A DNA stretch of 64,000 nt from NCBI RefSeq assembly GCF_004345665.1, contig NZ_SLWR01000011.1, forward strand, positions 124,001 through 188,000, given 5' to 3'. The position numbers and the translations under genes were made by a program. Positions 1 through 64,000 of this stretch are shown here, piece after piece. Under the pieces are notes generated by a model. The model saw nothing but the letters and a program-made list of their open reading frames with translations. It made no database searches and was not told where the DNA came from. The stretch's first letter is position 1. Every line of letters starts with the position of its first letter. This stretch comes from Kribbella antiqua (lineage in GTDB: Bacteria; Actinomycetota; Actinomycetes; Propionibacteriales; Kribbellaceae).

Positions 1-1
1 C

Positions 2-430
2 TTTGGCCTCGGCTCTTTCATCGGCGTCACCGCAGCCGGCCGCTACGCCGACCGCCGCATCACCCGCTGGGCCTTTGTTGCCGGCAGCACCTTGTTACTC
101 GGCTGGTGCGCCTTCGCGATCACCGCCTCGTCGCCAGCCACAACCGTCACTCTGGTCTTCATCCAGGGCGCCCTATCCTTCGCAGTCGGCTCGACCCTCA
201 TCTCGTACGCCCTCTACGCCAGCGCCGAATCCCCCGTCCTGGCAGGCGGTCTCGCCACCGCTTCCCTGAACGTCGGCGCCACCCTCGGCCCACTCCTCGG
301 CGGCGCCGCCATCAGCCTGACCAACTACCGAGCACCCCTGTGGGTCAGCGCCCTGTTAGCCGGTACGGCGCTCTGCGTCGCAGCAATCGCTCACCGTTGG
401 CCGCGGCGAGCCGCCCTGCGGGAGACATAG
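2..430 (+). CDS. MFS transporter, C-terminal part (5' end outside window)
   Basis: The frame is open from the first bases and ends at TAG 428-430, giving about 142 residues of a longer protein. It has alternating hydrophobic helices and a GRYADRR loop typical of the cytoplasmic loops of major facilitator permeases, followed by at least four membrane segments. A glycine/alanine-rich stretch (LNVGATLGPLLGGAA) resembles the drug/arabinose efflux branch (DHA1). Its last 40 bases overlap the 3' end of the convergent CGNR gene. Substrate unknown; the start and N-terminal half cannot be judged. Confidence 0.75.
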   Translation, partial: FGLGSFIGVTAAGRYADRRITRWAFVAGSTLLLGWCAFAITASSPATTVTLVFIQGALSFAVGSTLISYALYASAESPVLAGGLATASLNVGATLGPLLGGAAISLTNYRAPLWVSALLAGTALCVAAIAHRWPRRAALRET

Positions 431-1008
431 AGCCGGACCTTCTCGTTCGTCCCGCAGATCTCCATCGAGCACCAGCGCCGGCTGCCGTTCTTCGTCTGAT
501 CGAGGAACAACCACGGGCAGCCGGCGCACCGCTTGATCCGCACATTCTGCGCCCCAGTCAGCAAGGCGTAGGCAGAATGGGCAACCGGCCACAACATCGA
601 GTCCAGTTCGTCAGCCTTCCACGACGGTTGCAGCACGCGACCCGGCTTCAGCTCCATTCGCTCGATCGCGGGGCTGACAAACCGCCGCAACTCCGGCCAG
701 CCCGCCAGCTCCTGTCCATCAGCCACCGACCCCGCCGCGCGATTGATTGCCTCGCGCAACGAATGAGCTCGCCGTACGACGGCCGCCGCCCGACGCGGAG
801 CCGCGACCCTCAGCAACCGGTCCGCTTCGCCTTCGGTCAGCAATGACATCCGAAGCGACCACCACAGCAGATCGTGGTAGGAGGCGATGTGGTCGTGAGG
901 CTCCGGGCCCAGCGGATCGTCGACCGTGTTGGCGAAGTCCAGCGCGAGCTGACCCGCGACGATCGGCAGCTCACGGATCCCGTCCGGCAATTCAGGTGTT
1001 TCCATCAA
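391..1008 (-). CDS. CGNR zinc-finger (ABATE domain) protein, putative regulator
   Basis: A 205-residue protein. The N-terminal half contains the LALDFANTV signature near residues 22-30, as in the stress-related ABATE domain. The C-terminal part has C-x2-C (CAGC) and C-x4-C (CSMEIC) pairs followed by an Arg/Lys-rich tail, the layout of the CGNR zinc finger, here with CGTN in place of CGNR. Family members are putative transcriptional regulators often beside transporters. It is divergent from the DHA2 exporter at 1060 with only 51 bp between starts, so it may control that gene (inference). It converges with and overlaps the upstream MFS end by 40 bp. Confidence 0.8.
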   Translation of the reverse strand: MMETPELPDGIRELPIVAGQLALDFANTVDDPLGPEPHDHIASYHDLLWWSLRMSLLTEGEADRLLRVAAPRRAAAVVRRAHSLREAINRAAGSVADGQELAGWPELRRFVSPAIERMELKPGRVLQPSWKADELDSMLWPVAHSAYALLTGAQNVRIKRCAGCPWLFLDQTKNGSRRWCSMEICGTNEKVRLYVSRRAARRGQR

Positions 1009-1059
1009 AACGCACTTTACCAGTTTGGGCCCGAGTCGCGAAGGGCACCTGTTTCTAGC

Positions 1060-2445
1060 ATGAGGGCCTTTACCGGAAACACTGCGACCCGAGCCGGCGG
1101 CTGGGCGATCGTCTGTGTCGCACAGTTCGTCGTGGTGCTGGACACGACGGTCGTCACCACGGCACTGCCTGCGATCGACGACGACCTGGAGTTCGGCGCA
1201 GTCGGGTTGCTGTGGGTGTTCACGGCGTACACGACGGTCCTCGCCGGATTGCTCATTCTCGGCGGCCGAGCGGCCGACCTGATCGGTTCGCGGCGCTTGT
1301 TCCGGATCGGCCTAGCGGTGTTCTCGCTCGCGTCACTCGCCTGCGCAACGGCCTGGTCCCCAGCAGCCCTGATCAGCTCCCGCCTCGTGCAAGGCCTCGG
1401 CGCGGCACTACTCGCACCGGCCGCGTTGGCCGCGCTCTCCGACTCCCTGCCGAAGGAAGCCGCGCGGCGCGCTCTGGGCTGGTGGACCGCCGCCGGTGCG
1501 GCCGGCGGCGCGAGCGGCTGGGTTCTAGGCGGAGTACTGACGCAACTCGGCGGCTGGCGCTGGGTATTCGCCGTCAACCTGCCTATCGGCGTAGTTGCCT
1601 TGGCGCTCAGCCGGAGGTCACTTCCGGGCCGCGGGAGCACCACCCGAGTCCGCAGTCTCGACCTCCCCGGCGCCTGCTCCGTCACCGCCGGCATCGCACT
1701 GACCGCTCTCGGCTTGTCAGAACTCGCCCACGACCCGTCGACCTGGCGTGGCTGGGCCGCTCTGGCCGCAGCCGCGCCCGTACTCGCCCTGTTCGTCCGC
1801 ATCGAGCGCCGCTCGCCACAACCGCTACTACCAGGCTCCCTTGCCCGCACGCCCGGCGTGCTAGGCGGCAACCTCACCGCAGCCGCAATCACCGCATCAA
1901 CCGCGCCGCCGATGATCAGCGTCGCCCTGTACGTACAGAACACCCTGCAACTCCCGCCCGCGCAGGCAGGCCTGGTCTTCCCCGCCTTCAACCTCGCTGT
2001 GATCGGCGGCTCGCTGGTGGGTCCCAACGCAGCTCTCCGAGCCGGCGTACGACGCATGCTGGTCACCGGCTTCATCGGCATCGCAGCCGGAGCCGCACTG
2101 CTGCTCCTGCTCCCGAAGGACGGCCTACCGCTCGCACTGGTCCTCACTGCCTTCACCTTGATGGGCCTGAGCCTGGGACTCGCGTCAGTCTCGTCAACCA
2201 CAGCCGGTACGGCCGAAGTGGTCGAGGGCCAGCGCGGCGTCGCAGCCGGCGTACTGACGTCGTCCGCACAGCTCGGCACCACTCTGGGCCTGGCACTATC
2301 CGCTCCGGTCACCGCAGCCACCGAGATGCACGGCTACCGACTGGGCTTCCTGACCGGCGTCGCCATCGCTCTGGCCGGGGCCGTGGCAGCGCTCACGGTC
2401 CCGCGGGCCGTACGTCGTACCACTGCGGCCCAGGGGCTCGGCTAG
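1060..2445 (+). CDS. MFS drug exporter, DHA2 (14-TMS) type
   Basis: 461 residues from ATG 1060. The first helix carries LDTTVVTTALP, the motif typical of the EmrB/QacA (DHA2) drug:H+ antiporters, followed by the GGRAADLIGSRR loop of MFS motif A and many hydrophobic segments over a length fitting 14 helices. An upstream in-frame start at 874 would add residues that overlap the divergent regulator and do not look like membrane protein, so the ATG at 1060 is preferred. Probably exports a hydrophobic toxic compound; the divergent CGNR protein is the obvious candidate regulator. Confidence 0.85.
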   Translation: MRAFTGNTATRAGGWAIVCVAQFVVVLDTTVVTTALPAIDDDLEFGAVGLLWVFTAYTTVLAGLLILGGRAADLIGSRRLFRIGLAVFSLASLACATAWSPAALISSRLVQGLGAALLAPAALAALSDSLPKEAARRALGWWTAAGAAGGASGWVLGGVLTQLGGWRWVFAVNLPIGVVALALSRRSLPGRGSTTRVRSLDLPGACSVTAGIALTALGLSELAHDPSTWRGWAALAAAAPVLALFVRIERRSPQPLLPGSLARTPGVLGGNLTAAAITASTAPPMISVALYVQNTLQLPPAQAGLVFPAFNLAVIGGSLVGPNAALRAGVRRMLVTGFIGIAAGAALLLLLPKDGLPLALVLTAFTLMGLSLGLASVSSTTAGTAEVVEGQRGVAAGVLTSSAQLGTTLGLALSAPVTAATEMHGYRLGFLTGVAIALAGAVAALTVPRAVRRTTAAQGLG

Positions 2446-2525
2446 GCTTGTGAACCGCTCGAACCAGTGCGGGCGAGTACCCGAGGGGTCCGGGTAGAGC
2501 GGGTCCCGTGGTCACAGGAGTATCG

Positions 2526-2726
2526 ATGGTGCGCGGCACCGTGAAGTGGTTCAACGCCGACAAGGGCTACGGCTTCCTCGCCGTCGAAGGCCAGGACGAC
2601 GTGTTCGTCCACTGGAGCAAGATCGTCTCCGACGGCTACAAGACCCTCGAGGACGGCCAGCAGGTCGACTTCCAGATCGTCGACGGCCCCAAGGGCCGCG
2701 AGGCCGACGCCGTCACCCCGATCTGA
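2526..2726 (+). CDS. Cold-shock domain protein
   Basis: 66 residues starting [10 protein letters not shown], with RNP1-like KGYGFL and RNP2-like VFVHW motifs of the single OB-fold that binds single-stranded RNA and DNA. The size is normal for CspA-type proteins. ATG 2526 is chosen over GTG 2508 because it follows a CAGGAG ribosome-binding site (2515-2520) and begins the conserved domain directly. Family members act as RNA chaperones; cold induction cannot be read from the sequence. Confidence 0.92.
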
Positions 2727-2824
2727 CCCGGCACCGCCGTACGTTCTCAGCCAACTCCAGGTACGACGGCAACCGGTTGCCCCGGCACGCGCCGTAGCGG
2801 GATTTCCGGACTGCACGGAGGGTT

Positions 2825-2868
2825 GGTAACCGGTAACCTGACGTCTCATCGTGTGAGGGGTGAGACGT
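2825..2868 (+). promoter_or_regulatory. Tandem GGTAACC repeat and hairpin covering the GTG start
   Basis: GGTAACC occurs twice head to tail at 2825-2831 and 2832-2838. Directly after it, ACGTCTCA (2841-2848) is perfectly complementary to TGAGACGT (2861-2868). The second arm takes in the first two bases of the GTG start of the next gene, and the G-rich ribosome-binding region lies in the 12-nt loop. This could be a translational control hairpin; function is inferred only. Confidence 0.4.
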
Positions 2869-4018
2869 GACTGAACCGGGACACGTGATCCGGAAGCTCG
2901 AGCAGGCGCTGGCCGACGACGACTTCGCCTGGTCGCTGCTGCTGGTCGGCGAGGACCAGACCGACAAACTGGCCACTCTGACCGGTGACCTGCGCGGCCC
3001 GGTGTCGACAACCGGCGACGGCAAGCAGATCACCTCCGGGTTCTCGTACTGGGGCATCGGCCCGACCATCGCCTGGGCGAATGCGACCAACGACCCGTTC
3101 TACCTGGTCATGAAGGCCGGCGCCGAGTCGTTCCTGCGGCACTGGCGCAAGGTGAAGCCGCATGTCACCAAGGCGGGTTTCCACTTCGTCAGCCTCGGCA
3201 TCGGTACCGGCATCAAGGACCGGACCATCCTGGAGGACCTGCGCCGAGCCAACCGGAACATGTTCTACATCCCGGTCGACATGAGCTCCGAGATGCTCCG
3301 GATGGGCACCCAGGAGCCGGTCCGCGGCGCCCGGTTCCCGGCGTCGCAGGTGCTGCCGGTGCAGCTCGACTTCTCCATCGCGGACAACATGGTGGAGCTG
3401 GCGCAGATGCTGGCCCGGCTGGTCGGCGACGAGCCGCTGCTCTACACCCTGACCGGCAACACGCTGGCGAACTTCGAGAGCGACGAAGACCTGCTCCAGC
3501 TGATCACCGACGTACTGCGGCCGCAGGACCGGCTGCTGCTGGAAGTCGCGAGCACCACCCGGCTGGACCAGGAGACCGCCGATGCGGCCGCGGACGAGTA
3601 CCACCAGACGCGGGCGTTCGCCGAGTTCGTCACCAGCGCGCTGCGGTACAACACGGACCTGAAGATCGACAACGAGCGGGTCAAGTTCATCGGCGAGGTC
3701 GAGGACGAGGACGCGCTCCTGGTCAAGATCCTCTGGCAGAACGACACCGGCGGCGAGATCCGGATGGGCCTGCCCGACCACACCGAGGTCGTGCTGCCGG
3801 TCGGCGACACCATCCGCCTCTACACCACCCGCAAGTACTCGACCACCCGGCTGAAGCGGCTCACGGCGGCGTGCAAGCTCACTCCGGTGGAGGCCATCCA
3901 ATCGCAGTTCCGCTACACCCGCCGGCCGAACCCGTTCGGCCTGGAGCTCCTCCTGCTCGCCCCCGAGGCGGCCGGCGAGGAGGAGCACACCCTGGCTGAC
4001 GACATCTGGTCAACTTGA
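2867..4018 (+). CDS. EgtD-like SAM-dependent methyltransferase (Methyltransf_33 family)
   Basis: 383 residues from a GTG start. A SAM-binding SLGIGTG is at 109-115, DMSSEML at 138-144, and LTGNTLANF at 195-203, corresponding in order to the glycine loop, acidic loop and post-motif strand of the L-histidine N-alpha-methyltransferase domain. No egtB or other ergothioneine gene is near, so the histidine substrate is not supported and the protein could act on another amino group. The stop codon TGA (4016-4018) lies inside the terminal TTGA of the adjacent TnpB element, so the last codons may have been changed by that insertion. Confidence 0.7.
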   Translation: MTEPGHVIRKLEQALADDDFAWSLLLVGEDQTDKLATLTGDLRGPVSTTGDGKQITSGFSYWGIGPTIAWANATNDPFYLVMKAGAESFLRHWRKVKPHVTKAGFHFVSLGIGTGIKDRTILEDLRRANRNMFYIPVDMSSEMLRMGTQEPVRGARFPASQVLPVQLDFSIADNMVELAQMLARLVGDEPLLYTLTGNTLANFESDEDLLQLITDVLRPQDRLLLEVASTTRLDQETADAAADEYHQTRAFAEFVTSALRYNTDLKIDNERVKFIGEVEDEDALLVKILWQNDTGGEIRMGLPDHTEVVLPVGDTIRLYTTRKYSTTRLKRLTAACKLTPVEAIQSQFRYTRRPNPFGLELLLLAPEAAGEEEHTLADDIWST

Positions 4019-4190
4019 CGTCCTCCCCGCCCTGGAGGGGTGGGGATTCCAACTACTACACGGAGGCAGCGAGTTGAGGTTCACGCTTCGGCGAGACCCG
4101 TATGGGCGTCTCTCGGCGTGCGCTGACGGCCCGTCCGGCCGCGATGTTGACCGCCGCGTTCACGTCCGCGTGCGCCTGATGTCCGCAGGC
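4015..4190 (-). ncRNA. Probable omega RNA region of TnpB copy 1
   Basis: In studied TnpB elements the guide RNA scaffold comes from the 3' end of tnpB plus the right end, and the guide is the flank past the right end. Here the scaffold would end GGGGAGGACGTCAA at 4015. The flank read as guide would be the minus-strand bases complementary to 3995-4014, inside the 3' end of the EgtD-like gene. The 5' limit given is arbitrary. Confidence 0.4.
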
Positions 4191-5252
4191 TACGCACCGG
4201 AAGACCGCTTGGCTCTCACGGTTCTCCGGCGCGCAGTGCCCGCAGACACTGCAGGTCTGGGACGTGTACGCAGGGTTCACTTTCTCGACCCGTCCCGACG
4301 CCTTGTCCTCCAGGCGCTGGACGAGCAGTCCCCAGCCGTTGGCCAGGATGCCCCGGTTCAGTCCCGCCTTGGCGCGGCGCCGGTTCGGCCGGTAGGCGCC
4401 CGGTCGGCCGGGATCAGGTTTCAGTTTGGGGCGTCTGGTCATCTGGGCGATGCGCAGGTCCTCCACGCGGATCAGGTCGAACCGCCGCGCGAGGTCCGTG
4501 CTGGTCTTCTCCACCCAGTCTTTGCGCCGGTCACCGGCCCGGGCAGACAGCTTCGCGATCGCCGCCTTCGCCCGCCGATGCCGGTTCGAGCCACGACGGC
4601 ACCGGGCCAGGCGGCGTTGCAGGCACTTCAGCCGGACCTGCTCGCGCTCCGACAGGCCGGGGCAGGTCAGGAGTTCACCGGTGGACAGAGCGGCCGATAC
4701 CGCGACACCGCGGTCCACCCCGACGACCTCACCAGTCCCCGGTACTGGGATCGGCGGCGGGACGACGGCGAAGGCGAGGTGCCAGCGCCCCACCCGATCG
4801 CGAGTGATGCGGTACGACTTCGCGTCGGGAATTGCACGGGACAGCCGGAACCGCACCCAGCCGACCTTCGGTACCAGTACCCGCGCCCACTTCCGGTTCA
4901 GCTTCACGATCCGGGTCGCCTGGGCGCCGACGACGCGGAACCCTTCGTGCAGCCCGGCCTTGCGCCAGGTCGGCCGCCGGTGGGTGCCGGCGTAGAAGTT
5001 CTTGACGGCCTGGCCGAAGTCCCGCAGCGCCTGCTGCTGCACAGTCTGCGACCCGGTCCGCAGCCAGCCGAACGCGGCCCGCGCTTCGGTCAGTTGCCGC
5101 GCCTGCTCGACGTACCCAGGCGTCGGTCCCTTGTCGCGATGCCACATCGACCACTGCTCCAGCGCCAGGTTCCACACGTACCGGACGTGCCGACAATGTC
5201 CCAGCAACGCAGCCTGCTGCGCAGTCGTCGGGTACAGCCGGAACCGGGACAT
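4056..5252 (-). CDS. tnpB: TnpB, RNA-guided endonuclease-like protein, copy 1
   Basis: 398 residues from the ATG at 5252 (MSRFRLYPT). An N-terminal OrfB helix-turn-helix segment is followed by a RuvC-like nuclease core with the expected residues: D180 (GVDRG), E264 (RVEDL) and D363 (HADVN). A zinc ribbon has C334-x2-C337 and C353-x2-C356. All catalytic positions are intact and the length is normal for the family. It is about 90% identical to the copy at 23421 and the same length. An upstream in-frame start at 5348 would run through the left-end hairpin and is rejected. Confidence 0.92.
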   Translation of the reverse strand: MSRFRLYPTTAQQAALLGHCRHVRYVWNLALEQWSMWHRDKGPTPGYVEQARQLTEARAAFGWLRTGSQTVQQQALRDFGQAVKNFYAGTHRRPTWRKAGLHEGFRVVGAQATRIVKLNRKWARVLVPKVGWVRFRLSRAIPDAKSYRITRDRVGRWHLAFAVVPPPIPVPGTGEVVGVDRGVAVSAALSTGELLTCPGLSEREQVRLKCLQRRLARCRRGSNRHRRAKAAIAKLSARAGDRRKDWVEKTSTDLARRFDLIRVEDLRIAQMTRRPKLKPDPGRPGAYRPNRRRAKAGLNRGILANGWGLLVQRLEDKASGRVEKVNPAYTSQTCSVCGHCAPENRESQAVFRCVACGHQAHADVNAAVNIAAGRAVSARRETPIRVSPKREPQLAASV

Positions 5253-5297
5253 GCCAGGTATCCAATCAGCCGGGACCGACAGTCCCTGGTCTCCGAC

Positions 5298-5320
5298 GGG
5301 AGGCAGTCGCGGCTCCTCCC
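5298..5320. repeat. Left-end inverted repeat of TnpB copy 1
   Basis: GGGAGG and CCTCCC arms separated by 11 nt. The same stem with one base changed in the loop occurs at 23353-23375 in copy 2. Conserved subterminal hairpins mark the ends of IS605-family elements and are recognised by the Y1 transposase. Confidence 0.6.
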
Positions 5321-5356
5321 CGCACTGGAGCACCGGACGCCTCCGCAAACACTCCG

Positions 5357-6064
5357 ATGACTCAAGGCGATACGACGAACGAGCCCGATCTGACGCCCGG
5401 AGCCGCGAACGGGCGGAGCGTGCAGCAGGCGCGGAGGCGGGCGCTGGCCAGGCTGCGTCTGGTGCGGATGGCGCTTCCGTTGGTGGACGGGCGCTGGGCG
5501 GCGTACCGCCGTTCGATCGTCACCGCCGTCAGCTACGGATTGCTCGGGCTGGCCTTCGTCCTCGGCGTGATCTGGTTCTTCTGGCCGGAGAACTCGCGGT
5601 GGGAGCCCGCGGTCAACTCGCTCACGCTCGTCGCCGGGCTGACCGGTATCTTCGTCGAACGCCTGACCGCCGAGGCCGAGCGCCGTACCGAAGTCCTCCG
5701 GGCGGTCGCGGACGAGCTGCGGGACAACACCAGGCTGCTCAACGACGAGCGGTTCTCGCCGCAGGCTCCGACCAGCCGCCAGGTGTACCCGCGATTGGTG
5801 GTATCCGCGGTCGACCTCGCGCTGGTCTCCGGTGCCCTCGGGCTGCACCGCGACGCCGAGCTCGTGGGCCTGCTGCACCGCTGGCGCGACACTGTGCACC
5901 TGTTCAACCGCCGCCTCGACCTGACCGAGATCAGCACGTTTTCCAACACCGTCTCGCAGGCCGACCTGGCCGCGTTCCACCGCGCGCTGCACCGCGAGAA
6001 CAGCTACTTCGCCGCCACCCGACAGATGCTCGAGAACCTGCTCAGCCGCCTCCCACCGGCCTAA
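5357..6064 (+). CDS. Membrane protein of unknown function
   Basis: 235 residues, not recognised. After an Arg-rich N-terminus (about residues 24-50) there are two likely membrane helices (about 53-75 and 86-105), then a soluble helical region rich in Arg/Glu and Leu. There is no signal peptide. The start ATG lies only about 20 bp beyond the left end of TnpB copy 1, so the gene's native upstream region has probably been displaced by the insertion. It runs in the same direction as the EgtD-like gene on the other side of the element and may once have followed it directly. Confidence 0.65.
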   Translation: MTQGDTTNEPDLTPGAANGRSVQQARRRALARLRLVRMALPLVDGRWAAYRRSIVTAVSYGLLGLAFVLGVIWFFWPENSRWEPAVNSLTLVAGLTGIFVERLTAEAERRTEVLRAVADELRDNTRLLNDERFSPQAPTSRQVYPRLVVSAVDLALVSGALGLHRDAELVGLLHRWRDTVHLFNRRLDLTEISTFSNTVSQADLAAFHRALHRENSYFAATRQMLENLLSRLPPA

Positions 6065-6127
6065 CGGCTGAGGCCGAGTACGTCTGGGGTGTCGCCGGGA
6101 AGAGCTGTTCCGAGTTGATATCAGCCG

Positions 6128-6172
6128 TTGACAGCCGAATTTCGATCCGGCTACTTTCGGTCCTGACCGTTA
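6128..6172 (+). promoter_or_regulatory. Promoter with palindromic operator CGGTC-CT-GACCG
   Basis: TTGACA (6128-6133) and TACTTT (6152-6157) are spaced by 18 bp and make a good vegetative-type promoter. Immediately downstream, CGGTCCTGACCG (6158-6169) is a perfect palindrome with a 2-nt centre, where a bound repressor would block initiation. The same palindrome lies before the enolase-superfamily gene (10320-10337) and, weaker, before the regulator (12482-12491). Confidence 0.7.
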
Positions 6173-6209
6173 TTCCGGATCTCATACTTCCGGACACCCA
6201 GGGGGTGCG

Positions 6210-7490
6210 ATGAAACCCACGCTGCAATCGACCGTCCGCCGCATCGCGGCACCACTCACCGCTCTTGTGCTGGCGGCCGCACTCGGATCGTGCGGCGACA
6301 ACTCGGGCGGCGGCTCCTCGTCGGAGACCAAATCCATCACGCTCTGGATGTATCCGGTGATCGGCGACCAGGCGGCCAGCGACACGTACTGGCAGAAGGT
6401 CGAGAAGGACTTCGAGGCGGCCAACTCCGGGATCGACCTGAAGCTCGAGATGCAGCCGTGGGCGAACCGCGACGAGAAGATCGCGGCCGCGTTCGCCGGC
6501 AAGAAGGGCCCGGACGTCGTACTGATGATCCCGGACCAGCTGCCGCAGTACGTGAATAACGGCTCGCTGGAACCGGTTGACGACGTGGTTGCCCAGGACA
6601 AGGACAAGTTCCTGCCGGCCGCGATTCCCGGCCTGACCGTGGACGGCAAGGTCTACGCGGCGCCGATCTACCACACCGTCACCTCGACGATGTTCAACAA
6701 GACGATCCTGACCAAGGCGGGGATCGGCAAGCCGCCGGAGACCTGGGACGAGATCAAGGCCGCGGCGCCGAAGATCAAGGCAGCCGGCTTCTCGACCCTC
6801 GACTACTCCGCCTCGCCCGAGGCGTCGCTGAACCTCAACTTCTACCCGCTGCTCTGGCAGGCCGGCGGCAAGGTCTTCGCCGACGACGGCAAGACCGTCG
6901 CGTTCAACCAGGCCCCGGGCCTGGAGGCGCTCACCTTCCTGAAGACGCTGTGGGACGAGGGGGCTATTCCGAAGACAGCGTTGACCAACGGGAACGTGGT
7001 GGCTGACCAGCCGTTCGGCAAGGGCCAGGTCGCGATGGCGATGACCAGTACGCCGGCCGACGCGGGCACCGTGGCGAAGACGTGGGGTGCGGCAAACGTA
7101 GAAGTCGGTACTCCGCTGACCGGCAAGAAGCAGGTGGGTTTCGGTCTGCCCGGTGGTCTGGCGGTGAACGCTGCCTCGGAGAACGTCGACGCGGCGAAGA
7201 AGTTCCTGTCGTTCATGATCCAGCCGGCCCAACTGGAAGATCTCAGCAAGGCATCCGGTTTCTACACCCCACGCACCGACGTCAAGGCGCCGGTCACCGA
7301 CCCGGCCGTCGCGAAGTTCGCCGACGCCCTGCAGTACGCCGTACCAGGTGAACCGAACGCCGCCGCCCGCCAGGTGATGTCGCTCCTGAGCGCGGAAATC
7401 CAGGCCGCCCTGACCGGCAAGAAGACCCCCCAACAAGCCCTCGACGACGCCGCCGAACAAGCCAACGACCTCCTCTCGAGACAACGTTGA
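6210..7490 (+). CDS. ABC importer substrate-binding lipoprotein (carbohydrate family 1)
   Basis: 426 residues with a lipoprotein signal peptide: positively charged start, hydrophobic core, and lipobox LGSC about residue 28. The mature protein has the features of family 1 extracellular solute-binding proteins (opening SITLWMYP, MFNKTIL hinge, PPETWDE). ATG 6210 follows a GGGGGTG site. It is the first gene of an importer with the two permeases that follow, the next starting inside its stop codon. Family 1 proteins usually bind oligosaccharides, but the linked enzymes suggest an acid or other small ligand. Expression is probably controlled by the operator 40 bp upstream. Confidence 0.9.
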   Translation: MKPTLQSTVRRIAAPLTALVLAAALGSCGDNSGGGSSSETKSITLWMYPVIGDQAASDTYWQKVEKDFEAANSGIDLKLEMQPWANRDEKIAAAFAGKKGPDVVLMIPDQLPQYVNNGSLEPVDDVVAQDKDKFLPAAIPGLTVDGKVYAAPIYHTVTSTMFNKTILTKAGIGKPPETWDEIKAAAPKIKAAGFSTLDYSASPEASLNLNFYPLLWQAGGKVFADDGKTVAFNQAPGLEALTFLKTLWDEGAIPKTALTNGNVVADQPFGKGQVAMAMTSTPADAGTVAKTWGAANVEVGTPLTGKKQVGFGLPGGLAVNAASENVDAAKKFLSFMIQPAQLEDLSKASGFYTPRTDVKAPVTDPAVAKFADALQYAVPGEPNAAARQVMSLLSAEIQAALTGKKTPQQALDDAAEQANDLLSRQR

Positions 7491-8434
7491 CCGAGGCCAG
7501 GCAAGCGCCGGACACGGGCCGGGCGGGGCCCGCGTCCTCCATCACCCGGTCCGCGTCGCGCGCAGCGCGGCGCGGACCGCGGCGGCGACCTTGGGTCGGG
7601 CTCTTGTTTGTGGCCCCGATGCTCCTGCTCTTTCTCGTCTTCCGGATCCTGCCGGTCATCGGTGCAGCGCTACTCTCACTCACCGACTACCGGCTCAGCG
7701 GGCGCTGGACTTTTATTGCCCTTGACAACTACACGCGGCTGTTGACCGACAGTCTGTTTCACCAGGCGTTGGGGGTGACGCTCACCTACACGGTGATCTT
7801 CGTGCCGCTGACGGTGCTGTTGTCGCTCGGGACCGCCGTACTGCTGCATCAGGTGGTCTGGCGGCGCGGCTTCTTCCGCGGCGTGTTCTTCCTCCCGTAC
7901 GTGACCAGCATCGTGCTCGCCGCGGTGATCTGGAAGTGGATCTACGACGTTCAGGACGGCCTGCTCAACGCCGTCCTCGGCCTGGTGTCGATTGGGCCGG
8001 TGGACTTCCTCGGCGAGTCCAACCTGGTACTGCCGTCGATCGCGGTGACCTCGGCCTGGAAAGGCTTCGGCTACTCGATGCTGATCCTGCTCTCCGGGCT
8101 GCAGGCGGTCCCACGCTCGTACCTCGAGGCTGCGATGATCGACGGCGCCGGCGCGTGGCAACGTTTTCGGTACATCGTCCTGCCGCAACTGCGCCCGGTG
8201 CTCTTCTTCGTCCTGGTGATCGAGACCATCGGCGCATTCCAGGTCTTCGATGCGATGTACGTGATGACCGGCGGCGGCCCGGTCCGCTCCAGCTACTCGC
8301 TCGTCTATTTCCTGTACGACAGCGGTTTCAAGTACTTCGACTTCGGCTACGCCAGCGCGATCGGCCTGGTCCTGTTCGCAATCGTTCTCATCGTCTCGCT
8401 CGTACAGCGACGGCTGGTCGGAAGGGAGGACTGA
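7487..8434 (+). CDS. ABC importer permease (MalF-like)
   Basis: 315 residues with six membrane helices and the EAA loop (EAAMIDGAGAWQRFRYIVLPQLRP) that contacts the ATPase. The TTG start at 7487 lies inside TTGA, the stop of the binding protein, so translation is coupled. The first 40 residues are Arg-rich and cytoplasmic. Forms a heterodimer with the next permease. No ATPase is encoded in the cluster, so a shared MsiK-type ATPase elsewhere in the genome is likely. Confidence 0.9.
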   Translation: MTEARQAPDTGRAGPASSITRSASRAARRGPRRRPWVGLLFVAPMLLLFLVFRILPVIGAALLSLTDYRLSGRWTFIALDNYTRLLTDSLFHQALGVTLTYTVIFVPLTVLLSLGTAVLLHQVVWRRGFFRGVFFLPYVTSIVLAAVIWKWIYDVQDGLLNAVLGLVSIGPVDFLGESNLVLPSIAVTSAWKGFGYSMLILLSGLQAVPRSYLEAAMIDGAGAWQRFRYIVLPQLRPVLFFVLVIETIGAFQVFDAMYVMTGGGPVRSSYSLVYFLYDSGFKYFDFGYASAIGLVLFAIVLIVSLVQRRLVGRED

Positions 8435-9303
8435 TGGTCAACCTGCTCGAACGACCGCGCCTGCGAGACACGGCACCGGCGCCGAGGACCGAGCGACGAG
8501 CCGCACGGTTGACGCTTCCTACCTTGCTGACGTTGACCGCGATCGTGACCATCCTGCCGTTCGCGGCGATGGTGGTGGTCGCGTTCGCGCCACCGAGTGG
8601 CCAGACGTTCCCGGACGCACTGAACCCGGCCAACTTCACCTTCGGGAACTTCCAGCGGGTCCTGTCGAGCTCGGACATCCCACGCTGGACGGTCAACTCG
8701 CTGTTGTACTCGCTCGTCTCGGTGGTGTGCGTGCTGCTGTTCGCCGCGATGGCCGGCTATGCCTTCGCGAAGAAACGGTTCCCCGGCCGGGAGATCATGT
8801 TCTGGGCCTTCCTGGCGACGCTGATGGTGCCGTTCCAGGCGACGCTGATCCCGTCGTACATCCTGGTCTCACGGCTCGACTGGGTGGACAGCTACTGGGG
8901 TCTCATCGTGCCCACGCTGGCGAACTCGCAGGCCGTCTTCCTGCTGCGGCAGTTCATCAGCCAACTGCCGGATGAGCTGTTCGAGGCGGCCGAGATCGAC
9001 GGTGCGCCGGAGTGGCGGATCTTCACGATGATCGTGCTGCCGCTGATCCGCCCGGCGCTCGCCACGCTCGGCATCTTCGTCTTCCTCTGGCACTGGAACG
9101 ATTTCCTCTGGCCGTTGGTGATCGGCCAGTCCCAGCAGATGCAAACGTTGACTGTCGGACTGGCGACTCTGCAGACGCAGGCGGTTCCGATCAACCAGGT
9201 GATGGCCGGCGCGACCATCACCGTCGTACCGAGTCTGCTGGTATTCGGTCTGTTGCAACGTTATCTGACCGACAGCATCGCAATGTCCGGCCTCAAGGGC
9301 TGA
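8434..9303 (+). CDS. ABC importer permease (MalG-like)
   Basis: 289 residues with six membrane helices and the EAA motif (EAAEIDGAPEWRIFTMIVLPLIRP). It ends with the short tail SGLKG common in MalG-type subunits. ATG 8434 overlaps the TGA of the preceding permease (TGATG) and follows GGGAGGA. Last gene of the importer transcription unit; it converges with the LLM oxidoreductase after a 10-bp gap. Confidence 0.9.
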   Translation: MVNLLERPRLRDTAPAPRTERRAARLTLPTLLTLTAIVTILPFAAMVVVAFAPPSGQTFPDALNPANFTFGNFQRVLSSSDIPRWTVNSLLYSLVSVVCVLLFAAMAGYAFAKKRFPGREIMFWAFLATLMVPFQATLIPSYILVSRLDWVDSYWGLIVPTLANSQAVFLLRQFISQLPDELFEAAEIDGAPEWRIFTMIVLPLIRPALATLGIFVFLWHWNDFLWPLVIGQSQQMQTLTVGLATLQTQAVPINQVMAGATITVVPSLLVFGLLQRYLTDSIAMSGLKG

Positions 9304-9313
9304 GGAGGCTGCC

Positions 9314-10279
9314 TCAGAGAAGGTTGCCGAAGGCCTCGATCGACCGGAGTACGTCGGCCTGCGGCATCCCCGGCGGCTGGATTCGGAGAATGATGCCGTC
9401 GGCACCCATCTGCTCATAGTGCGCGAGCCGCTCAGCGCACTCAGCCGGCGAGCCGATCACACTGCGCGCGACGATGTCGTCCCAGCCCTGGGTGTAGCGG
9501 CTCGCGTCCGTCGACGTGCGTTTCCAGCCCGTGTAGGCGTCGTACAAATCCCGCAGTGGCTCCTCCAACGCCCGCCGAGCGTCCTGCGACGTGGGAGCGT
9601 TAAACCCTTCCCGGCAAAGGATCACGTCGCGCCCCAACGTGCCTTCGCCACTTGGATACGACAGGTACTCAGCGATCTTCGAAGGCAGGTCCGAGTCCAG
9701 TTCATTGAAAGACGTCGTCCAGCCGTCGCACATCCGCGCGGTCCGCTCCAGTACGGCGGACACTCGCCCGCCGTTCCACAGTCGCGGCCGTGGATTCTGC
9801 AGCGGCCGCGGCGACAGAAACGCCTCGCGGATGCTCGTGAACTTCCCGTCGTACGTCACCTCGTCCTCGGTCCACAACCGGGTCAGGATCGTCAGGGACT
9901 CCTCGAACCGCGCGACCCGCTCGGCCTGCGTCACGCCGTACAGCGCGAACTCCTCCGGCCGATACCCGAGCACGAACCCGGCCGTGAGGCGACCACCCGA
10001 CAGTACGTCGATATGCGCCAGCGTCTCGGCCAGAACGACGGGGTCGTACAGCGGCGCCACGATGCCGGACGTGGCCAGGCCGATCCGGTCCGTCTTGGCG
10101 GCCAGCCAGGTCAGCGAGGTGAGGATCTCGTGGTACCCGGGCCGATGCAGGTGACGCTCGCCGAGGACGATCCAGTCGAACCCGGCCTGCTCGGCCAGCC
10201 GTGCCTGCTCGACGGCGTCCTCGAGCGCGGGCCGCTCGCCCGGTGTGCCGTAGAGGTTCAGATAGAGACCCAGCCGCAT
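9314..10279 (-). CDS. LLM-class flavin-dependent oxidoreductase
   Basis: 321 residues beginning MRLGLYLNLY, with the TIM-barrel features of luciferase-like monooxygenases: GERHLHRPGYHEILTSL, IGLATSGIV, and the SPAECAERLAHYEQMGADGII segment near the C-terminus. Members use F420 or reduced FMN and act on varied substrates including sulfonates, aldehydes and xenobiotics. It reads divergently from the enolase-superfamily gene and shares its palindromic control region, so it is probably part of the same pathway. No flavin reductase is nearby. The precise substrate cannot be inferred. Confidence 0.85.
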   Translation of the reverse strand: MRLGLYLNLYGTPGERPALEDAVEQARLAEQAGFDWIVLGERHLHRPGYHEILTSLTWLAAKTDRIGLATSGIVAPLYDPVVLAETLAHIDVLSGGRLTAGFVLGYRPEEFALYGVTQAERVARFEESLTILTRLWTEDEVTYDGKFTSIREAFLSPRPLQNPRPRLWNGGRVSAVLERTARMCDGWTTSFNELDSDLPSKIAEYLSYPSGEGTLGRDVILCREGFNAPTSQDARRALEEPLRDLYDAYTGWKRTSTDASRYTQGWDDIVARSVIGSPAECAERLAHYEQMGADGIILRIQPPGMPQADVLRSIEAFGNLL

Positions 10280-10296
10280 CAGGGGCCCACCTTCCG

Positions 10297-10337
10297 TTGA
10301 CAGAGAGCGCTCACGGTATTTACGGTCTTGACCGTAA
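10297..10337. promoter_or_regulatory. Divergent control region with perfect operator palindrome
   Basis: TTACGGTCTTGACCGTAA (10320-10337) has two perfect 8-bp arms and a TT centre, and sits between the LLM gene (start 10279) and the enolase-superfamily gene (start 10376). A TTGACA box at 10297-10302 lies upstream of it, and both it and the importer promoter begin GTTGACAG some 27-31 bp before CGGTC. It is the strongest copy of the regulon motif. Confidence 0.7.
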
Positions 10338-10375
10338 GTCCTTTTAGCTCGGATTGCGACCCTGAGGAGCCGGAT

Positions 10376-11491
10376 TTGAGTGTTGTAACGGATCCGGTCG
10401 GGCTGCCGGCCGGCCCGGGGGCCGGGCCGATCACCGCGATCAAGACCCGCGTGGTCAGTGCACGGTACCGCCGGCCGTTCCGGATCAGCAGCGGAATCAG
10501 CACCGAATTGATCAGCCTGGTGGTCGAGATCCACACCGCGGACGGCGTGGTCGGCATCGGTGAGACATCGCCGATGACGGCGTACACCGGGGATACGCTC
10601 GCAGGTGTCACCGCTGCCATCGAAGATCACCTCGCGCCGACTCTGATCGGCCGTGATCCGCTTGACCGGGCCGGCGCTCACCGGGTGATGGACGCCGTCC
10701 TGCGCGGGCAGCACGTGGCCAAGTCCGGCCTCGACATCGCGCTCTACGACCTGGCCGGCCGGATCAGTGGCTGGCCCGTGCACGCTCTGCTCGGCGGCAG
10801 CATCAGAGACCGCGTGCAGACCACCTGGGTCGTCGGGCTCGGCACACTCGACGAGATGGCGGCCGAGGCAGCGGCGTACGCCGACAAGGGTTTCCGGCAC
10901 CTGAAGGTCAAGGGCGGGCATGACCCGGCCAAGGACCTGGAGCTGGTCAAGGCTGTCCGGGCAGCCATCCCTGCCGATGCAGAGCTGTGCCTGGACGCCA
11001 ACGAGGGGTACGACGCCGCGACAGCACCGGTGCTCGCCAAGATGGCTGCTGCCGGGCTGACGCTCTTGGAGCAGCCGCTGCCACGTTGGGACCTTGCAGG
11101 CCTCGTCCGGCTGCGTGAGCGTCTCGACGTACGACTGATGGTCGACGAGAGCATGCACTCGCTGCAGGACGCTCTGGAGATCGTCAGGCGTGGTGCGGCC
11201 GACGTACTGAACATCAAGATCCTCAAGGTTGGTGGACTGCACCGGGCCCTGCAGATCGCGAACCTGGCCGAGGCTGCGGGCCTGGCGGTGAAGGTGGGCT
11301 CGATGCCCGAGCTGGGGGTTGCGACGCTGGCTGCAGTTCACCTGGCGGCCGCCGTACCAGGTGCGACGGTTGCAGCCGACCTGGTCGGCCCACTGATGGT
11401 GCATGAGGATCCGCTGGCTCCGAGTGCCTTTGCGGACTGCAAGGGCTGGGTAGACGTACCCACACGGCCTGGACTCGGCCACGAGGTCTGA
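10376..11491 (+). CDS. Enolase-superfamily enzyme (mandelate racemase / muconate lactonizing type)
   Basis: 371 residues from TTG 10376, which follows GAGGAG. The longer frame from 10328 would begin inside the operator and is rejected. The catalytic set of the MLE subgroup is visible: KVK (about 177-179), metal ligands D207 (DAN), E232 (EQP) and D257 (DES), and a second Lys (about 281, NIKILKVGG). The barrel thus has two general bases, as in epimerases, cycloisomerases and some acid sugar dehydratases. The DapA-family gene follows after 8 bp, which suggests a racemase or dehydratase step feeding a lyase (inference). Confidence 0.88.
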   Translation: MSVVTDPVGLPAGPGAGPITAIKTRVVSARYRRPFRISSGISTELISLVVEIHTADGVVGIGETSPMTAYTGDTLAGVTAAIEDHLAPTLIGRDPLDRAGAHRVMDAVLRGQHVAKSGLDIALYDLAGRISGWPVHALLGGSIRDRVQTTWVVGLGTLDEMAAEAAAYADKGFRHLKVKGGHDPAKDLELVKAVRAAIPADAELCLDANEGYDAATAPVLAKMAAAGLTLLEQPLPRWDLAGLVRLRERLDVRLMVDESMHSLQDALEIVRRGAADVLNIKILKVGGLHRALQIANLAEAAGLAVKVGSMPELGVATLAAVHLAAAVPGATVAADLVGPLMVHEDPLAPSAFADCKGWVDVPTRPGLGHEV

Positions 11492-11499
11492 GAGGTCCT

Positions 11500-12489
11500 A
11501 TGCACCCACTAGTCGAGCACCTGCGCGGCACACTGCTCCCCGCCGTCGTCACGCCGATGAACGCCGACGGTGTCATCGCGTACGACGCTCTGGCCGCGTA
11601 CGCCGAGCAGATCGCGGCAGGGCCCATCGGCGGGGTCGCGGTATGGGCTCACACTGGTCGCGGGCTCTACCTGTCTCGTGCTGATCGCTCCAAGGTGCTG
11701 GAGACGTGGCGGCAGGCGACTGACTTGCCGATCGTCGCGGGGGTCGGCGTACCTCGCTCTGACAGCGCACACACTCTGCAGGAGGCCGCGGACGCGACTG
11801 TGGCGATGGCTTTGCAGGCTGCGGCGGGTGGGGCGGACGCTGTGATGGTCTACCCGCTGGCTGCGCTGGGAGCCTTGCCGGACGGGCATGCGCAGGCTGT
11901 GGCGTTGCATGAGCGGGTTGCGGCGGAGAGTGGGCTCCCACTGGTCGGCTTCTACCTGCATGGCGAGGCTGGCGGATATCCGTACCCACCCTCGTTGATC
12001 CGCGACCTGTTGGGCTTGCCGTCGATGCTGGGCGTCAAGACGGCCACGCTGGACCGGGCTATCGGGTGTCAGGATGCGCTCTGGGCCGGCCGGGGTACGG
12101 GCAAGTTGTTGATCACCGGTGAGGACCGGATGTTCGGGCCGTCGTTCATGTGGGGCGCCGACACCGCGCTGGTCGGGATCGCGGCGGCTCAGGTCGAGCT
12201 CTCGGCGGCTGTGCTCCGCGCCTGGACGGCAGGCGACCACACAGCCTTCTTGAAGGCGTCCGACCGCCTGGACCGCTTCGCTGCCGCGACGTTCTACGCA
12301 CCCATCGAGGGCTACGTGCAGCGGATGCTCTGGGCAGCCGTGTGGGAAGGCCTCATCCCATCGGACGCCGGGTATGACCCTTACGGCCCGGATCTGCCCG
12401 CGGGTGAACGCGAGCTGGTGATCCGGTGTCTCGACGATCTCGCGGGTGGGGCGCTCCCTCCTCGCCCCACTCGCCAATTGTGGTCTTGA
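11500..12489 (+). CDS. Dihydrodipicolinate synthase (DapA)-family aldolase/lyase
   Basis: 329 residues of a class I aldolase TIM barrel. The Schiff-base lysine is K180 (LGVKTAT) and the conserved active-site tyrosine is probably Y152 (VGFYLHGEAGG). The GTGR region near 52-55 is where true DapA has GTTGE, so it is not standard lysine biosynthesis. Members of this group include KDG, KDGalactarate and N-acetylneuraminate lyases. It follows the enolase-superfamily gene after 8 bp. Its stop codon TGA (12487-12489) lies inside the weak copy of the regulon palindrome. Confidence 0.85.
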   Translation: MHPLVEHLRGTLLPAVVTPMNADGVIAYDALAAYAEQIAAGPIGGVAVWAHTGRGLYLSRADRSKVLETWRQATDLPIVAGVGVPRSDSAHTLQEAADATVAMALQAAAGGADAVMVYPLAALGALPDGHAQAVALHERVAAESGLPLVGFYLHGEAGGYPYPPSLIRDLLGLPSMLGVKTATLDRAIGCQDALWAGRGTGKLLITGEDRMFGPSFMWGADTALVGIAAAQVELSAAVLRAWTAGDHTAFLKASDRLDRFAAATFYAPIEGYVQRMLWAAVWEGLIPSDAGYDPYGPDLPAGERELVIRCLDDLAGGALPPRPTRQLWS

Positions 12490-12525
12490 CCGAAACTAGG
12501 GACTCCGCTCCGGCTGGTCAAGAGC
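12482..12525 (+). promoter_or_regulatory. Weak regulon operator pair before the regulator gene
   Basis: GGTCTTGACC (12482-12491) is a 4-bp-arm version of the palindrome found at 6158 and 10320. A degenerate second site GGTCAAGAGC lies at 12516-12525, centred 34 bp further on. This arrangement would fit autoregulation of the downstream regulator gene. Confidence 0.45.
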
Positions 12526-12588
12526 TCGGGCGGCGGGTGCGCTATTCTGCGACTTGAGGGCTGGACCAGAAGTCTGTGGAGGAGTGCC

Positions 12589-12624
12589 GTGCAGATCAGT
12601 CTCATCCCTGGCGCGGTGGCCTGA
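12589..12624 (+). CDS. Possible 11-residue leader ORF coupled to the regulator
   Basis: GTG 12589 has an excellent GGAGGAG site 5-11 bases upstream (12578-12584) and reads MQISLIPGAVA before TGA 12622-12624, which overlaps the ATG of the regulator (TGATGG). The regulator's own ATG lacks a good site, so translation may depend on reading this mini-ORF. Alternatively the regulator starts at in-frame GTG 12576 and the mini-ORF is chance. Confidence 0.35.
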   Translation: MQISLIPGAVA

Positions 12625-13841
12625 TGGCCCTCACGGTCGGCGTCATCGGCCCGGAAGACCTGGTCGAGCGCGTCGTCGCGATCGGTCCGCCGAGCGGTGC
12701 GACGCTGGTCCCGCTGCCGTACCGGCACGAGACCGAAGCCGTCGAACTGGTCGAGCAGTCCCACGTCGATGCTCTCCTCTTCACCGGCGTCGTTCCGTAC
12801 ACGATCGCCACCGAAGCCGGCGTCATCGACTGCCCGGCCATGTACGTCTCGTACGACGGCGCCACCCTGCTGCGCGCGTTGGTCGAACTGCTGCGGCTGG
12901 GGCACAACGTCACCCAGTTCTCGATCGACACCCTGCGCCGCAGTGAGGTGCTCGAGACGCTGATCGAGGCGAAGCTGCCGACGGACCAGATCCAGGTGCT
13001 GCCGTACCGGCCCGGCCTGACCTCCGACGACATCGTCGCGTTTCACCGGAACGCGCGGGAGAAGCACGACAGCAAGGTCGCGATCAGCTGCCTGGGTTCG
13101 GCCTTTCACCTGCTGGAGAACGAGATGCCGTCCGTCCGGCTCGCGCCGTCGCGGTACTCGATCCGCTCGACTCTCCAGGCGCTCGTCCTCACCACCGCCA
13201 GCCAGCACGTCGGCGACGCCCAGGTCGCCCTCGGCATCGTGGACCTCCCCGAGCCGGACGACGGCTTAGCCGCCGACCTCATCACGCTTGGCGGCAGCCT
13301 CGCCGCCCTCCCCGATGGCCGGCACCTGGTCGTCACTACCCGTGGTCTGCTCGAGCAGGCGACCGAACAGTTCAGCCGCATGCCTCTGCTCGACCACCTT
13401 GCAGCGCGGCACAGCACGGCGTACGTCGGTTTCGGCGTCGGACGTACGGCGGCCGAGGCCGAAGCCCTGGCCCGTCGCGCAGTGAGTCGCGCAACCTCGA
13501 TCGGCAGCGTCGCCAGTGTCGTATCGATGTCGGACGACGTGGAGATCGTCATCGAGCCCTGCGGCGATCAGCCGGCCACCGAACGCGGCCCCGAAAGCCT
13601 CCCGCTCCTGGCTCGCCGGGTCGGCCTGAACACCCAAACCCTGTCCCGCATGCGCGAACTGGTCGCCACCCTCCCCGACGGCCTCACCACCCAAGACGTC
13701 GCCGACCACCTGGCCGTCCAACTACGCACCGCCCGCCGAGTCCTCAAACGCCTGGAACGAGCCGGCCTAGCCGCCCCCACCGGCACCCACCAACAAGGCC
13801 GCACCGGCCGCCCACCCACCGTCTACCTCATCCGCCTCTAA
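12624..13841 (+). CDS. Transcriptional regulator with Rossmann-like sensor, degenerate cyclase-like domain and C-terminal winged helix
   Basis: 405 residues. The first 110 or so alternate strand and helix with LLFTGVVP and CPAMYVSYDG, resembling a PrpR-N-like sensor fold. A middle part ends in YVGFGVGRTAAEAEALARRAV, like the degenerate GGDEF-type domains of PucR/CdaR-type regulators. The last 75 residues form a winged helix (LTTQDVADHLAVQLRTARRVLKRLERAGLA). It closes the catabolic cluster and is the best candidate to bind the CGGTC-YT-GACCG sites. Exact family not recognised. Confidence 0.7.
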   Translation: MALTVGVIGPEDLVERVVAIGPPSGATLVPLPYRHETEAVELVEQSHVDALLFTGVVPYTIATEAGVIDCPAMYVSYDGATLLRALVELLRLGHNVTQFSIDTLRRSEVLETLIEAKLPTDQIQVLPYRPGLTSDDIVAFHRNAREKHDSKVAISCLGSAFHLLENEMPSVRLAPSRYSIRSTLQALVLTTASQHVGDAQVALGIVDLPEPDDGLAADLITLGGSLAALPDGRHLVVTTRGLLEQATEQFSRMPLLDHLAARHSTAYVGFGVGRTAAEAEALARRAVSRATSIGSVASVVSMSDDVEIVIEPCGDQPATERGPESLPLLARRVGLNTQTLSRMRELVATLPDGLTTQDVADHLAVQLRTARRVLKRLERAGLAAPTGTHQQGRTGRPPTVYLIRL

Positions 13842-13916
13842 ACCCACGCGCCCGTTGTGGTCGTTGGGGCTTGAATTGGAAAGACGGGGGTGGTGGGGGC
13901 GTGAGAGGGTCGCGGG

Positions 13917-14444
13917 GTGACTTCGACGGTGGAGGATGTTCGGGTGCTTCATCGGACGGGGCAGTGGTGTCCGGGGCGGCGGGTTGGGGAGGTTGTTGCT
14001 TACGACGTTCGGATTCTGCCCGAGTATCAGGTGGTTGGACGGCCGACGATTGACCGCAGCTATCTGTTGCTTGATCAAGGCATCCAGTTGACCAGGCCTG
14101 TCGTGTTCGAAGGGGCGGTCGAGGGGTGGTGGTACGTCGACCTGGTCGAGGTCGAGCACACCGAGGCCGGACTTGTCGTGCATGACCTCTACGTCGACTT
14201 TCTGGTACCGCCTGGTGCTGATCGCCATTTCATCCTGGACCTCGACGAGCTTGGTGACGCCCTTCGCGATGGCAAGATCACACCTGCCCAATGCGCGACC
14301 GTACTCACCACAACCCAGCGCTTTGTCGATCGGCACCTGCGTGGCAGCGAGGAGGGCTCGGTTGATCCTCCGCTCCAGTTCCCGCCGGCCAGCATCGCAC
14401 CGCTCGAGGCGCTGCCTTGCTTCCTGGAACCATCAGGCACATGA
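13917..14444 (+). CDS. DUF402 family protein
   Basis: 175 residues from GTG 13917. The core WWYVDLVEVE, then VHDLYVDFLVPPG and ILDLDELGDALRDGKIT, matches the conserved acidic-rich strands of DUF402, the fold seen in FomD-type nucleotide diphosphate hydrolases and in ribonuclease E/G associated proteins. Those acidic residues would hold divalent metal. No linked gene gives a role. Its 3' end overlaps by 4 bp the start of the DinB remnant. Confidence 0.8.
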   Translation: MTSTVEDVRVLHRTGQWCPGRRVGEVVAYDVRILPEYQVVGRPTIDRSYLLLDQGIQLTRPVVFEGAVEGWWYVDLVEVEHTEAGLVVHDLYVDFLVPPGADRHFILDLDELGDALRDGKITPAQCATVLTTTQRFVDRHLRGSEEGSVDPPLQFPPASIAPLEALPCFLEPSGT

Positions 14445-14512
14445 CGGAAATTGACTGGAGTGCCGAGGTGGTCGACCAACTCGAGTCGCGCTGGCGGCCA
14501 CCACGGCGCTGA
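14441..14512 (+). pseudogene. Remnant of a DinB-family gene (N-terminal fragment)
   Basis: The short frame begins MTEIDWSAEVVDQLESRW, which looks like the opening helix of actinobacterial DinB-like (DUF664-type) proteins that normally run past 150 residues. Here it ends at TGA 14510-14512 after 23 codons and no continuation is visible in the next 45 bp before the sigma factor gene. The fit is by memory of family openings, so the call is tentative. Confidence 0.4.
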
Positions 14513-14556
14513 GATCTGCCTGCTCCGCGACCTCTACTTGCGAAACGGTCCGGCAA

Positions 14557-15486
14557 CTAACCGAGAGTATTAGTGGTGTTGACGCTCGCGGGCAGGCCGA
14601 AGGCGGTGACGTGGTGGGGGCCGACGAAGGCGTTGGTTTCGACGATCTTGCCGTTTTCGATGGTGAGGACGTCGACGACCATCGCCTCGTACTGATCGCT
14701 GCCCGGGCGACGGAGGTAGCAGATCAGGGCGGGCCGGCCGTTGGCGGCGGACGGGAACGTGCGCCAATCCAGCGGCCTGCCCAGGAACTCGGCCGCTGCG
14801 TCGATCCCGACAACTGGTAGGTCCGGCGGCATGGTGATGCGTATGTCGTCGGCCAGCAACTCCCGGAAGCTCGCGGGATCGGTCGCTGCGGCGTAGCGAC
14901 GCAGGATCTCCTCGTCCTCGCTGGTCAGCACCGGCCTGCGCCATTCCCGGGAATCGCCTGGCGTCTGGCTACGGAGGGTCTTGCGGGCACGTTGGATCAG
15001 ACTGTTCACCGCAGGCACCGCGAGGCCGAGACCGTCGGCGATCTCGGCCGGTGTCCAGCCGGAAACGTCGCGCAGGACGAACGCCGCCCGCTGCCGTGGC
15101 GGCAGATACATCAGCGCGGCGATCAGCGCGAGGTCGACGATCTCCCGCGCCACCAGATCCGATGATGGGTCCTGGCCCAGCAGCGAGTCGGGATAAGGGC
15201 CGATATCAGTGCACCACTCCATCGGGTCGCCCACCGGTACGCTCCGCCGTGCCGCAGCCTTGCGGTGATCAAGGTAGACATTCGTGGCGATCCGGTAGAG
15301 CCAGGTCCGGATCGATGCCCTCCCCTCGTACTGCGTACGAGCGCGCCAGCCGCGCAGGAAGGTCTCCTGGACCAGGTCATCCGCATCGGCGACGTTCCCG
15401 GCGAGCCGGTAGCAGTGCGCATGCAACGAGTGCCGGTGCTCGTCGAACGCGTCCCGGAACCACACCTCGTTCGCGGAACTCGTCAT
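14557..15486 (-). CDS. ECF RNA polymerase sigma factor with C-terminal SnoaL-like domain
   Basis: 309 residues from ATG 15486. Region 2 (about 10-75: HCYRLAGNVADADDLVQETFLRGW) and region 4 (about 130-185: LPPRQRAAFVLRDVSGWTPAEIADGLG) are complete. They are followed by about 120 residues of SnoaL/NTF2-like fold (RRYAAATDPASFRELLADDIRITMPP). This arrangement is that of the SigG/SigJ-type ECF groups, where the C-terminal domain replaces a classic anti-sigma factor in controlling activity. It is divergent from the DUF899 gene, a possible target. Confidence 0.9.
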   Translation of the reverse strand: MTSSANEVWFRDAFDEHRHSLHAHCYRLAGNVADADDLVQETFLRGWRARTQYEGRASIRTWLYRIATNVYLDHRKAAARRSVPVGDPMEWCTDIGPYPDSLLGQDPSSDLVAREIVDLALIAALMYLPPRQRAAFVLRDVSGWTPAEIADGLGLAVPAVNSLIQRARKTLRSQTPGDSREWRRPVLTSEDEEILRRYAAATDPASFRELLADDIRITMPPDLPVVGIDAAAEFLGRPLDWRTFPSAANGRPALICYLRRPGSDQYEAMVVDVLTIENGKIVETNAFVGPHHVTAFGLPASVNTTNTLG

Positions 15487-15612
15487 GCGCTCAGGTCCTT
15501 CCAGGTCACCGTGGTCGTCGCCGCGCTCACGCCGTACCAAGAAAGTGCGATGACGATCGCCGGGGTCGCTCGTCGATATTCATAACACCGCACAACCAGC
15601 AAGGAGAACCCA

Positions 15613-16317
15613 ATGACCGGAGCGACCGCCTTGCCGCCGATCGTCGACCGTGAGACCTGGAGCCGCGAACGCCGGGCCCTCCTCGTCCGCGAGAAGGCCC
15701 ACACCCGTGAGGGAGACGCCATCGCAGCGGCCCGGCGTCGGTTACCGATGACCGAGGTCGACGCCTTCGCCACACTGGTCGGCCAGAACGGCCCGGTATC
15801 ACTCCTGGATGTCTTCGACGGCCGCGACCAACTCATCGCGTACAAGCACATGTGGCACCACGGCGCGGGAATCGAAGGCCAGTGCGAGGGCTGCACCGCG
15901 AGCATCTTCGACGTGCACGACGTCAGCTACCTGAACCATCGCGGGGTGTCCTTCGCAGTCTTCTGCGAGGGGCAGTGGGAGGAAATCGCGCCGTTCCGCG
16001 AATTCATGGGCTACACGCTGCCGTGGTACTCGATGCTCGGGGTCGACGATCCCGGCGTCGGTCCCGGGCTCATCGACGAACCCGGCAACATCGCCTGCTA
16101 CCTGCGCGACGGCGATCGCGTCTTCCTCACCAATGAAACGATCGCGCGCGGCGTCGAAGCGATCATGCTGCAGGCCCATCTGCTCGATCTGACGGTCTAC
16201 GGCCGTCAAGAAGACTGGGAGGACTCACCGGAGGGCTGGCCGCAGGATCGGACCGGCACCTGGTGGAAGAAGGACGGCCGCCCCGTCCCACAGTGGACCA
16301 GGCAAGGCGGCTCCTAG
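15613..16317 (+). CDS. DUF899 family thioredoxin-like protein
   Basis: 234 residues with an N-terminal RRALLVREKAHTREGDAIAAARRRLP segment, then DVFDGRDQLIAYKHMWHHG and a C-x2-C (CEGC) in a thioredoxin-like fold. This is the signature order of DUF899 (AHPD-like) proteins. ATG 15613 follows AAGGAGAA. It is divergent from the ECF sigma gene; such pairs are common in actinomycetes and suggest sigma-dependent expression (inference). Enzymatic activity unproven. Confidence 0.85.
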   Translation: MTGATALPPIVDRETWSRERRALLVREKAHTREGDAIAAARRRLPMTEVDAFATLVGQNGPVSLLDVFDGRDQLIAYKHMWHHGAGIEGQCEGCTASIFDVHDVSYLNHRGVSFAVFCEGQWEEIAPFREFMGYTLPWYSMLGVDDPGVGPGLIDEPGNIACYLRDGDRVFLTNETIARGVEAIMLQAHLLDLTVYGRQEDWEDSPEGWPQDRTGTWWKKDGRPVPQWTRQGGS

Positions 16318-16330
16318 AAACACGACGGCC

Positions 16331-16996
16331 TCAGCGGCCGAAGGCCCAGGCGACCATCAGGGGGAACTCGGCTTCCCAGAATGGGTCGCCGTGGTCTCCG
16401 GGGCGCTCGGTCAGTACGACGTCCGCGTCGGCAGCTCGCAGTGCGTCCGCCCAGCGGGTCGCGTTCTCGAGGAACCACGGCTCATGCGTTCCGGCGACGA
16501 GGTACGTGCGTGGAAACGGGCTCGGCAGCTCGGCAGGCGGGCGGTAGCCGCCGCCGGGCGACGCCGAGAAGACCGCGCCGTAGACGTCCGGATGCCGAAG
16601 CCCCATCGCGAGCGCGAGCTCTGCACTCGCGGACACGCCGTACACCGCGGTACGTTCGGCCGGCAACGCGACGCTGAAGCGTGATCGCACCCAACCGCGG
16701 ACGTCGTCGACGAAGAAGCTCTCGTGCGCCGCGAACCGTTCCTCGTCGAACGAAGGCGAGTACTCACGGATGCGCGCCATCTCGTCCTCGTCGTCCGTGC
16801 GGTAGGCACCGACGATCATCGTCGGCGGTACGTCGGCCGCCTCGAGGTACCCACCCCACTGCGAAATCAATTGCCCGTCACCAGCGAACACAACTGCCTC
16901 CGGCGGATCCGGCGGCACATACACCGTCACCTGCCGCCCACCGTCGTACTCGAACATCTCGGTGACGAGCTCTCCCCGTACTGCTGGGTGATCCAT
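16331..16996 (-). CDS. Putative esterase, alpha/beta-hydrolase (Fes/IroE-like)
   Basis: 221 residues from ATG 16996, preceded by GAGGTG. Typical elements of the esterase D / enterochelin-esterase-like group are seen: VTVYVPPDP, IVGAYRTDDEDEMARIREYSPSF, nucleophile Ser in GVSASAELAL, and a late His in GDHGDPFWEAEFP. No signal peptide, so cytoplasmic. No siderophore genes are nearby. Stop lies 13 bp from the stop of the convergent DUF899 gene. Confidence 0.8.
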   Translation of the reverse strand: MDHPAVRGELVTEMFEYDGGRQVTVYVPPDPPEAVVFAGDGQLISQWGGYLEAADVPPTMIVGAYRTDDEDEMARIREYSPSFDEERFAAHESFFVDDVRGWVRSRFSVALPAERTAVYGVSASAELALAMGLRHPDVYGAVFSASPGGGYRPPAELPSPFPRTYLVAGTHEPWFLENATRWADALRAADADVVLTERPGDHGDPFWEAEFPLMVAWAFGR

Positions 16997-17048
16997 TGCT
17001 AGTCGCACCTCGATCCTTCAAGGCTGAAGCCTCGAACCTAGCGCAGAG

Positions 17049-18071
17049 CTACGGGTTGATGATCGTGACGCCGGCGGGGGTGGTGGTTGAGAGGGCGGCT
17101 AGGGCGGCGGGGGTTTGTTCGAGGGTGATGGTTCGGGTGATGAGGTCTGCTGGTTTTAGGTTGCCGGTGGCAACTAGGTTGAGCATTTCGGGGTAGGCGT
17201 GGGCGGGCATGCCGTGGCTGCCCAGCCATTGGAGTTCCTGGCCGATGAGGCGGCCTACGTCGAGTTGGACGCCGGACGGGAGGAGGCCGACCTGGAGATG
17301 GCGGCCGCGGGGGCGGAGGGCGAGGAGGGCTTGCTGGACGATGTCGTTGGAGCCGAGGGCGTCCATGGTGACGTGAGCTCCGCCGCCGGTGAGATCGCGG
17401 ATTTCGTCCACAGTCTCCAACGACGCCTGGAGCGTGTCTGCGGCGCCGTACGAGCGAGCCAGTTTCAGCGCTTCCGGGTTGGTGTCGACCGCGATCACGC
17501 GGGCACCCAAAGCTGCGGCGATCATCACCGCCGACAGCCCGACTCCGCCGCAGCCGAAGATCACCACGTTCTCATCAGCGGCGACTCGCCCGACCTGTCG
17601 GACCGCCCGGAACGACGTCGCGAACCGGCACCCCAATCCCGCCGCCGTGTCGAAGTCCAACTCCAAAGGCAGCCGGACCAGATTCACCGACGCATACGGC
17701 AGTGCGACGTACTCCGCAAAGGAACCCCAGTAGTTGAACCCAGGCTGCAGCTGATTGGGGCACACCTGATGGTTGCCCTCGCGGCACTGCTCGCACACGC
17801 CACAGGCGCAGATGAACGGCGTGGTGACCCGATCGCCGACCTGCCAGCCCTGCACGCCCGGGCCGACGGCGGCGATCGTGCCGGCCAGCTCGTGCCCAGG
17901 GACGTGGGGCAGAACGATGTCCGGATCGTGCCCCATCCAGCCATGCCAATCGCTCCGGCACAGCCCGGTGGCTTCGACCTTGAGGACGACACCACCAGGC
18001 GCCGGCTCGGGTTGCGGGACTTCCTGGACTACCGGCAGAACGCCGTACTGCTCGATGACAACAGCGCGCAT
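17049..18071 (-). CDS. Zinc-dependent alcohol dehydrogenase (MDR family)
   Basis: 340 residues. Catalytic zinc ligands are in GLCRSDWHGW and GHELAGTIAAVG; the structural zinc cysteines are in CACGVCEQCREGNHQVC. The Rossmann motif GCGGVGLSAVMIA lies mid-protein, and the downstream AVDTNPEAL acidic residue favours NAD. It ends in the usual substrate domain. The stop of the MoaD-like gene upstream is 17 bp before its start, so it may be co-transcribed with the thrC unit. Substrate unknown. Confidence 0.88.
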   Translation of the reverse strand: MRAVVIEQYGVLPVVQEVPQPEPAPGGVVLKVEATGLCRSDWHGWMGHDPDIVLPHVPGHELAGTIAAVGPGVQGWQVGDRVTTPFICACGVCEQCREGNHQVCPNQLQPGFNYWGSFAEYVALPYASVNLVRLPLELDFDTAAGLGCRFATSFRAVRQVGRVAADENVVIFGCGGVGLSAVMIAAALGARVIAVDTNPEALKLARSYGAADTLQASLETVDEIRDLTGGGAHVTMDALGSNDIVQQALLALRPRGRHLQVGLLPSGVQLDVGRLIGQELQWLGSHGMPAHAYPEMLNLVATGNLKPADLITRTITLEQTPAALAALSTTTPAGVTIINP

Positions 18072-18088
18072 CGGGCCATACTGCCAGG

Positions 18089-18364
18089 TCAGCCGCCGGC
18101 GACCGCCGGAATGATGGAGACCTCGCCACCGTCCTTGATCGCGGTCTGCAGACCGGAAGCGAAGCGGACGTCGTCGTTGTCGACGTACACGTTCACGAAG
18201 CGGCGCAGTTCGCCGGACTCGTCCAGCACGCGTGCCTTGATGCCCGGGTACGAGCTGTCCAGCGACTCCAGCACCTCGCTCAGGGTTGCGCCGTCGGCTT
18301 TCACCTCGGACGCGCCCTGGGTGTACGGCCGCAGGATGGTCGGGACTCGAACACTCACGCTCAC
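18089..18364 (-). CDS. MoaD/ThiS-family sulfur carrier protein
   Basis: 91 residues with a beta-grasp fold and a C-terminal Gly-Gly (AVAGG), the group adenylated and thiocarboxylated by an E1-like enzyme. ATLSEVLESLDSSYPGI and RFVNVYVDNDDVRFASGL match the MoaD/CysO pattern. The GTG start overlaps the thrC stop (GTGA), so it is translationally coupled to threonine synthase and lies under the same SAM riboswitch. This points to sulfur amino acid metabolism rather than molybdopterin (inference). Confidence 0.85.
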   Translation of the reverse strand: MSVSVRVPTILRPYTQGASEVKADGATLSEVLESLDSSYPGIKARVLDESGELRRFVNVYVDNDDVRFASGLQTAIKDGGEVSIIPAVAGG

Positions 18365-19620
18365 TGCAGCCCTGCCTTCACGAAGGCGTCGTACGACGCG
18401 GGGATGGTCACCTTCGGGCCGACCCGGTCGGCCACGGCGTCGAGCGTCTTCAGCCCGTCGCCGGAGTTGATGATCACCGTCTCGGCCTCGGGGTCGAGCT
18501 GACCGGATTCGATCAGCTTCTTCAGCGTCGCGACCGTCACCCCACCCGCGGTCTCGGTGAAGATGCCCTCGGTCCGGGCCAGCAACTGGATGCCCTCGAC
18601 GACTTCCTCGTCGCTGACGTCCTCGATCGCTCCGCCGGTACGACGGGCAACGTCGAGGACGTACGGCCCGTCCGCCGGGTTGCCGATCGCCAGCGACTTG
18701 GCGATGGTGTCCGGCTTGACCGGCTTCACCACGTCGTAGCCGTCACGGAACGCCTGGGCGACCGGCGAGCAGCCGGTGGCCTGAGCGCCGTACACCTTGT
18801 AGTCCGTCGCATCGACCAGGCCGAGTTTGCCGAGCTCGGTGAAGCCCTTGTCGATCTTGGTCAGCTGCGAACCGGAGGCGACCGGGATGACGATCTGCTG
18901 CGGCAGCCGCCAGCCGAGCTGCTCGGCGATCTCGAAGGCGAGCGTCTTGGAGCCCTCGGAGTAGTACGGGCGGACGTTGACGTTGACGAACGCCCAGCCC
19001 TCCTCCTCGCCGGCGATCTCCGACGCCAGCTTGTTCACGTCGTCGTAGTTACCGTCGACGGCCACCAGGGTCCCGCCGTACACAGCCGTGGTGATGATCT
19101 TGGGGCGCTCGAGGTCCTTCGGGATGAAGACGACCGAGCGGATGCCGGCCCGGGCGGCGGCCGCGGCCACGGCGTTGGCCAGGTTGCCGGTCGAGGGGCA
19201 GGCGAAGACCTTCATGCCGAGCTCACGGGTGGCGCTCAGGGCACTCGCGACCACGCGGTCCTTGAAGGAGTGTGTGGGATTGCCCGAGTCGTCCTTCACC
19301 CACAACTTGCGCAGGCCCAGCTCGCGGGCCAGGTTGCCGGCGTCGATGAGCCGGGTGTAGCCGGGCTCGGTGTTCGGGAAGCTGGCCACGTCGGTCGGGA
19401 CGGGCAGCAGGGGCTGGTAGCGCCAGATGTTCTTGGGGCCGGCCTCGATCTGCTCACGGATGATGGTCGGGTAGTCGTACCCGACCTCGAGTGGACCGAA
19501 GCACTCCATACAGGCGTAGAACGGACCGAGCGGCGACTTCGCTCCACAAGCCCGGCAGCTCAGGTGCGTACCGTTGCCGAAGGCACCTTCACGGATGGTG
19601 TGGGTGGCGGTCAGGCTCAT
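18361..19620 (-). CDS. thrC: Threonine synthase
   Basis: 419 residues. After an N-terminal zinc-ribbon-like CRACG...CMEC, the PLP fold carries the Schiff-base lysine in THSFKDR and the phosphate loop in SGSQLTK and STGNLANAV. ETAGGVTVATLKKL lies near the C-terminus. It converts O-phosphohomoserine to threonine in the cytoplasm. ATG 19620 follows GAGGAGGG at a suitable distance; this site directly adjoins the 3' strand of a SAM riboswitch. Clustered with the sulfur carrier gene, so its control by SAM may balance threonine against methionine use of phosphohomoserine. Confidence 0.93.
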   Translation of the reverse strand: MSLTATHTIREGAFGNGTHLSCRACGAKSPLGPFYACMECFGPLEVGYDYPTIIREQIEAGPKNIWRYQPLLPVPTDVASFPNTEPGYTRLIDAGNLARELGLRKLWVKDDSGNPTHSFKDRVVASALSATRELGMKVFACPSTGNLANAVAAAAARAGIRSVVFIPKDLERPKIITTAVYGGTLVAVDGNYDDVNKLASEIAGEEEGWAFVNVNVRPYYSEGSKTLAFEIAEQLGWRLPQQIVIPVASGSQLTKIDKGFTELGKLGLVDATDYKVYGAQATGCSPVAQAFRDGYDVVKPVKPDTIAKSLAIGNPADGPYVLDVARRTGGAIEDVSDEEVVEGIQLLARTEGIFTETAGGVTVATLKKLIESGQLDPEAETVIINSGDGLKTLDAVADRVGPKVTIPASYDAFVKAGLQ

Positions 19621-19635
19621 GAGTGAGGTTCCCTC

Positions 19636-19772
19636 CTCATCTTCCCCGGACACCGGATCTCGGCGCGGGACGGATTTGGCACCGTTCCGCCGCGACCGCC
19701 CCAGGCTGGGACGTCAACGGGGAGGGTTGCCGGGACGTCGACGGGCCGTTTCCCTCAGTCCCTCTGGATGAG
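19636..19772 (-). promoter_or_regulatory. SAM-I (S-box) riboswitch
   Basis: On the minus strand the element begins CTCATCCAGAGGGACTGAGGG, contains CCCGGCAACC, then GGTGCCAAATCC, and ends GATGAG. These are the conserved P1, P2 kink-turn, J3/4 and P1 elements of the S-box aptamer. P1 is formed by CTCATC (19767-19772) and GATGAG (19636-19641). The 3' P1 strand runs straight into the thrC ribosome-binding site, so SAM binding probably blocks translation rather than forming a terminator. Confidence 0.85.
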
Positions 19773-19850
19773 CTCCCCCGAGATTACCCAATTGGGTCCA
19801 TATTGTGTCGTCGCTTCCCACGATCCGAGACGACGGATCTCAGGACACCC

Positions 19851-20816
19851 CTAGGAGTTGCGACGCGCTCTGAACGTACGACGGTACGCCGAGGGCGAGG
19901 TGTGGAGCTGCTTCGCGAAATGGTGCCGGAACGTCACCGGGGTCGCGAACCCGGCAGCCAGTGCGATCTCCTCCACTGGCGCATCCCCTGTCTCCAGCAT
20001 CGTCAGCGCCGCCTGCACGCGTTGCGCGATCAGCCACTTACCGGGCGTCGTTCCGGTTGCTTTCACGAAGTGCCGCAGGTACGTCCGCGGCGACAAGCCC
20101 GCCTGCTTGGCCAGCTCCGGTACGCCGATCGGCTCGGCTAGGTGTTCCAGCGCCCAGCCGATGCTGCGCGCGACGGACGTGTCGTCTGGCTCCGGCGGAA
20201 CAGGCGACTCGATGTACTGCGCTTGGCCGCCAGAGCGATACGGCTGAATCACCAGCCGTCTGGCGACCGCGTTCGCCACCGCAGCGCCATAGTCCTTGCG
20301 CACCAGATGCATCGCCAGGTCGAGCCCGGCTGCACAGCCAGCACTCGTGAGTACGTCGCCCTCGTCGGTGTAGAGCGGCTCCGGATCCACCAGGACCTGT
20401 GGGTGGCGCTCGCGGAGCAGATCGGCGTACCGCCAATGGGTGGTGGCGCGGCGGCCGTCGAGCAGGCCGGCGGCGGCGAGCGCGAAGGCGCCGGAACAGA
20501 TCGAGACCATCCGGGCGCCGTTGCCATGTGCTCTTTGCAGTGCCTCGATCAGGGCAGGTGAGGTCTCTGCGCGAGGATTGGCGACGCTCGGGATGACGAC
20601 GGTGTCCGCTGCGGCGAACTCGTCCAGACCGTGCGGGGTGGTGAGCGAGGCGCCGCCGAGGACGCGGATCGGGTCGGGGGTCTCGGTGCAGACCTTGAGG
20701 TCGTACCAGGGGTGGTCGATGTCGGGCCAGACGAGGCCGAACACCTCGATGACGATGCCGGCTTCGAACGCGGTCATGCCGTCGTACGCGAGGACGGACA
20801 CCGTTCGACGCTGCAT
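19851..20816 (-). CDS. GlxA-family transcriptional regulator (DJ-1/PfpI plus AraC HTH)
   Basis: 321 residues. The first 170 form a DJ-1/PfpI-like domain (VSVLAYDGMTAFEAGIVIEVFG, CSGAFALAAAGLLDG, LTSAGCAAGLDLAMHLV). The last 95 are an AraC-type double HTH (LAKQAGLSPRTYLRHFVKATGTTPGKWL, IALAAGFATPVTFRHHF). This is the domain order of GlxA/CdhR-type activators. It reads in the same direction as thrC but the riboswitch leader lies between, so it is likely a separate unit. Ligand unknown. Confidence 0.9.
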   Translation of the reverse strand: MQRRTVSVLAYDGMTAFEAGIVIEVFGLVWPDIDHPWYDLKVCTETPDPIRVLGGASLTTPHGLDEFAAADTVVIPSVANPRAETSPALIEALQRAHGNGARMVSICSGAFALAAAGLLDGRRATTHWRYADLLRERHPQVLVDPEPLYTDEGDVLTSAGCAAGLDLAMHLVRKDYGAAVANAVARRLVIQPYRSGGQAQYIESPVPPEPDDTSVARSIGWALEHLAEPIGVPELAKQAGLSPRTYLRHFVKATGTTPGKWLIAQRVQAALTMLETGDAPVEEIALAAGFATPVTFRHHFAKQLHTSPSAYRRTFRARRNS

Positions 20817-20886
20817 GTCGAAATCTTAGCGGTAGTCGTCGTTTACGCCACTTCTGCGGACGCGGCTGGGCTCGGACGATGGAGAC

Positions 20887-21054
20887 ATGTTCAAGTTGCT
20901 GAAGGAAATCGCCGCAGGAATCAACGCCGCGTCCGCGATCCGCCACGGCCTCGAACCACCCGCAGCGGCGCTCGACCAGCCCGCGGCGCCGAAGCAGGCC
21001 TCGAGTGCAGGGAGCGTGCCATCGAAGGCACCGTGCCGACTGCAGCGGGGCTAG
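20887..21054 (+). CDS. Small hypothetical protein
   Basis: 55 residues (MFKLLKEIAAGINAASAIRHGLEPP..., then an Ala/Pro/Ser-rich tail), fitted between two genes on the opposite strand and starting 70 bp from the GlxA-type gene. The first half is an amphipathic helix; a short GGAG lies close upstream of ATG. Codon use is GC-rich in third position as in neighbours. Not recognised; could be spurious. Confidence 0.4.
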   Translation: MFKLLKEIAAGINAASAIRHGLEPPAAALDQPAAPKQASSAGSVPSKAPCRLQRG

Positions 21055-22022
21055 CGGAGGCGGTGGGTCGCGCCGGGGGTGTGGGTGGGGAGGGACTTGC
21101 GGGGGCCGTAGCGCGGGTGGGTGATGCCGGTGAGCTCGAGCAGGCGCTGGACGCGGAAGCGGTGGCCGCGGTAAGGCTCGATCAGTTCGGCGCAGCCTTC
21201 GTCGTCCAGCTCCTCGCCGATCAGCGCGTACGAGACGTTGCGCGACACGTGGTAGTCCGCGAACGAGAAAGCGTCCGCGTCACCATGCGCCCGCTGACGC
21301 ACCTCCGCAGCCGTCCACACGCCGACGCCTGGCAGCGACCGTAGCCGCCGCTCGATCTCGGCTGAGTCGGTCAGCTCCAGCGTCCGCTCCAACGCCTTGG
21401 CCCGCGTCGCCGCCGTGATCACTACCCGCGACCGCCGGCTCTCCACCCCCGCCCGCAGCCACTGCCACGACGGGATCAGCCGCCACTCCTCCGGCGACGG
21501 CGGCACCATCATCGCCCGCCCGTCCGGTGAGCCCGGTCCTGGCGCGGGTTCGCCGTACTCGCGGAGCAGCAACCGCCACGCCCGGAACGCCTCCTTGCCG
21601 GTGACGACCTGCTCGATGCCGGCCGCAGCCATCGCCTCGAACACCGCCCGCGTCCGCGGCACCCGCAGATGCGGGAACCTCCGCGCCGCATCCACCAGCG
21701 CCGTGTGCTCCGGCAACGGCTCGAACCCGTCCCAACTGTCCGTCTCCCCCAGCAACTCCGGCACCCCGTCCAGCGCCCACCCGGCCCCAGGGCCCCACGC
21801 CTCGGCCTCCACTTCCCCCACTCCGCCGTACGGCGTCAATCGCAGCAACACCGGCCCATCCGGCGTCCGCGTAGCCCGCCACACCGTCCGCCGCCCAGCC
21901 TCGAACACATACGCCGGATCCCCCGGCCCCTTCCGCAACCCCCCAATCACCGAATGCGGATCCACCACCCGCCCCACCCGCCAAACCCGCACCACCGAAC
22001 TCACAGGCCAAGTCTTACTCAT
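21051..22022 (-). CDS. DNA-3-methyladenine glycosylase-like protein (AlkA/HhH-GPD)
   Basis: 323 residues from ATG 22022; longer upstream starts are rejected because they overlap the divergent gene. The C-terminal half has the helix-hairpin-helix and catalytic region RSLPGVGVWTAAEVRQRAHGDADAFSFADYH, where the Asp after the HhH is the expected catalytic acid. The N-terminal part matches the divergent AlkA-type front domain of actinobacterial proteins. It would remove damaged purines in base excision repair. The tail includes KSLPTHTPGATHRLR. Target lesion unproven. Confidence 0.82.
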   Translation of the reverse strand: MSKTWPVSSVVRVWRVGRVVDPHSVIGGLRKGPGDPAYVFEAGRRTVWRATRTPDGPVLLRLTPYGGVGEVEAEAWGPGAGWALDGVPELLGETDSWDGFEPLPEHTALVDAARRFPHLRVPRTRAVFEAMAAAGIEQVVTGKEAFRAWRLLLREYGEPAPGPGSPDGRAMMVPPSPEEWRLIPSWQWLRAGVESRRSRVVITAATRAKALERTLELTDSAEIERRLRSLPGVGVWTAAEVRQRAHGDADAFSFADYHVSRNVSYALIGEELDDEGCAELIEPYRGHRFRVQRLLELTGITHPRYGPRKSLPTHTPGATHRLR

Positions 22023-22049
22023 GCCTCGGACAGAACCGCATACTGAGGC

Positions 22050-22520
22050 ATGACTGGGTGGCAGTGGGTGAAGGTTGTGGGCAACCTGGTGAATCTGTCG
22101 ACAGTTGCGGGGGTGCTGGTGGGGGTGATCGGAGGGGCCCGGTTCAGTTGGGGGGAGCGGGGGCTGGTTTATGCGAACTCGTACAAGTTGGGGTTTCCGG
22201 TTGCGGGGGCGTTCACGGTCGGGAACGTCGTACTGAGTAAGCATGAGCGGTCGTATTTCGATGAAGCGCCGGTGCTGGTCAAGCACGAGGAGCGGCACTC
22301 GTGGCAGTACTTCTGGTTGCTCGGGTTGCCGATGCTTCCGCTGTACGGCGTGGGAGCCGTCATCTCGTGGCTGTTGACCGCCGACCCGGCGTCGCGGAAT
22401 CCGTTCGAGCGGCTGGCCAACCTCAAGGACGGCGGCTACGTCGAGCGGCCGATTCAGCCGTTCGGGCGGACGCTGATGCAGACGATCAGCGTGCTGCGAT
22501 CGCGTCCGAAAGGGCCGTGA
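22050..22520 (+). CDS. Conserved membrane protein with HEERH motif, unknown function
   Basis: 156 residues with hydrophobic stretches at about 10-32, 47-62 and 88-108. Between them lies KHEERHSWQYFWLLGLP, an HExxH-like sequence (H-E-E-R-H), which in other families binds zinc, but no third ligand is evident. Its last 35 bp overlap the end of the convergent otsB gene. It starts 27 bp from the divergent glycosylase gene. Not recognised further. Confidence 0.7.
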   Translation: MTGWQWVKVVGNLVNLSTVAGVLVGVIGGARFSWGERGLVYANSYKLGFPVAGAFTVGNVVLSKHERSYFDEAPVLVKHEERHSWQYFWLLGLPMLPLYGVGAVISWLLTADPASRNPFERLANLKDGGYVERPIQPFGRTLMQTISVLRSRPKGP

Positions 22521-23319
22521 GCACAGTCACCACACCAGCCGGGTCGTCCACCACGATGTCGGCGGCCTCGATCAGCTCGGTCGCGTTCGATGACCGGGTT
22601 GCCACCAGTACGGCGCGCAGACCGTCCTTGCGCTGCTCGTCGATCGCCCGGTACGCCGCGAGGTCTCCCAGGTCGTCACCCGCGTAGAGGATCGACCGTG
22701 CACCGGTGGACTCCAGCAGCCGCCGCAGCGCGACTCCCTTGTCGATACCCGGCGGCCGGAGCTCCAGCACCAGGTTGCCCGGCTCCAGCCGCAGCTCGGT
22801 CGACTCCGCCAGCTCGGTCAGCGGCGTACGCAGCCTCTCGAGCGCACCGACCGGGTCCGGCAGCCGGCGGGTGTGCACCGCCAGCGAGCTCTCCTTGTCC
22901 TCCACGAAGGCATCCGGGAGCCCAACCTCCTGCAGCAGCTCAGGAAGCCTGGAGCGCGCCTCGGCAACACCAGCCGGCACCGGATCGCTCGTCACCGTCC
23001 CAGTGGAAGCGTCCCACCGCTCCAGCCCGTAATGCCCCAGTACGACGAGACGCCCGAGCCCTGGGTGGCCGGTCACACCGGTCAGCTCTGTAGCCACCAG
23101 CGCTGGGCGACCGGTGACGATCGCCACCTGGCTCACTGTCCGGGCCAGCCGGGCCAGCGCGTCCAGTGCACCCTCGACCGGCCGGGCACGGGCCGGGTCC
23201 TCGACCAGCGGCGACAGTACGCCGTCGAAGTCGGACGAGATCACCGCGGTGGTCGGATCGGCGATGATCGCCTCCCAGCCGTCGCGTCCCGCGTCGGTCT
23301 GGATGATCGGCGTACTCAT
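22486..23319 (-). CDS. otsB: Trehalose-6-phosphate phosphatase
   Basis: 277 residues from ATG 23319. HAD-superfamily motifs: SSDFDGVLSPL (nucleophile Asp and DxDG), VAIVTGRP, and the late YAGDDLGDLAAYRAI. The cap region has the LEPGNLVLELRPPGIDKGVAL stretch of OtsB. Removes phosphate from trehalose-6-phosphate, completing the OtsA/OtsB route with otsA at 28149. The left end of TnpB copy 2 lies only 15-35 bp upstream of the start, so the original promoter has probably been displaced. Confidence 0.9.
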   Translation of the reverse strand: MSTPIIQTDAGRDGWEAIIADPTTAVISSDFDGVLSPLVEDPARARPVEGALDALARLARTVSQVAIVTGRPALVATELTGVTGHPGLGRLVVLGHYGLERWDASTGTVTSDPVPAGVAEARSRLPELLQEVGLPDAFVEDKESSLAVHTRRLPDPVGALERLRTPLTELAESTELRLEPGNLVLELRPPGIDKGVALRRLLESTGARSILYAGDDLGDLAAYRAIDEQRKDGLRAVLVATRSSNATELIEAADIVVDDPAGVVTVLTALSDAIAAR

Positions 23320-23352
23320 CGGATTGGTCGCGGCGTCACCCCGCCTGGGGTC

Positions 23353-23375
23353 GGGAGGAACCGCGACTGCCTCCC
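23353..23375. repeat. Left-end inverted repeat of TnpB copy 2
   Basis: GGGAGG and CCTCCC arms with an 11-nt loop that differs by one base from the loop at 5298-5320. Sequence similarity with copy 1 fades just outside this repeat, which helps place the left boundary. Confidence 0.6.
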
Positions 23376-23420
23376 TTCGATGATCAGGGATTGTCGGTCG
23401 CAGCTGATTGGGTAGGTGGC

Positions 23421-24617
23421 GTGTCCCGGTTCCGGATGTACCCGACTCCTGCGCAGGAAGCTGCGTTGCTGGAGCAGTGCAGGCACGCCCGGTACGTGTG
23501 GAACCTGGCGCTGGAGCAGTGGTCGATGTGGACCCGCGACAAAGCCGCGACACCGGGGTATGTCGAGCAGGCACGGCAGTTGACCGAAGCCCGAGCCGCA
23601 TTCGGCTGGCTGCGTGCCGGATCGCAGACCGTGCAACAGCAGGCGCTGCGGGACTTCGACCAGGCCGCCAGAAACTTCTACGCCGGCACCCACCGGCGGC
23701 CGACCTGGCGCAAAGCCGGACTGCACGAGGGCTTCCGCATCGTCGGCGGCCAGGCGACCCGGGTCGTGAAGCTGAACCGGAAGCGGGCCCGAGTGCTCGT
23801 GCCCAAGGTCGGCTGGGTGAAGGTCCAACTGTCCCGCGCGATACCCGACGCGAAGTCGTACCGCGTCACCTGTGACCGCGTGGGTCGCCTGCACTTGGCG
23901 TTCGCCGTTATCCCGCCGCCGATCCCCGCACCGGGTACCGGTGAGGTGGTCGGTGTGGACCGCGGCGTCACCGTCTCGGCGGCCCTGTCCACCGGGGAAC
24001 TTCTGGCCTGCCCCGGCCTGTCGGAGCGCGAGCAGGTCCGGCTGAAGCAACTGCAGCGTCGCCTGGCCCGGTGCCGTCGTGGCTCGAACCGGCATCGGCG
24101 GGCGAAGGCGGCGATCGCGAAGCTGTCTGCCCGGGCCGGTGACCGGCGCAAGGACTGGGTGGAGAAGACCAGCACCAACCTGGCGCGGCGCTTCGACCTG
24201 ATCCGGGTGGAGGACCTGCGCATCCCTCAGATGACGCGTCGCCCGAAGCCGAAGCCCGACCCCGCACGACCGGGTGCCTATCTGCCGAACCGACGCCGCG
24301 CCAAGGCCGGGCTCAACCGCGGCATCCTGGCCAACGGCTGGGGCCAACTGGTGACCCGGCTGGAGGACAAGGCGCCGGGCCGGGTCGAGAAAATCAGCCC
24401 CGCGTGCACGTCGCAGACCTGTAGCGTCTGCGGGCATCGCGCACCGGAGAACCGCGAGAGCCAAGCGGTCTTCCGGTGCGTGGCCTGCGGACACCAGGCG
24501 CACGCGGACGTGAACGCGGCGGTCAACATCGCGGCCGGACGGGCCGTCAGCGCACGCCGAGAGACGCCCATACGGGTCTCGCCGAAGCGTGAACCTCAAC
24601 ACGCTACCTCCGCGTAG
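23421..24617 (+). CDS. tnpB: TnpB, RNA-guided endonuclease-like protein, copy 2
   Basis: 398 residues from GTG 23421, the codon equivalent to the ATG of copy 1. The RuvC-like catalytic set is intact (D180 in GVDRG, E264 in RVEDL, D363 in HADVN), as is the zinc ribbon (C334, C337, C353, C356). Differences from copy 1 are scattered substitutions with no indel over the whole length, so both seem to be under selection or recently separated. Translation from 23391 would read through the left end. Confidence 0.92.
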   Translation: MSRFRMYPTPAQEAALLEQCRHARYVWNLALEQWSMWTRDKAATPGYVEQARQLTEARAAFGWLRAGSQTVQQQALRDFDQAARNFYAGTHRRPTWRKAGLHEGFRIVGGQATRVVKLNRKRARVLVPKVGWVKVQLSRAIPDAKSYRVTCDRVGRLHLAFAVIPPPIPAPGTGEVVGVDRGVTVSAALSTGELLACPGLSEREQVRLKQLQRRLARCRRGSNRHRRAKAAIAKLSARAGDRRKDWVEKTSTNLARRFDLIRVEDLRIPQMTRRPKPKPDPARPGAYLPNRRRAKAGLNRGILANGWGQLVTRLEDKAPGRVEKISPACTSQTCSVCGHRAPENRESQAVFRCVACGHQAHADVNAAVNIAAGRAVSARRETPIRVSPKREPQHATSA

Positions 24618-24657
24618 TAGTTGGAATCCCCGTCCTTCAGGTCGGGGAGGACGTCAA
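24480..24657 (+). ncRNA. Probable omega RNA region of TnpB copy 2
   Basis: By analogy with characterised TnpB systems, the 3' end of tnpB plus the right end gives the scaffold, ending GGGGAGGACGTCAA at 24657. The guide would begin at 24658, inside the 3' end of the LytR_C gene (antisense to it). The terminal stem differs from copy 1 in sequence but is kept as a stem. The 5' limit is arbitrary. Confidence 0.4.
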
Positions 24658-25286
24658 CCGGGGTAATCCGTTGTGAGGATCACGGTGAGCCGGTCCTTCT
24701 TCATGTTGTCCAGGGCGTCCTTGGTCCGGTTGATGCCGAGGTCCCGGGCGAGCTGGGCAGCTGCGTCCTGCATGCCCGGCGGGTAGTACACGGTGCTGCC
24801 GGCAATCTTGCCGTGCCAGTTGTCGGCACCGGTCACCGTCCAGCCGAGCTGCCGCGCCCGGCCGGCCACCGAGTCGGCCAGGCCCTTCCGCGCGGTGTTG
24901 TTGTAGACCTCCACCGCGGGCCGCTGGTCCGGCGGGATGGTGGTCGGCTGCGTCGCAGGGGGCTGCGTGGCAGGAGGCTGCGTCGCGGGCGGCTGGGTGG
25001 TGGCCGGCGGCTCAGTAGTCTCCGAAGGCGCGGGAGTCGGCGTAGGAGTAGGCGTAGTGGCCTCGGCAGACGGCTTCGGCACGCTGGCCACGATCGTCGA
25101 CGGCCCACCGCTCGGCTTGGACGAAGGCGATGGAGATGGCGACCGCGTGGCAGCGGTGGAGTCGGCCGTGCTGTTGTTGCCGCGTGTGCCGAACAGCACC
25201 AGCAGGCCGGCGACGATCGCGACGACGGCGAGCACAGCAACGAGGGACGAGAGGACCTGACCCCTGTCGCCACGAGGGCGGGGCAT
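24654..25286 (-). CDS. Cell-envelope protein with LytR C-terminal (LytR_C) domain
   Basis: 210 residues from ATG 25286. A short cytoplasmic start (MPRPRGDRG) is followed by one membrane helix (about 13-33), a Ser/Pro/Thr-rich linker containing four PPATQ-type repeats (about 95-125), and a C-terminal LytR_C domain (VEVYNNTARKGLADSVAGRARQLGW...). The domain faces outward. It starts 3 bp after the DUF3263 gene, a pair common in actinomycetes. Its TGA stop (24654-24656) lies within the terminal TCAA of TnpB copy 2. Confidence 0.8.
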   Translation of the reverse strand: MPRPRGDRGQVLSSLVAVLAVVAIVAGLLVLFGTRGNNSTADSTAATRSPSPSPSSKPSGGPSTIVASVPKPSAEATTPTPTPTPAPSETTEPPATTQPPATQPPATQPPATQPTTIPPDQRPAVEVYNNTARKGLADSVAGRARQLGWTVTGADNWHGKIAGSTVYYPPGMQDAAAQLARDLGINRTKDALDNMKKDRLTVILTTDYPG

Positions 25287-25288
25287 CT

Positions 25289-25597
25289 TCAGACCTCGAT
25301 GCCCAAACGGCGGGCGGAGCGGGCGCGCTGGCGGGCGGCGCGCAACCGGCGCAGCCGCTTGACCAGCAGCGGGTCGTGAGCGAGGGCCTCCGGCCGGTCG
25401 ATCAGCGCGTTCAGCACCTGGTAGTAGCGGGTCGCGGACATCTGGAACTGGTCCCGGATCGCCTGCTCCTTCGCACCGGCGTACTTCCACCAGTGCCGCT
25501 CGAAGGCAAGGATCGCGCCGTCACGCTCCGAGAGTCCGGCAACGGCCGGCGCGGCAGCTTCGGCTGGGCCGGGAGAGCTGGCATTGGCGCTGTCCAT
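25289..25597 (-). CDS. DUF3263 family protein
   Basis: 102 residues from ATG 25597. LSERDGAILAFERHWWKYAGAKEQAIRDQFQMSATRYYQVLNALIDRPEAL is the full DUF3263 domain and looks like a small helix-turn-helix fold. The C-terminus is very Arg-rich (KRLRRLRAARQRARSARR), which would suit nucleic acid binding. Function unknown in the family. Just upstream of and co-oriented with the LytR_C gene. Confidence 0.85.
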   Translation of the reverse strand: MDSANASSPGPAEAAAPAVAGLSERDGAILAFERHWWKYAGAKEQAIRDQFQMSATRYYQVLNALIDRPEALAHDPLLVKRLRRLRAARQRARSARRLGIEV

Positions 25598-25746
25598 CTG
25601 CTGCTGACTCCTGTGCGGTCGGTGATCGTCCGTCCGCGCTCCACTGTACGTGCTGAACAACAGCGATGTCATTCACCGGTCAGGCGACACGGAACGTGTC
25701 GCCGGGCGGACGGCCGGACCTGCCCCACTCTGGCAGGATCTTTCAA

Positions 25747-27150
25747 GTGAGCTCAACTCTCTCCAGCGTGGCGCTGGTGGAAGAGCTGCAGGCCAAAAGC
25801 CGTGAGGTGGACCCGCTGGTCAACGCCATCTGCACGCCCAACCCCGCCGCTCTCACTCAGGCCGCCCAACTCGACGCCGAGCGTGACGACGGGCGGGTCC
25901 GCGGCCCGCTGCACGGCGTACCGGTCCTGGTCAAGGACAACATCGACACCGCCGATCTGCCGACCACAGCCGGCTCGCTGGCGCTGGCCGACCAGCCACC
26001 GCCGCCCAACGACGCTCCGCTCGTACGACGACTGCGCGAGGCGGGTTGCGTCGTACTGGGCAAGACCAACCTGAGCGAGTGGGCCAACTTCCGCGGCTCG
26101 GCGTCATCGTCCGGTTGGAGCGCGTACGGCGGTCTGACGCGCAACCCGTATGCACTCAACCGCTCGGCAGGCGGCTCCTCGAGCGGATCGGGCGCAGCCG
26201 TCGCCGCAGGGCTCGCAGACCTCGCAGTGGGTACGGAGACCAACGGCTCCATCGTCTGCCCGGCCGCACTGAACGGCATCGTCGGCCTGAAGCCCACGGT
26301 GGGGCTAATCCCACAGCAGGGCATCGTGCCGATCTCACACTCGCAGGACACCGCCGGACCGATGACCAGAACGGTCTCCCAGGCTGCTGCCCTACTGACG
26401 GTCCTCACTGGTGGCTCTACCGACTACAGCGAGCACTGCCGTGGTGAGGACCTCAGCGACGTGCGGATCGGCGTACCGCGTGGACCGCTGTGGGGCTACT
26501 CGACTGGGCTCGACGAGGTCACCGAGCAGGCGCTGGAACTGCTCAGCCGGTGTGGCGCGACTCTGGTGGACCACCTGTCGTTGCCGAACCCAGGCGGCGA
26601 CGAGGACCAACTGCAGGTACTGGCACACGAGCTGAAGGTCGACCTGGCCGCCTACCTGGCTACCCGCGCGCCCGGCGGACCACGCACGCTGGACGACCTG
26701 ATCGCGTTCAACAAGGAGCACGCGGACGTCGAGCTCAAGTGGTTCGGTCAGGAGCTTTTCGAAAGGGCCGCGGCCACCGAAGGCCTCGACACCCCGATCT
26801 ACGTCGCCTCGAGGCTGGCCGCGCTCCGGGCCGGTCGCGACGGCATCGACAACCTGCTGCGGGAGAACCAGCTCGACGCTCTCGTCACTCCGTCGTACTC
26901 ACCGGCCTGGACGATCGATCTGGTCAACGGCGACCACGTGCTCGGCAGCTCCTCCTCACACGCCGCCCTGGCCGGTTACCCACTGATCTCGGTGCCCTCC
27001 GGACTGGTCGCCGGACTGCCGGTCGGAATCACCTTCAGCGGCACCGGCCGGAGTGACGCCACGCTCATTCGCTTGGCTCATGCGTTCGAAACCGCGAGAA
27101 TCAAGGCAGCCGGACCGTTCCCGACCCCGGAGTTCACACAGTGGGTGTAG
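25747..27150 (+). CDS. Amidase (amidase signature family)
   Basis: 467 residues from GTG 25747, eight bases after AGGA. The Ser-cisSer-Lys triad is visible: K63 (LVKDNID), cis-Ser about S144-145 (AGGSSSGSG) and nucleophile S168 (TETNGSIVCPA). The remainder is typical of stand-alone amidases rather than GatA, as no gatB or gatC is near. It would hydrolyse a small carboxylic amide in the cytoplasm. The next gene starts 10 bp before its stop, so the two are coupled. Confidence 0.88.
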   Translation: MSSTLSSVALVEELQAKSREVDPLVNAICTPNPAALTQAAQLDAERDDGRVRGPLHGVPVLVKDNIDTADLPTTAGSLALADQPPPPNDAPLVRRLREAGCVVLGKTNLSEWANFRGSASSSGWSAYGGLTRNPYALNRSAGGSSSGSGAAVAAGLADLAVGTETNGSIVCPAALNGIVGLKPTVGLIPQQGIVPISHSQDTAGPMTRTVSQAAALLTVLTGGSTDYSEHCRGEDLSDVRIGVPRGPLWGYSTGLDEVTEQALELLSRCGATLVDHLSLPNPGGDEDQLQVLAHELKVDLAAYLATRAPGGPRTLDDLIAFNKEHADVELKWFGQELFERAAATEGLDTPIYVASRLAALRAGRDGIDNLLRENQLDALVTPSYSPAWTIDLVNGDHVLGSSSSHAALAGYPLISVPSGLVAGLPVGITFSGTGRSDATLIRLAHAFETARIKAAGPFPTPEFTQWV

Positions 27151-28142
27151 ATCGCGTCAGGTGGGGCATCGTTGCTACTGGCAACATCTCCACGTCGTTC
27201 ACGAGGGACCTGAAGCTGCTCGCCGACCAGGCCGTGGTGACCGCCGTCGCGTCCCGGTCCCAGTCGAACGCGGACCGGTTCGCCGCCGAATTCGGCATCG
27301 AGCACGCGTACGACGACTACCGCCGGCTGATCGAGTCCGGCACGGTCGACGCGCTCTACATCGGCACGCCGCACCCCCAGCACTACGCCGTCGCCCGCGC
27401 CGCCCTGCAGGCGGGAATCGCGGTGCTGTGCGAGAAGCCGGTCACGCTGACCGCCAAGCAGGCCCGCGACCTGATCGCGGTCGCGACCGAACACCGGACG
27501 CTGTTCGCCGAAGCGATGTGGATGCGGACGAATCCCGTCATCCAGGCGCTCTTCAAAGACCTCGAGAGCGGTGTGATCGGCGAGCCTCTGCAGGTCAACG
27601 CGGACTTCGCCTTCTACAAGCCGTCGCTACCGACGCGCCTGCTCGACCCGGCGCTGGGCGGCGGCTCGCTGATGGACGGCGGCATCTACCCGATGACGTT
27701 CACCTACATGGCGCTCGGCCGGCCCGCCGAGGTCAAAGCGGTCGGTGCACTCAACGAGGACGGCGTCGACCTGAATGTGGCGATGGCCTGGCGATACGAC
27801 TCCGGCGCGGTCGCGGCCCTCACCTGCGGCCTGCGTTCGCAGAACCCGTGGACCGCCTCGGTGAGCGGCCCGGAGGGCAGTTTGTTGCTTCCGCACCGCT
27901 TCCACCACCCCGAGTACTACGTGCGCAGTACGGCGGCCGGCCAGGAGCGGATCGACGTACCGGCGCATGGGCTTGGGTACCACTATGAAGCGGCCGAAGT
28001 GATGCGGGCGCTGCGCGACGGGGCGGTGGAGGTCCCGTCGCTGCCGCATGCCGCGACGATCGAGATCCTCGAGCTGCTCGACGAGACCCGTAGACAGATC
28101 GGGGTCAGCTACCCCGGTGACGACGAATACCTGGGGCGATGA
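27141..28142 (+). CDS. Gfo/Idh/MocA family oxidoreductase
   Basis: 333 residues from GTG 27141, overlapping the amidase end. The N-terminal Rossmann fold has GIVATGNISTSF as its dinucleotide loop, then DALYIGTPHPQHY and CEKPVTLTAKQA, which holds the EKP motif. The C-terminal part has GGGSLMDGGIYPM, typical of dimeric dihydrodiol-dehydrogenase-like members. It likely oxidises a sugar or cyclitol with NAD(P). In a run with amidase, otsA and an FGGY kinase. Confidence 0.88.
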   Translation: MGVDRVRWGIVATGNISTSFTRDLKLLADQAVVTAVASRSQSNADRFAAEFGIEHAYDDYRRLIESGTVDALYIGTPHPQHYAVARAALQAGIAVLCEKPVTLTAKQARDLIAVATEHRTLFAEAMWMRTNPVIQALFKDLESGVIGEPLQVNADFAFYKPSLPTRLLDPALGGGSLMDGGIYPMTFTYMALGRPAEVKAVGALNEDGVDLNVAMAWRYDSGAVAALTCGLRSQNPWTASVSGPEGSLLLPHRFHHPEYYVRSTAAGQERIDVPAHGLGYHYEAAEVMRALRDGAVEVPSLPHAATIEILELLDETRRQIGVSYPGDDEYLGR

Positions 28143-28148
28143 CAGCAG

Positions 28149-29532
<1,384 letters not shown>

Positions 29533-29546
<14 letters not shown>

Positions 29547-30960
29547 CGGCCGGATCCTAGCGCTGGATCTCGGCACCTCGTCGGCGCGTGCGCTGGTGTT
29601 GTCCGCGGTCGACGCCGCCCCGGTTCCGGGCGCGTTGGCGCGGTACAAGATCTCACCGACGTACGCGACCGGCGGCTCGGCGACGCTCGACCTGCACGAA
29701 TACGTCGAGGGCCTGCTCGGCTGCCTGGACGAGCTCCAGCAGAACGGGCACCTGGACGACATCGGCGCGATCGTGCTGTCCTCGCAGTGGCACTCGATCG
29801 TTGCTCTAGACAACAAAGGCTCAGCGGTCACTCCGGTGATCACCTGGGCCGACACCCGGGCCGTATCGCTCGACCTCGGATCGTCCTTCGACGAGCACGC
29901 CTTCCACGCAAGGACAGGCTCCTGGCTGCACCGGCTCTACTGGACCCGCCGGATCCCGTGGCTGCTGTCCGAGGGCTCGCCGGCCGGCTTCGCGGGACTG
30001 CCCGATCTGGTGCTCGAGCGCCTCACCGGTGAGCGGGTGACCTCGGTCTCGATCGCTTCCGGGACCGGCACGCTCGACCTCGCGCACGGCTCGTACGACG
30101 AGGAGGCCCTCGACATCGCCGGGGTCAAAGCCGACCGATTGCCGCCGATCGTGCCCACCGGCTGGACCGGGTCGTTGTCGTCGGAGTTCGGACGCCGCTG
30201 GCCGGGGCTGGTCGGCGTACCGGTGCATCCACCGACCGGCGACGGCGCCGCGTCCAACGTCGGGACCGGTGGGTACGACGAGACGACGGCGGCAGTGACG
30301 GTGGGGACGTCGGCCGCCGTGCGGGTGGTGCATCCGATCGACGACGCGCCTGAGCTGCCGTGGGAGTTGTGGCGGTACCGGGTGGACGACAAGCGTGCCG
30401 TGACCGGGATGGCCTTCTCCGCGGCCGGGAACCTCCACGCGTGGCTTACCGGCGTACTGCAGCTGGATTCCGACGAGCCGACCGGCATCGAGATCGGGTC
30501 GTCGCGGGTGATCGCGGCTCCGTTCCAGGCCGGCACGAGACCACCGGAGACCGTCGCGAGCGGATCGGGCGTCTACTTCGGCCTGTCCTTCGACGACACC
30601 GCTGCGGACCTCCTCGCGGCGTCCTTGCAGGGCGCGTCGCTGGAGATCGACCGCGGGCTACGGATGCTCGACTCGCTCTTCGGCCGTCAGCTGCAGGTCG
30701 TCCTCGGCGGTGGCGGTATCGACGCCTCCGCCTGGTGGCGCCGTTGCCTCACCGCCACCTTCGCCCGCCCGACCACAGTCTGCGCCGAAGCCGAAGTAGG
30801 CGCCCGCGGTGCCGCAGCCATCGCCCTCGGCCTGTCCCCGGACCCAGGCGGGGAACACCTCACTCCCGCCCCTGCCGAGGTCGACCGAGTCCACACCCTC
30901 CGCCCCCGCTACACAGCCCTCCGCGAACTCGCCGTCAAAGCCTCGAGAGAGCTGGGTTGA
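29533..30960 (+). CDS. FGGY-family carbohydrate kinase (gluconokinase-like)
   Basis: 475 residues. [15 protein letters not shown] is the first phosphate loop, QWHSI and TWADTRA the sugar contact region, [12 protein letters not shown] the second domain motif, and [14 protein letters not shown] the adenosine motif. The overall pattern is closest to gluconate kinases among FGGY proteins, but substrate is not fixed by sequence alone. It starts inside the 3' end of otsA (14-bp overlap) and ends at TGATG with the next gene. Confidence 0.82.
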
Positions 30961-31292
30961 TGCCGTACAACACCGACATCGAAGCGATGCTCGACGCCGA
31001 CGTCGTGGCCCTCGCCGCAACGACCTTTGTCGCGGTGTTCACCGGCGTCGGGCTCGGAGAGGAGACTGCCTCCGGACGCGTCCGCAAGCATCTGCGCGCC
31101 ACCTTCGGCAATCCCCGATGGAGCGCTCCGGACGGACGCATCTACGACGCGGTGGCACTCCAGACGATCTTGCTCTGGGAACGAGCCGGCGTGGCCGGCC
31201 GGATGCTCAGCGGTGTCCTGCAACTGCTCCCCCGCGGCGCCCGCCTCCTCGACGCCCCCGACCCAATCGCCGCTCTCCGCGAGTTGCTCTGA
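30960..31292 (+). CDS. Hypothetical protein
   Basis: 110 residues, starting on the A of the kinase stop (TGATG), which supports translation as part of that operon. Predominantly helical with a hydrophobic ALAATTFVAVFTGVGLG segment that is short for a membrane span. No motif recognised. It might be a small partner of the preceding kinase; nothing in the sequence shows this. Confidence 0.6.
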   Translation: MPYNTDIEAMLDADVVALAATTFVAVFTGVGLGEETASGRVRKHLRATFGNPRWSAPDGRIYDAVALQTILLWERAGVAGRMLSGVLQLLPRGARLLDAPDPIAALRELL

Positions 31293-31379
31293 GCGACCAG
31301 ACCGTACTGCGTTGGCGGTACGGCAGGAATACGGCGGCAGGACGACGCCGAGCTTGGCGCGAACACGTACTGTGAGGGA

Positions 31380-32657
31380 ATGGGCGCGCTGCTGCGGTTC
31401 TGCCGCGACTTCAAGTGGCACCCGTTGGCGGTCGACCACGCTCTCGCGCTGATCGTCCTGGCGATCTGCCTGATGGTGCCGGGTGGCCGGCACGTCGGTG
31501 AGCGGATCGAGCTGACACCGACGTTGGTGGCGCTTTCCGTGGTGGCCGCCGTCGCACTCGCCGTCCGGCGGTTCGCGCCGCTGGTGGTGCTCGGCGTGAC
31601 CACGTTCGTCGCGACCTTGTACGCGATCATCGCGCAGGGCAAAGGCCCGATCGCCCTGTTCATGGCCTGCGCGGTGTATACCGTCGTACTGCAGAAGGAC
31701 CGGAAGACCCGTTCGATCGCGGTCGTCGCGGTGGCGGTCACCACCATGGTCGCGGACTCCCTGTTCGTCGACGGGAACTTCCTGGACAACCTGGGGATGA
31801 CCTTCCTGGTGCTGTTCGCGGGCGCGGTCGGCGAGGCTGTCCGGTACCGGCGCGCCTATCTGCAGGAGCTGGAGGAGCGGGCGGTCCGCGCGGAGCAGTC
31901 GCGCGAGGAGGAGGCGCAGCGGCGGGTGATCGAGGAGCGGCTGCGGATCGCCCACGAGCTGCACGACGTGATCGCCCACCACATCGCGCTGATGAACGTG
32001 CAGTCCGGGGTCGCCGCGCACGTCCTGCGCAGCCAGCCGGAAGAGGCCGAGCGCGCGCTGACCCTGGTGCGTGAAGGCGGCCGGACGGTGCTGCAGGAGC
32101 TCACCGTGCTGCTCGGCGTACTGCGGCGTCAGGGCAGCTTGTTGCCGACAGCACCGGCACCTTCTCTGCTGGAGTTGGGATCGTTGATCGAGTCGTTCGC
32201 GGCCGCCGGGGTGAAGGTCGGCTGCGAGCCGCCCGACTCGATCGGCCCACTCCCCGACGTGATCGAGCTGACGGCATACCGCATCGTGCAGGAATCCCTC
32301 ACCAACGTCCTCAAACACGCTCCGGGTGCCGCGGCGCACGTCCGCCTCACCCGCCGCCCGGGCGCGTTGGCCGTCGACATCACCGACACCGGCCCGGCCG
32401 GGCCCACCGTGCCCTCCCTGCCGCTGGTCAGTGCCGGGCACGGTCTGCTGGGGATGCGTGAGCGAGTATCGGCTGTGGGTGGCGAGTTACGGACCGGACC
32501 TGAGCCCGGTGGAGGTTTTGGTGTGCATGCTGTGCTTCCTCTCGAGACGGGAGTCGTAGGTGACGATCCGGGTGCTGCTGGCCGACGACCAGACGCTGAT
32601 CCGCAGCGGGTTCCGGGTGCTGGTGAACTCAGCGCCCGATCTGGAGGTTGTCGCTGA
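31380..32657 (+). CDS. Two-component sensor histidine kinase (NarL-type, HisKA_3)
   Basis: 425 residues. Five or six membrane helices over about 20-150, then a coiled linker (LQELEERAVRAEQSREEEAQRRVIEERLRI) and the phosphoacceptor His in AHELHDVIAHHIALMNVQ. The ATPase part has a YRIVQESLTNVLKHA N-box and GHGLLGMRERV. The last 32 residues (after VLPLETG) overlap the response regulator gene by 98 bp in another frame and look unlike kinase sequence. A TAG in the regulator's frame directly before its GTG suggests an ancestral end there. Confidence 0.9.
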   Translation: MGALLRFCRDFKWHPLAVDHALALIVLAICLMVPGGRHVGERIELTPTLVALSVVAAVALAVRRFAPLVVLGVTTFVATLYAIIAQGKGPIALFMACAVYTVVLQKDRKTRSIAVVAVAVTTMVADSLFVDGNFLDNLGMTFLVLFAGAVGEAVRYRRAYLQELEERAVRAEQSREEEAQRRVIEERLRIAHELHDVIAHHIALMNVQSGVAAHVLRSQPEEAERALTLVREGGRTVLQELTVLLGVLRRQGSLLPTAPAPSLLELGSLIESFAAAGVKVGCEPPDSIGPLPDVIELTAYRIVQESLTNVLKHAPGAAAHVRLTRRPGALAVDITDTGPAGPTVPSLPLVSAGHGLLGMRERVSAVGGELRTGPEPGGGFGVHAVLPLETGVVGDDPGAAGRRPDADPQRVPGAGELSARSGGCR

Positions 32658-33261
32658 GGCGGCGAACGGCCGGGACGCGGTCGAGCTGGCCCGGACCGAG
32701 CGGGCCGACGTCATCCTGATGGACATCCGGATGCCGGAGCTGGATGGGCTCGCGGCGACCATGCAGATCAACGCGGACGAGGCGCTGGCCGGCGTGAAGG
32801 TGCTGATCCTGACCACGTTCGAGGTGGACGAGTACGTCTTCGAGGCGATCCGGGCCGGAGCCAGCGGCTTCCTCGGCAAGAGCGTCGAACCGGCCGAGCT
32901 GATCAACGCGATCCGGGTGGTCGCGCGCGGCGACGCGCTGCTCTCCCCGAAGGCCGTCCGCGGCCTGATGAACCGCTTCCTCGCCGAGCCGCGGGTCGGT
33001 CAGGATCTCGGCCCGTCCGTCCTCGACGTCCTCACCGACCGGGAGCGCGAGATCGTCAGCCTGGTCGCGCTCGGGCTGACGAACGACGAGATCGCCGAAC
33101 GCCTGGTGCTGTCTCCCTCGACCGCGAAGACGCACGTCAACCGCGCGATGGTGAAACTCGACTGCCGCGACCGCGCCCAGCTGGTCGTGCTCGCGTACCA
33201 AACCGGCCTGGTCCGTCCCGGTGCGACGCCGCCGGCTGCCGACGTACCGCAGCCGCAGTAG
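32560..33261 (+). CDS. Two-component response regulator (NarL/LuxR family)
   Basis: 233 residues from GTG 32560. Receiver domain with ADDQ acidic pair, phosphoacceptor D in ILMDIRMP, and K in LGKSVEPAEL; LuxR-type HTH at the C-terminus (LTDREREIVSLVALGLTNDEIAERLVLSPSTAKTHVNRAMVKL). Partner of the preceding kinase. The next gene, an MMPL transporter, starts about 80 bp downstream and is a likely target by position only. Confidence 0.93.
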   Translation: MTIRVLLADDQTLIRSGFRVLVNSAPDLEVVAEAANGRDAVELARTERADVILMDIRMPELDGLAATMQINADEALAGVKVLILTTFEVDEYVFEAIRAGASGFLGKSVEPAELINAIRVVARGDALLSPKAVRGLMNRFLAEPRVGQDLGPSVLDVLTDREREIVSLVALGLTNDEIAERLVLSPSTAKTHVNRAMVKLDCRDRAQLVVLAYQTGLVRPGATPPAADVPQPQ

Positions 33262-33342
33262 TTCGTACGGCATCCGCAGTACGACGAGAAGCCCACGCCT
33301 GACCGACGCGGGCTACAACGGCCGGGCGGAACGATCGGCTGC

Positions 33343-35538
33343 ATGGCTACCTTCCTCTACCGGCTCGGCCGGTTCGCTTTCCGCCGGCGTCGGCTGGTGG
33401 TGCTGGTGTGGCTTGGTCTGCTGGCCACCGGAGTCGCCGGTGCGGCCACTCTGTCCGGTCCGACCGCCGACGCCTTCTCGATCCCGGGGACCGAGTCGCA
33501 GCGCGCGGCCGACCTGCTCGGTCAGCGGTTCCCGCAGGCCGGTGCCGACGCGGGTTCGGCGCGGATCGTCTTCCAGGCGCCCGACGGCCAGAAGCTCGCG
33601 GACCCGGCCAACGCCGCGCAGGTGCGCCAGTCGCTGGCCCGGATCACCGACGCCCCACAGGTGGCCCGAGTTCTGGATCCCTTTACCGCCAAGGCGATCT
33701 CTGCCGATGGCCGCACTGGCTATGCCCAGGTGACGTACGACGTACGCGCCCAGGAGGTGACGCCCGAGGCGCAGGAGGCGGTGGCCACCGCGGTCGAACC
33801 GGCGCGCGCCGCCGGCCTCACGGTCGAGTACGGCGGCGACGCCATGCAGGTGCAGGACGAGCAGAGCCTGACCGAGGTGATCGGTCTCGGTGTGGCCGCG
33901 GTCGTCCTGCTGATCACGTTCGGCTCCCTGATCGCCGCCGGCCTACCGTTGCTGTCAGCAATCATCGGGATCGGCATCGGGGTCTCCGCGATCACCGCCG
34001 CGACCGGCTTCATGGACATCGGCTCCGGTACGCCGATCCTGGCGTTGATGATCGGGCTGGCGGTGTCGATCGACTATGCGTTGTTCATCATGTCGCGCTA
34101 CCGGCACGAGCTGAGCACCGGCCTGGAGCCCGAGGAGGCGGTCGGACGCGCGGTCGGCACGGCCGGGTCGGCGGTGGTCTTCGCCGGGTTGACCGTGGTG
34201 ATCGCGCTCGCCGGGTTGTTCGTCGTCGACATCCCGTTCCTGACCCAGATGGGTCTGGCCGCCGCGTTCACCGTCGTACTGGCCGTCGCGATCGCTGTCA
34301 CGCTGCTGCCCGCGCTGCTGGGCTTCGCCGGCCGACGGGTCCTGGGCGGCCGGATCCCAGGTCTGCGCTCTGGTGATCCCGAGGCATCCGGACGGATGTC
34401 CGCCGGGCGCCGGTGGGGCCGGTTCGTCACCCGGCGGCCGGTGGCAGTGCTGCTGGTGACGGTGCTCGGCCTTGGTGCGCTGGCGATCCCGGCGACCGAC
34501 CTCGAACTCGGGCTGCCCGACGACAGCACCGCTGCGCCCGATTCCACCCAGCGCAAGGCATACGACCTGCTCTCCGAGGGCTTCGGCCCCGGGTTCAACG
34601 GTCCGCTGATGGTGGTCGTCGACGCGGCCGGATCGGCCGATCCTCAGACTGCGGCCAGCGCCACAGCGACCGCCGTGCGCGGACTTGCGGACGTGACGAT
34701 GGTGACGCCGCCGACGTTCAATCCGGCCGGGGACACCGCGCTCCTGACGGTGATTCCGGCCAGCGGCCCGAGTACGACGCAGACGCGCGACCTGGTCCAG
34801 GCGATCCGGGCGTTGCCGGAGAACGACAGTACGGAGGTGGCCGTGACCGGCGCGACCGCGATCAGCATCGACATCTCGGACAAACTCCGCGATGCACTGG
34901 TGCCCTACCTGGCGCTGGTGGTCGGGCTCGCGTTCCTGCTGCTGATGCTGGTCTTCCGGTCCTTGCTGGTGCCGCTCAAGGCGACGCTCGGCTTCCTGCT
35001 CACGGTCGCGGCGACGTTCGGTGCTGTGGTCGCCGTGTTCCAGTGGGGCTGGCTGGCCGGCCTGTTCGGCATCGACGGGCAGACCGGACCGGTGATGAGC
35101 ATGCTGCCGATCTTCCTGGTCGGCGTTGTCTTCGGCCTCGCGATGGACTACCAGATCTTCCTCGTCACTCGGATGCGGGAGGAACACGTCCACGGCACCG
35201 CACCCCGTACCGCCGTGGTGGACGGGTTCGCCCACGGCGCCCGCGTCGTCACGGCGGCCGCGGTCATCATGACCGCCGTCTTCTCCGGCTTCATCCTCTC
35301 CGGCCAGACCCTCATCCGCGAGATGGGCTTCGGGCTCGCACTCGCCGTCGCCATCGATGCCTTCGTCGTACGGATGACGATCGTCCCCGCCGTGATGGCC
35401 CTCCTCGGCCGGCACGCCTGGTACCTCCCGCGCTGGCTCGACCGCCTGCTCCCCAACGTCGACGTAGAAGGCGAAACCCTCCGCCACAACCTCCCAACCA
35501 CCCCCAACCCCCGAACCCCAGAACCAGCCATCCACTAA
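33343..35538 (+). CDS. MMPL/RND family membrane transporter
   Basis: 731 residues with twelve expected helices in two halves. After helix 1 comes a large outside loop (about 35-170), then GLAVSIDYALFIMSRYRHEL with the Asp-Tyr proton-relay pair of MMPL proteins; the second half repeats this in GLAMDYQIFLVTRMREE. Members export lipids or drugs, driven by protons. It follows a two-component system on the same strand, a common arrangement for drug-responsive efflux. The tail is Pro/Asn-rich. Confidence 0.92.
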   Translation: MATFLYRLGRFAFRRRRLVVLVWLGLLATGVAGAATLSGPTADAFSIPGTESQRAADLLGQRFPQAGADAGSARIVFQAPDGQKLADPANAAQVRQSLARITDAPQVARVLDPFTAKAISADGRTGYAQVTYDVRAQEVTPEAQEAVATAVEPARAAGLTVEYGGDAMQVQDEQSLTEVIGLGVAAVVLLITFGSLIAAGLPLLSAIIGIGIGVSAITAATGFMDIGSGTPILALMIGLAVSIDYALFIMSRYRHELSTGLEPEEAVGRAVGTAGSAVVFAGLTVVIALAGLFVVDIPFLTQMGLAAAFTVVLAVAIAVTLLPALLGFAGRRVLGGRIPGLRSGDPEASGRMSAGRRWGRFVTRRPVAVLLVTVLGLGALAIPATDLELGLPDDSTAAPDSTQRKAYDLLSEGFGPGFNGPLMVVVDAAGSADPQTAASATATAVRGLADVTMVTPPTFNPAGDTALLTVIPASGPSTTQTRDLVQAIRALPENDSTEVAVTGATAISIDISDKLRDALVPYLALVVGLAFLLLMLVFRSLLVPLKATLGFLLTVAATFGAVVAVFQWGWLAGLFGIDGQTGPVMSMLPIFLVGVVFGLAMDYQIFLVTRMREEHVHGTAPRTAVVDGFAHGARVVTAAAVIMTAVFSGFILSGQTLIREMGFGLALAVAIDAFVVRMTIVPAVMALLGRHAWYLPRWLDRLLPNVDVEGETLRHNLPTTPNPRTPEPAIH

Positions 35539-35597
35539 CGATCAGACGCCCGCCGTACGGCGTACTCCGCGAGCCGGAGCCGCCGCGACGGCTTCGG

Positions 35598-37589
35598 CTA
35601 GCACCGCCGCAGCGTGCGGGAGCGACGCAAGGGCTGTTCTGCATCCTGTGGGAGAGTGCCGATGGTGAGCGTTGCGGGCCCGCAGGTGAGAATCGCTGCT
35701 GCGTGGTGATCGCGGATCGTATCGTCCGGACGGAGGCGCGCGAGCCGAAGCAGCTCGGCGGAGCACTCGAGGCCATCCGCGTGACCCGGCAGCATTGTGC
35801 CGGCCGGGATGCCGTGTTTGGCTCGATGCGACCGGGCCGCGTGCAGAAGGCGACGCAGCCGGTCCACGTCGGTTTCCGCCTCCGGGTCGAGCCGCCCGGG
35901 ACGGGCAGCCGGCCATGCGTGTGCGTCGAGAGCGTCCTGGCTGGAGCCGCCGGCGCCGGCCAGGGATTCCCACAGCTGCTCGGTGAGGTACGGCGCGATC
36001 GGGTGCAGCAGAAGGAGGAGCTCTGCCAGCGTCGCGGCGAGCGTGGCGCGCGAGCCAGGGTCGTGCCGGAGCGAGGGCTTGCGGGCCTCGAGATACAGGT
36101 CGGACAGGTCGTCGTGCATGAACCGGGCCAGCGCATCGGTCGTGCCGGCCAGGTCGAGCTCCTCGAACCCAGCGGATGCGAGTGCGCGGGTCCGTTCCAG
36201 GCGGGACGCCAGCCACCGATCCAGCGGGTGCGTGGGCTCCTGCGGTTCCGGAGGAGTGCTTGCGGCGAGATGGATGCCGTACGCCGTGGTGAGCCGCGCG
36301 ATGCTCCACAGCTTTTTCAGCAGCGCTAGGGCGCCGGTGAGGTCGGTGCGGCCGAACGACAGGTCCGCGCCGGGCCGGGCGCGGCGGCACAACGCAAGGC
36401 GCAGTGCGTCGGTTCCGAACTCGTCGGCGTAGTCGAGCGGGTCGATGGTATTCCCGAACGAGGTCGACATCTTCTTGCCGTGCTCAGTGCGGATCATGCC
36501 GTGCAGGTACAGCCGTTTGAAGGGTGCGGTGCCGGTCAGATGCGTACACAGCATCGTCATTCGGATCGCCCAGAAGAAGATCAGGTCTGACCCGGTGATG
36601 AGCAGGTCGTTCGGGTAGTACCGCGCCAGGTCCTCGGTCGCCTCGGGCCAGCCGAGCGTCGCCAGCGGCCACAGGCCCGAGGAGAACCAGGTGTCGAGGG
36701 TGTCCTCGTCGTGCGTCCAGCCGGCCGGGATTGCCTCGTCCGGCCCGAACGAATGAGCCGTGCCGTCGGCGCCGTACCAGATGGGGATCCGGTGCCCCCA
36801 CCACAGCTGCCGCGACAGGCACCAGTCACGCATCTCGTCGAGCCATCGCAGGTACTCGGTCGCCAGCTCGGGCGGATCGATGCGAAGCTGCCCGGATTCG
36901 AACGCTGACCGTGCGGAGGCGGCGAGCGTCGTGGTCGCGAGGTACCACTGTGGCGTGGAACGGATCTCGATCCTCGACGAGCAGCGTGTGCAGATGCGGC
37001 CGCCGGCGGTCTCGGTGGTCTCGATGTCGGACAAGCCGGTCTGGCAGCCGGTGCACCACAGCGTGTCCCGTTCGGCGCGGTAGATCAGTCCCTGCTCGAA
37101 CAGACGACTGAACGCCGCATGGGTCGCGCGAGCCGGGCCGGGATCGAGGGTGTAGGTGGACCGGTCCCAGTCCGGGGACATGCCGAGGCGTCGCATCTGC
37201 GTAGCGATCGTCTCGCCGGTCATGTCACCCCAGGCGCGTGTTCGAGCGAGGAACGCGTCGCGGCCGAGCTCGTGCCGGCTCGTACCCTCGGCGGCCAACT
37301 GCCGTTCCATCAAGGCCTGGGTGGCGATGCCGGCGTGGTCGGTACCCGGCAGCCACAGGGTCTCGGCGCCGAGCATCCGCCGGTGCCGGATGAACGCGTC
37401 GGAGATGGCGTGCTCATACGCGTGCCCCAGGTGCAGGCCGCCGGTGATGTTCAGCGGCGGCAGGATCATCGCGAAACGCTCGGCTGCGGGGCGCGGCCGG
37501 AACAGGCCCGCTCGCTCCCAGGCTGCGTAGCGGTCTGCGTCGCGGGCGAAGTGGTGCGCAGGGGTGTAGTGGGCGTCGAAGGTGGACAT
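35598..37589 (-). CDS. Valyl-tRNA-synthetase-like class I synthetase lacking the editing domain
   Basis: 663 residues from ATG 37589 (good GGGAG site), against about 850-950 for usual ValRS. HIGH motif HLGH at 53-56 within PPLNITGGLHLGH and KMSTS at about 371-375 are intact. DWCLSRQLWWGHRIPIWY and WFSSGLWPLATLGWP are typical of ValRS. In the CP1 position, where about 200 residues of editing domain are expected, only a four-cysteine ribbon (C178, C181, C199, C202) remains and then RSTPQWY. The C-terminal coiled arm is also missing. It may be a paralogue with a special role (resistant form, or amino-acyl donor for a product). tRNA charging is plausible but unproven. Confidence 0.85.
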   Translation of the reverse strand: MSTFDAHYTPAHHFARDADRYAAWERAGLFRPRPAAERFAMILPPLNITGGLHLGHAYEHAISDAFIRHRRMLGAETLWLPGTDHAGIATQALMERQLAAEGTSRHELGRDAFLARTRAWGDMTGETIATQMRRLGMSPDWDRSTYTLDPGPARATHAAFSRLFEQGLIYRAERDTLWCTGCQTGLSDIETTETAGGRICTRCSSRIEIRSTPQWYLATTTLAASARSAFESGQLRIDPPELATEYLRWLDEMRDWCLSRQLWWGHRIPIWYGADGTAHSFGPDEAIPAGWTHDEDTLDTWFSSGLWPLATLGWPEATEDLARYYPNDLLITGSDLIFFWAIRMTMLCTHLTGTAPFKRLYLHGMIRTEHGKKMSTSFGNTIDPLDYADEFGTDALRLALCRRARPGADLSFGRTDLTGALALLKKLWSIARLTTAYGIHLAASTPPEPQEPTHPLDRWLASRLERTRALASAGFEELDLAGTTDALARFMHDDLSDLYLEARKPSLRHDPGSRATLAATLAELLLLLHPIAPYLTEQLWESLAGAGGSSQDALDAHAWPAARPGRLDPEAETDVDRLRRLLHAARSHRAKHGIPAGTMLPGHADGLECSAELLRLARLRPDDTIRDHHAAAILTCGPATLTIGTLPQDAEQPLRRSRTLRRC

Positions 37590-37653
37590 CGCGGTCTCCC
37601 AGGATGGGTCGTCGTGGGCGCCGCGGACGGAGTTGCCCGGGGCGCGCGGAGGC

Positions 37654-37675
37654 GCCCTCGCCGTGAGGCGAGGGC
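37654..37675 (-). promoter_or_regulatory. Strong hairpin in the leader of the ValRS-like gene
   Basis: GCCCTCGCC and GGCGAGGGC form a perfect 9-bp stem with a 4-nt loop, 65-86 bases upstream of the ValRS-like start. The stem begins at the last base of the stop codon of the leader frame described next. No U tract follows, so it is not a clear intrinsic terminator. T-box features were not found. Confidence 0.5.
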
Positions 37676-37743
37676 TACCGTACGACGAACCGACCGCCTG
37701 GCAGGCAGAATCCACCGAGAAGCGGGGCTGCCTGGCTGGTCAT
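37675..37743 (-). CDS. Possible leader peptide with tandem valine codons
   Basis: 22 codons from ATG 37743, ending ...FVVR then TAG. The Val pair (GTC GTA) stands two codons before a stop that abuts the 9-bp hairpin, and a valine-type tRNA synthetase-like gene follows. A ribosome slowed at Val codons could alter that hairpin, as in amino-acid attenuators. The ribosome-binding site is weak and two Val codons are few, so this is tentative. Confidence 0.35.
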   Translation of the reverse strand: MTSQAAPLLGGFCLPGGRFVVR

Positions 37744-37872
37744 GACATCTACTGTGACCGATCCGCCCCGAGATGCAACAGGTTTCAGCGGCCGATCCGC
37801 TGTGACAGCTGAGTTCGTGCTGCGAGTTGACAAGGTCACGTCCACGGACAAGGCGTCACGGATGCCGGACGG

Positions 37873-38200
37873 CTATGACTCGAACTTTGTCCATTGCCCT
37901 TCGGAGACCACCTCGACGGAGCCGTCGGCGACCTTGATGGCCGTCTGTTCGTCGATGGCATCGGACGGGACGCCGATGTCGGCGGCCCACCGATTTGCGT
38001 CAGCCACAGTCTTCTGCGGGAAAGCGTCCAGGTGCGGGAAGATCGAGAAGTCGACGACTCCCAGGGTGCGGTCGTCCGGCGCGGACAGCCACTCGACGAA
38101 GTCCGCTCCGATCCGGGGCGTCATCACCATGCTGCCGGCACTCACTCCCACCCAGACCGTGTCGGGCAGCGAGGGCAGCAGACACGTGCACCCGACCGAC
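37873..38200 (-). pseudogene. Peptidase E (S51 dipeptidase) remnant, N-terminally truncated
   Basis: The readable part includes LPDTVWVGVSAGSMVMTPRIG with the nucleophile Ser of peptidase E/cyanophycinase, FSIFPHLD with the catalytic His region, and AIDEQTAIKV near the end; it stops at 37873. Upstream of about 38180 the frame no longer resembles the family and no start with the missing 100 or so residues is found. The gene therefore appears broken by deletion or rearrangement. A GTG at 38151 could start a 92-residue product, but it would lack half the fold. Confidence 0.7.
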
Positions 38201-38301
38201 GCACGCAGGATGCGGAGGTCGCGGCAACGGCTGGTCGATCGACTTGTTTTGTTGGTGTGTTGGTCACCTGATGCGTTTGAAGCGACTGGTACAAAGGTGG
38301 C

Positions 38302-38331
38302 GGCCCCGCAAAGGTATGAGCTTGCGGGGCC
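38302..38331. terminator. Hairpin terminator between DUF1990 gene and peptidase E remnant
   Basis: GGCCCCGCAA (38302-38311) and TTGCGGGGCC (38322-38331) form a perfect 10-bp stem with a 10-nt loop, 5 bp beyond the stop of the DUF1990 gene on the minus strand. There is no clear T tract in either direction. Confidence 0.6.
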
Positions 38332-38335
38332 TTTG

Positions 38336-38899
38336 CTATGGGGTGGCTAGGCGGCGGAGGGCTTCGGCGTAGCGGCGGGCGGCGTAGTGCTGGGCTTTGC
38401 GGGTGGCTGGGCCGGCGAGGCGGGTATACCAGGTGCCGGCGCGGCTGTAGGCGCGGACGGTGAAGTAGATGCCGTCGGGCTCGCGGGTGACGACGAAGGA
38501 CTCCTCGCCGGACTCGGGGTGGCCTTGCAGAGTGCCGTAGGCGAAGCCGATGCGGTCCGGCTCGTCGAGAGTCCACACGACTCGGCACGGCACGGGGAGT
38601 CCCGCCGTACCGAGGGGTGACATCAGCCGGAGGCGTCCGACCAGCATGCCGGCGCCCAGCCTGCCGAGACTGTTGGTGCCGATCTGAGCCGGGCTGTCGG
38701 TCGCCTTCATCGGCAGTCCGGCGGCGCGGTGCATCCGCCAGTGCAGCAAGGCGTCGCCGGCTCGGCGGAACACCTCATCGCCCTCGCCGATCCGCGCCCG
38801 ATACTCCAACCGGTGGTAGCCCGGCGGCGTCTCGACGTACCGGGTGGAGCCCACCACGTCGTAGCTGAACCGCAGCCGGGTCAGGTCCTCCAGCTTCAT
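38336..38899 (-). CDS. DUF1990 family protein
   Basis: 187 residues from ATG 38899. YHRLEYRARIGEGDEVFRRAGDALLHWRMHRAAGL and the later RIGFAYGTLQGHPESGEESFVV match the DUF1990 (YndJ-like beta-barrel) family. No signal peptide. Function of the family is not established. Longer upstream starts would overlap the LCP gene and are rejected. Ends just before the hairpin at 38302. Confidence 0.85.
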   Translation of the reverse strand: MKLEDLTRLRFSYDVVGSTRYVETPPGYHRLEYRARIGEGDEVFRRAGDALLHWRMHRAAGLPMKATDSPAQIGTNSLGRLGAGMLVGRLRLMSPLGTAGLPVPCRVVWTLDEPDRIGFAYGTLQGHPESGEESFVVTREPDGIYFTVRAYSRAGTWYTRLAGPATRKAQHYAARRYAEALRRLATP

Positions 38900-38988
38900 G
38901 CAGCTCCTTCCACCGTACGCAATCGCCGCCAGGCCAGTAGACCGCACAGCGAGCATGCCCAGGCTCACCACTGCGTGGACGAGAGTGA

Positions 38989-40014
38989 TCAACTGCTCTT
39001 CAGGCTCGTGGTGTTGTCGGCCTTGAGGGCGTTGAAGAGCGCCAACGCCTTCTTCTTGTCCCACTTCACCGCGACGCCGCGGCCGTTGCCCAGTTCGTAG
39101 TTCTCGTCGCCGATCGGGACCGTCATCATCACGCCCTTGCCGCCTGACACCGACCGCATCCCGAGCGCGAACCGGCCGAAGTCGGTCAGGCCCATGCCCT
39201 TGTCGACCGTCAGCGCGTCGACACCCTTGGTCGCGACGTTGTAGTAGCGGATCGGGTTCAGGAACGTCGACGGCGAGCTCGCCTTCGCCGCGACCGCGCC
39301 GACCATCTCGCGCTGCCGCTCGACCCGGCCGAAGTCGTTCTTGTTGTCGGCGTGCCGGGAGCGGACGTAGCCGAGCGCGTTCACCCCGTTCAGCTTCTGG
39401 CAGCCGGCCGGCAGGTTGATGTGCGCCTGCTTGTCCTTCATTGCCTTGGGCAAGCACATCTTGATGCCGCCGACACTGTCGATGATCGACGCGAAGCCGC
39501 CGAAGCCGACGTTGACGTAGTGGTCGATCCGCAGGTGGGTCGCATTCTCGATGGTCTCGATCAGAGTGGCCGGGCCCTTGTTGAAGGCGGCGTTGATCTT
39601 CGACTCGCCGCGGATACCCGGGATCTCCACCGCGCTGTCCCGCGGAATGCTGATCAGCACCGTCGGCCCGGACTCCGGCACGTGCATCAGCATGATGGTG
39701 TCGGTCCGTTGCGGCCCGTAGTTCTTGTTGCCGACGTGCAGCTTGGCGCGCTCGGCCGGGGTGAGGTCTTCGCGGTCGTCCGAGCCGACCATCAGGTACG
39801 TCGTACCGGGCGTCTCGGCCGGGCGTTTACCGGCCGGCATCGCGTCGACCTTGTCGATCCGGCTCCACGCGTAGAGCGGAACGCAGACCAGCATGAGGAT
39901 GAACAGCAGGACGATCAGTCCGACAGTGCGGAGGAACCAGTTGCGCCGCTTCCTCTTCGGCGGTGCCTGCGGTCGGCTCACGTAGCGCGGGTCGATGGGC
40001 TGCGGTTGACTCAT
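38989..40014 (-). CDS. LytR-CpsA-Psr (LCP) family cell-wall glycopolymer ligase
   Basis: 341 residues from ATG 40014. A basic cytoplasmic start (PPKRKRRNW) leads to one membrane helix (about 28-50) and an external LCP domain. The domain has GSDDRED, RTDTIMLMHV, SIPRDSAVEIPG and YVRSRHADNKNDFGRVERQREM, which hold the conserved Arg and Asp residues that bind the polyprenyl pyrophosphate. It attaches glycopolymers to peptidoglycan. No LytR_C domain in this copy. Confidence 0.92.
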   Translation of the reverse strand: MSQPQPIDPRYVSRPQAPPKRKRRNWFLRTVGLIVLLFILMLVCVPLYAWSRIDKVDAMPAGKRPAETPGTTYLMVGSDDREDLTPAERAKLHVGNKNYGPQRTDTIMLMHVPESGPTVLISIPRDSAVEIPGIRGESKINAAFNKGPATLIETIENATHLRIDHYVNVGFGGFASIIDSVGGIKMCLPKAMKDKQAHINLPAGCQKLNGVNALGYVRSRHADNKNDFGRVERQREMVGAVAAKASSPSTFLNPIRYYNVATKGVDALTVDKGMGLTDFGRFALGMRSVSGGKGVMMTVPIGDENYELGNGRGVAVKWDKKKALALFNALKADNTTSLKSS

Positions 40015-40314
40015 ACCCACGACCGTATCGGGGTCCGGGTCTGGACACGTCACCCCACTGAACGGTTCTACCGGTCCAAAACTGGATCCCGCCTCCTCCA
40101 GAAGGACGAAATCACCCGTGACACCGAACCAGACCCTGCGGACCAGACCAGAACCAGTGGCATGACCGGGATGGACTGTGATTGACGAGCGGACGGGCGG
40201 GAAAGTTCCTGGCGCCCGGAATGCGGAAGCTTCTCGCTAACGACAATCATTTCGGTTAACGTACTTGGCGATCGACCGGGCGCGCCGCCCGGAAGTACGA
40301 GTCTGAGGAGAGCC
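40015..40314. other. Intergenic region of 300 bp before the HU gene
   Basis: No credible gene. It holds the divergent upstream regions of the LCP gene and the HU gene. The HU side is AT-richer at 40230-40262 and includes GACAATCATTTCG (40242-40254), which loosely resembles half of an actinobacterial Zur/Fur box. No clear hairpin or strong promoter consensus was seen. Confidence 0.4.
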
Positions 40315-40608
40315 GTGAATCGCAACGAGCTGGTCGCCGGGGTGGCGGAGAAGGCGGGCATTCCGCGGAACCAGGCCGAGAAGGTCCTCGACGCGCTGGG
40401 CGACGTCGTCACCGAGGCCGTGCACAAGGGCGACAAGGTGTCGCTGACCGGCCTGCTGAGCATCGAGCGGGTGATGCGCGCGCCGCGCACCGGCCGCAAC
40501 CCGCAGACCGGTGAGCCGCTGTCCATCCCGGCCGGCTACTCCGTCCGACTCTCCTGCGGCAGCCGCCTCAAGGCTGCCGCACGTGGCGACCTCCGCACTG
40601 TCTCCTAA
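40315..40608 (+). CDS. HU-family DNA-binding protein
   Basis: 97 residues from GTG 40315 with GAGGAG upstream. MNRNELVAGVAEKAGIPRNQAEKVLDAL forms the dimer helices, and the arm RAPRTGRNPQTGEPLSIPAGYSVRLSCGSRLKAA carries the conserved GRNPQTG. It binds DNA without sequence preference and bends it. It lacks the long Lys/Ala-rich tail of the main mycobacterial-type HupB, so it is likely a secondary HU. Ends overlapping the stop of the convergent gene by 4 bp. Confidence 0.93.
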   Translation: MNRNELVAGVAEKAGIPRNQAEKVLDALGDVVTEAVHKGDKVSLTGLLSIERVMRAPRTGRNPQTGEPLSIPAGYSVRLSCGSRLKAAARGDLRTVS

Positions 40609-41630
40609 CGCCGTACGGCGGTAGCCCAGTACTGCGTCGTGGGCGTCGGGGTGGTGGAGAAGCGAGCGTTCGGCAGATAGAGCCGGTGGCCGAAAGCGGC
40701 TGCTGTGGTGGGAATGTCGAAGTCCGGGCTGGTGATCGTGCGGACCAATGAGCCCTTGGTGCCGGCCCGGTTCAGCTGCAGCACGGCGACCCTGTTGAGG
40801 AAGTTCTGGACGACGTACAGCGTCCGGCTCTTCAGCAGCAGGCCGTCGCCGTTCGTCATCACCGCCCCGCCCAGGTCGAGCTTCTGCGTCACGCCGGTCC
40901 GCGGGTTCACCCGGAACAGGAACCCGGTCGCCGACTGCACGATGATCAGCGCCCGGCCGTTCGGCGTCAGCGAGATGCCGTTGCCGTTGAAGCCGGCTTG
41001 GTGCACGTAGTCGCCAGTCAGCGGGATCGCCCGTACGGCGGACTGCCCGAGCAGCCGGCCGTTACGCCCGAACGGCACTTTGTAGACGAACGCACGACTG
41101 GAGTCGGTGAACCACGCCCCGCTCTTGCTCAGCACCACGTCGTTGACGAACGTCGCGGCAGCCGTGGTCAGCACGTAGCTCTTCAGGATCTTGCCGGTCC
41201 GGGTGTCGACCACCCGCGCGGTACCGGTGGGCCCGCCGGCGATGAACAGCCGGCCGCGGTTGTCGATCTTCAGCCCGACCGACGGCGTACCCGGTCCCTG
41301 GCTGATCACTTTGCCCTTGCCTGTGACGAGGCTGGCGGCGTAGATGTCTCCGTCGGCCAGCGAGCTGAAGTACGCCGTACTGCCCCGGATGGCGATGCCC
41401 TCGGGCTGGAAGCCGTTCGGCAGCTTGATCCGGGTCGGGAAAGCCTGCGAGGCCTTGCTGGCGGCGGCTGTGTTGAGGAACCGGATCGGGTCGCAGTGGT
41501 CGTGGTCGACCGAGCGCTTGAAGGTGGAGGACGCGGGCGTCGGGGCTCCGGTGGCCACCGTCGACGTGGTGACGAGCCCCAGGATCAACGCGGGTAGGCC
41601 GAGTGCGGCTGCGAGGCTACGGATGAACAT
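40605..41630 (-). CDS. Secreted SMP-30/gluconolactonase-like beta-propeller protein
   Basis: 341 residues with a Sec signal peptide ending about ATGA-PTP (residue 28-30). The mature part has repeated beta-propeller blades: GFQPEGIAIRGSTAYFSSLADGDIYAA, VGLKIDNRGRLFIAGG, FVNDVVLSKSGAWFTDSS and GNGISLTPNGRALIIVQ. These match the SMP-30/LRE or NHL-like superfamily. Exported, role unknown. Divergent from the M13 peptidase with 152 bp between. Confidence 0.8.
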   Translation of the reverse strand: MFIRSLAAALGLPALILGLVTTSTVATGAPTPASSTFKRSVDHDHCDPIRFLNTAAASKASQAFPTRIKLPNGFQPEGIAIRGSTAYFSSLADGDIYAASLVTGKGKVISQGPGTPSVGLKIDNRGRLFIAGGPTGTARVVDTRTGKILKSYVLTTAAATFVNDVVLSKSGAWFTDSSRAFVYKVPFGRNGRLLGQSAVRAIPLTGDYVHQAGFNGNGISLTPNGRALIIVQSATGFLFRVNPRTGVTQKLDLGGAVMTNGDGLLLKSRTLYVVQNFLNRVAVLQLNRAGTKGSLVRTITSPDFDIPTTAAAFGHRLYLPNARFSTTPTPTTQYWATAVRR

Positions 41631-41782
41631 GACTGGTCACTTCCCCTGGTCAGCTTCACCGTAGAACTACGAGCCGCACGCCGGAACGGTTCAGGACTGC
41701 CAGAAAGTTCAGCGATCTTTCGGGCGCACCGGGTACTGTCGGCGACAGAAAAATCCGCACGTCGTGAAGGAGCGGGCACGGG

Positions 41783-43738
41783 ATGACAGCAGGGATTGAC
41801 ACTTCGGGTCTGTCGAGCACGGTACGGCCGCAGGACGACCTGTACCGGCATGCGAACGGGCCGTGGCTGGAGCAGCACGAGATCCCGGCGGACAAAGCCA
41901 TCTACGGCGCCTTCCACGCACTGTCCGCCTCGGCCGAGCAGGACGTCCGCGCCATCGTCGAGAAGACCGTCGCCGCCGGTCACCCGGACGGCAGCGAGCC
42001 ACGCAAGGTCGCCGACCTCTACAGCAGCTTCATGGACGAGGAGACGATCGAGCGGCGCGGCGCCGAGCCAATCGCCGACCAGCTCGCCCTGGTGCGCGGG
42101 GTCGAGGATCTCGGCGGCCTGGCCGAGGCGCTCGGGCGGCTCGAGCTGCAGGGCGTGAACGGCATTTTCTACACCTGGATCGACGTCGACGCGAAGAAGT
42201 CCGACGAGTACGTCACCTACGTCATGCAGGGCGGCATCAGCCTGCCCGACGAGTCGTACTACCGCGAGGACAACTTCGCCGAGATCCGGACGGCGTACGT
42301 CGGCCACGTCGCGCGGATGCTCGAACTCGCCGGACTGCCCGACGCGTCCGGTGCGGCCGAGCGGATCCTGGAGCTGGAGACGCGGATCGCCGCCGGCCAC
42401 TGGGACCGCGTCAAGAGCCGCGACGTCACGCTCACCTACAACAAGGTCGACCGGGCCGGGCTCGAGGAGCTCACCCCCGGGTTCGACTGGTCGCGCTGGC
42501 TCACCGGGTACGACGTACCGGAGCATGTCATCGCGCAGGTCGTCGTACGGGAGCCAGACTTCTTCACCGCGGCGGCGACGGCGCTGCGGGAGGTCGAGCT
42601 CGACCGGTGGAAGGAGTGGCTGAGCTGGCGGATCGTGCACGGCGCGGCGCCGTTGCTGAGCAAGGCCTTTGTCGACGAGAACTTCGCCTTCTACGGCAAG
42701 ACGCTGACCGGCGCGCCCGAGCTGCGCGAGCGGTGGAAGCGTGGCGTCGGCGTGGTCGAGTCCGCGCTCGGCGAGGCGCTCGGCCAGTTGTACGTCGCCG
42801 AGCACTTCCCGCCGGTGGCGAAGGCCCGGATGGTCGAGCTGGTGGCGAACCTGGTCGAGGCGTACCGGCAGCGGATCGACGCGCTCGAGTGGATGGGGCC
42901 GGACACCCGGCAGCGGGCGCTGGAGAAGCTCGGCACATTCCTGCCGAAGATCGGCTACCCGGACAAGTGGAAGGACTACAGCGCGCTCGAGGTCGACCCG
43001 GCCGACCTGTTTGGCAACGTTCGCCGCTCGGTGGCGGTGGAGACCGCGCGTGAGCTGGCCAAGCTCGGGCAGCCCGTGGACCGGACCGAGTGGAAGATGA
43101 CGCCGCAGACGGTCAACGCGTATTACAACCCGCGGATGAACGAGATCGTCTTCCCGGCCGGCATCCTGCAGCCGCCGTTCTTCGACCTGGACGCCGACGA
43201 CGCGGTGAACTACGGCGCCATCGGCGCGGTGATCGGGCACGAGATCGGCCACGGCTTCGACGACCAGGGTTCCCGGTACGACGCGGCCGGCAACATCAAC
43301 GACTGGTGGACTTCTGAGGACCGGGCGGCGTTCGAGGAACGCACCGGGAAGCTGGTCGCGCAGTACGACGCGCTCTCGCCGGCCGAGGTGGCGGATCAGC
43401 ACGTCAACGGCAAGCTCACCCTGGGCGAGAACATCGGCGACCTCGGCGGGCTGTCGATCGCGTACGTCGCCTATCAGCTGTCGCTGGACGGCGCCGAGCC
43501 GCCGGTGATCGACGGGCTGACCGGGAGCCAGCGATTCTTCCTGTCCTGGGCGCACGCCTGGTCCACGAAGACGCGGGCCGAGGAGGCCGCCCGGCGGCTG
43601 GCGATCGACCCGCACTCGCCGCCGGAGTTCCGCTGCAACGCGGTGGTGAAGAACATCGACGAGTTCCACGACACGTTCGGCGTGACCGAGAACGACGGCA
43701 TGTGGCTCGCGCCGGAGGAACGCGTCAAGATCTGGTGA
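41783..43738 (+). CDS. M13-family metallopeptidase (PepO/neprilysin-like)
   Basis: 651 residues, the standard size. The zinc motif HEIGH is at about 486-490 (GHEIGHGFDDQGSRYD), with the third ligand in GENIGDLGG; VNAYYNPRMNEIVFPAGILQPPFFD precedes it, and the late SWAHAWSTK and RCNAVVKNIDEFHDTFGV are as in M13. There is no signal peptide or membrane helix, so it is intracellular, like PepO. It degrades oligopeptides. Ends before a strong convergent terminator. Confidence 0.95.
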   Translation: MTAGIDTSGLSSTVRPQDDLYRHANGPWLEQHEIPADKAIYGAFHALSASAEQDVRAIVEKTVAAGHPDGSEPRKVADLYSSFMDEETIERRGAEPIADQLALVRGVEDLGGLAEALGRLELQGVNGIFYTWIDVDAKKSDEYVTYVMQGGISLPDESYYREDNFAEIRTAYVGHVARMLELAGLPDASGAAERILELETRIAAGHWDRVKSRDVTLTYNKVDRAGLEELTPGFDWSRWLTGYDVPEHVIAQVVVREPDFFTAAATALREVELDRWKEWLSWRIVHGAAPLLSKAFVDENFAFYGKTLTGAPELRERWKRGVGVVESALGEALGQLYVAEHFPPVAKARMVELVANLVEAYRQRIDALEWMGPDTRQRALEKLGTFLPKIGYPDKWKDYSALEVDPADLFGNVRRSVAVETARELAKLGQPVDRTEWKMTPQTVNAYYNPRMNEIVFPAGILQPPFFDLDADDAVNYGAIGAVIGHEIGHGFDDQGSRYDAAGNINDWWTSEDRAAFEERTGKLVAQYDALSPAEVADQHVNGKLTLGENIGDLGGLSIAYVAYQLSLDGAEPPVIDGLTGSQRFFLSWAHAWSTKTRAEEAARRLAIDPHSPPEFRCNAVVKNIDEFHDTFGVTENDGMWLAPEERVKIW

Positions 43739-43747
43739 GCAGATTGG

Positions 43748-43772
43748 AGGGGCGCACAGACTGTGCGCCCCT
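43748..43772. terminator. Bidirectional terminator between M13 peptidase and aminopeptidase P
   Basis: AGGGGCGCACA and TGTGCGCCCCT make an 11-bp perfect stem with a 3-nt loop, 9 bp after the M13 stop and 23 bp before the end of the convergent gene. No T tract. Confidence 0.7.
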
Positions 43773-43795
43773 TCAGCGTGCGGCCGTCGTACTGG

Positions 43796-45241
43796 CTAGG
43801 AAGCCATCCAGTTCTGCAGGCCCTCGACGTCGCGCGGCATCGCGTCCGAGAGGTTCTCAGCGCCGTTGTCGGTGATCAGGATGTCGTCCTCGATCCGGAT
43901 GCCGATCCCGCGCAGGTCCTCCGGCACGGTCAGGTCGTCGGCCTGGAAGTACAGGCCCGGCTCGACCGTGAGCACGTACCCGGTCTGCAGGTCGCCCTTG
44001 GTGTACTTCTCCGCCCGCGCCGCCGAGCAGTCGTGCACGTCGAGGCCGAGCATGTGGCTGACACCGTGCAGGGTGTAGCGCTGGTAGAGCTTGCTCTCCG
44101 GGTCGAGTGCCTCCTCGGCCGACACCGGCAGCAGCTCCATCGCGTCGAGCCCGCGGACGATGACCTCCATCGCGGCCTCGTGCCCGGCGCGGAACGTCAC
44201 GCCCGGCCGGAGCGCGTCGATCCCGGCGTTCTGCGCGTCCAGGACCAGCTGATACAGGTCGCGCTGGCGCGGCGTGAACTCGCCGCTGACCGGCAGCGTC
44301 CGGGTGATGTCGGCGGTGTAGAGGTTGCGGTTTTCCACGCCCATGTCGAGCAGCATCAGCGTGCCGTCGACGACCGGGCCGTCGTTCTCGATCCAGTGCA
44401 GCGTGGTCGCGTGCGGTCCGGCCGCGGCGATCGAGGTGTAGCCGACATCGTTGCCCTCGGCCCGTGCCCGGCGCCAGAACGTGCCTTCGATCCAGCGTTC
44501 GCCGTACTCGCGGACTTTGTCCATCTCCGCGAGTACGTCGGAGAATCCGCGGTGCGTGATCGCGACCGCGTCCCGCAGCTGCTCGAGCTCGAACGGGTCC
44601 TTGACCAGCCGCAGCTCGGACAGTGCGAAGGCCAGCTCCTTGTCCCGGCCGGCGTCGGTCGTCGTACCGCTGAGGAGCGAGGCGATCGAGGCGTCCTCAC
44701 CGCGCCGGACCCGGGTCGGTACGTCGCTCTTCAGCGCGTCCGCGAGCCGGTCGACGTGCCGGGTCTCGAGGCCGAACTCCTTCGCGGTCTCGGTCAGCGA
44801 CGGGCGTCGGCCGGCCCAGAGTTCGCCGTACATCCGGTCCCGCCAGAACTCCTCGCCCTCGCTGCGGTCCGCGCGCGGGCGGAAGTAGAGGACGGAGTCG
44901 TGGCCGCTGGTGCCGTTCGGCTCCAGCACCAGGACGGCGTCGGAGGTCTGGTTCCCGGTCAGCCAGACGTAGTCGGTGTGCGGACGGAACACGAAGTCGG
45001 TGTCGTTCGACCGGACCTTGTAGGTGCCGGCCGGGATCACCAGCCGCTCGCCCGGGAACGCCTGCGACAACGCGTCCCGCCGCTTCGCCGCCCAGCTGCC
45101 GACGTCGCTCAGCGTGACGTCCTGCCGCTCGGAGTCGGCCCAGCCGGAGTTCATGAACGCTCGCAGCTTCGGGCTGGGCTCGTTGTCATGCGACGCGGTC
45201 TTCGGGGTCTCCTCGGCCGGGGTCTCGCTGGGTTCGGTCAT
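43796..45241 (-). CDS. pepP: Xaa-Pro aminopeptidase (aminopeptidase P)
   Basis: 481 residues. The creatinase-like N-terminal domain is followed by the pita-bread fold with the dinuclear-metal ligands: two Asp (LLDMGVENRNLYTADITRTLP), His (HGVSHMLGLDVHD), Glu (LTVEPGLYF) and Glu (GIGIRIEDDILIT). It removes N-terminal residues before proline. Starts 18 bp after the panD stop on the same strand, so the two are likely co-transcribed. Confidence 0.93.
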   Translation of the reverse strand: MTEPSETPAEETPKTASHDNEPSPKLRAFMNSGWADSERQDVTLSDVGSWAAKRRDALSQAFPGERLVIPAGTYKVRSNDTDFVFRPHTDYVWLTGNQTSDAVLVLEPNGTSGHDSVLYFRPRADRSEGEEFWRDRMYGELWAGRRPSLTETAKEFGLETRHVDRLADALKSDVPTRVRRGEDASIASLLSGTTTDAGRDKELAFALSELRLVKDPFELEQLRDAVAITHRGFSDVLAEMDKVREYGERWIEGTFWRRARAEGNDVGYTSIAAAGPHATTLHWIENDGPVVDGTLMLLDMGVENRNLYTADITRTLPVSGEFTPRQRDLYQLVLDAQNAGIDALRPGVTFRAGHEAAMEVIVRGLDAMELLPVSAEEALDPESKLYQRYTLHGVSHMLGLDVHDCSAARAEKYTKGDLQTGYVLTVEPGLYFQADDLTVPEDLRGIGIRIEDDILITDNGAENLSDAMPRDVEGLQNWMAS

Positions 45242-45259
45242 CGTCGACCAGTCCTCGAT

Positions 45260-45682
45260 TCAGTGCGGGGTGTGCAGTTGATCGCCGCGGAGCGTGCCCG
45301 TGTCCGGCAGCGCCTCGGCGGGGTCGGAGCCGATGCGGGTGATCGCATTGTGCTCGTCCACGAAGACTACGCTCGGCTCGAACACCTTCGCCTCCTCGGT
45401 GCCGAACATCCCGTACGCGATCAGGATGACCAGATCGCCGGGATGGATCAGGTGCGCCGCTGCCCCGTTGATCCCGACCACGCCGGACCCGCGCGGCCCC
45501 TCGATCAGGTACGTCGACAACCGGTTGCCGTTGGTGATGTCGACGATGTCCACCTTCTCGCCGGCCAGCAGATCGGCCGCGTCCATCAGCTCCGCATCCA
45601 GCGTGCACGACCCCACGTAATCAAGATCCGCCTGCGTGACCGTCGCCCGGTGCACCTTCGACTTCATCATTTCCCACCACAT
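45260..45682 (-). CDS. panD: Aspartate 1-decarboxylase (proenzyme)
   Basis: 140 residues from ATG 45682; ATG codons at 45694 and 45706 would add only 4 or 8 residues. [35 protein letters not shown] is the PanD opening, with self-cleavage between G24 and S25 to make the pyruvoyl group. The [12 protein letters not shown] and [20 protein letters not shown] segments complete the barrel. Makes beta-alanine for pantothenate. The usual neighbours panB and panC are absent here. Confidence 0.93.
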
Positions 45683-45803
45683 GCGCGCAATCATCCAGCC
45701 ACGCACGGCTTACTGTCAGTGGCCGCCATCACCTAACCGCTTCAGTACGCCGAAATGCCAGCAAAACAAGACGTTCCGGGACCTCCCGGTCACCCAACAG
45801 ACA

Positions 45804-45831
45804 AAGGGACGCGCCTCCCGGCGCGTCCCTT
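45804..45831. terminator. Strong hairpin terminator
   Basis: AAGGGACGCGCC and GGCGCGTCCCTT make a perfect 12-bp stem with a 4-nt loop. It lies 64 bp after the stop of the small secreted protein gene (minus strand), and about 120 bp before the panD start. Confidence 0.75.
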
Positions 45832-45894
45832 GCCTTGCGGCCAACACACCAGCAAACGAACTAATTGCTGGTCGCCCAGCGGCTGGCGCGGGGG

Positions 45895-46320
45895 TTATTC
45901 GGTGATCTTGTAAGGACCGCCGCAGGTGGAGTTGTCGATGGTGGAGCTGCTCTTCTTGGTCAGGCAGACCGTGACGTAGAGCAACTGGCCGGGCTTGAGG
46001 TCCGGGAGGTACTTGTAGACGCTCTTGCCCTTGCCCTTCATGTCCGAGGCCGTGTACTGGCCCTTCGGGTGCTCGACCCGGACCTTGACGCCGCGCTTGT
46101 CCGCGCGGTTGTCCCACAGCTTGATGTCGTCGGCGTCCTCGTAGCCGCCCTGGCCGACCGGCCGCTGCTTGATGTCGAACCACTCGATGTACCCACCGCC
46201 GCCCTTGGCGGAGAACTTCTTCAGGTACGGCGTCCCGGCAGCCGACGCGGTGGTGGTCCCGGCAACGGCCAGACCGAGGGCAAGGGGCAGCACGATCGCG
46301 GCCCGCCTCAACAACGACAT
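45895..46320 (-). CDS. Small secreted protein, unknown function
   Basis: 141 residues from ATG 46320. A clear signal peptide (MSLLRRAAIVLPLALGLAVAG, cleavage probably near ASAAG at about 28). The mature protein is rich in Lys, Gly and Tyr, with two Cys late in the chain (CLTKK...CGG) that could form a disulfide. No domain recognised. Longer upstream frames overlap the divergent ung gene and are rejected. Confidence 0.75.
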   Translation of the reverse strand: MSLLRRAAIVLPLALGLAVAGTTTASAAGTPYLKKFSAKGGGGYIEWFDIKQRPVGQGGYEDADDIKLWDNRADKRGVKVRVEHPKGQYTASDMKGKGKSVYKYLPDLKPGQLLYVTVCLTKKSSSTIDNSTCGGPYKITE

Positions 46321-46420
46321 TCTTGACCTTTCAGGTAGAACGAACGCTTGATTGCAAGCGCACGCTACCTCCGCGGCAGGGTCAATCCACCCGGGGTGCG
46401 CGGGAGGGCGTCGTACTGGA

Positions 46421-47110
46421 ATGCTGTGCTGGGTGAGCCCGAAGACGTTGACTGATCTGGTCGCCCCGGACTGGGCGGAAGCATTGGCGCCGGTCGAGGA
46501 CACGGTCGCCAAGATGGGTGAGTTCCTGCGCGGCGAGATCGCTGCCGGGCGCGCGTACCTGCCGGCCGGGGAGAACGTGCTGCGCGCGTTCCAGCGTCCG
46601 CTGCAGCAGGTGAAGGTGCTGATCGTCGGGCAGGACCCGTACCCGACTCCCGGTCACCCCGTCGGCCTCAGCTTCTCGGTCGCGCCGGACGTCCGGCCGA
46701 TCCCCCGCAGCCTGGCGAACATCTATCGCGAGTTGATGGCGGATGTCGGCGTACCGGCTCCGTCCAACGGCGACCTCACCCCCTGGGCGGACCAGGGCGT
46801 GCTGATGCTCAACAGAGTGCTGACCGTGCAGCCCGGGAAGTCGGGCGCGCACCGCGGCAAGGGCTGGGAGACCGTCACCGAGCAGGCGATCCACGCGCTG
46901 GTGAAGCGCGGCGGCCCGCTGGTCGCGATCCTCTGGGGCCGCGACGCGCAGACCCTGAAGCCGATGCTGGGCGATATCCCGTACGTCGAGAGCGCGCACC
47001 CGAGCCCCATGTCCGCCGACCGCGGCTTCTTCGGCTCCCGCCCGTTCAGCCGCGTCAACGCCCTCCTCGTCGAGCAGGGCGGCACCCCGGTCGACTGGCG
47101 CCTCCCCTAA
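46421..47110 (+). CDS. ung: Uracil-DNA glycosylase, family 1
   Basis: 229 residues from ATG 46421; GTG 46433 ([10 protein letters not shown]) is an equally good start. [17 protein letters not shown] carries the catalytic Asp of the family 1 water-activating loop, and [21 protein letters not shown] the catalytic His and DNA-intercalation loop. Removes uracil from DNA. Followed at once by an intrinsic terminator. Confidence 0.95.
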
Positions 47111-47124
47111 ACAGACACGACGAC

Positions 47125-47158
47125 AACGCGCCGGACCCACGCGGTCACGGCGCGTTTT
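47125..47158 (+). terminator. Intrinsic terminator after ung
   Basis: AACGCGCCG and CGGCGCGTT pair over 9 bp, extended inside by GACC/GGTC, and are followed by TTTT. It begins 14 bp after the ung stop. Confidence 0.75.
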
Positions 47159-47181
47159 CGCATGCTCGCGACGAAACTTGT

Positions 47182-47209
47182 TTGAATGATCCATTGCAGG
47201 ATCGTTCAA
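47182..47209. promoter_or_regulatory. Long near-perfect palindrome (putative GntR-type operator)
   Basis: TTGAATGATCC (47182-47192) is the inverse complement of GGATCGTTCAA (47199-47209) with one mismatch, around a 6-nt centre ATTGCA. It lies 54 bp before the start of the DUF969 gene. Size and form resemble operators of FadR/GntR-type regulators, but no regulator gene is adjacent. Confidence 0.65.
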
Positions 47210-47263
47210 CAATCTCTTATGGTGGCCGGAATCGCCTCTCCTCCGTCCCTCCCGGGAGGAACC

Positions 47264-47965
47264 ATGTGGGTTCTGCTCGCCATCGCGGTGGTCGTCGTCG
47301 GGTTCGCCCTGCGACTCAATTCGATGCTGGTCGTCACAGCGGCCGGTATCGTGGCCGGCCTGATCGGCGGTCTGTCGCCGGTCAAGATCCTGAACGCCTT
47401 CGGCGACGGCTTCGCCGGCAGCCGGTCCGTCACGGTCTTCATCGTCACGCTGCCCGTGATCGGGCTGATCGAGCGCTACGGCCTGCAGCACCAGGCCCGC
47501 AAGCTGATCGGCAAGCTGAAAGTCATGACCACCGGCCGCCTGCTGGCCATCTACCTGCTGATCCGGCAGGGTACGGCGGCACTCGGCCTGACCAGCATCG
47601 GCGGCCCGGCCCAGGCGGTCCGCCCGCTGATCGCACCAATGGCCGCCGGCGCCGCGGAGAGACGCTACGGCCCACTGCCCGAAAAGCTGCAGGAGAAGAT
47701 CAAGGGCTTCGCCGCCTCCGCCGACACGGTCGGGCTCTTCTTCGGTGAGGACATCTTCGTCGCGATCGGCTCGATCCTGCTGATCACCGGCTTCGTCGAC
47801 GCGACGTACGGCCTGCACCTCGAGGCGATCGACATCGCGCTCTGGGCGATCCCGACCGGTATCTGCGCGCTGCTCATCCATGGCACTCGGCTGCTGCTGC
47901 TCGATCGCCAACTGGACAAGCTGCACGCGGCATCCAAGGCCGAAGGTGAGCAGGTGACCCGATGA
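47264..47965 (+). CDS. DUF969 family membrane protein
   Basis: 233 residues from ATG 47264, directly after GGGAGGAACC; the in-frame ATG at 47186 lies inside the palindrome and is rejected. Five or six membrane segments, with GDGFAGSRSVTVFIVTLPVIGLIERYG and GTAALGLTSIGGPAQAVRPLIAPMA as conserved stretches. DUF969 and DUF979 occur as a pair; from memory, they have been linked by gene clustering to 5-oxoproline/pyroglutamate metabolism as a likely transporter. Overlaps DUF979 by 4 bp (ATGA). Confidence 0.85.
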   Translation: MWVLLAIAVVVVGFALRLNSMLVVTAAGIVAGLIGGLSPVKILNAFGDGFAGSRSVTVFIVTLPVIGLIERYGLQHQARKLIGKLKVMTTGRLLAIYLLIRQGTAALGLTSIGGPAQAVRPLIAPMAAGAAERRYGPLPEKLQEKIKGFAASADTVGLFFGEDIFVAIGSILLITGFVDATYGLHLEAIDIALWAIPTGICALLIHGTRLLLLDRQLDKLHAASKAEGEQVTR

Positions 47966-48930
47966 TCAAGGTCGAGTGGTTCTACTGGCTGTGCGGGCTG
48001 TTCTTCGTCCTCATCGCGCTGCAGGTGGTCAACGACCGCAGCAACCCGAAACGCCTTGGCAGCGCGGCGTTCTGGGGCATCCTCGGCCTCTCCTTCGGCT
48101 ACGGCACCTTCGTCGTGAACAAGCAGGCGCCGGCCTGGCTGCTCGGCATCGCGGTGATCGGTCTCGCCGTACTCGCGGGAGCCGGTTTCCCCGGCCGCGG
48201 TCACGAGCAGACGAGCACGCCGGCCGAGCGAGTCCGGTTCGCCGACCGGTTCGGCAACAAGCTTTTCCTTCCAGCATTGGTGATTCCGGTCGTGGCGGCG
48301 ATCTTCGGCGCCTGGCTGGCCAAGGTGAAGATCAACGGAAACCTCTTGTTGCAAACCGGTTCCGCCACCATCATCGGTCTGGGCGTCGCATCGCTGCTCG
48401 CCCTCGCAGTCGGCATGGCGCTGCTGAAACCGAAGTCGCCGGCCGTCCCGCTGCACGAAGGCCGTCGCCTGCTCGAGCACATCGGCTGGGCCGCGATCCT
48501 GCCGCAGATGCTGGCGACGCTCGGCCTGCTCTTCAACGCATCCGGCGTCGGCAAGGCGGTCGGCCGCATCACCGATCACCTGGTGCCGAAGGGCTCGCTG
48601 CTGGCGGCGGTCGCCCTCTACTGCATCGGGATGGCGGTCTTCACCATCATCATGGGCAATGCGTTCGCGGCGTTCCCAGTGATGACGGCCGCGGTCGGCT
48701 GGCCGCTGCTGGTGCAGCAGTTCGACGGCACACCGGCGGTCGTCTTCGCGATCGGCATGCTGGCCGGCTTCTGCGGCACCCTCTGTACGCCGATGGCCGC
48801 CAACTTCAATCTGGTCCCGGCAGCACTCCTGGAGATGAAGGACCAGTACGGCCCGATCAAGGCGCAGATCCCCACCGCGATCCCCTTGCTGGCCTGCAAC
48901 ATCGCCTTGATGTACGTCTTCGCATTCTGA
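47962..48930 (+). CDS. DUF979 family membrane protein
   Basis: 322 residues with about nine hydrophobic segments. Signature parts are GFPGRGHEQTSTPAERVRFADRFGNKLFLPALVIPV and MGNAFAAFPVMTAAVGWPLLV, and NFNLVPAALLEMKDQYGPIKAQIPTA at the C-terminus. Starts inside the DUF969 stop, so the two membrane proteins are made together and probably form one permease. Substrate not shown by the sequence. Confidence 0.85.
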   Translation: MIKVEWFYWLCGLFFVLIALQVVNDRSNPKRLGSAAFWGILGLSFGYGTFVVNKQAPAWLLGIAVIGLAVLAGAGFPGRGHEQTSTPAERVRFADRFGNKLFLPALVIPVVAAIFGAWLAKVKINGNLLLQTGSATIIGLGVASLLALAVGMALLKPKSPAVPLHEGRRLLEHIGWAAILPQMLATLGLLFNASGVGKAVGRITDHLVPKGSLLAAVALYCIGMAVFTIIMGNAFAAFPVMTAAVGWPLLVQQFDGTPAVVFAIGMLAGFCGTLCTPMAANFNLVPAALLEMKDQYGPIKAQIPTAIPLLACNIALMYVFAF

Positions 48931-48940
48931 AAGGACTGCC

Positions 48941-49933
48941 ATGAAGTACGCCGCCGAGTGGGCCGCGATCGCGTGTGAGGTGCTCGGAACCCCTTATCCG
49001 TACGGCGCTCAGCACGCCTCACACGGACCGGACGACGTCGACGTGACGCCGGACCGGTTGCATCCGGCCTTTCACGGCTCGTACGACTGGCACTCCAGCG
49101 CACACATGCAGTGGTCCCTGGTCCGGCTGCTCACCCTGGCACCGGACCAGGCCGGCCAGCGCCCGATCGAGCTCGTCGACAATCGGCTGACCCCGGAGGC
49201 GATCGCGACCGAGGCGGCGTACCTGCGCGACCGTCCGTCGTACGAGCGCCCGTACGGCTGGGCCTGGGCGGCGATGCTGGTCGCCGCCACCCGCAACTGC
49301 CCGTTGCCGCAAGCAACCAAGTGGGCCGATGCCCTCCAGCCGCTGGCCGATGCGATCGCGGAGCTGGTCCTCGACTGGCTGCCTCGCCAGGCGTACCCGG
49401 TCCGCCATGGCGTCCACCTGAACAGCACCTTCGCCCTCGCCCTGCTCCTCGAGGCGTACGACGAACTCGGCCGGGCGGATGTGGTCGACGCGATCCGGAA
49501 GCGCTCGATCGAGTGGCTCGGCGGCGACACGTCGTACGACTCCCGCTTCGAACCGTCCGGCACGGACTTCCTGTCACCGGCGTTGACCGAGGCCGAGCTG
49601 ATGCGCCGCGTCCTGCCGGCCGACGAGTACAAGCCCTGGCTGACCGCCTTCCTGCCAGGCCTCGGCGCCGACGCACACGCACATCTGCTCGAGGTGCCGA
49701 CGACCGACAACTCCGGCGACGGCCAGCTCGCCCACCTCTCCGGACTCGCGCTGTCGCGGGCCTGGCAGCTTCGCACGATCGCGCCGAACCTGCCCGAGGT
49801 AGCCGACACCCTCCGCGCCGGCGCGGACCGCCAGGTCGAAGCCGTCCTGCCCACGGTGACCGGCGGCGACTTCATGTCGACCCACTGGCTGGTCTCGTTT
49901 GCCCTCCTAGCGGCCGCAGCTGACAAGCGGTAG
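48941..49933 (+). CDS. DUF2891 family protein
   Basis: 330 residues from ATG 48941 (AAGGAC upstream), 10 bp after DUF979. HPAFHGSYDWHSSAHMQWSLVRLL, YGWAWAAMLVAATR, and GTDFLSPALTEAELMRRVLP are conserved DUF2891 blocks. The all-helical, Trp- and His-rich sequence suggests an alpha/alpha-toroid-like cytoplasmic enzyme. No signal peptide. Its place behind the DUF969-DUF979 permease suggests it acts on the imported compound (inference). Confidence 0.85.
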   Translation: MKYAAEWAAIACEVLGTPYPYGAQHASHGPDDVDVTPDRLHPAFHGSYDWHSSAHMQWSLVRLLTLAPDQAGQRPIELVDNRLTPEAIATEAAYLRDRPSYERPYGWAWAAMLVAATRNCPLPQATKWADALQPLADAIAELVLDWLPRQAYPVRHGVHLNSTFALALLLEAYDELGRADVVDAIRKRSIEWLGGDTSYDSRFEPSGTDFLSPALTEAELMRRVLPADEYKPWLTAFLPGLGADAHAHLLEVPTTDNSGDGQLAHLSGLALSRAWQLRTIAPNLPEVADTLRAGADRQVEAVLPTVTGGDFMSTHWLVSFALLAAAADKR

Positions 49934-49990
49934 CCAAAAGCTTCCCTCGCCGGCCCGTCGGCGAGTTAAGTAGCAACTCTCCCGAATTCG

Positions 49991-50045
49991 TTGACACCTG
50001 CCTTCTACGCGCCGTACGGTCTCCGACCAATAGGAAACTTTCCTA
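49991..50045 (+). promoter_or_regulatory. Promoter and ROK-type operator TAGGAAACTTTCCTA
   Basis: TTGACA (49991-49996) and TACGGT (50015-50020), 18 bp apart, form the promoter. TAGGAAACTTTCCTA (50031-50045) is a perfect 7-bp-arm palindrome around a single central C, about 10 bp past the -10 box, and closely resembles known operators of ROK-family sugar repressors. It would let the encoded repressor control its own operon. Confidence 0.75.
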
Positions 50046-50107
50046 ACAGTTGGAGACGATCAGCGCGGCATCGCCGCGGACGGCGCGAAGGGAGGCAGGG
50101 TTAGCTC

Positions 50108-51295
50108 ATGGCAACGACACCTGGAACTCCCCGCCTGCTGCGTGCGATGAACGACCGCGCCGCGCTGGAGCTGCTGCTCACCCATGGCCCGCTGTCGCGC
50201 ACCACGCTCGGCAGCCTCACCGGCCTGTCCAAGCCGACCGCGTCACAGCTGCTGTCCCGGCTGGAGAGCGCCGGCCTGGTCCGCGCCAGCGGCACGACCG
50301 CCGGCCGCCCCGGTCCGAACGCCCAGCTGTACGAGATCAACGGCGGCATCGCGTACGTCGCCGGCCTCGACGTCATGCCGACGCGGATCCGCTCCGCCGT
50401 CGCCGACCTGACCGGCAAGGTGGTCGGCAGCTACGAGCTCCCCACGCCGGGCCGCACCGCGAAGGGCACGGTCGAGCGCGTCCTGAAGGCGATCGACGGC
50501 GCCGTCGGCGAGGCAGGACTGACGCGTGACCGGCTGCACCGCGCCTCGATCGGCACTCCAGGTGGTTTCGACCCGACGACCGGCCGCCTGCGCTACGCCA
50601 TGCACCTGCCCGGTTGGCACTCGCCTCACCTGCTCGACGAACTGGCCGCGGCGATCGCCGTACCGCTGGAGGTCGAGAACGACGTCAACCTCGCCGCCAT
50701 CGCCGAGCAGCGGATCGGCCACGCGAAGAATGCCGAGAACTTCGTCCTGCTCTGGGGCGAGGACGGCATCGGCGCCGCCGTCGTCATCAACGGCCGCCTG
50801 CACCGTGGCGCCACCGGCGGCGCCGGCGAGGTCGGCTTCCTGCCCCTTCCCGGTACGCCGCTGGTCCGCAACGTGGGCCGCAACAACGCCGGCGGCTTCC
50901 AGGAACTCGCCGGCGGCGAATCGGTTCTGAACCTCGCCCGCAGCCACGGCCTCAGAGCCCGTACGGCGAAAGCCGCCATCACGGCCGCGTTGTCCGCCGA
51001 GCAGGCGGGTGACGCCGTACTGACCGAGTTTGCCAACCGGCTCGCCGTCGGTCTGGCCGCGATCGTCTCGATCGTCGATCCCGAACTGATCGTGCTCGCC
51101 GGTGGTGTCATCACCGCCGGCGGCGAACGCCTGCGCGAGCTCGTCCAGGAAGAGCTGGCCGATCTCGCCGTACCCCGACCACGCCTGCTGCTGACCGCGA
51201 TCAACGAAGATCCGGTCCTCACCGGCGCCTTGCAGTCTGCTCTGACCACGACCCGCGACGAAGTCTTCGACACGGCGGGTCCACCCGTCCATTAG
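50108..51295 (+). CDS. ROK-family transcriptional repressor
   Basis: 395 residues from ATG 50108 (GGGAGGCAGGG upstream). An N-terminal winged helix (LLLTHGPLSRTTLGSLTGLSKPTASQLLSRLESAGLVR) is followed by an actin-like sugar-binding domain: VAGLDVMPTRIRSAVAD, ENDVNLAAIAEQRIG, GIGAAVVINGRLHRGATGGAGEVGF. The cysteine zinc motif of classical ROK kinases is absent. It is the first gene of the operon it probably represses, releasing the palindrome upstream when the imported sugar or its phosphate binds. Confidence 0.92.
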   Translation: MATTPGTPRLLRAMNDRAALELLLTHGPLSRTTLGSLTGLSKPTASQLLSRLESAGLVRASGTTAGRPGPNAQLYEINGGIAYVAGLDVMPTRIRSAVADLTGKVVGSYELPTPGRTAKGTVERVLKAIDGAVGEAGLTRDRLHRASIGTPGGFDPTTGRLRYAMHLPGWHSPHLLDELAAAIAVPLEVENDVNLAAIAEQRIGHAKNAENFVLLWGEDGIGAAVVINGRLHRGATGGAGEVGFLPLPGTPLVRNVGRNNAGGFQELAGGESVLNLARSHGLRARTAKAAITAALSAEQAGDAVLTEFANRLAVGLAAIVSIVDPELIVLAGGVITAGGERLRELVQEELADLAVPRPRLLLTAINEDPVLTGALQSALTTTRDEVFDTAGPPVH

Positions 51296-51307
51296 GAGAG
51301 TCCTCCG

Positions 51308-52636
51308 ATGCATCGCTCCACCCGCGCCTTGATCGGCACCACCGCAGTCGCTCTGCTCGCCACCGCCTGTACCGGCACGTCGGCCGCCCCGCAAGCGAAC
51401 GACGACGCCACCAAGGACGTCACCATCACCTTCTGGCACGGCTGGAGCTCGCCGGCCGAGTCGGCCGGGATCAACGCGAACATCAAGGCGTTCGAAGCAG
51501 CGCATCCGAACATCCATGTGAAGACCGTCGGCAACATCAACGACGACAAAATCAAGCAGGCGCTGCGAGCCGGTGGCGCGAACGCACCGGACGTGGTGTC
51601 GTCCTTCACCACCGACAACGTCGGCACCTTCTGCTCGTCGAATGTCCTGGCCGACCTGAAGCCGTTCCTGGACAAGTCCGGCGTCGACCTGGACAAGACG
51701 TTCCCGAAGGCGTTGCAGGACTACACGCAGTTCGAGGGCAAGCGCTGCACCCTGCCGTTGCTCAACGATGCCTACGGCCTCTACTACAACAAGGCCGCCT
51801 TCAAGGCCGCCGGCATCACCGCGCCACCGAAGACGTTGTCCGAGTTCGATGCCGATGCGAAGAAGCTGACCAAGGTCAAGGGCGACAGCTACAGCCAGCT
51901 CGGCTTCATGCCGAACTTCCACGGTTACGAGTCGACCACCACGCACTTCGCCGCGCAGTGGAACCCGACATACTTCACCGCCGACGGCAAGTCGAACCTG
52001 GCTGCCGATCCCGCGTTCGCGAGCATGCTGAAGTGGCAGAAGAATTTGGTCGCCGAGCTCGGCGGGTTCGCCAAGCTGGAGAAGTACCGGTCCACCTTCG
52101 GCGACGAGTGGGGCGCGAAGAACCCGTTCCAGACCGGCCAGGTCGCGATGGCGATCGACGGCGAGTGGCGGCTCGGGATGGCGCGCGACGCCGGGGTCAA
52201 GTTCGACATCGGAGTGGCACCGTTCCCGGTGCCCGACGACCAGGCCGACAGCTACGGAAAGGGCTATCTGTCCGGCACGATCATCGGCATCGCGAGCACC
52301 AGTCAGAAGCAGAACGCGGCCTGGGAGCTGGTCAAGTACCTGACCACCGACACCGATGCCGTGGTCAACTTCGCCAACGCGATCCACAACGTGCCGTCCA
52401 CGCTGGACGCGCTGAAGTCGCCCAAGCTCGACGCCGACCCGGCCTTCCGTACCTTCCTCGAGATCTCCGCGCACCCGAAGAGCAACACCACTCCGGCCAG
52501 CCCGAACGGCGGCGCGTACCAGCTCAGCCTGCAGGACTTCGGCTTCAGCTACGAGTCCGGCAAGGTCACCGACCTGGCGGCCGGACTGGCCAAGTCCGAC
52601 CGGCAGATCGACAAGGATCTGGCTCAGGTCAAGTGA
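51308..52636 (+). CDS. ABC importer substrate-binding lipoprotein (carbohydrate family 1)
   Basis: 442 residues. Lipobox LATAC at about residue 21. Mature protein starts with VTITFWHGWSSPAESAGINANIKAFEAAHP and includes the LPLLNDAYGLYYNKAAFKAAGI hinge and GQVAMAIDGEWRLGM segments of family 1 binding proteins. Next to permeases, a GH4 glycosidase and a kinase, so the ligand is probably a glucoside or similar oligosaccharide. Stop and next start overlap (TGATG). Confidence 0.93.
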   Translation: MHRSTRALIGTTAVALLATACTGTSAAPQANDDATKDVTITFWHGWSSPAESAGINANIKAFEAAHPNIHVKTVGNINDDKIKQALRAGGANAPDVVSSFTTDNVGTFCSSNVLADLKPFLDKSGVDLDKTFPKALQDYTQFEGKRCTLPLLNDAYGLYYNKAAFKAAGITAPPKTLSEFDADAKKLTKVKGDSYSQLGFMPNFHGYESTTTHFAAQWNPTYFTADGKSNLAADPAFASMLKWQKNLVAELGGFAKLEKYRSTFGDEWGAKNPFQTGQVAMAIDGEWRLGMARDAGVKFDIGVAPFPVPDDQADSYGKGYLSGTIIGIASTSQKQNAAWELVKYLTTDTDAVVNFANAIHNVPSTLDALKSPKLDADPAFRTFLEISAHPKSNTTPASPNGGAYQLSLQDFGFSYESGKVTDLAAGLAKSDRQIDKDLAQVK

Positions 52637-53577
52637 TGATCTCCCCTGGCCTGCGACAGAAACGCCGCCGGGAGGCACTTCGCAACGTCGCCTTCCTCTC
52701 CCCTTGGCTGATCGGCGTCAGCGTCTTCTTCCTCTACCCGCTCATCTCCACCGTCTACTTCAGTTTCATGCGGTACGACGGTTTCACGCCCCCGACCTGG
52801 ACCGGCCTGAAGAACTGGCAGTACGTCTTCACCGACTACCCGTTCTTCTGGCCGGCGCTCCGGAACACCCTCTGGCTCGTCGTCGTAATGGTCACGCTCC
52901 GGGTGATCTTCGGACTCGGCATCGGCCTGCTGATCACCAAGGTGAAGACCGGCGCCGGCTTCTTCCGGACCGCCTTCTACCTGCCGTACCTGGCTCCGCC
53001 GGTCGCCGCCACGATGGCGTTCGCGTTCCTGCTCAACCCGGGCACCGGGCCGGTGAACAACATCCTCGGCGCGATCGGGTTGCCACAGCCGGGCTGGTTC
53101 AACGACCCGCACTGGTCGAAGCCGGCGCTGACCCTGCTCGCGTTGTGGGGCATCGGCGACCTGATGGTGATCTTCATGGCGTCGCTGCTCGACGTACCGC
53201 AGGAGCAGTACGAAGCGGCGTCGCTGGACGGTGCGGGCCGCTGGCAACAGTTCCGGTTCGTGACGCTGCCGAACATCTCGCCGATCATCCTGTTCGCGGT
53301 CGTCACCGGCGTCATCCAGACCATGCAGTACTACACGCAGCCGCTCGTCGCCGGGAAGGTTGCCAGCGGCATCATCGGTGGCTCGGGGCAACAGGTCGAG
53401 CCGGGCTATCCGGACAAGTCGACGCTGACGTTGCCGCAACTCGTGTACCACCTGGGCTTCCAGCGGTTCGACACCGGCGGCGCGTGCGTGATCGCGCTGG
53501 TGCTGTTCGCGCTGGCGATGGTGTTCACCGCTCTGCTGATGCGCCGCGGCAGCGGCTTCCTGGCCACCAACGACTGA
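52636..53577 (+). CDS. ABC importer permease (MalF-like)
   Basis: 313 residues with six helices. The EAA loop reads EAASLDGAGRWQQFRFVTLPNISP. A periplasmic loop of about 45 residues (residues 215-262) contains GKVASGIIGGSGQQVEPGYPDKSTL. ATG shares its A with the TGA of the binding protein. Works with the MalG-like subunit that follows and an unlinked ATPase. Confidence 0.92.
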   Translation: MISPGLRQKRRREALRNVAFLSPWLIGVSVFFLYPLISTVYFSFMRYDGFTPPTWTGLKNWQYVFTDYPFFWPALRNTLWLVVVMVTLRVIFGLGIGLLITKVKTGAGFFRTAFYLPYLAPPVAATMAFAFLLNPGTGPVNNILGAIGLPQPGWFNDPHWSKPALTLLALWGIGDLMVIFMASLLDVPQEQYEAASLDGAGRWQQFRFVTLPNISPIILFAVVTGVIQTMQYYTQPLVAGKVASGIIGGSGQQVEPGYPDKSTLTLPQLVYHLGFQRFDTGGACVIALVLFALAMVFTALLMRRGSGFLATND

Positions 53578-53590
53578 AAGGGGTCCACCG

Positions 53591-54475
53591 ATGACGGCAA
53601 CTGCCTTGACCTCTCCGGTCACCCTCACCACCGCTGCACGCACCGCCCGCCGTACTCGCTTCCTCCATTGGATCGCGGTCCATTCACTCGCGATCGCAGC
53701 CGCCTTGTTCTTCGTCCTTCCGTTCGTGTTCGTGTTCCTCACTGCTCTGATGAGTGATCAGCAAGCGCTCACGCGGGACCTGTGGCCCGACAGCTGGCAT
53801 TGGGAGAACCTGCGGGCCGTCTGGGAGACACCAGGCTTCCTCACCTGGTGGAAGAACACCTTGATGTACGCCGGTCTCGGCACAGCGCTGACGTTGTTGT
53901 CGAGTATCCCGGTCGCCTACGCGCTCGCGCGATTCAAGTTCCGCGGCCGGAACCTGGCGTTGATGCTGGTGATCTCCACGATGATGCTGCCGCCACAGGT
54001 AGTGATCGTGCCGATGTACCTGTTCTGGGCCAAGCAGCTGCACCTGTCCGGGACGTTGTGGCCGCTGATCATCCCGATGGCGTTCACCGACGCCTTCTCG
54101 GTCTTCCTGCTGCGGCAGTTCCTGCTGACCATCCCGAAGGACTACGTGGACGCCGCGAAGGTGGACGGCTGCGGGGACTTCAGGGCGCTGGTCCGGATCG
54201 TCCTGCCGATGGCGAAGCCGGCCGTCGCCGCGGTCGCGCTGTTCCAGTTCTTCTACTGCTGGAACGACTACTTCGGGCCGCAGATCTACGCCAGCGAGAA
54301 CCCGGCCGCCTGGACGCTCAGCTACGGCCTGGAGTCGTTCAAAGGCGCTCACCACACCAATTGGAACCTCACGATGGCCGCCACGCTGCTGGTGCTGGCG
54401 CCAGTGATCATCCTGTTCTTCTTCGCCCAGAAGGCCTTCATCGAAGGCGTCACACTCACAGGGGTCAAGGGTTGA
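53591..54475 (+). CDS. ABC importer permease (MalG-like)
   Basis: 294 residues from ATG 53591 (AAAGGGG upstream), with six helices, EAA loop DAAKVDGCGDFRALVRIVLPMAKP (first Glu replaced by Asp), and the C-terminal SGVKG-like tail (LTGVKG). The stop TGA contains the TTG start of the GH4 gene, coupling transport and enzyme production. Confidence 0.92.
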   Translation: MTATALTSPVTLTTAARTARRTRFLHWIAVHSLAIAAALFFVLPFVFVFLTALMSDQQALTRDLWPDSWHWENLRAVWETPGFLTWWKNTLMYAGLGTALTLLSSIPVAYALARFKFRGRNLALMLVISTMMLPPQVVIVPMYLFWAKQLHLSGTLWPLIIPMAFTDAFSVFLLRQFLLTIPKDYVDAAKVDGCGDFRALVRIVLPMAKPAVAAVALFQFFYCWNDYFGPQIYASENPAAWTLSYGLESFKGAHHTNWNLTMAATLLVLAPVIILFFFAQKAFIEGVTLTGVKG

Positions 54476-55725
54476 AGCTCACAGTCGTCGGTGGCGGATC
54501 CACCTACACCCCCGAACTCGTCGACGGCTTCGCCCGGCTGCGCGACACTTTGCCGGTCTCCGAACTCGTCCTGGTCGACCCGGCCGCCGACCGGCTCTCG
54601 TTGATCGGTGGTCTGGCTGAACGGATATTCGCCAAGCAAGGCCATCCCGGTCGCGTGGTGACTACGTCAGACCTGGACGCCGGGATCGACGGCGCGGACG
54701 CCGTACTGCTGCAGCTGCGGGTCGGTGGGCAGGCCGCGCGCAACGAGGATGAGACGTGGCCGCTGGAGTGTGGCTGTGTCGGGCAGGAGACGACCGGTGC
54801 CGGCGGCCTCGCCAAGGCGCTGCGGACGGTTCCCGTCGTACTGGATATTGCCGAGCGAGTACGGCGTACCAACCCGGACGCGTGGATCATCGACTTCACC
54901 AACCCGGTCGGGATCGTGACGCGGGCGCTGTTGTCGCAGGGGCACAAGGCGGTGGGGTTGTGCAACGTGGCCATCGGGTTCCAGCGGCGGTTCGCAGGGC
55001 TGCTGGGAGTGGCGCCGGAGCACGTGTCGCTGGATCATGTCGGGCTGAACCACCTGACGTGGGAACGCGCCGTACGGGTGGATGGCGAGGACAAGCTGCC
55101 ATCGCTGCTGGCGTCGCATGTCGACGAGCTCGCCGACTCGTTGAAGTTGCCGGCGTCGGTGTTGCTGCAGTTGGGCGTCGTACCATCGTACTACCTTCGC
55201 TATTACTACGCGCACGACGAAGCGGTGAGTGAGTTGCTGTCCAAGCCGTCGCGGGCGGCCGAGGTGGCTGCGATCGAGAAGCAGCTCTTGGATCTCTATG
55301 CGGATCCTTCGCTGTGTGAGAAACCCGCACTGCTTGAGAAGCGCGGTGGTGCGTATTACTCCGAGGCCGCTGTCGCGCTGGCGTCGTCTTTGCTGAACGA
55401 CACGGGCGACGTGCAGGTCGTCAACACGCTGAACAACGGAACGTTGCCGTTCCTGCCCGACGACGCGGTCATCGAAGTGCCTGCAGTCGTTGGCTCCGAC
55501 GGCTGCAGGCCGTTGCCGGTAGCAACACTCGAGCCTTTGTACGCCGGTCTCGTATCGCATGTGACCGCGTATGAGCAGCTGGCGCTGGAGGCCGCGCTGA
55601 AGGGCGGGTCAGAGCGAGTCTTCGAAGCGCTGCTGGCGCATCCGCTGGTCGGGCAGATCTCGCTCGCGGAAGAACTGACCGGCAAGCTGCTCGCCCACAA
55701 CCAGGCGTATCTGCCATGGGCGTAG
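54472..55725 (+). CDS. GH4 family glycosidase (6-phospho-beta-glucosidase-like)
   Basis: 417 residues from TTG 54472 inside the permease stop. The N-terminal NAD-binding loop is VVGGGSTYTPEL, the GH4 catalytic metal is bound by C164 (GLCNVAIG) and H194 (VGLNHLTW), and TNPVGIVTRALL and QVVNTLNNGTLPFLPDDAVIEVPA are typical of 6-phospho-beta-glucosidases. GH4 enzymes need NAD+ and Mn2+ and work by oxidation-elimination. The usual substrate is made by a PTS, but here uptake is by an ABC importer and a kinase gene follows. Confidence 0.92.
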   Translation: MKLTVVGGGSTYTPELVDGFARLRDTLPVSELVLVDPAADRLSLIGGLAERIFAKQGHPGRVVTTSDLDAGIDGADAVLLQLRVGGQAARNEDETWPLECGCVGQETTGAGGLAKALRTVPVVLDIAERVRRTNPDAWIIDFTNPVGIVTRALLSQGHKAVGLCNVAIGFQRRFAGLLGVAPEHVSLDHVGLNHLTWERAVRVDGEDKLPSLLASHVDELADSLKLPASVLLQLGVVPSYYLRYYYAHDEAVSELLSKPSRAAEVAAIEKQLLDLYADPSLCEKPALLEKRGGAYYSEAAVALASSLLNDTGDVQVVNTLNNGTLPFLPDDAVIEVPAVVGSDGCRPLPVATLEPLYAGLVSHVTAYEQLALEAALKGGSERVFEALLAHPLVGQISLAEELTGKLLAHNQAYLPWA

Positions 55726-56693
55726 GGGGAGTACTCGCGTTCGACGCCGGCAACAGCAAGACCGACGTGGCGCTGGTGTCCGCCGACGGGCAGGTGTTGG
55801 GTACGGCGCGCGGCGGCGGGTTCAATCCGCAGACCATCGGCGCCGACGCGGCCGTGGCTGCGTTGGAGCCGCTGGTGGTCGCTGCCGCCTCGTCAGCTGG
55901 ACTCGCGGGGCTGCCGCTTGTGGAGCATGTGTCGGCGTGCCTGGCGAACGCCGACCTGCCGATCGAGGAAGAGCGGCTGGCCAAGGCCTTCGAGTCCTAC
56001 GGCTGGGGGCGGTCGGTGCACGTCACCAACGACACCTTCGCCCTGCTGCGCGCGGGAGTCGACGAGCCGCGCGGAGTGGCGGTGGTCTGCGGCGCGGGCA
56101 TCAACTGCGCTGGCCTGCTGCCGGACGGGCGTACCGCTCGCTTTCCCGCCTTGGGGAAGCTGTCCGGTGATTGGGGCGGTGGGCAACAACTCGCCGCGGA
56201 GGCGATCTGGGCGGCGGCTCGGGCTGACGACGGCCGTGGTCCGGCGACCGCGTTGGTCGGCGCACTGTCGGCTCACTTCGAGGTGAGGTCGCTGACGGCG
56301 CTGCTGGAGGGCTTGCATCTCGGCCACATTCCAGTCGAGCGGCAACTCGAGGCGGCGCCGGTGCTATTCCAGGTCGCGGCCGCTGGTGATGCGGTGGCGG
56401 CTCAGATCGTTGGGCAGCAGGCTTCGGAGATTGTCACCATGGCGGTCGTGGCGTTGCGCCGGCTGGAGCTGCTCGACGAGCCGGTGCCGGTGGTGCTCGG
56501 CGGCGGCGTTCTCACTGCCGGACACCCGCTGCTGGTCGACAGCGTCGTACGGCTGCTGGCCGAGGCTGCTCCGAAGGCGATGCCGCGGGTGGTCGACGTA
56601 CCGCCAGTGGTCGGGGCGGTGCTGTTGGGTCTGGATCACATCTCCGCGCCGGAGTCGGCGGCAGCAGCGGTACGCGCGGCTTTTGCCGCCTGA
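55716..56693 (+). CDS. BadF/BadG/BcrA/BcrD-type sugar kinase (GlcNAc-kinase-like)
   Basis: 325 residues from ATG 55716, overlapping the GH4 gene by 10 bp. LAFDAGNSKTDVALV is the phosphate-1 loop, NDTFALLRAG the catalytic Asp region, GAGINCAGLLPDG and SGDWGGGQQLAAEAI the phosphate-2 region, and VVLGGGVLTAGHPLL the adenosine motif. The family includes N-acetylglucosamine kinases. Position in the operon suggests that it phosphorylates the imported glycoside to make the GH4 substrate, or a released monosaccharide. Last gene before a strong terminator. Confidence 0.88.
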   Translation: MGVGGVLAFDAGNSKTDVALVSADGQVLGTARGGGFNPQTIGADAAVAALEPLVVAAASSAGLAGLPLVEHVSACLANADLPIEEERLAKAFESYGWGRSVHVTNDTFALLRAGVDEPRGVAVVCGAGINCAGLLPDGRTARFPALGKLSGDWGGGQQLAAEAIWAAARADDGRGPATALVGALSAHFEVRSLTALLEGLHLGHIPVERQLEAAPVLFQVAAAGDAVAAQIVGQQASEIVTMAVVALRRLELLDEPVPVVLGGGVLTAGHPLLVDSVVRLLAEAAPKAMPRVVDVPPVVGAVLLGLDHISAPESAAAAVRAAFAA

Positions 56694-56697
56694 GCTC

Positions 56698-56736
56698 GGT
56701 GGCCCGGCCCGGACCCCTGCGCCGGGCCGGGCCACC
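56698..56736 (+). terminator. Strong hairpin terminator after the sugar operon
   Basis: GGTGGCCCGGCCCGG and CCGGGCCGGGCCACC form a perfect 15-bp stem (17 bp with the flanking TC/GA) around a 9-nt loop, 5 bp after the kinase stop. No T tract follows. Confidence 0.8.
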
Positions 56737-56796
56737 GACGTACGGATCGTCCAGGGTGCTGGACGGGTCGGCCCGGCACCAGCTTTTCCAGCCTGC

Positions 56797-56831
56797 TTGA
56801 AAGGCCCGTTTGAAAGGTCTCGCTTGAAAGG
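56797..56831 (+). repeat. Three direct TTGAAAGG repeats
   Basis: TTGAAAGG occurs at 56797-56804, 56810-56817 and 56824-56831, with 13- and 14-bp periods, in the short space before the RHH-like gene. Such iterons may be activator or repressor half-sites. Function inferred. Confidence 0.55.
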
Positions 56832-56843
56832 CTTCTGTAGCGG

Positions 56844-56859
56844 TGTAATCATGATTACA
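56844..56859. promoter_or_regulatory. Perfect 16-bp palindrome overlapping the start codon
   Basis: TGTAATCATGATTACA is fully palindromic without spacer and its last base is the first base of the next gene's ATG (56859). The region is AT-rich for this genome. Probable operator; it may also serve as the -10 area of a leaderless transcript. Confidence 0.65.
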
Positions 56860-57389
56860 TGAGTACACAGACAGACAGTGAGCGGGTGCGAGGCTGGCTC
56901 ACCGGACGGCTTCCGGCCGAGTGGTTCGAGGGTGATCCCGAGCTGAGCATCGACCGGGACGAGATCCTGATCGTCGGCCGGATCCCGGCGCCGGAGCAGA
57001 GCGGCGACGTCAGCGCCGCCGAACGGTCCGCGGCCGAGGAGGGCCGGATCAAGCAGTACCGCGAGGACACCCGGGAGCGGCGGATCGAGATCGCCCGCGA
57101 ACTCGAGCACGCGACCCGGCGCAAGGTCGCCTGGGGCGTCCGCTGCGGCGAGACCCGGACGATCTTCACCTCGTTGTCCGCTCCGGTGATGACCCGGCTG
57201 CGGCAGCCCGAACGCCAGGTCCTCGACACGCTCGTGGACGCCGGCGTCGCCCGCTCCCGCAGCGACGCCCTCGGCTGGTGCGTCAAACTCGTCGCCCAGC
57301 ACAGCGAGACCTGGCTCGCCGACCTCCGCGAAGCCATGTCCAAGGTCGAAGACGTCCGCCGCGCGGGGCCTGACGCCACCGAGAGCTGA
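56859..57389 (+). CDS. Conserved protein with C-terminal ribbon-helix-helix-like segment
   Basis: 176 residues. The N-terminal part has WLTGRLPAEWFEG and IDRDEILIVGRIP; the middle is charged and helical with several Arg/Glu; the C-terminal part ERQVLDTLVDAGVARSRSDALGWCVKLVAQH resembles a ribbon-helix-helix DNA-binding unit. The ATG overlaps a perfect palindrome, which would suit autoregulation (inference). There is no ribosome-binding site at normal distance, so the mRNA may be leaderless. Followed by a perfect terminator. Confidence 0.8.
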   Translation: MSTQTDSERVRGWLTGRLPAEWFEGDPELSIDRDEILIVGRIPAPEQSGDVSAAERSAAEEGRIKQYREDTRERRIEIARELEHATRRKVAWGVRCGETRTIFTSLSAPVMTRLRQPERQVLDTLVDAGVARSRSDALGWCVKLVAQHSETWLADLREAMSKVEDVRRAGPDATES

Positions 57390-57393
57390 ACGC

Positions 57394-57427
57394 AGAACAG
57401 GCGGGCAACGAGCTGCCCGCCTGTTCT
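57394..57427. terminator. Bidirectional hairpin terminator
   Basis: AGAACAGGCGGGCA and TGCCCGCCTGTTCT make a perfect 14-bp stem with a 6-nt loop between convergent genes, 4 bp after one stop and 16 bp before the other. Confidence 0.8.
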
Positions 57428-57443
57428 GGGTTGGTTGGTTGGA

Positions 57444-58322
57444 TCAGCGTCGGCCGCCCTCCCAGTTGCCGTCGGGGGTGGTGCCGTTGGACCAGCCGCC
57501 GGACTGCGGCGCGCCGTGGGTCGCCGGATGCTGCTCCGGCGGCGGGTAGTCGCCCTGCTGCTCGTAGCCACCCTGCTGGTAGCCGGGCTGCTGCTGGTAA
57601 CCGCCTTGGTCGTAGCCGGTCGTCGTCGTACCGTTAGAGCCCATCGGGCCGTTGGCGCCCGTCTTCATCATCGTGTTGCGGTCGAACAGGTTGCTGAGCG
57701 CGCGTCCCGCCATCTCGCGACCGCCGAGCCCGAAGGCCAGCCCCATCGCCAGCGCCGCGCCGGCGAGAACGATCAGCAGCGTGTTGCCGGTCAGCTGTAC
57801 GGCGATGCCGAGCTGCGTCAGCGCTGCGAACGCGGCGTACACGAGGATCGCGTACTTACCCACCTTGGCGAGCGTTTCGTTGCCGGTGGCACCACGGATG
57901 ATCGCGGCCAGGAAGTTCGCGAACAACGCAGCCAGGCAGACGATCACGATCGCGGCGAAGACCCGCGGGATGTAGCCGAGCATGTCGCTCATGAACGCCG
58001 AGATCTCCGGCACCCCGAGCGCGGACGCGAACATCGTGAAGCTGATCAGGAACACGAACCAGAACACGACCTTGCCCAGCATCGCCGACGCGGTCAGCCC
58101 CGTGCCCGACCGCTGCAGCACGCCGGACACCCCGGCCCGATCCATCCACTGGTCGAATCCGACCTTGCCGAGCAGTTTGCCGACGAGCTTGCCGAGGACC
58201 TTGGCGACGAAGTAGCCGACCACCAGGATGACCAGCCCGCCCAGCAGGTTCGGCACGAACCCGAGAAGCTTGCTGAAGGCATCTTCGAACGGTTGAGTGA
58301 AGTCGATCGCTAGCGCGGACAT
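57444..58322 (-). CDS. MscS-type TM-helix repeat membrane protein
   Basis: 292 residues from ATG 58322. Four or five helices, with two copies of the conserved TM-helix pattern of PF05552-type proteins (PNLLGGLVILVVGYFVAKVLGKLVGKLL and IPRVFAAIVIVCLAALFANFLAAIIRG). They are followed by GLAFGLGGREMAGR, which resembles the pore-lining TM3 of MscS. The C-terminal 85 residues are Gly/Gln/Tyr/Pro-rich with repeated GYQQ-type units and probably disordered. It lacks the MscS beta domain, so channel activity is uncertain. Confidence 0.82.
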   Translation of the reverse strand: MSALAIDFTQPFEDAFSKLLGFVPNLLGGLVILVVGYFVAKVLGKLVGKLLGKVGFDQWMDRAGVSGVLQRSGTGLTASAMLGKVVFWFVFLISFTMFASALGVPEISAFMSDMLGYIPRVFAAIVIVCLAALFANFLAAIIRGATGNETLAKVGKYAILVYAAFAALTQLGIAVQLTGNTLLIVLAGAALAMGLAFGLGGREMAGRALSNLFDRNTMMKTGANGPMGSNGTTTTGYDQGGYQQQPGYQQGGYEQQGDYPPPEQHPATHGAPQSGGWSNGTTPDGNWEGGRR

Positions 58323-58559
58323 TCGGACTTCCTTCCGGACTGGCCCGTGCACCCGCCGCCGCGCACACACCTGCACACGACCCCGTGCCACGGGCGGATG
58401 CAGTGGTGTCTAGTATCCCCCGTGCCCGCCGGCCGGGACCGCAAACTGTGTCTCAGCCCGGTTAAGGGCCGATGTCAACGAAAAGTGTTTGCATAAGGCA
58501 ATCACCGTACGGCGGCTTGGATCCTTACCCCGGCGGCTGAACCGGTCCAGATGGTTGTC
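58323..58559. other. Intergenic region, 237 bp
   Basis: Contains the upstream region of the MscS-helix gene and the end region of the Zn-peptidase cluster. A Cys/Arg-rich frame extending the MscS-helix gene upstream to 58391 is not considered real. AT-richer bases at 58473-58507 may include a promoter, but no consensus was clear. No hairpin terminator was noted. Confidence 0.4.
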
Positions 58560-59444
58560 TCAGCTGACCAGCTTCGCCGGGGCCGTGAAGGTGTTGCAGG
58601 AAGCCGGGTCGGCGGAGCCGAAGGCCCGCAGACTCCAGTAGCCGTGGCTCTTGCGGGAGCCGTGGTCGCGGATCGGCTTCGGGCTGCCGTTGTCGTCGCC
58701 GTAGTGCTTGACCAGGTACTTCCAATCCTCGAAGCCTTCGCCGGTCAGGCCGAATGCTCGCTTGTTCGCGCCGAGGAACGCGGCGCCCAGACAACTCGCC
58801 TGCAGCTCGAGTCTTCGCTCGGCCTCCAATTGAGCGGCTTTGGTCGTATCCACGTAGGGCATGTCGTACATCGACAGAATGCCGACCGCGGCCTGGAGAT
58901 GGTGGCCGTATTCGTGCGAGAGCGTGTACTGGAAATCCACCAGGGTCAAGTCGCCCGGATCGGACTCGACGTACTGCGGCCACTCGAAACAGATGGCCCG
59001 GTCCGCCGAGGTGTAGAAGGCATCGGTGTTCGACGGCGGATCGGCGCAGAAGGTGGTCGGGTCCTTCTTGCTATAGGCAACGAGTGCCGGCTTGTCGAAG
59101 TACATATCGGTTTTCGCGACCAGCGGCGCCCACGCTCGCTGGAGGCAATCCACCATGACTTGCCCATACGCGAGCAGCGCCGCCTTGGACATCAACCGTG
59201 CTCTCGGCAACTGACAACTCACCGCAGGCACGCGGCCCGCCGTGTAGAGCTTGCTCCGCGTCGCCTGCTGCATCAGGTCATACGTGATCGCGCCCTTTGG
59301 CTTCGGCACAGTACGTGGCGTTGCCGACGTCGACGGCGTGGCCTCAGCGACCGCATGCTCAGCCTTCCGAGTCGCGACCCCCGCCCCAACAACAACCAGT
59401 ACGACGACAACCGCCAGCCCGACGGCTTTCGCCGTACGGGCCAT
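58560..59444 (-). CDS. Neutral zinc metallopeptidase (YpfJ-type), paralogue 1
   Basis: 294 residues from ATG 59444. An N-terminal signal anchor (about 8-24), then an external domain with zinc motif HEYGHH (H177, E178, H181), an upstream C-x~30-C pair (SCQ..., DCLQRAW) and the late RRLELQASCLGAAFLGANK containing the third ligand region. Ends with a conserved block RDHGSRKS...SADPASCNTF. Its start shares the A of the stop codon of paralogue 2 (TGATG). Substrate unknown. Confidence 0.88.
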   Translation of the reverse strand: MARTAKAVGLAVVVVLVVVGAGVATRKAEHAVAEATPSTSATPRTVPKPKGAITYDLMQQATRSKLYTAGRVPAVSCQLPRARLMSKAALLAYGQVMVDCLQRAWAPLVAKTDMYFDKPALVAYSKKDPTTFCADPPSNTDAFYTSADRAICFEWPQYVESDPGDLTLVDFQYTLSHEYGHHLQAAVGILSMYDMPYVDTTKAAQLEAERRLELQASCLGAAFLGANKRAFGLTGEGFEDWKYLVKHYGDDNGSPKPIRDHGSRKSHGYWSLRAFGSADPASCNTFTAPAKLVS

Positions 59445-60751
59445 CAGCTCACCTTTTTCGCGGCGACGCTGAAGGTGTTGCAGGAGGCGGGGCTGGTGGA
59501 TTTGAAGGCAGGGCCCACCCAGAGCCACTGGCTCTTGCGGGAGCCGTGGTCACGGACCTTCTTCGGGTTGTACTCGTCGCCGCTGTGCTGGACCTCCCAC
59601 TCCCACAGGTCCAGCTTCGTACCGCGGAGCCCGAGTGCTTTCTTGTTCGCTCCGAGGAAGCTGGCACCGAGGCAGCTTGCCTGCAGCTCCTTCCGGCGGC
59701 TCCACTCGAGCTTCTCCGCCTCGGTCTTCGCCCAACCCTCACGGGACCACGACGCGGTCAGGATCTCGGTCATCTCCTGCACATGATGGCCGTACTCGTG
59801 CGCCATCGTGTCCATCATCCAGATTCGGGCCGCGAGCGGATCCTCCTTGTAGTTGGCCAGATCGCTCTTCCAGTTGATGCTGATGGTCTCGTCGTCGCCG
59901 CAGTAGTACGCCGTGGCGGCCTCGCCGATGCAGGACGACTGCGGCATCTGCTTGCTCTGCAGGACGACCTTCGGGGCGCGGAACTGGTAGCCGGCTTTGG
60001 CGATGACCGGCTCCCAGGCGCGGTTCAGGCATGGGAGGAGAGCCTTGTAGTAGTTCAGGATCGTCGACTGCGAGTTCGGTTTGATGCTGGGTTCTTTGCA
60101 GTTGACGTTTGGGACTTTGCCGGCGGTGTAGAGCTTGTTCTGGCGGAGGCGGACCAGGTCGGGGACCGGCTGGACCGTGACGGTGACGGTCGGGTCGGCC
60201 GGGACCGGGAGTGGGGCCTCGGACTTCTTCACCGACGGGCGAGCCATCGGGCTGTCGACGTTGTCGTAGGAGTCGATGATCTTGAAGCCGGCGATCGTGG
60301 CGCCGGTGACCATGACCAGTGCCAGCACGGACAGGCCGGCGACCACTGCCTTCGAGTACTGCCGGGCCGGCGGCTTGATCGGCGGCGGTTCAGCGGAGTA
60401 TTGAGCGCCGTGCCGGGACGAAGGCGAGTGCCAGCCGACCGGGCGATGTCCGCCCGTACGACGGGATCCGGCCAGCGGCGTGGCGGGGGCACCGGCCAGC
60501 GGCTCCGCAGGTGGTGCGCCGAACCCGTCGGGATCAGCCGGCAGCGGCCGCGCCTTCCGTTGCAGAGTCGGGTCGACCCGCGAGACGGCCCGGGCCTTGC
60601 CGAGGCCGAGCGGCTGTTGACGGCCGGCTGTCGGCGGGCGGGCCGCCGCCAGATCACCCTCGGTCAGGATGTCGCCGGCGCCGCCCGGCAGGAAGTGTCC
60701 CGGCTTCGGCGTGGCGCCACCGGAACGCGCCGTACCATCGCTCGTCCCCAT
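59444..60751 (-). CDS. Neutral zinc metallopeptidase (YpfJ-type), paralogue 2
   Basis: 435 residues from ATG 60751. A cytoplasmic N-terminal tail of about 165 residues, Pro/Ala/Arg-rich and opening with TPKPGHFLPGGAGD, leads to one membrane helix (about 135-160) and a peptidase domain with MAHEYGHHVQ, ELQASCLGASFLGANK and RDHGSRKS...STSPASCNTF. The motif PKPGHFLPGGAG is repeated in paralogue 3. Likely membrane-anchored with its active site outside. Confidence 0.88.
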   Translation of the reverse strand: MGTSDGTARSGGATPKPGHFLPGGAGDILTEGDLAAARPPTAGRQQPLGLGKARAVSRVDPTLQRKARPLPADPDGFGAPPAEPLAGAPATPLAGSRRTGGHRPVGWHSPSSRHGAQYSAEPPPIKPPARQYSKAVVAGLSVLALVMVTGATIAGFKIIDSYDNVDSPMARPSVKKSEAPLPVPADPTVTVTVQPVPDLVRLRQNKLYTAGKVPNVNCKEPSIKPNSQSTILNYYKALLPCLNRAWEPVIAKAGYQFRAPKVVLQSKQMPQSSCIGEAATAYYCGDDETISINWKSDLANYKEDPLAARIWMMDTMAHEYGHHVQEMTEILTASWSREGWAKTEAEKLEWSRRKELQASCLGASFLGANKKALGLRGTKLDLWEWEVQHSGDEYNPKKVRDHGSRKSQWLWVGPAFKSTSPASCNTFSVAAKKVS

Positions 60752-60768
60752 CAATTGTTTCCCGTCCG

Positions 60769-61185
60769 TCAGCCGACCTTGGCGGATGCTGCCACGAAAG
60801 TGTTGCAGGCGCCAGGATCGGTGCTCGCAAAGCCCTGGTTCATCCACAGCGCGAGACTCCTGGCGGACCCATGATCGCGGGTCTTGTCCTTGGAGTGCTC
60901 GTCGCCGCTGTGCCGGATCAGCCAGTTCCATTGCTTCAGCAGTTCGCCCCGCAGCGGGAAGCTCGCCCTGGCCGCGCCGAAGAACACCGCCGACAGACAG
61001 TTCGCCTGCAGCGCCTCCCGCCGGTCCTGCTCCAGCTCAGCGGCCGGGGTCGCGGCAGTGTCGCGCAGGTTGCCGGAGGCATCCAGGATGCCGGTCAAGT
61101 TCTGCAGGTGCGCGCCGTACACGAAGCCGAGCGACTGGGCCATGTCGACCCGCGCCACCGCCTTGTGCTTCGGGTAGTCGTCCAT
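60769..61185 (-). pseudogene. Zn-peptidase paralogue 3, C-terminal half (catalytically degenerate)
   Basis: 138 codons from ATG 61185. It continues the peptidase domain in a different frame from the 61185-61982 half: MAQSLGFVYGAHLQNLTGIL aligns with MAHEYGHHVQEMTEIL of paralogue 2, so both zinc histidines and the catalytic Glu of HEYGH are replaced (F, A and V). The closing block RDHGSARS...STDPGACNTF is kept. The ATG has GGAGG five bases upstream and overlaps the stop of the first half, so it might be made as a separate coupled polypeptide rather than being dead. Confidence 0.7.
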
Positions 61186-61982
61186 CAGGTCCTCCAGGGC
61201 ATCGTCACGCTGCCGCCCTGCTCATCAGCGCAGTACGACGCCACCTTCTTCTGTACGCCGCACGCCGTCTCCTCGTCCTCGTCGAAGACGATCAGCCGCG
61301 GCGAGCGGAACTCGAACCCGGCCTGAGTGACGATCGGCATCCACGCCTTGTCCATGCAGGCGATCAAGGTCAGGTAGTACGACCGGACGTTCTCCTTGGA
61401 CGTCGGCCGGAACGCGGGCTCCGGGCAGTAGACCGCAGCCAGCTTGCCGGCGTTGTAGAGCGTGTTCTCCCTGACCACGACCGGGTCCTTGGCCGGCTCG
61501 CTCTGCGGTACATCGGTGGGCTTTCCACTCGGGTAGAAGGACGGCGTACCCAGTGGGTTGGCGACGAAATCGTCGTACGCCGGAATCACCTTCGCGGCGA
61601 GCGCGATGACGCCTCCGGCCACGAGCAGCGCGGCGGCGACGATGCCGGCGACCAGAGCCTTGGACCGCTTCTTCGGGAGGAACGGGATCGGATCGGGCGC
61701 GAAGACGGCCTTGTACGCCGCTGCGGCCGGGTCGCCCGGCGACGGCGGGCCGAAACGGGTGCCGGTGAGCTGGATCGGCTTTCGCGACTCCAGCCGTGAG
61801 CCCGAGAGCTGCGGCGGTCCGTCCGGTGCGCCCGCTCCCAGCCGTGGGGTCGGCGCGGCCAGCGGACTCGACGTCGGTTCGCTCCTCGGTTCAGGCTTAC
61901 GGTTGGCGGCGTCGCTCTGGTCGACCGCGCCCGCACCCCCGGGCAGAAAATGGCCAGGCTTCGGCGCATCCTTGTCGGACAT
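61185..61982 (-). pseudogene. Zn-peptidase paralogue 3, N-terminal half
   Basis: 265 codons from ATG 61982: the PKPGHFLPGGAG opening, a Pro-rich tail, a membrane helix (about 106-130), and the first half of the external domain up to YCADEQGGSVTMPWRT then TGA. In the other frame the same bases read ALEDLMDDYPKHKAVARV, which joins well to the second half, so one nucleotide has been lost or gained near 61195-61215. Together the halves equal one paralogue of about 400 residues. Confidence 0.75.
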
Positions 61983-62120
61983 GGATTTTCCCCGCTTCTC
62001 CCCAGTGCCGGGCGAACCCCCGGTCCCCCACTCATCGATCGCGGTCCCGAGACCCCCGCCCCTCGACCGCCGGAAGATGCTAATGCTTCCGGCCTAGTCC
62101 CATGTACCGAATTGCAGCTA

Positions 62121-62148
62121 TTGACATCATTTCGCTACCTGTACTTAC
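62121..62148 (+). promoter_or_regulatory. Possible promoter of the SDR gene
   Basis: TTGACA (62121-62126) is a perfect -35 box in an AT-richer stretch; ACTTAC (62143-62148), 16 bp further, is a poor -10. The ATG of the SDR gene follows 29 bp later. Confidence 0.35.
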
Positions 62149-62176
62149 CGCGAGTAACAACCTGAGGGAGAGCTGG

Positions 62177-62944
62177 ATGAACGTGCTGGACACCTTCGGC
62201 CTGACCGGTCGCCGGGCCCTCGTCACCGGCGGCAACCGCGGCCTCGGCCGCGCTTTCGCACTGGCCCTGGCCGAAGCGGGCGCCGACGTCGCGATCGCCG
62301 CCCGGGACGGCGAGCGCAACGCGGCGGTAGTCGCCGAGATCGAGGCCCGCGGCCGCCGGGGTCTCGCGGTCGAGGCAGACATCACCGCGCCGGACGACGT
62401 ACGACGGCTGGTCGCCGACGTGGCGGGTGAGCTCGGCGGGATCGACGTACTGGTGAACAACGCCGGTGTCGCGATCCACCGCCCGGCCCTCGAGATCCCG
62501 CCGGAGGAGTGGCAGCAGGTCATCGACCTCAACCTGACCGCGCTGTGGAACTGCAGTACGGCGGTCGCCCCCGGCATGATCGACGCCGGCGGCGGCGTGA
62601 TCGTCAACGTCGGCAGCATGTCCGCGCAGATCGTGAACCGCCCGCAGTGGCAGGCGTCGTACAACGCCTCGAAGGCGGCCGTGCATCACCTGACCAGGAG
62701 CCTCGCCGCGGAGTGGGCGCCGTACGGCATCCGGGTCAACGCGATCGCCCCCGGCTACGTGAAGACCGACATGTCGCCCGTCGACCAGCCCCAGTTCCGC
62801 CAGAACTGGATCCTCGACGCGCCCCTCCAGCGCTACGCGACGCCAGAGGAGATCGCGCCCTCCGTCGTGTACCTCGCCTCGCCCGCCTCCTCTTTCATGA
62901 CCGGCTCAGTCCTGCTGATCGACGGCGGCTACTCGGTCTTCTAG
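62177..62944 (+). CDS. Short-chain dehydrogenase/reductase (SDR)
   Basis: 255 residues from ATG 62177 with GAGGGAGAG upstream. Classical SDR motifs in order: TGGNRGLG (cofactor loop), NNAGVA, active-site Ser in VGSMS, Y-x3-K as YNASK, and PGYVKTDM. The Arg after the first strand (AARDGER) suggests NADP preference. Typically reduces or oxidises polyols, sugars or ketones; substrate unknown. Stands alone. Confidence 0.92.
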   Translation: MNVLDTFGLTGRRALVTGGNRGLGRAFALALAEAGADVAIAARDGERNAAVVAEIEARGRRGLAVEADITAPDDVRRLVADVAGELGGIDVLVNNAGVAIHRPALEIPPEEWQQVIDLNLTALWNCSTAVAPGMIDAGGGVIVNVGSMSAQIVNRPQWQASYNASKAAVHHLTRSLAAEWAPYGIRVNAIAPGYVKTDMSPVDQPQFRQNWILDAPLQRYATPEEIAPSVVYLASPASSFMTGSVLLIDGGYSVF

Positions 62945-63025
62945 ACCACCCGCCCCCGAGCCAGAAAGTGAAAACCGGCGGCCAACAGGTTGCGGTGGGT
63001 TGGCGTGGGGCGGTTGGGTGGGGGC

Positions 63026-63778
63026 GTGGTCGGGCTGAGGCGGGACGGGTATCCCCGGTCGAATGGGTACGACGCCGAGTGGTTGCTGGACTCGGACATG
63101 GGACCCAATCCGCTCTGGTTGCTGGAGGATCTGGCGCGGGATCTCGAGCTCGAGCCAGGCATGCGGGTGCTCGACCTCGGTTCAGGCAAGGGTGCGACGT
63201 CGGTGTTCCTGGCGAAGGAGTACGGCGTACAGGTGTGGGCCGCCGACCTCTGGATCGACCCGAGCGAGGCAGCCGCCAACATCGCGTCGCAGGGGGTCGA
63301 CGGGGTGGTGACACTGAAGGCTGAGGCGCATGCGTTGCCGTTCGCGCACGGGTTCTTCGACGCGATCGTCTGTATCGACGCCTACGAGTACTTCGGCACC
63401 GCGGACGGGTATCTCGCGTACCTGGTCGACTTTCTCAAGCCGGGCGGTCAGCTGGGCGTCGCGACTCCGGCACTGCGTCGCGAGGTCCGAGAGCTCAGGT
63501 ACATCCCGGACCACATCAAGAAGCTGGTCGGCTGGGAGGCGCTCGCCTGGCACACGGCCGACTGGTGGCGGTTCCAGTGGGAGATGACCGAGCTGGTCGA
63601 GGTCACCGCGGCCCGGCTGCAGGAGTCCGGCTGGCAGGACTGGGTGGCGTGGGCCGAGGCTCTGTCCGAGCACAACCGCACCCGCAAAGGCAAACGCGAC
63701 GGCACCCTCGACATGCTCGAAGCCGACCAGGGCGAGCTCCTCACCTTCGCGATCCTGGCCGCGCGGAAGCCCTCCTGA
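63026..63778 (+). CDS. SAM-dependent methyltransferase (class I)
   Basis: 250 residues from GTG 63026, placed after a G-rich site; a GTG-like start at 62990 would add a low-complexity Gly/Val stretch. Motif I is VLDLGSGKGATSVFLA, then AADLWID (acidic loop), ALPFAHGFFDAIVCIDAYEYFG (motif II) and FLKPGGQLGVATP (motif III). Similar to the cyclopropane/ubiquinone-type Methyltransf_11/25 group. Substrate unknown. Confidence 0.88.
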   Translation: MVGLRRDGYPRSNGYDAEWLLDSDMGPNPLWLLEDLARDLELEPGMRVLDLGSGKGATSVFLAKEYGVQVWAADLWIDPSEAAANIASQGVDGVVTLKAEAHALPFAHGFFDAIVCIDAYEYFGTADGYLAYLVDFLKPGGQLGVATPALRREVRELRYIPDHIKKLVGWEALAWHTADWWRFQWEMTELVEVTAARLQESGWQDWVAWAEALSEHNRTRKGKRDGTLDMLEADQGELLTFAILAARKPS

Positions 63779-63825
63779 CCCAGCCGGTGTCGCGGGTGGG
63801 GACCCGGGTGAGGGATGCTGGGTCC

Positions 63826-64000
63826 ATGAGCTGGGCTGTGTACGCGGTGCGAGGACCAGGAGGCGTACGGCGCCTCGACGACATGCCGGACGGGTACGAA
63901 CCACCCTCTGTCGGTACGGCGGAGGACGTCGTGGCCGCGGTCCGCGAGGTCGTACCGGACGTGGATGCGAGCAAGCCGTCCTGGCTGGCGCTCCGCAGCG
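63826..64000 (+). CDS. Hypothetical protein, N-terminal part (runs past window end)
   Basis: An open frame of 58 codons from ATG 63826 (MSWAVYAVRGPGGVRRLDDMPDGYEPPSVG...) continues off the window. Codon third positions are GC-rich as expected. No motif recognised. Confidence 0.6.
   Translation, partial: MSWAVYAVRGPGGVRRLDDMPDGYEPPSVGTAEDVVAAVREVVPDVDASKPSWLALRS

Follow-up and report, generated by a model that had tools for sequence, protein, structure and literature searches.

The window analysed here, a 64,000-nt stretch of the Kribbella antiqua genome (8.1 Mb), contains genes for an importer, three enzymes and a regulator, together with three candidate operator sites, as follows.

6128-6133: TTGACA, likely -35 of the transporter promoter, from reading the sequence
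6152-6157: TACTTT, likely -10 of the transporter promoter, from reading the sequence (the promoter scan listed none)
6155-6172, unstranded: operator 1, TTTCGGTCCTGACCGTTA, overlapping the likely transporter -10
6210-7490, plus strand: solute-binding lipoprotein, CUT1-type (SBP_bac_8, E 2e-39)
7487-8434, plus strand: ABC permease 1, UgpA-like (BPD_transp_1)
8434-9303, plus strand: ABC permease 2, UgpE-like (BPD_transp_1)
9314-10279, minus strand: LLM flavin/F420 oxidoreductase, 321 aa (Bac_luciferase, E 1e-52)
10297-10302, plus strand: TTGACA, likely -35 of the enolase promoter, from reading the sequence, invariant in 20 loci
10320-10337, unstranded: operator 2, TTACGGTC-TT-GACCGTAA, a perfect 8+8 palindrome between the LLM and enolase genes
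10376-11491, plus strand: enolase-superfamily enzyme of the MLE subgroup with a Lys/Lys acid-base pair (MR_MLE_C, E 3e-55)
11500-12489, plus strand: divergent DapA-family enzyme, class I aldolase fold (DHDPS, E 5e-12, a weak match)
12478-12495, unstranded: operator 3, TTGTGGTCTTGACCGAAA, upstream of the regulator gene
12624-13841, plus strand: regulator with a PrpR_N-like sensor, a cyclase/GGDEF-like domain and a winged helix, according to a predicted structure model

The importer, LLM, MLE-type, DapA-type and regulator genes named by a first-pass annotation were all recovered at or near the positions it gave. The LLM gene is encoded on the minus strand, so that it diverges from the enolase gene and converges on the transporter genes; the cluster is therefore not a single operon. 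The ORF caller starts the enolase gene at 10328, whereas a TTG at 10376, preceded by GGAG, agrees with the relatives; the TTGACA assigned to its promoter is not in the promoter scan list and has a poor -10. The importer combines a binding protein of the SBP_bac_1/8 type and two BPD_transp_1 permeases, as in CUT1 carbohydrate ABC importers, with candidate ATPases in trans: the cluster has no ATPase gene, and three UgpC/MsiK-type ATPases that exceed the curated cut-off were identified at other places in the genome. In most relatives the transporter is preceded by a gene, missing from the K. antiqua locus, for a secreted protein whose fold resembles a double seven-bladed propeller (best matches, WD40-type proteins); a fold search of this protein for a lyase or hydrolase clue gave no specific enzyme.

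Judged by comparison of loci, the gene arrangement exceeds chance: the order LLM-enolase-DapA-regulator is maintained across the Kribbella loci compared, and L068, from another genus, carries every part in a different order. Orthologues of the LLM and MLE-type enzymes were found in the same two of 395 genomes, the second of which has every component at 54-77% identity, in another order, and an exact operator between the LLM and DapA genes.

The candidate operator is an 18-bp palindrome, TTACGGTC-nn-GACCGTAA, with one copy ahead of the transporter genes, a second between the divergent LLM and enolase genes and a third ahead of the regulator gene; operators 1 and 3 differ from it by three mismatches each. 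At up to three mismatches these are the only sites in the 8.1-Mb genome, all of them in the cluster, against 0.03 expected per window. Across the 20 Kribbella loci compared, operator 2 does not vary although its flanks do. Of 292 actinomycete genomes, 9 have the exact palindrome, and each of these is among the 17 that encode a regulator homologue (Fisher 6e-13); operator conservation is mostly intra-genus, and the genomes are not independent samples. The reversed palindrome, used as a control, occurred in no genome, and the exact site is absent from 8 of the 17 regulator-bearing genomes. A terminator scan does list 10318-10339 as terminator-like (nine pairs followed by CCTTTTAG), but the palindrome stands upstream of both divergent genes, it is constant where the T-run differs among relatives, and in other genera it recurs before gene starts only where the regulator is present, making an intrinsic terminator or a mobile repeat a most improbable explanation. 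That the cluster genes share one regulon, and that the LLM gene belongs to this regulon and pathway, is well supported by the comparison of sequences. The first-pass annotation had placed the LLM enzyme in the same pathway and had named a lack of co-regulation with its gene as the result that would speak against this; the invariant palindrome beside that gene, the further sites before the transporter and regulator and the co-occurrence of the LLM and MLE-type orthologues all favour its view.

The predicted model of the regulator matches PrpR_N over approximately 180 residues (Z 16.9-17.8), a cyclase/GGDEF-like domain (Z ~9) and a winged helix (Z 9.3). A Pfam sequence search of the protein gave no match to PrpR_N, to the sigma-54 interaction AAA+ domain or to HTH_8. 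Membership of the CdaR/PucR sugar-diacid regulators found no support either, there being no Pfam match to their sensor, GGDEF_2 or HTH_30 models. No description of this architecture was found in open-access text.

In relatives the cluster also includes genes for a DegT aminotransferase and two amidohydrolases, which are absent from the K. antiqua locus and window; versions of them are encoded elsewhere in its genome, adjoining a paralogous regulator, and these in-trans copies come with a regulator of their own. Among 30 Kribbella genomes with the regulator, DegT lies within the cluster in 6 and within the paralogue cluster in 25, a near mutual exclusion, and none is without both. DegT and the amidohydrolases are likely partner enzymes, their role in K. 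antiqua being read from this distribution. The wider core seen across relatives comprises DegT, a pair of amidohydrolases (one intact and one metal-site-poor), DapA-type enzymes, secreted double propellers and the CUT1 importer.

An enolase-superfamily gene adjacent to a DapA-family gene, a CUT1-type importer and, in the gene list of the window, no kinase near the cluster would all suit a classical acid-sugar route, in which the LLM enzyme first oxidises the free sugar or its substituent, the enolase dehydrates a sugar acid to a 2-keto-3-deoxy acid, and cleavage of this acid by the DapA enzyme gives pyruvate plus an aldehyde. This dehydratase-aldolase logic, proposed in the first-pass annotation, finds no support at the active sites, and we regard the route as unlikely. 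Most known acid-sugar dehydratases sit in subgroups other than the muconate-lactonizing one, whereas the enolase has the KxK of strand 2, the metal-binding D, E and D and the strand-6 Lys of the MLE subgroup; its LKVKGG, LDANEGY, LLEQP, MVDES and LNIKILK motifs align where 3jva, 2p88 and 1jpm have their catalytic residues, and these residues are intact and conserved in orthologues (the KxK of L068 being LKLKGG-type). In MR-type acid-sugar dehydratases an Asp-His dyad replaces the strand-6 Lys, and the K. antiqua protein falls under every dehydratase equivalog cut-off (106/311 bits for galactonate dehydratase, 114/500 for talarate/galactarate dehydratase). Muconate/chloromuconate cycloisomerase was likewise rejected (TIGR02534, 229.3 bits against a curated 334.95). 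The DapA protein belongs to its superfamily by the Schiff-base Lys in GVKTATLD, conserved in all aligned homologues, but differs from the pyruvate-type aldolases (DHDPS, NAL, KdgD) in that, at positions assigned from family knowledge, the GTTGE loop reads AHTGRG, the Arg is not kept and homologues have Asp, Ala or Leu where the catalytic Tyr would be. Nor would an acid-sugar route need DegT or amidohydrolases.

The resemblance of the enolase to epimerases and racemases raises the somewhat less probable alternative of an amino-acid- or betaine-like substrate, with the MLE enzyme as an N-substituted amino acid racemase or epimerase, the DapA enzyme as a deaminase, as occurs in hydroxyproline catabolism, and the LLM enzyme as an N-dealkylating oxidase. 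Among solved structures, those nearest to the enolase are dipeptide epimerases together with an enzyme resembling N-acylamino-acid racemases, and the hydroxyproline-betaine epimerase-like chains 4e8g and 4h2h match too. Arg24 and the D321-x-D323 pair define L-Ala-D/L-Glu epimerase specificity, but R24 aligns with Gly and D323 with Val in the enolase (B. subtilis numbering), on which grounds dipeptide epimerase identity was rejected; moreover, the importer is of the carbohydrate CUT1 type and DegT enzymes usually act on keto-sugars. Far less credible is the sulfosugar or sulfonate degradation hinted at by the first-pass annotation, with the LLM enzyme as a desulfonating monooxygenase. The sulfo-SMO pathway of sulfoquinovose does set a precedent, its LLM SQ monooxygenase being accompanied by a CUT1-type importer, but our LLM protein reaches only 58 bits against the alkanesulfonate monooxygenase model (SsuD; NCBIfam cut-off 518) and 98 against that for dimethylsulfone monooxygenase (SfnG; 383), so that the desulfonating role was rejected, and the gene lists of the cluster and of its relatives showed no recognisable flavin reductase or sulfoquinovosidase. 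Against the model of the F420-dependent LLM family TIGR03619 the protein scores 158.7 bits, narrowly under the curated cut-off of 166.9.

Our preferred reading, to which we give a probability of roughly 0.7, is that the locus is one local regulon through which a carbohydrate-like compound is taken up and broken down by a non-phosphorylative route. From the first-pass annotation this retains one pathway with its own regulator, the LLM enzyme included, and drops the acid-sugar logic and the sulfonate hint. The regulator would bind TTACGGTC-nn-GACCGTAA at the three sites, including that before its own gene, and most likely acts as a repressor that is released when a small effector, perhaps a carboxylated one, occupies the PrpR-like domain, repression being suggested because two sites overlap probable -10 elements. 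The binding protein and two permeases would import the substrate with a shared MsiK/UgpC-type ATPase; DegT and the amidohydrolase pair may then take off an amino group and hydrolyse open an amide or lactone, one oxidation may fall to the LLM enzyme, the MLE-type enolase may move or eliminate at the carbon adjoining a carboxylate, and the DapA-type enzyme may cleave or dehydrate the resulting 2-keto acid. The reaction types, the order of steps and repression are inferred from knowledge of the families. As to the substrate, we tentatively guess at a sugar or cyclitol carrying an amino or acid substituent; no close relative whose substrate is known turned up.

More broadly, we lean slightly towards the view that, in several genera of actinomycetes, a new regulator family and its operator govern an undescribed catabolic pathway, to whose wider core Kribbella has added the MLE enolase and LLM enzyme so as to degrade a carbohydrate not known to be degraded in this way. 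The first-pass annotation knew of no described pathway with this gene set, and our search of open-access text likewise turned up none, nor any description of the LLM and enolase combination. If true, the parts and the regulator of a whole actinobacterial catabolic module become defined, and a short DNA signature allows its member genes to be picked out of any genome; a vague pathway becomes a small, testable gene set, and its LLM, MLE-type and DapA-type enzymes probably catalyse reactions missing from databases.

Among known systems, the SAR202 marine Chloroflexota show expansions of enolase and LLM paralogues and non-phosphorylative sugar-acid routes (PMC10444878, PMC6946804), although these papers do not describe the K. 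antiqua gene set. With the dipeptide epimerases and N-succinylamino-acid racemase-like enzymes 3jva, 1jpm and 2p88, the enolase shares the MLE fold, the KxK and NxK lysines and aligned D/E/D metal residues, but it is only distantly similar in sequence, lacks the epimerase R24/D323 and has a DLVGP motif nearer the ELTGP/ELFGP of racemases and cycloisomerases than that of the epimerase. Residues 1-196 of the regulator have the sensor fold of PrpR of propionate catabolism (2pju) and its relative 2q5c; PrpR has a sigma-54 AAA+ domain, whereas the regulator has instead the cyclase/GGDEF-like domain and a C-terminal ArsR-like winged helix. This order is similar to that of the CdaR/PucR sugar-diacid regulators, in which a sensor is followed by a degenerate GGDEF-like domain and then an HTH. 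The sulfo-SMO pathway has an LLM monooxygenase and a CUT1-type importer in common with the cluster, but curated models do not assign the K. antiqua LLM enzyme to the SsuD/SQ type, and neither a sulfoquinovosidase nor a flavin reductase was recognised. The galactarolactone cycloisomerase-KdgD route of Agrobacterium uses enolase-superfamily and DapA-family enzymes with an acid-sugar importer, and related routes use an amidohydrolase lactonase; although this route is without LLM or DegT enzymes and the K. antiqua enolase is of another family, the two systems share the combination of enolase-superfamily enzyme, DapA-family enzyme and importer.

All parts that the first-pass annotation had named in its unassigned catabolic pathway (6210-13841) were found in the window; the host genome is 8.1 Mb and its nearest named relatives are Kribbella. 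The genes are as follows:

From 6210, first genes of the span: CUT1-type solute-binding protein and two permeases
9314-10279, minus strand: LLM enzyme (flavin/F420 oxidoreductase)
10376-11491: MLE-type enolase
11500-12489, then 12624-13841, last genes of the span: DapA-family protein, then regulator

The LLM and enolase genes are divergent and have a single common intergenic region of 96 bp, which contains a perfect palindrome, TTACGGTC-TT-GACCGTAA, at 10320-10337. Versions with three mismatches precede the binding protein (6155-6172) and the regulator (12478-12495), against a mean of 0.03 such matches in the shuffled window, and the whole genome holds no additional sites at the same threshold. 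Across 20 Kribbella loci the LLM/enolase operator is identical at 18 of 18 positions (mean identity of the flanks, 0.86 and 0.71), a TTGACA box 17 bp upstream is likewise invariant, and the transporter and regulator operators are retained in most relatives among those with that stretch covered. Read by eye, the transporter and enolase promoters consist of TTGACA, an 18-nt spacer and a TAnnnT hexamer, with no match in an automatic promoter scan; because the predicted hexamer overlaps the operator at both, the regulator would repress by promoter occlusion. The DapA reading frame is extended here (329 aa vs about 314 aa in most relatives), so that the codons for its C-terminus run into the regulator operator, which overlaps the 3' end of the gene.

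Of 292 actinomycete genomes, nine contain the exact pattern TTACGGTC-nn-GACCGTAA. All nine are among the 17 with a regulator homologue (at least 40% identity; Fisher 6e-13, the genomes not being independent), and the 275 without one all lack it; a reversed control pattern gave no matches. In other genera, operator sites lie near the regulator and ahead of genes of a related cluster that encodes an SDR epimerase with a second DapA-type protein after it, a DegT aminotransferase, amidohydrolases, secreted propellers, a 2-hydroxyacid dehydrogenase and the importer. Among 395 genomes, only one besides this one carries orthologues of the LLM enzyme (72%) and the enolase (67%), and it has both; none has just one of the two. 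That genome (L068), from another genus, has every component in a different order, with the exact operator between LLM and DapA; that the genes stay linked although reshuffled points to a common function. Inclusion of the LLM enzyme, as originally proposed, is thereby backed, and a single predicted catabolic regulon containing it is well supported by these comparisons.

Beside the span, a TnpB/OrfB-type gene (IS605 family, Cas12f1-like TNB domain; 4056-5258, minus strand) sits between a Methyltransf_33 (EgtD-like) gene (2867-4018) and the gene at 5357-6064; the counterparts of these two flanking genes are adjacent without TnpB in the relatives L025 and L028. Four genes separate the regulator from a zinc-type alcohol dehydrogenase gene (17049-18071, minus strand), at which no operator was seen; a similar gene lies immediately 3' of the regulator in the relatives L029, L032 and L036.

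Pfam recognizes only an HTH in the regulator. In its structural model, whose domain arrangement is uncertain (mean pLDDT 83, pTM 0.50), the sensor matches PrpR-type domains (2q5c, Z 17.8; 2pju, Z 16.9); C-terminal to it lie a domain that resembles cyclase/GGDEF folds (1y10, Z 9.3) and then a winged helix of ArsR type (Z 9.3), the latter two scores being only slightly above chance level for common folds. A search of open-access text for this architecture returned nothing relevant. A sensor-domain homologue (about 40% identity) also occurs in a 440-aa protein (another family, f19; L099, L104, L105, L106), encoded directly 3' of a MurA-like gene in many genomes.

In several relatives (L029, L032, L034, L036) the genes for a DegT aminotransferase and a pair of Amidohydro_2 proteins are transcribed divergently from the regulator gene. 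The window lacks them, but the genome carries DegT (62%) and both amidohydrolases (37-45%) elsewhere, adjoining a paralogous regulator (L062, C2:573-578 kb), and the interval between this regulator and DegT contains an operator-like site. The L062 regulator copy has 48% identity, and the locus lacks the SDR and second DapA-type genes that adjoin this regulator type in other genera. Among 30 Kribbella genomes with the regulator, DegT is in-cluster only in five, of the other type only in 24 and of both types in one, and no genome lacks both (Fisher 4e-5). In one amidohydrolase the metal ligands are intact; the second, whose HxH motif and terminal Asp are gone, may thus act as a structural partner. 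In L064 a distant homologue of the regulator (30%) is encoded next to two amidohydrolases and a HemL-like aminotransferase, as though a different class of aminotransferase stood in for DegT. Most relatives encode a secreted double-propeller protein ahead of the transporter, and its gene has an operator-like site of its own (e.g., L023, 1502-3734); the corresponding place in the window (6065-6154) lacks this gene, and only the transporter operator is kept.

Reaction order, repression and substrate class are all inferred. The co-occurrence of a carbohydrate importer, an aminotransferase and carboxylate-handling enzymes favours an amino- or acid-substituted sugar or cyclitol, to which we give about one chance in three. 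A plain acid-sugar route, the logic first suggested for the enolase and DapA pair, is possible, as is degradation of an amino-acid derivative. Desulfonation, hinted at earlier from the LLM enzyme, is unlikely, since that protein scores far below the cut-offs of sulfonate and sulfone monooxygenase models; its score is slightly below the cut-off of an F420 family model.

All enolase-superfamily reactions begin with proton abstraction next to a carboxylate (PMC6946804), so the pathway would pass through a carboxylic acid. In the DapA protein the Schiff-base Lys is present, AHTGRG stands where GTTGE is expected, and homologues have other residues in place of the Tyr. The enolase falls below every cut-off of the curated family models; it aligns with dipeptide epimerases and racemases and carries the MLE-subgroup lysines (KxK and NxK), which are conserved in its orthologues (KLK in L068). 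Two residues that the dipeptide epimerase has, R24 and D323, are not kept.
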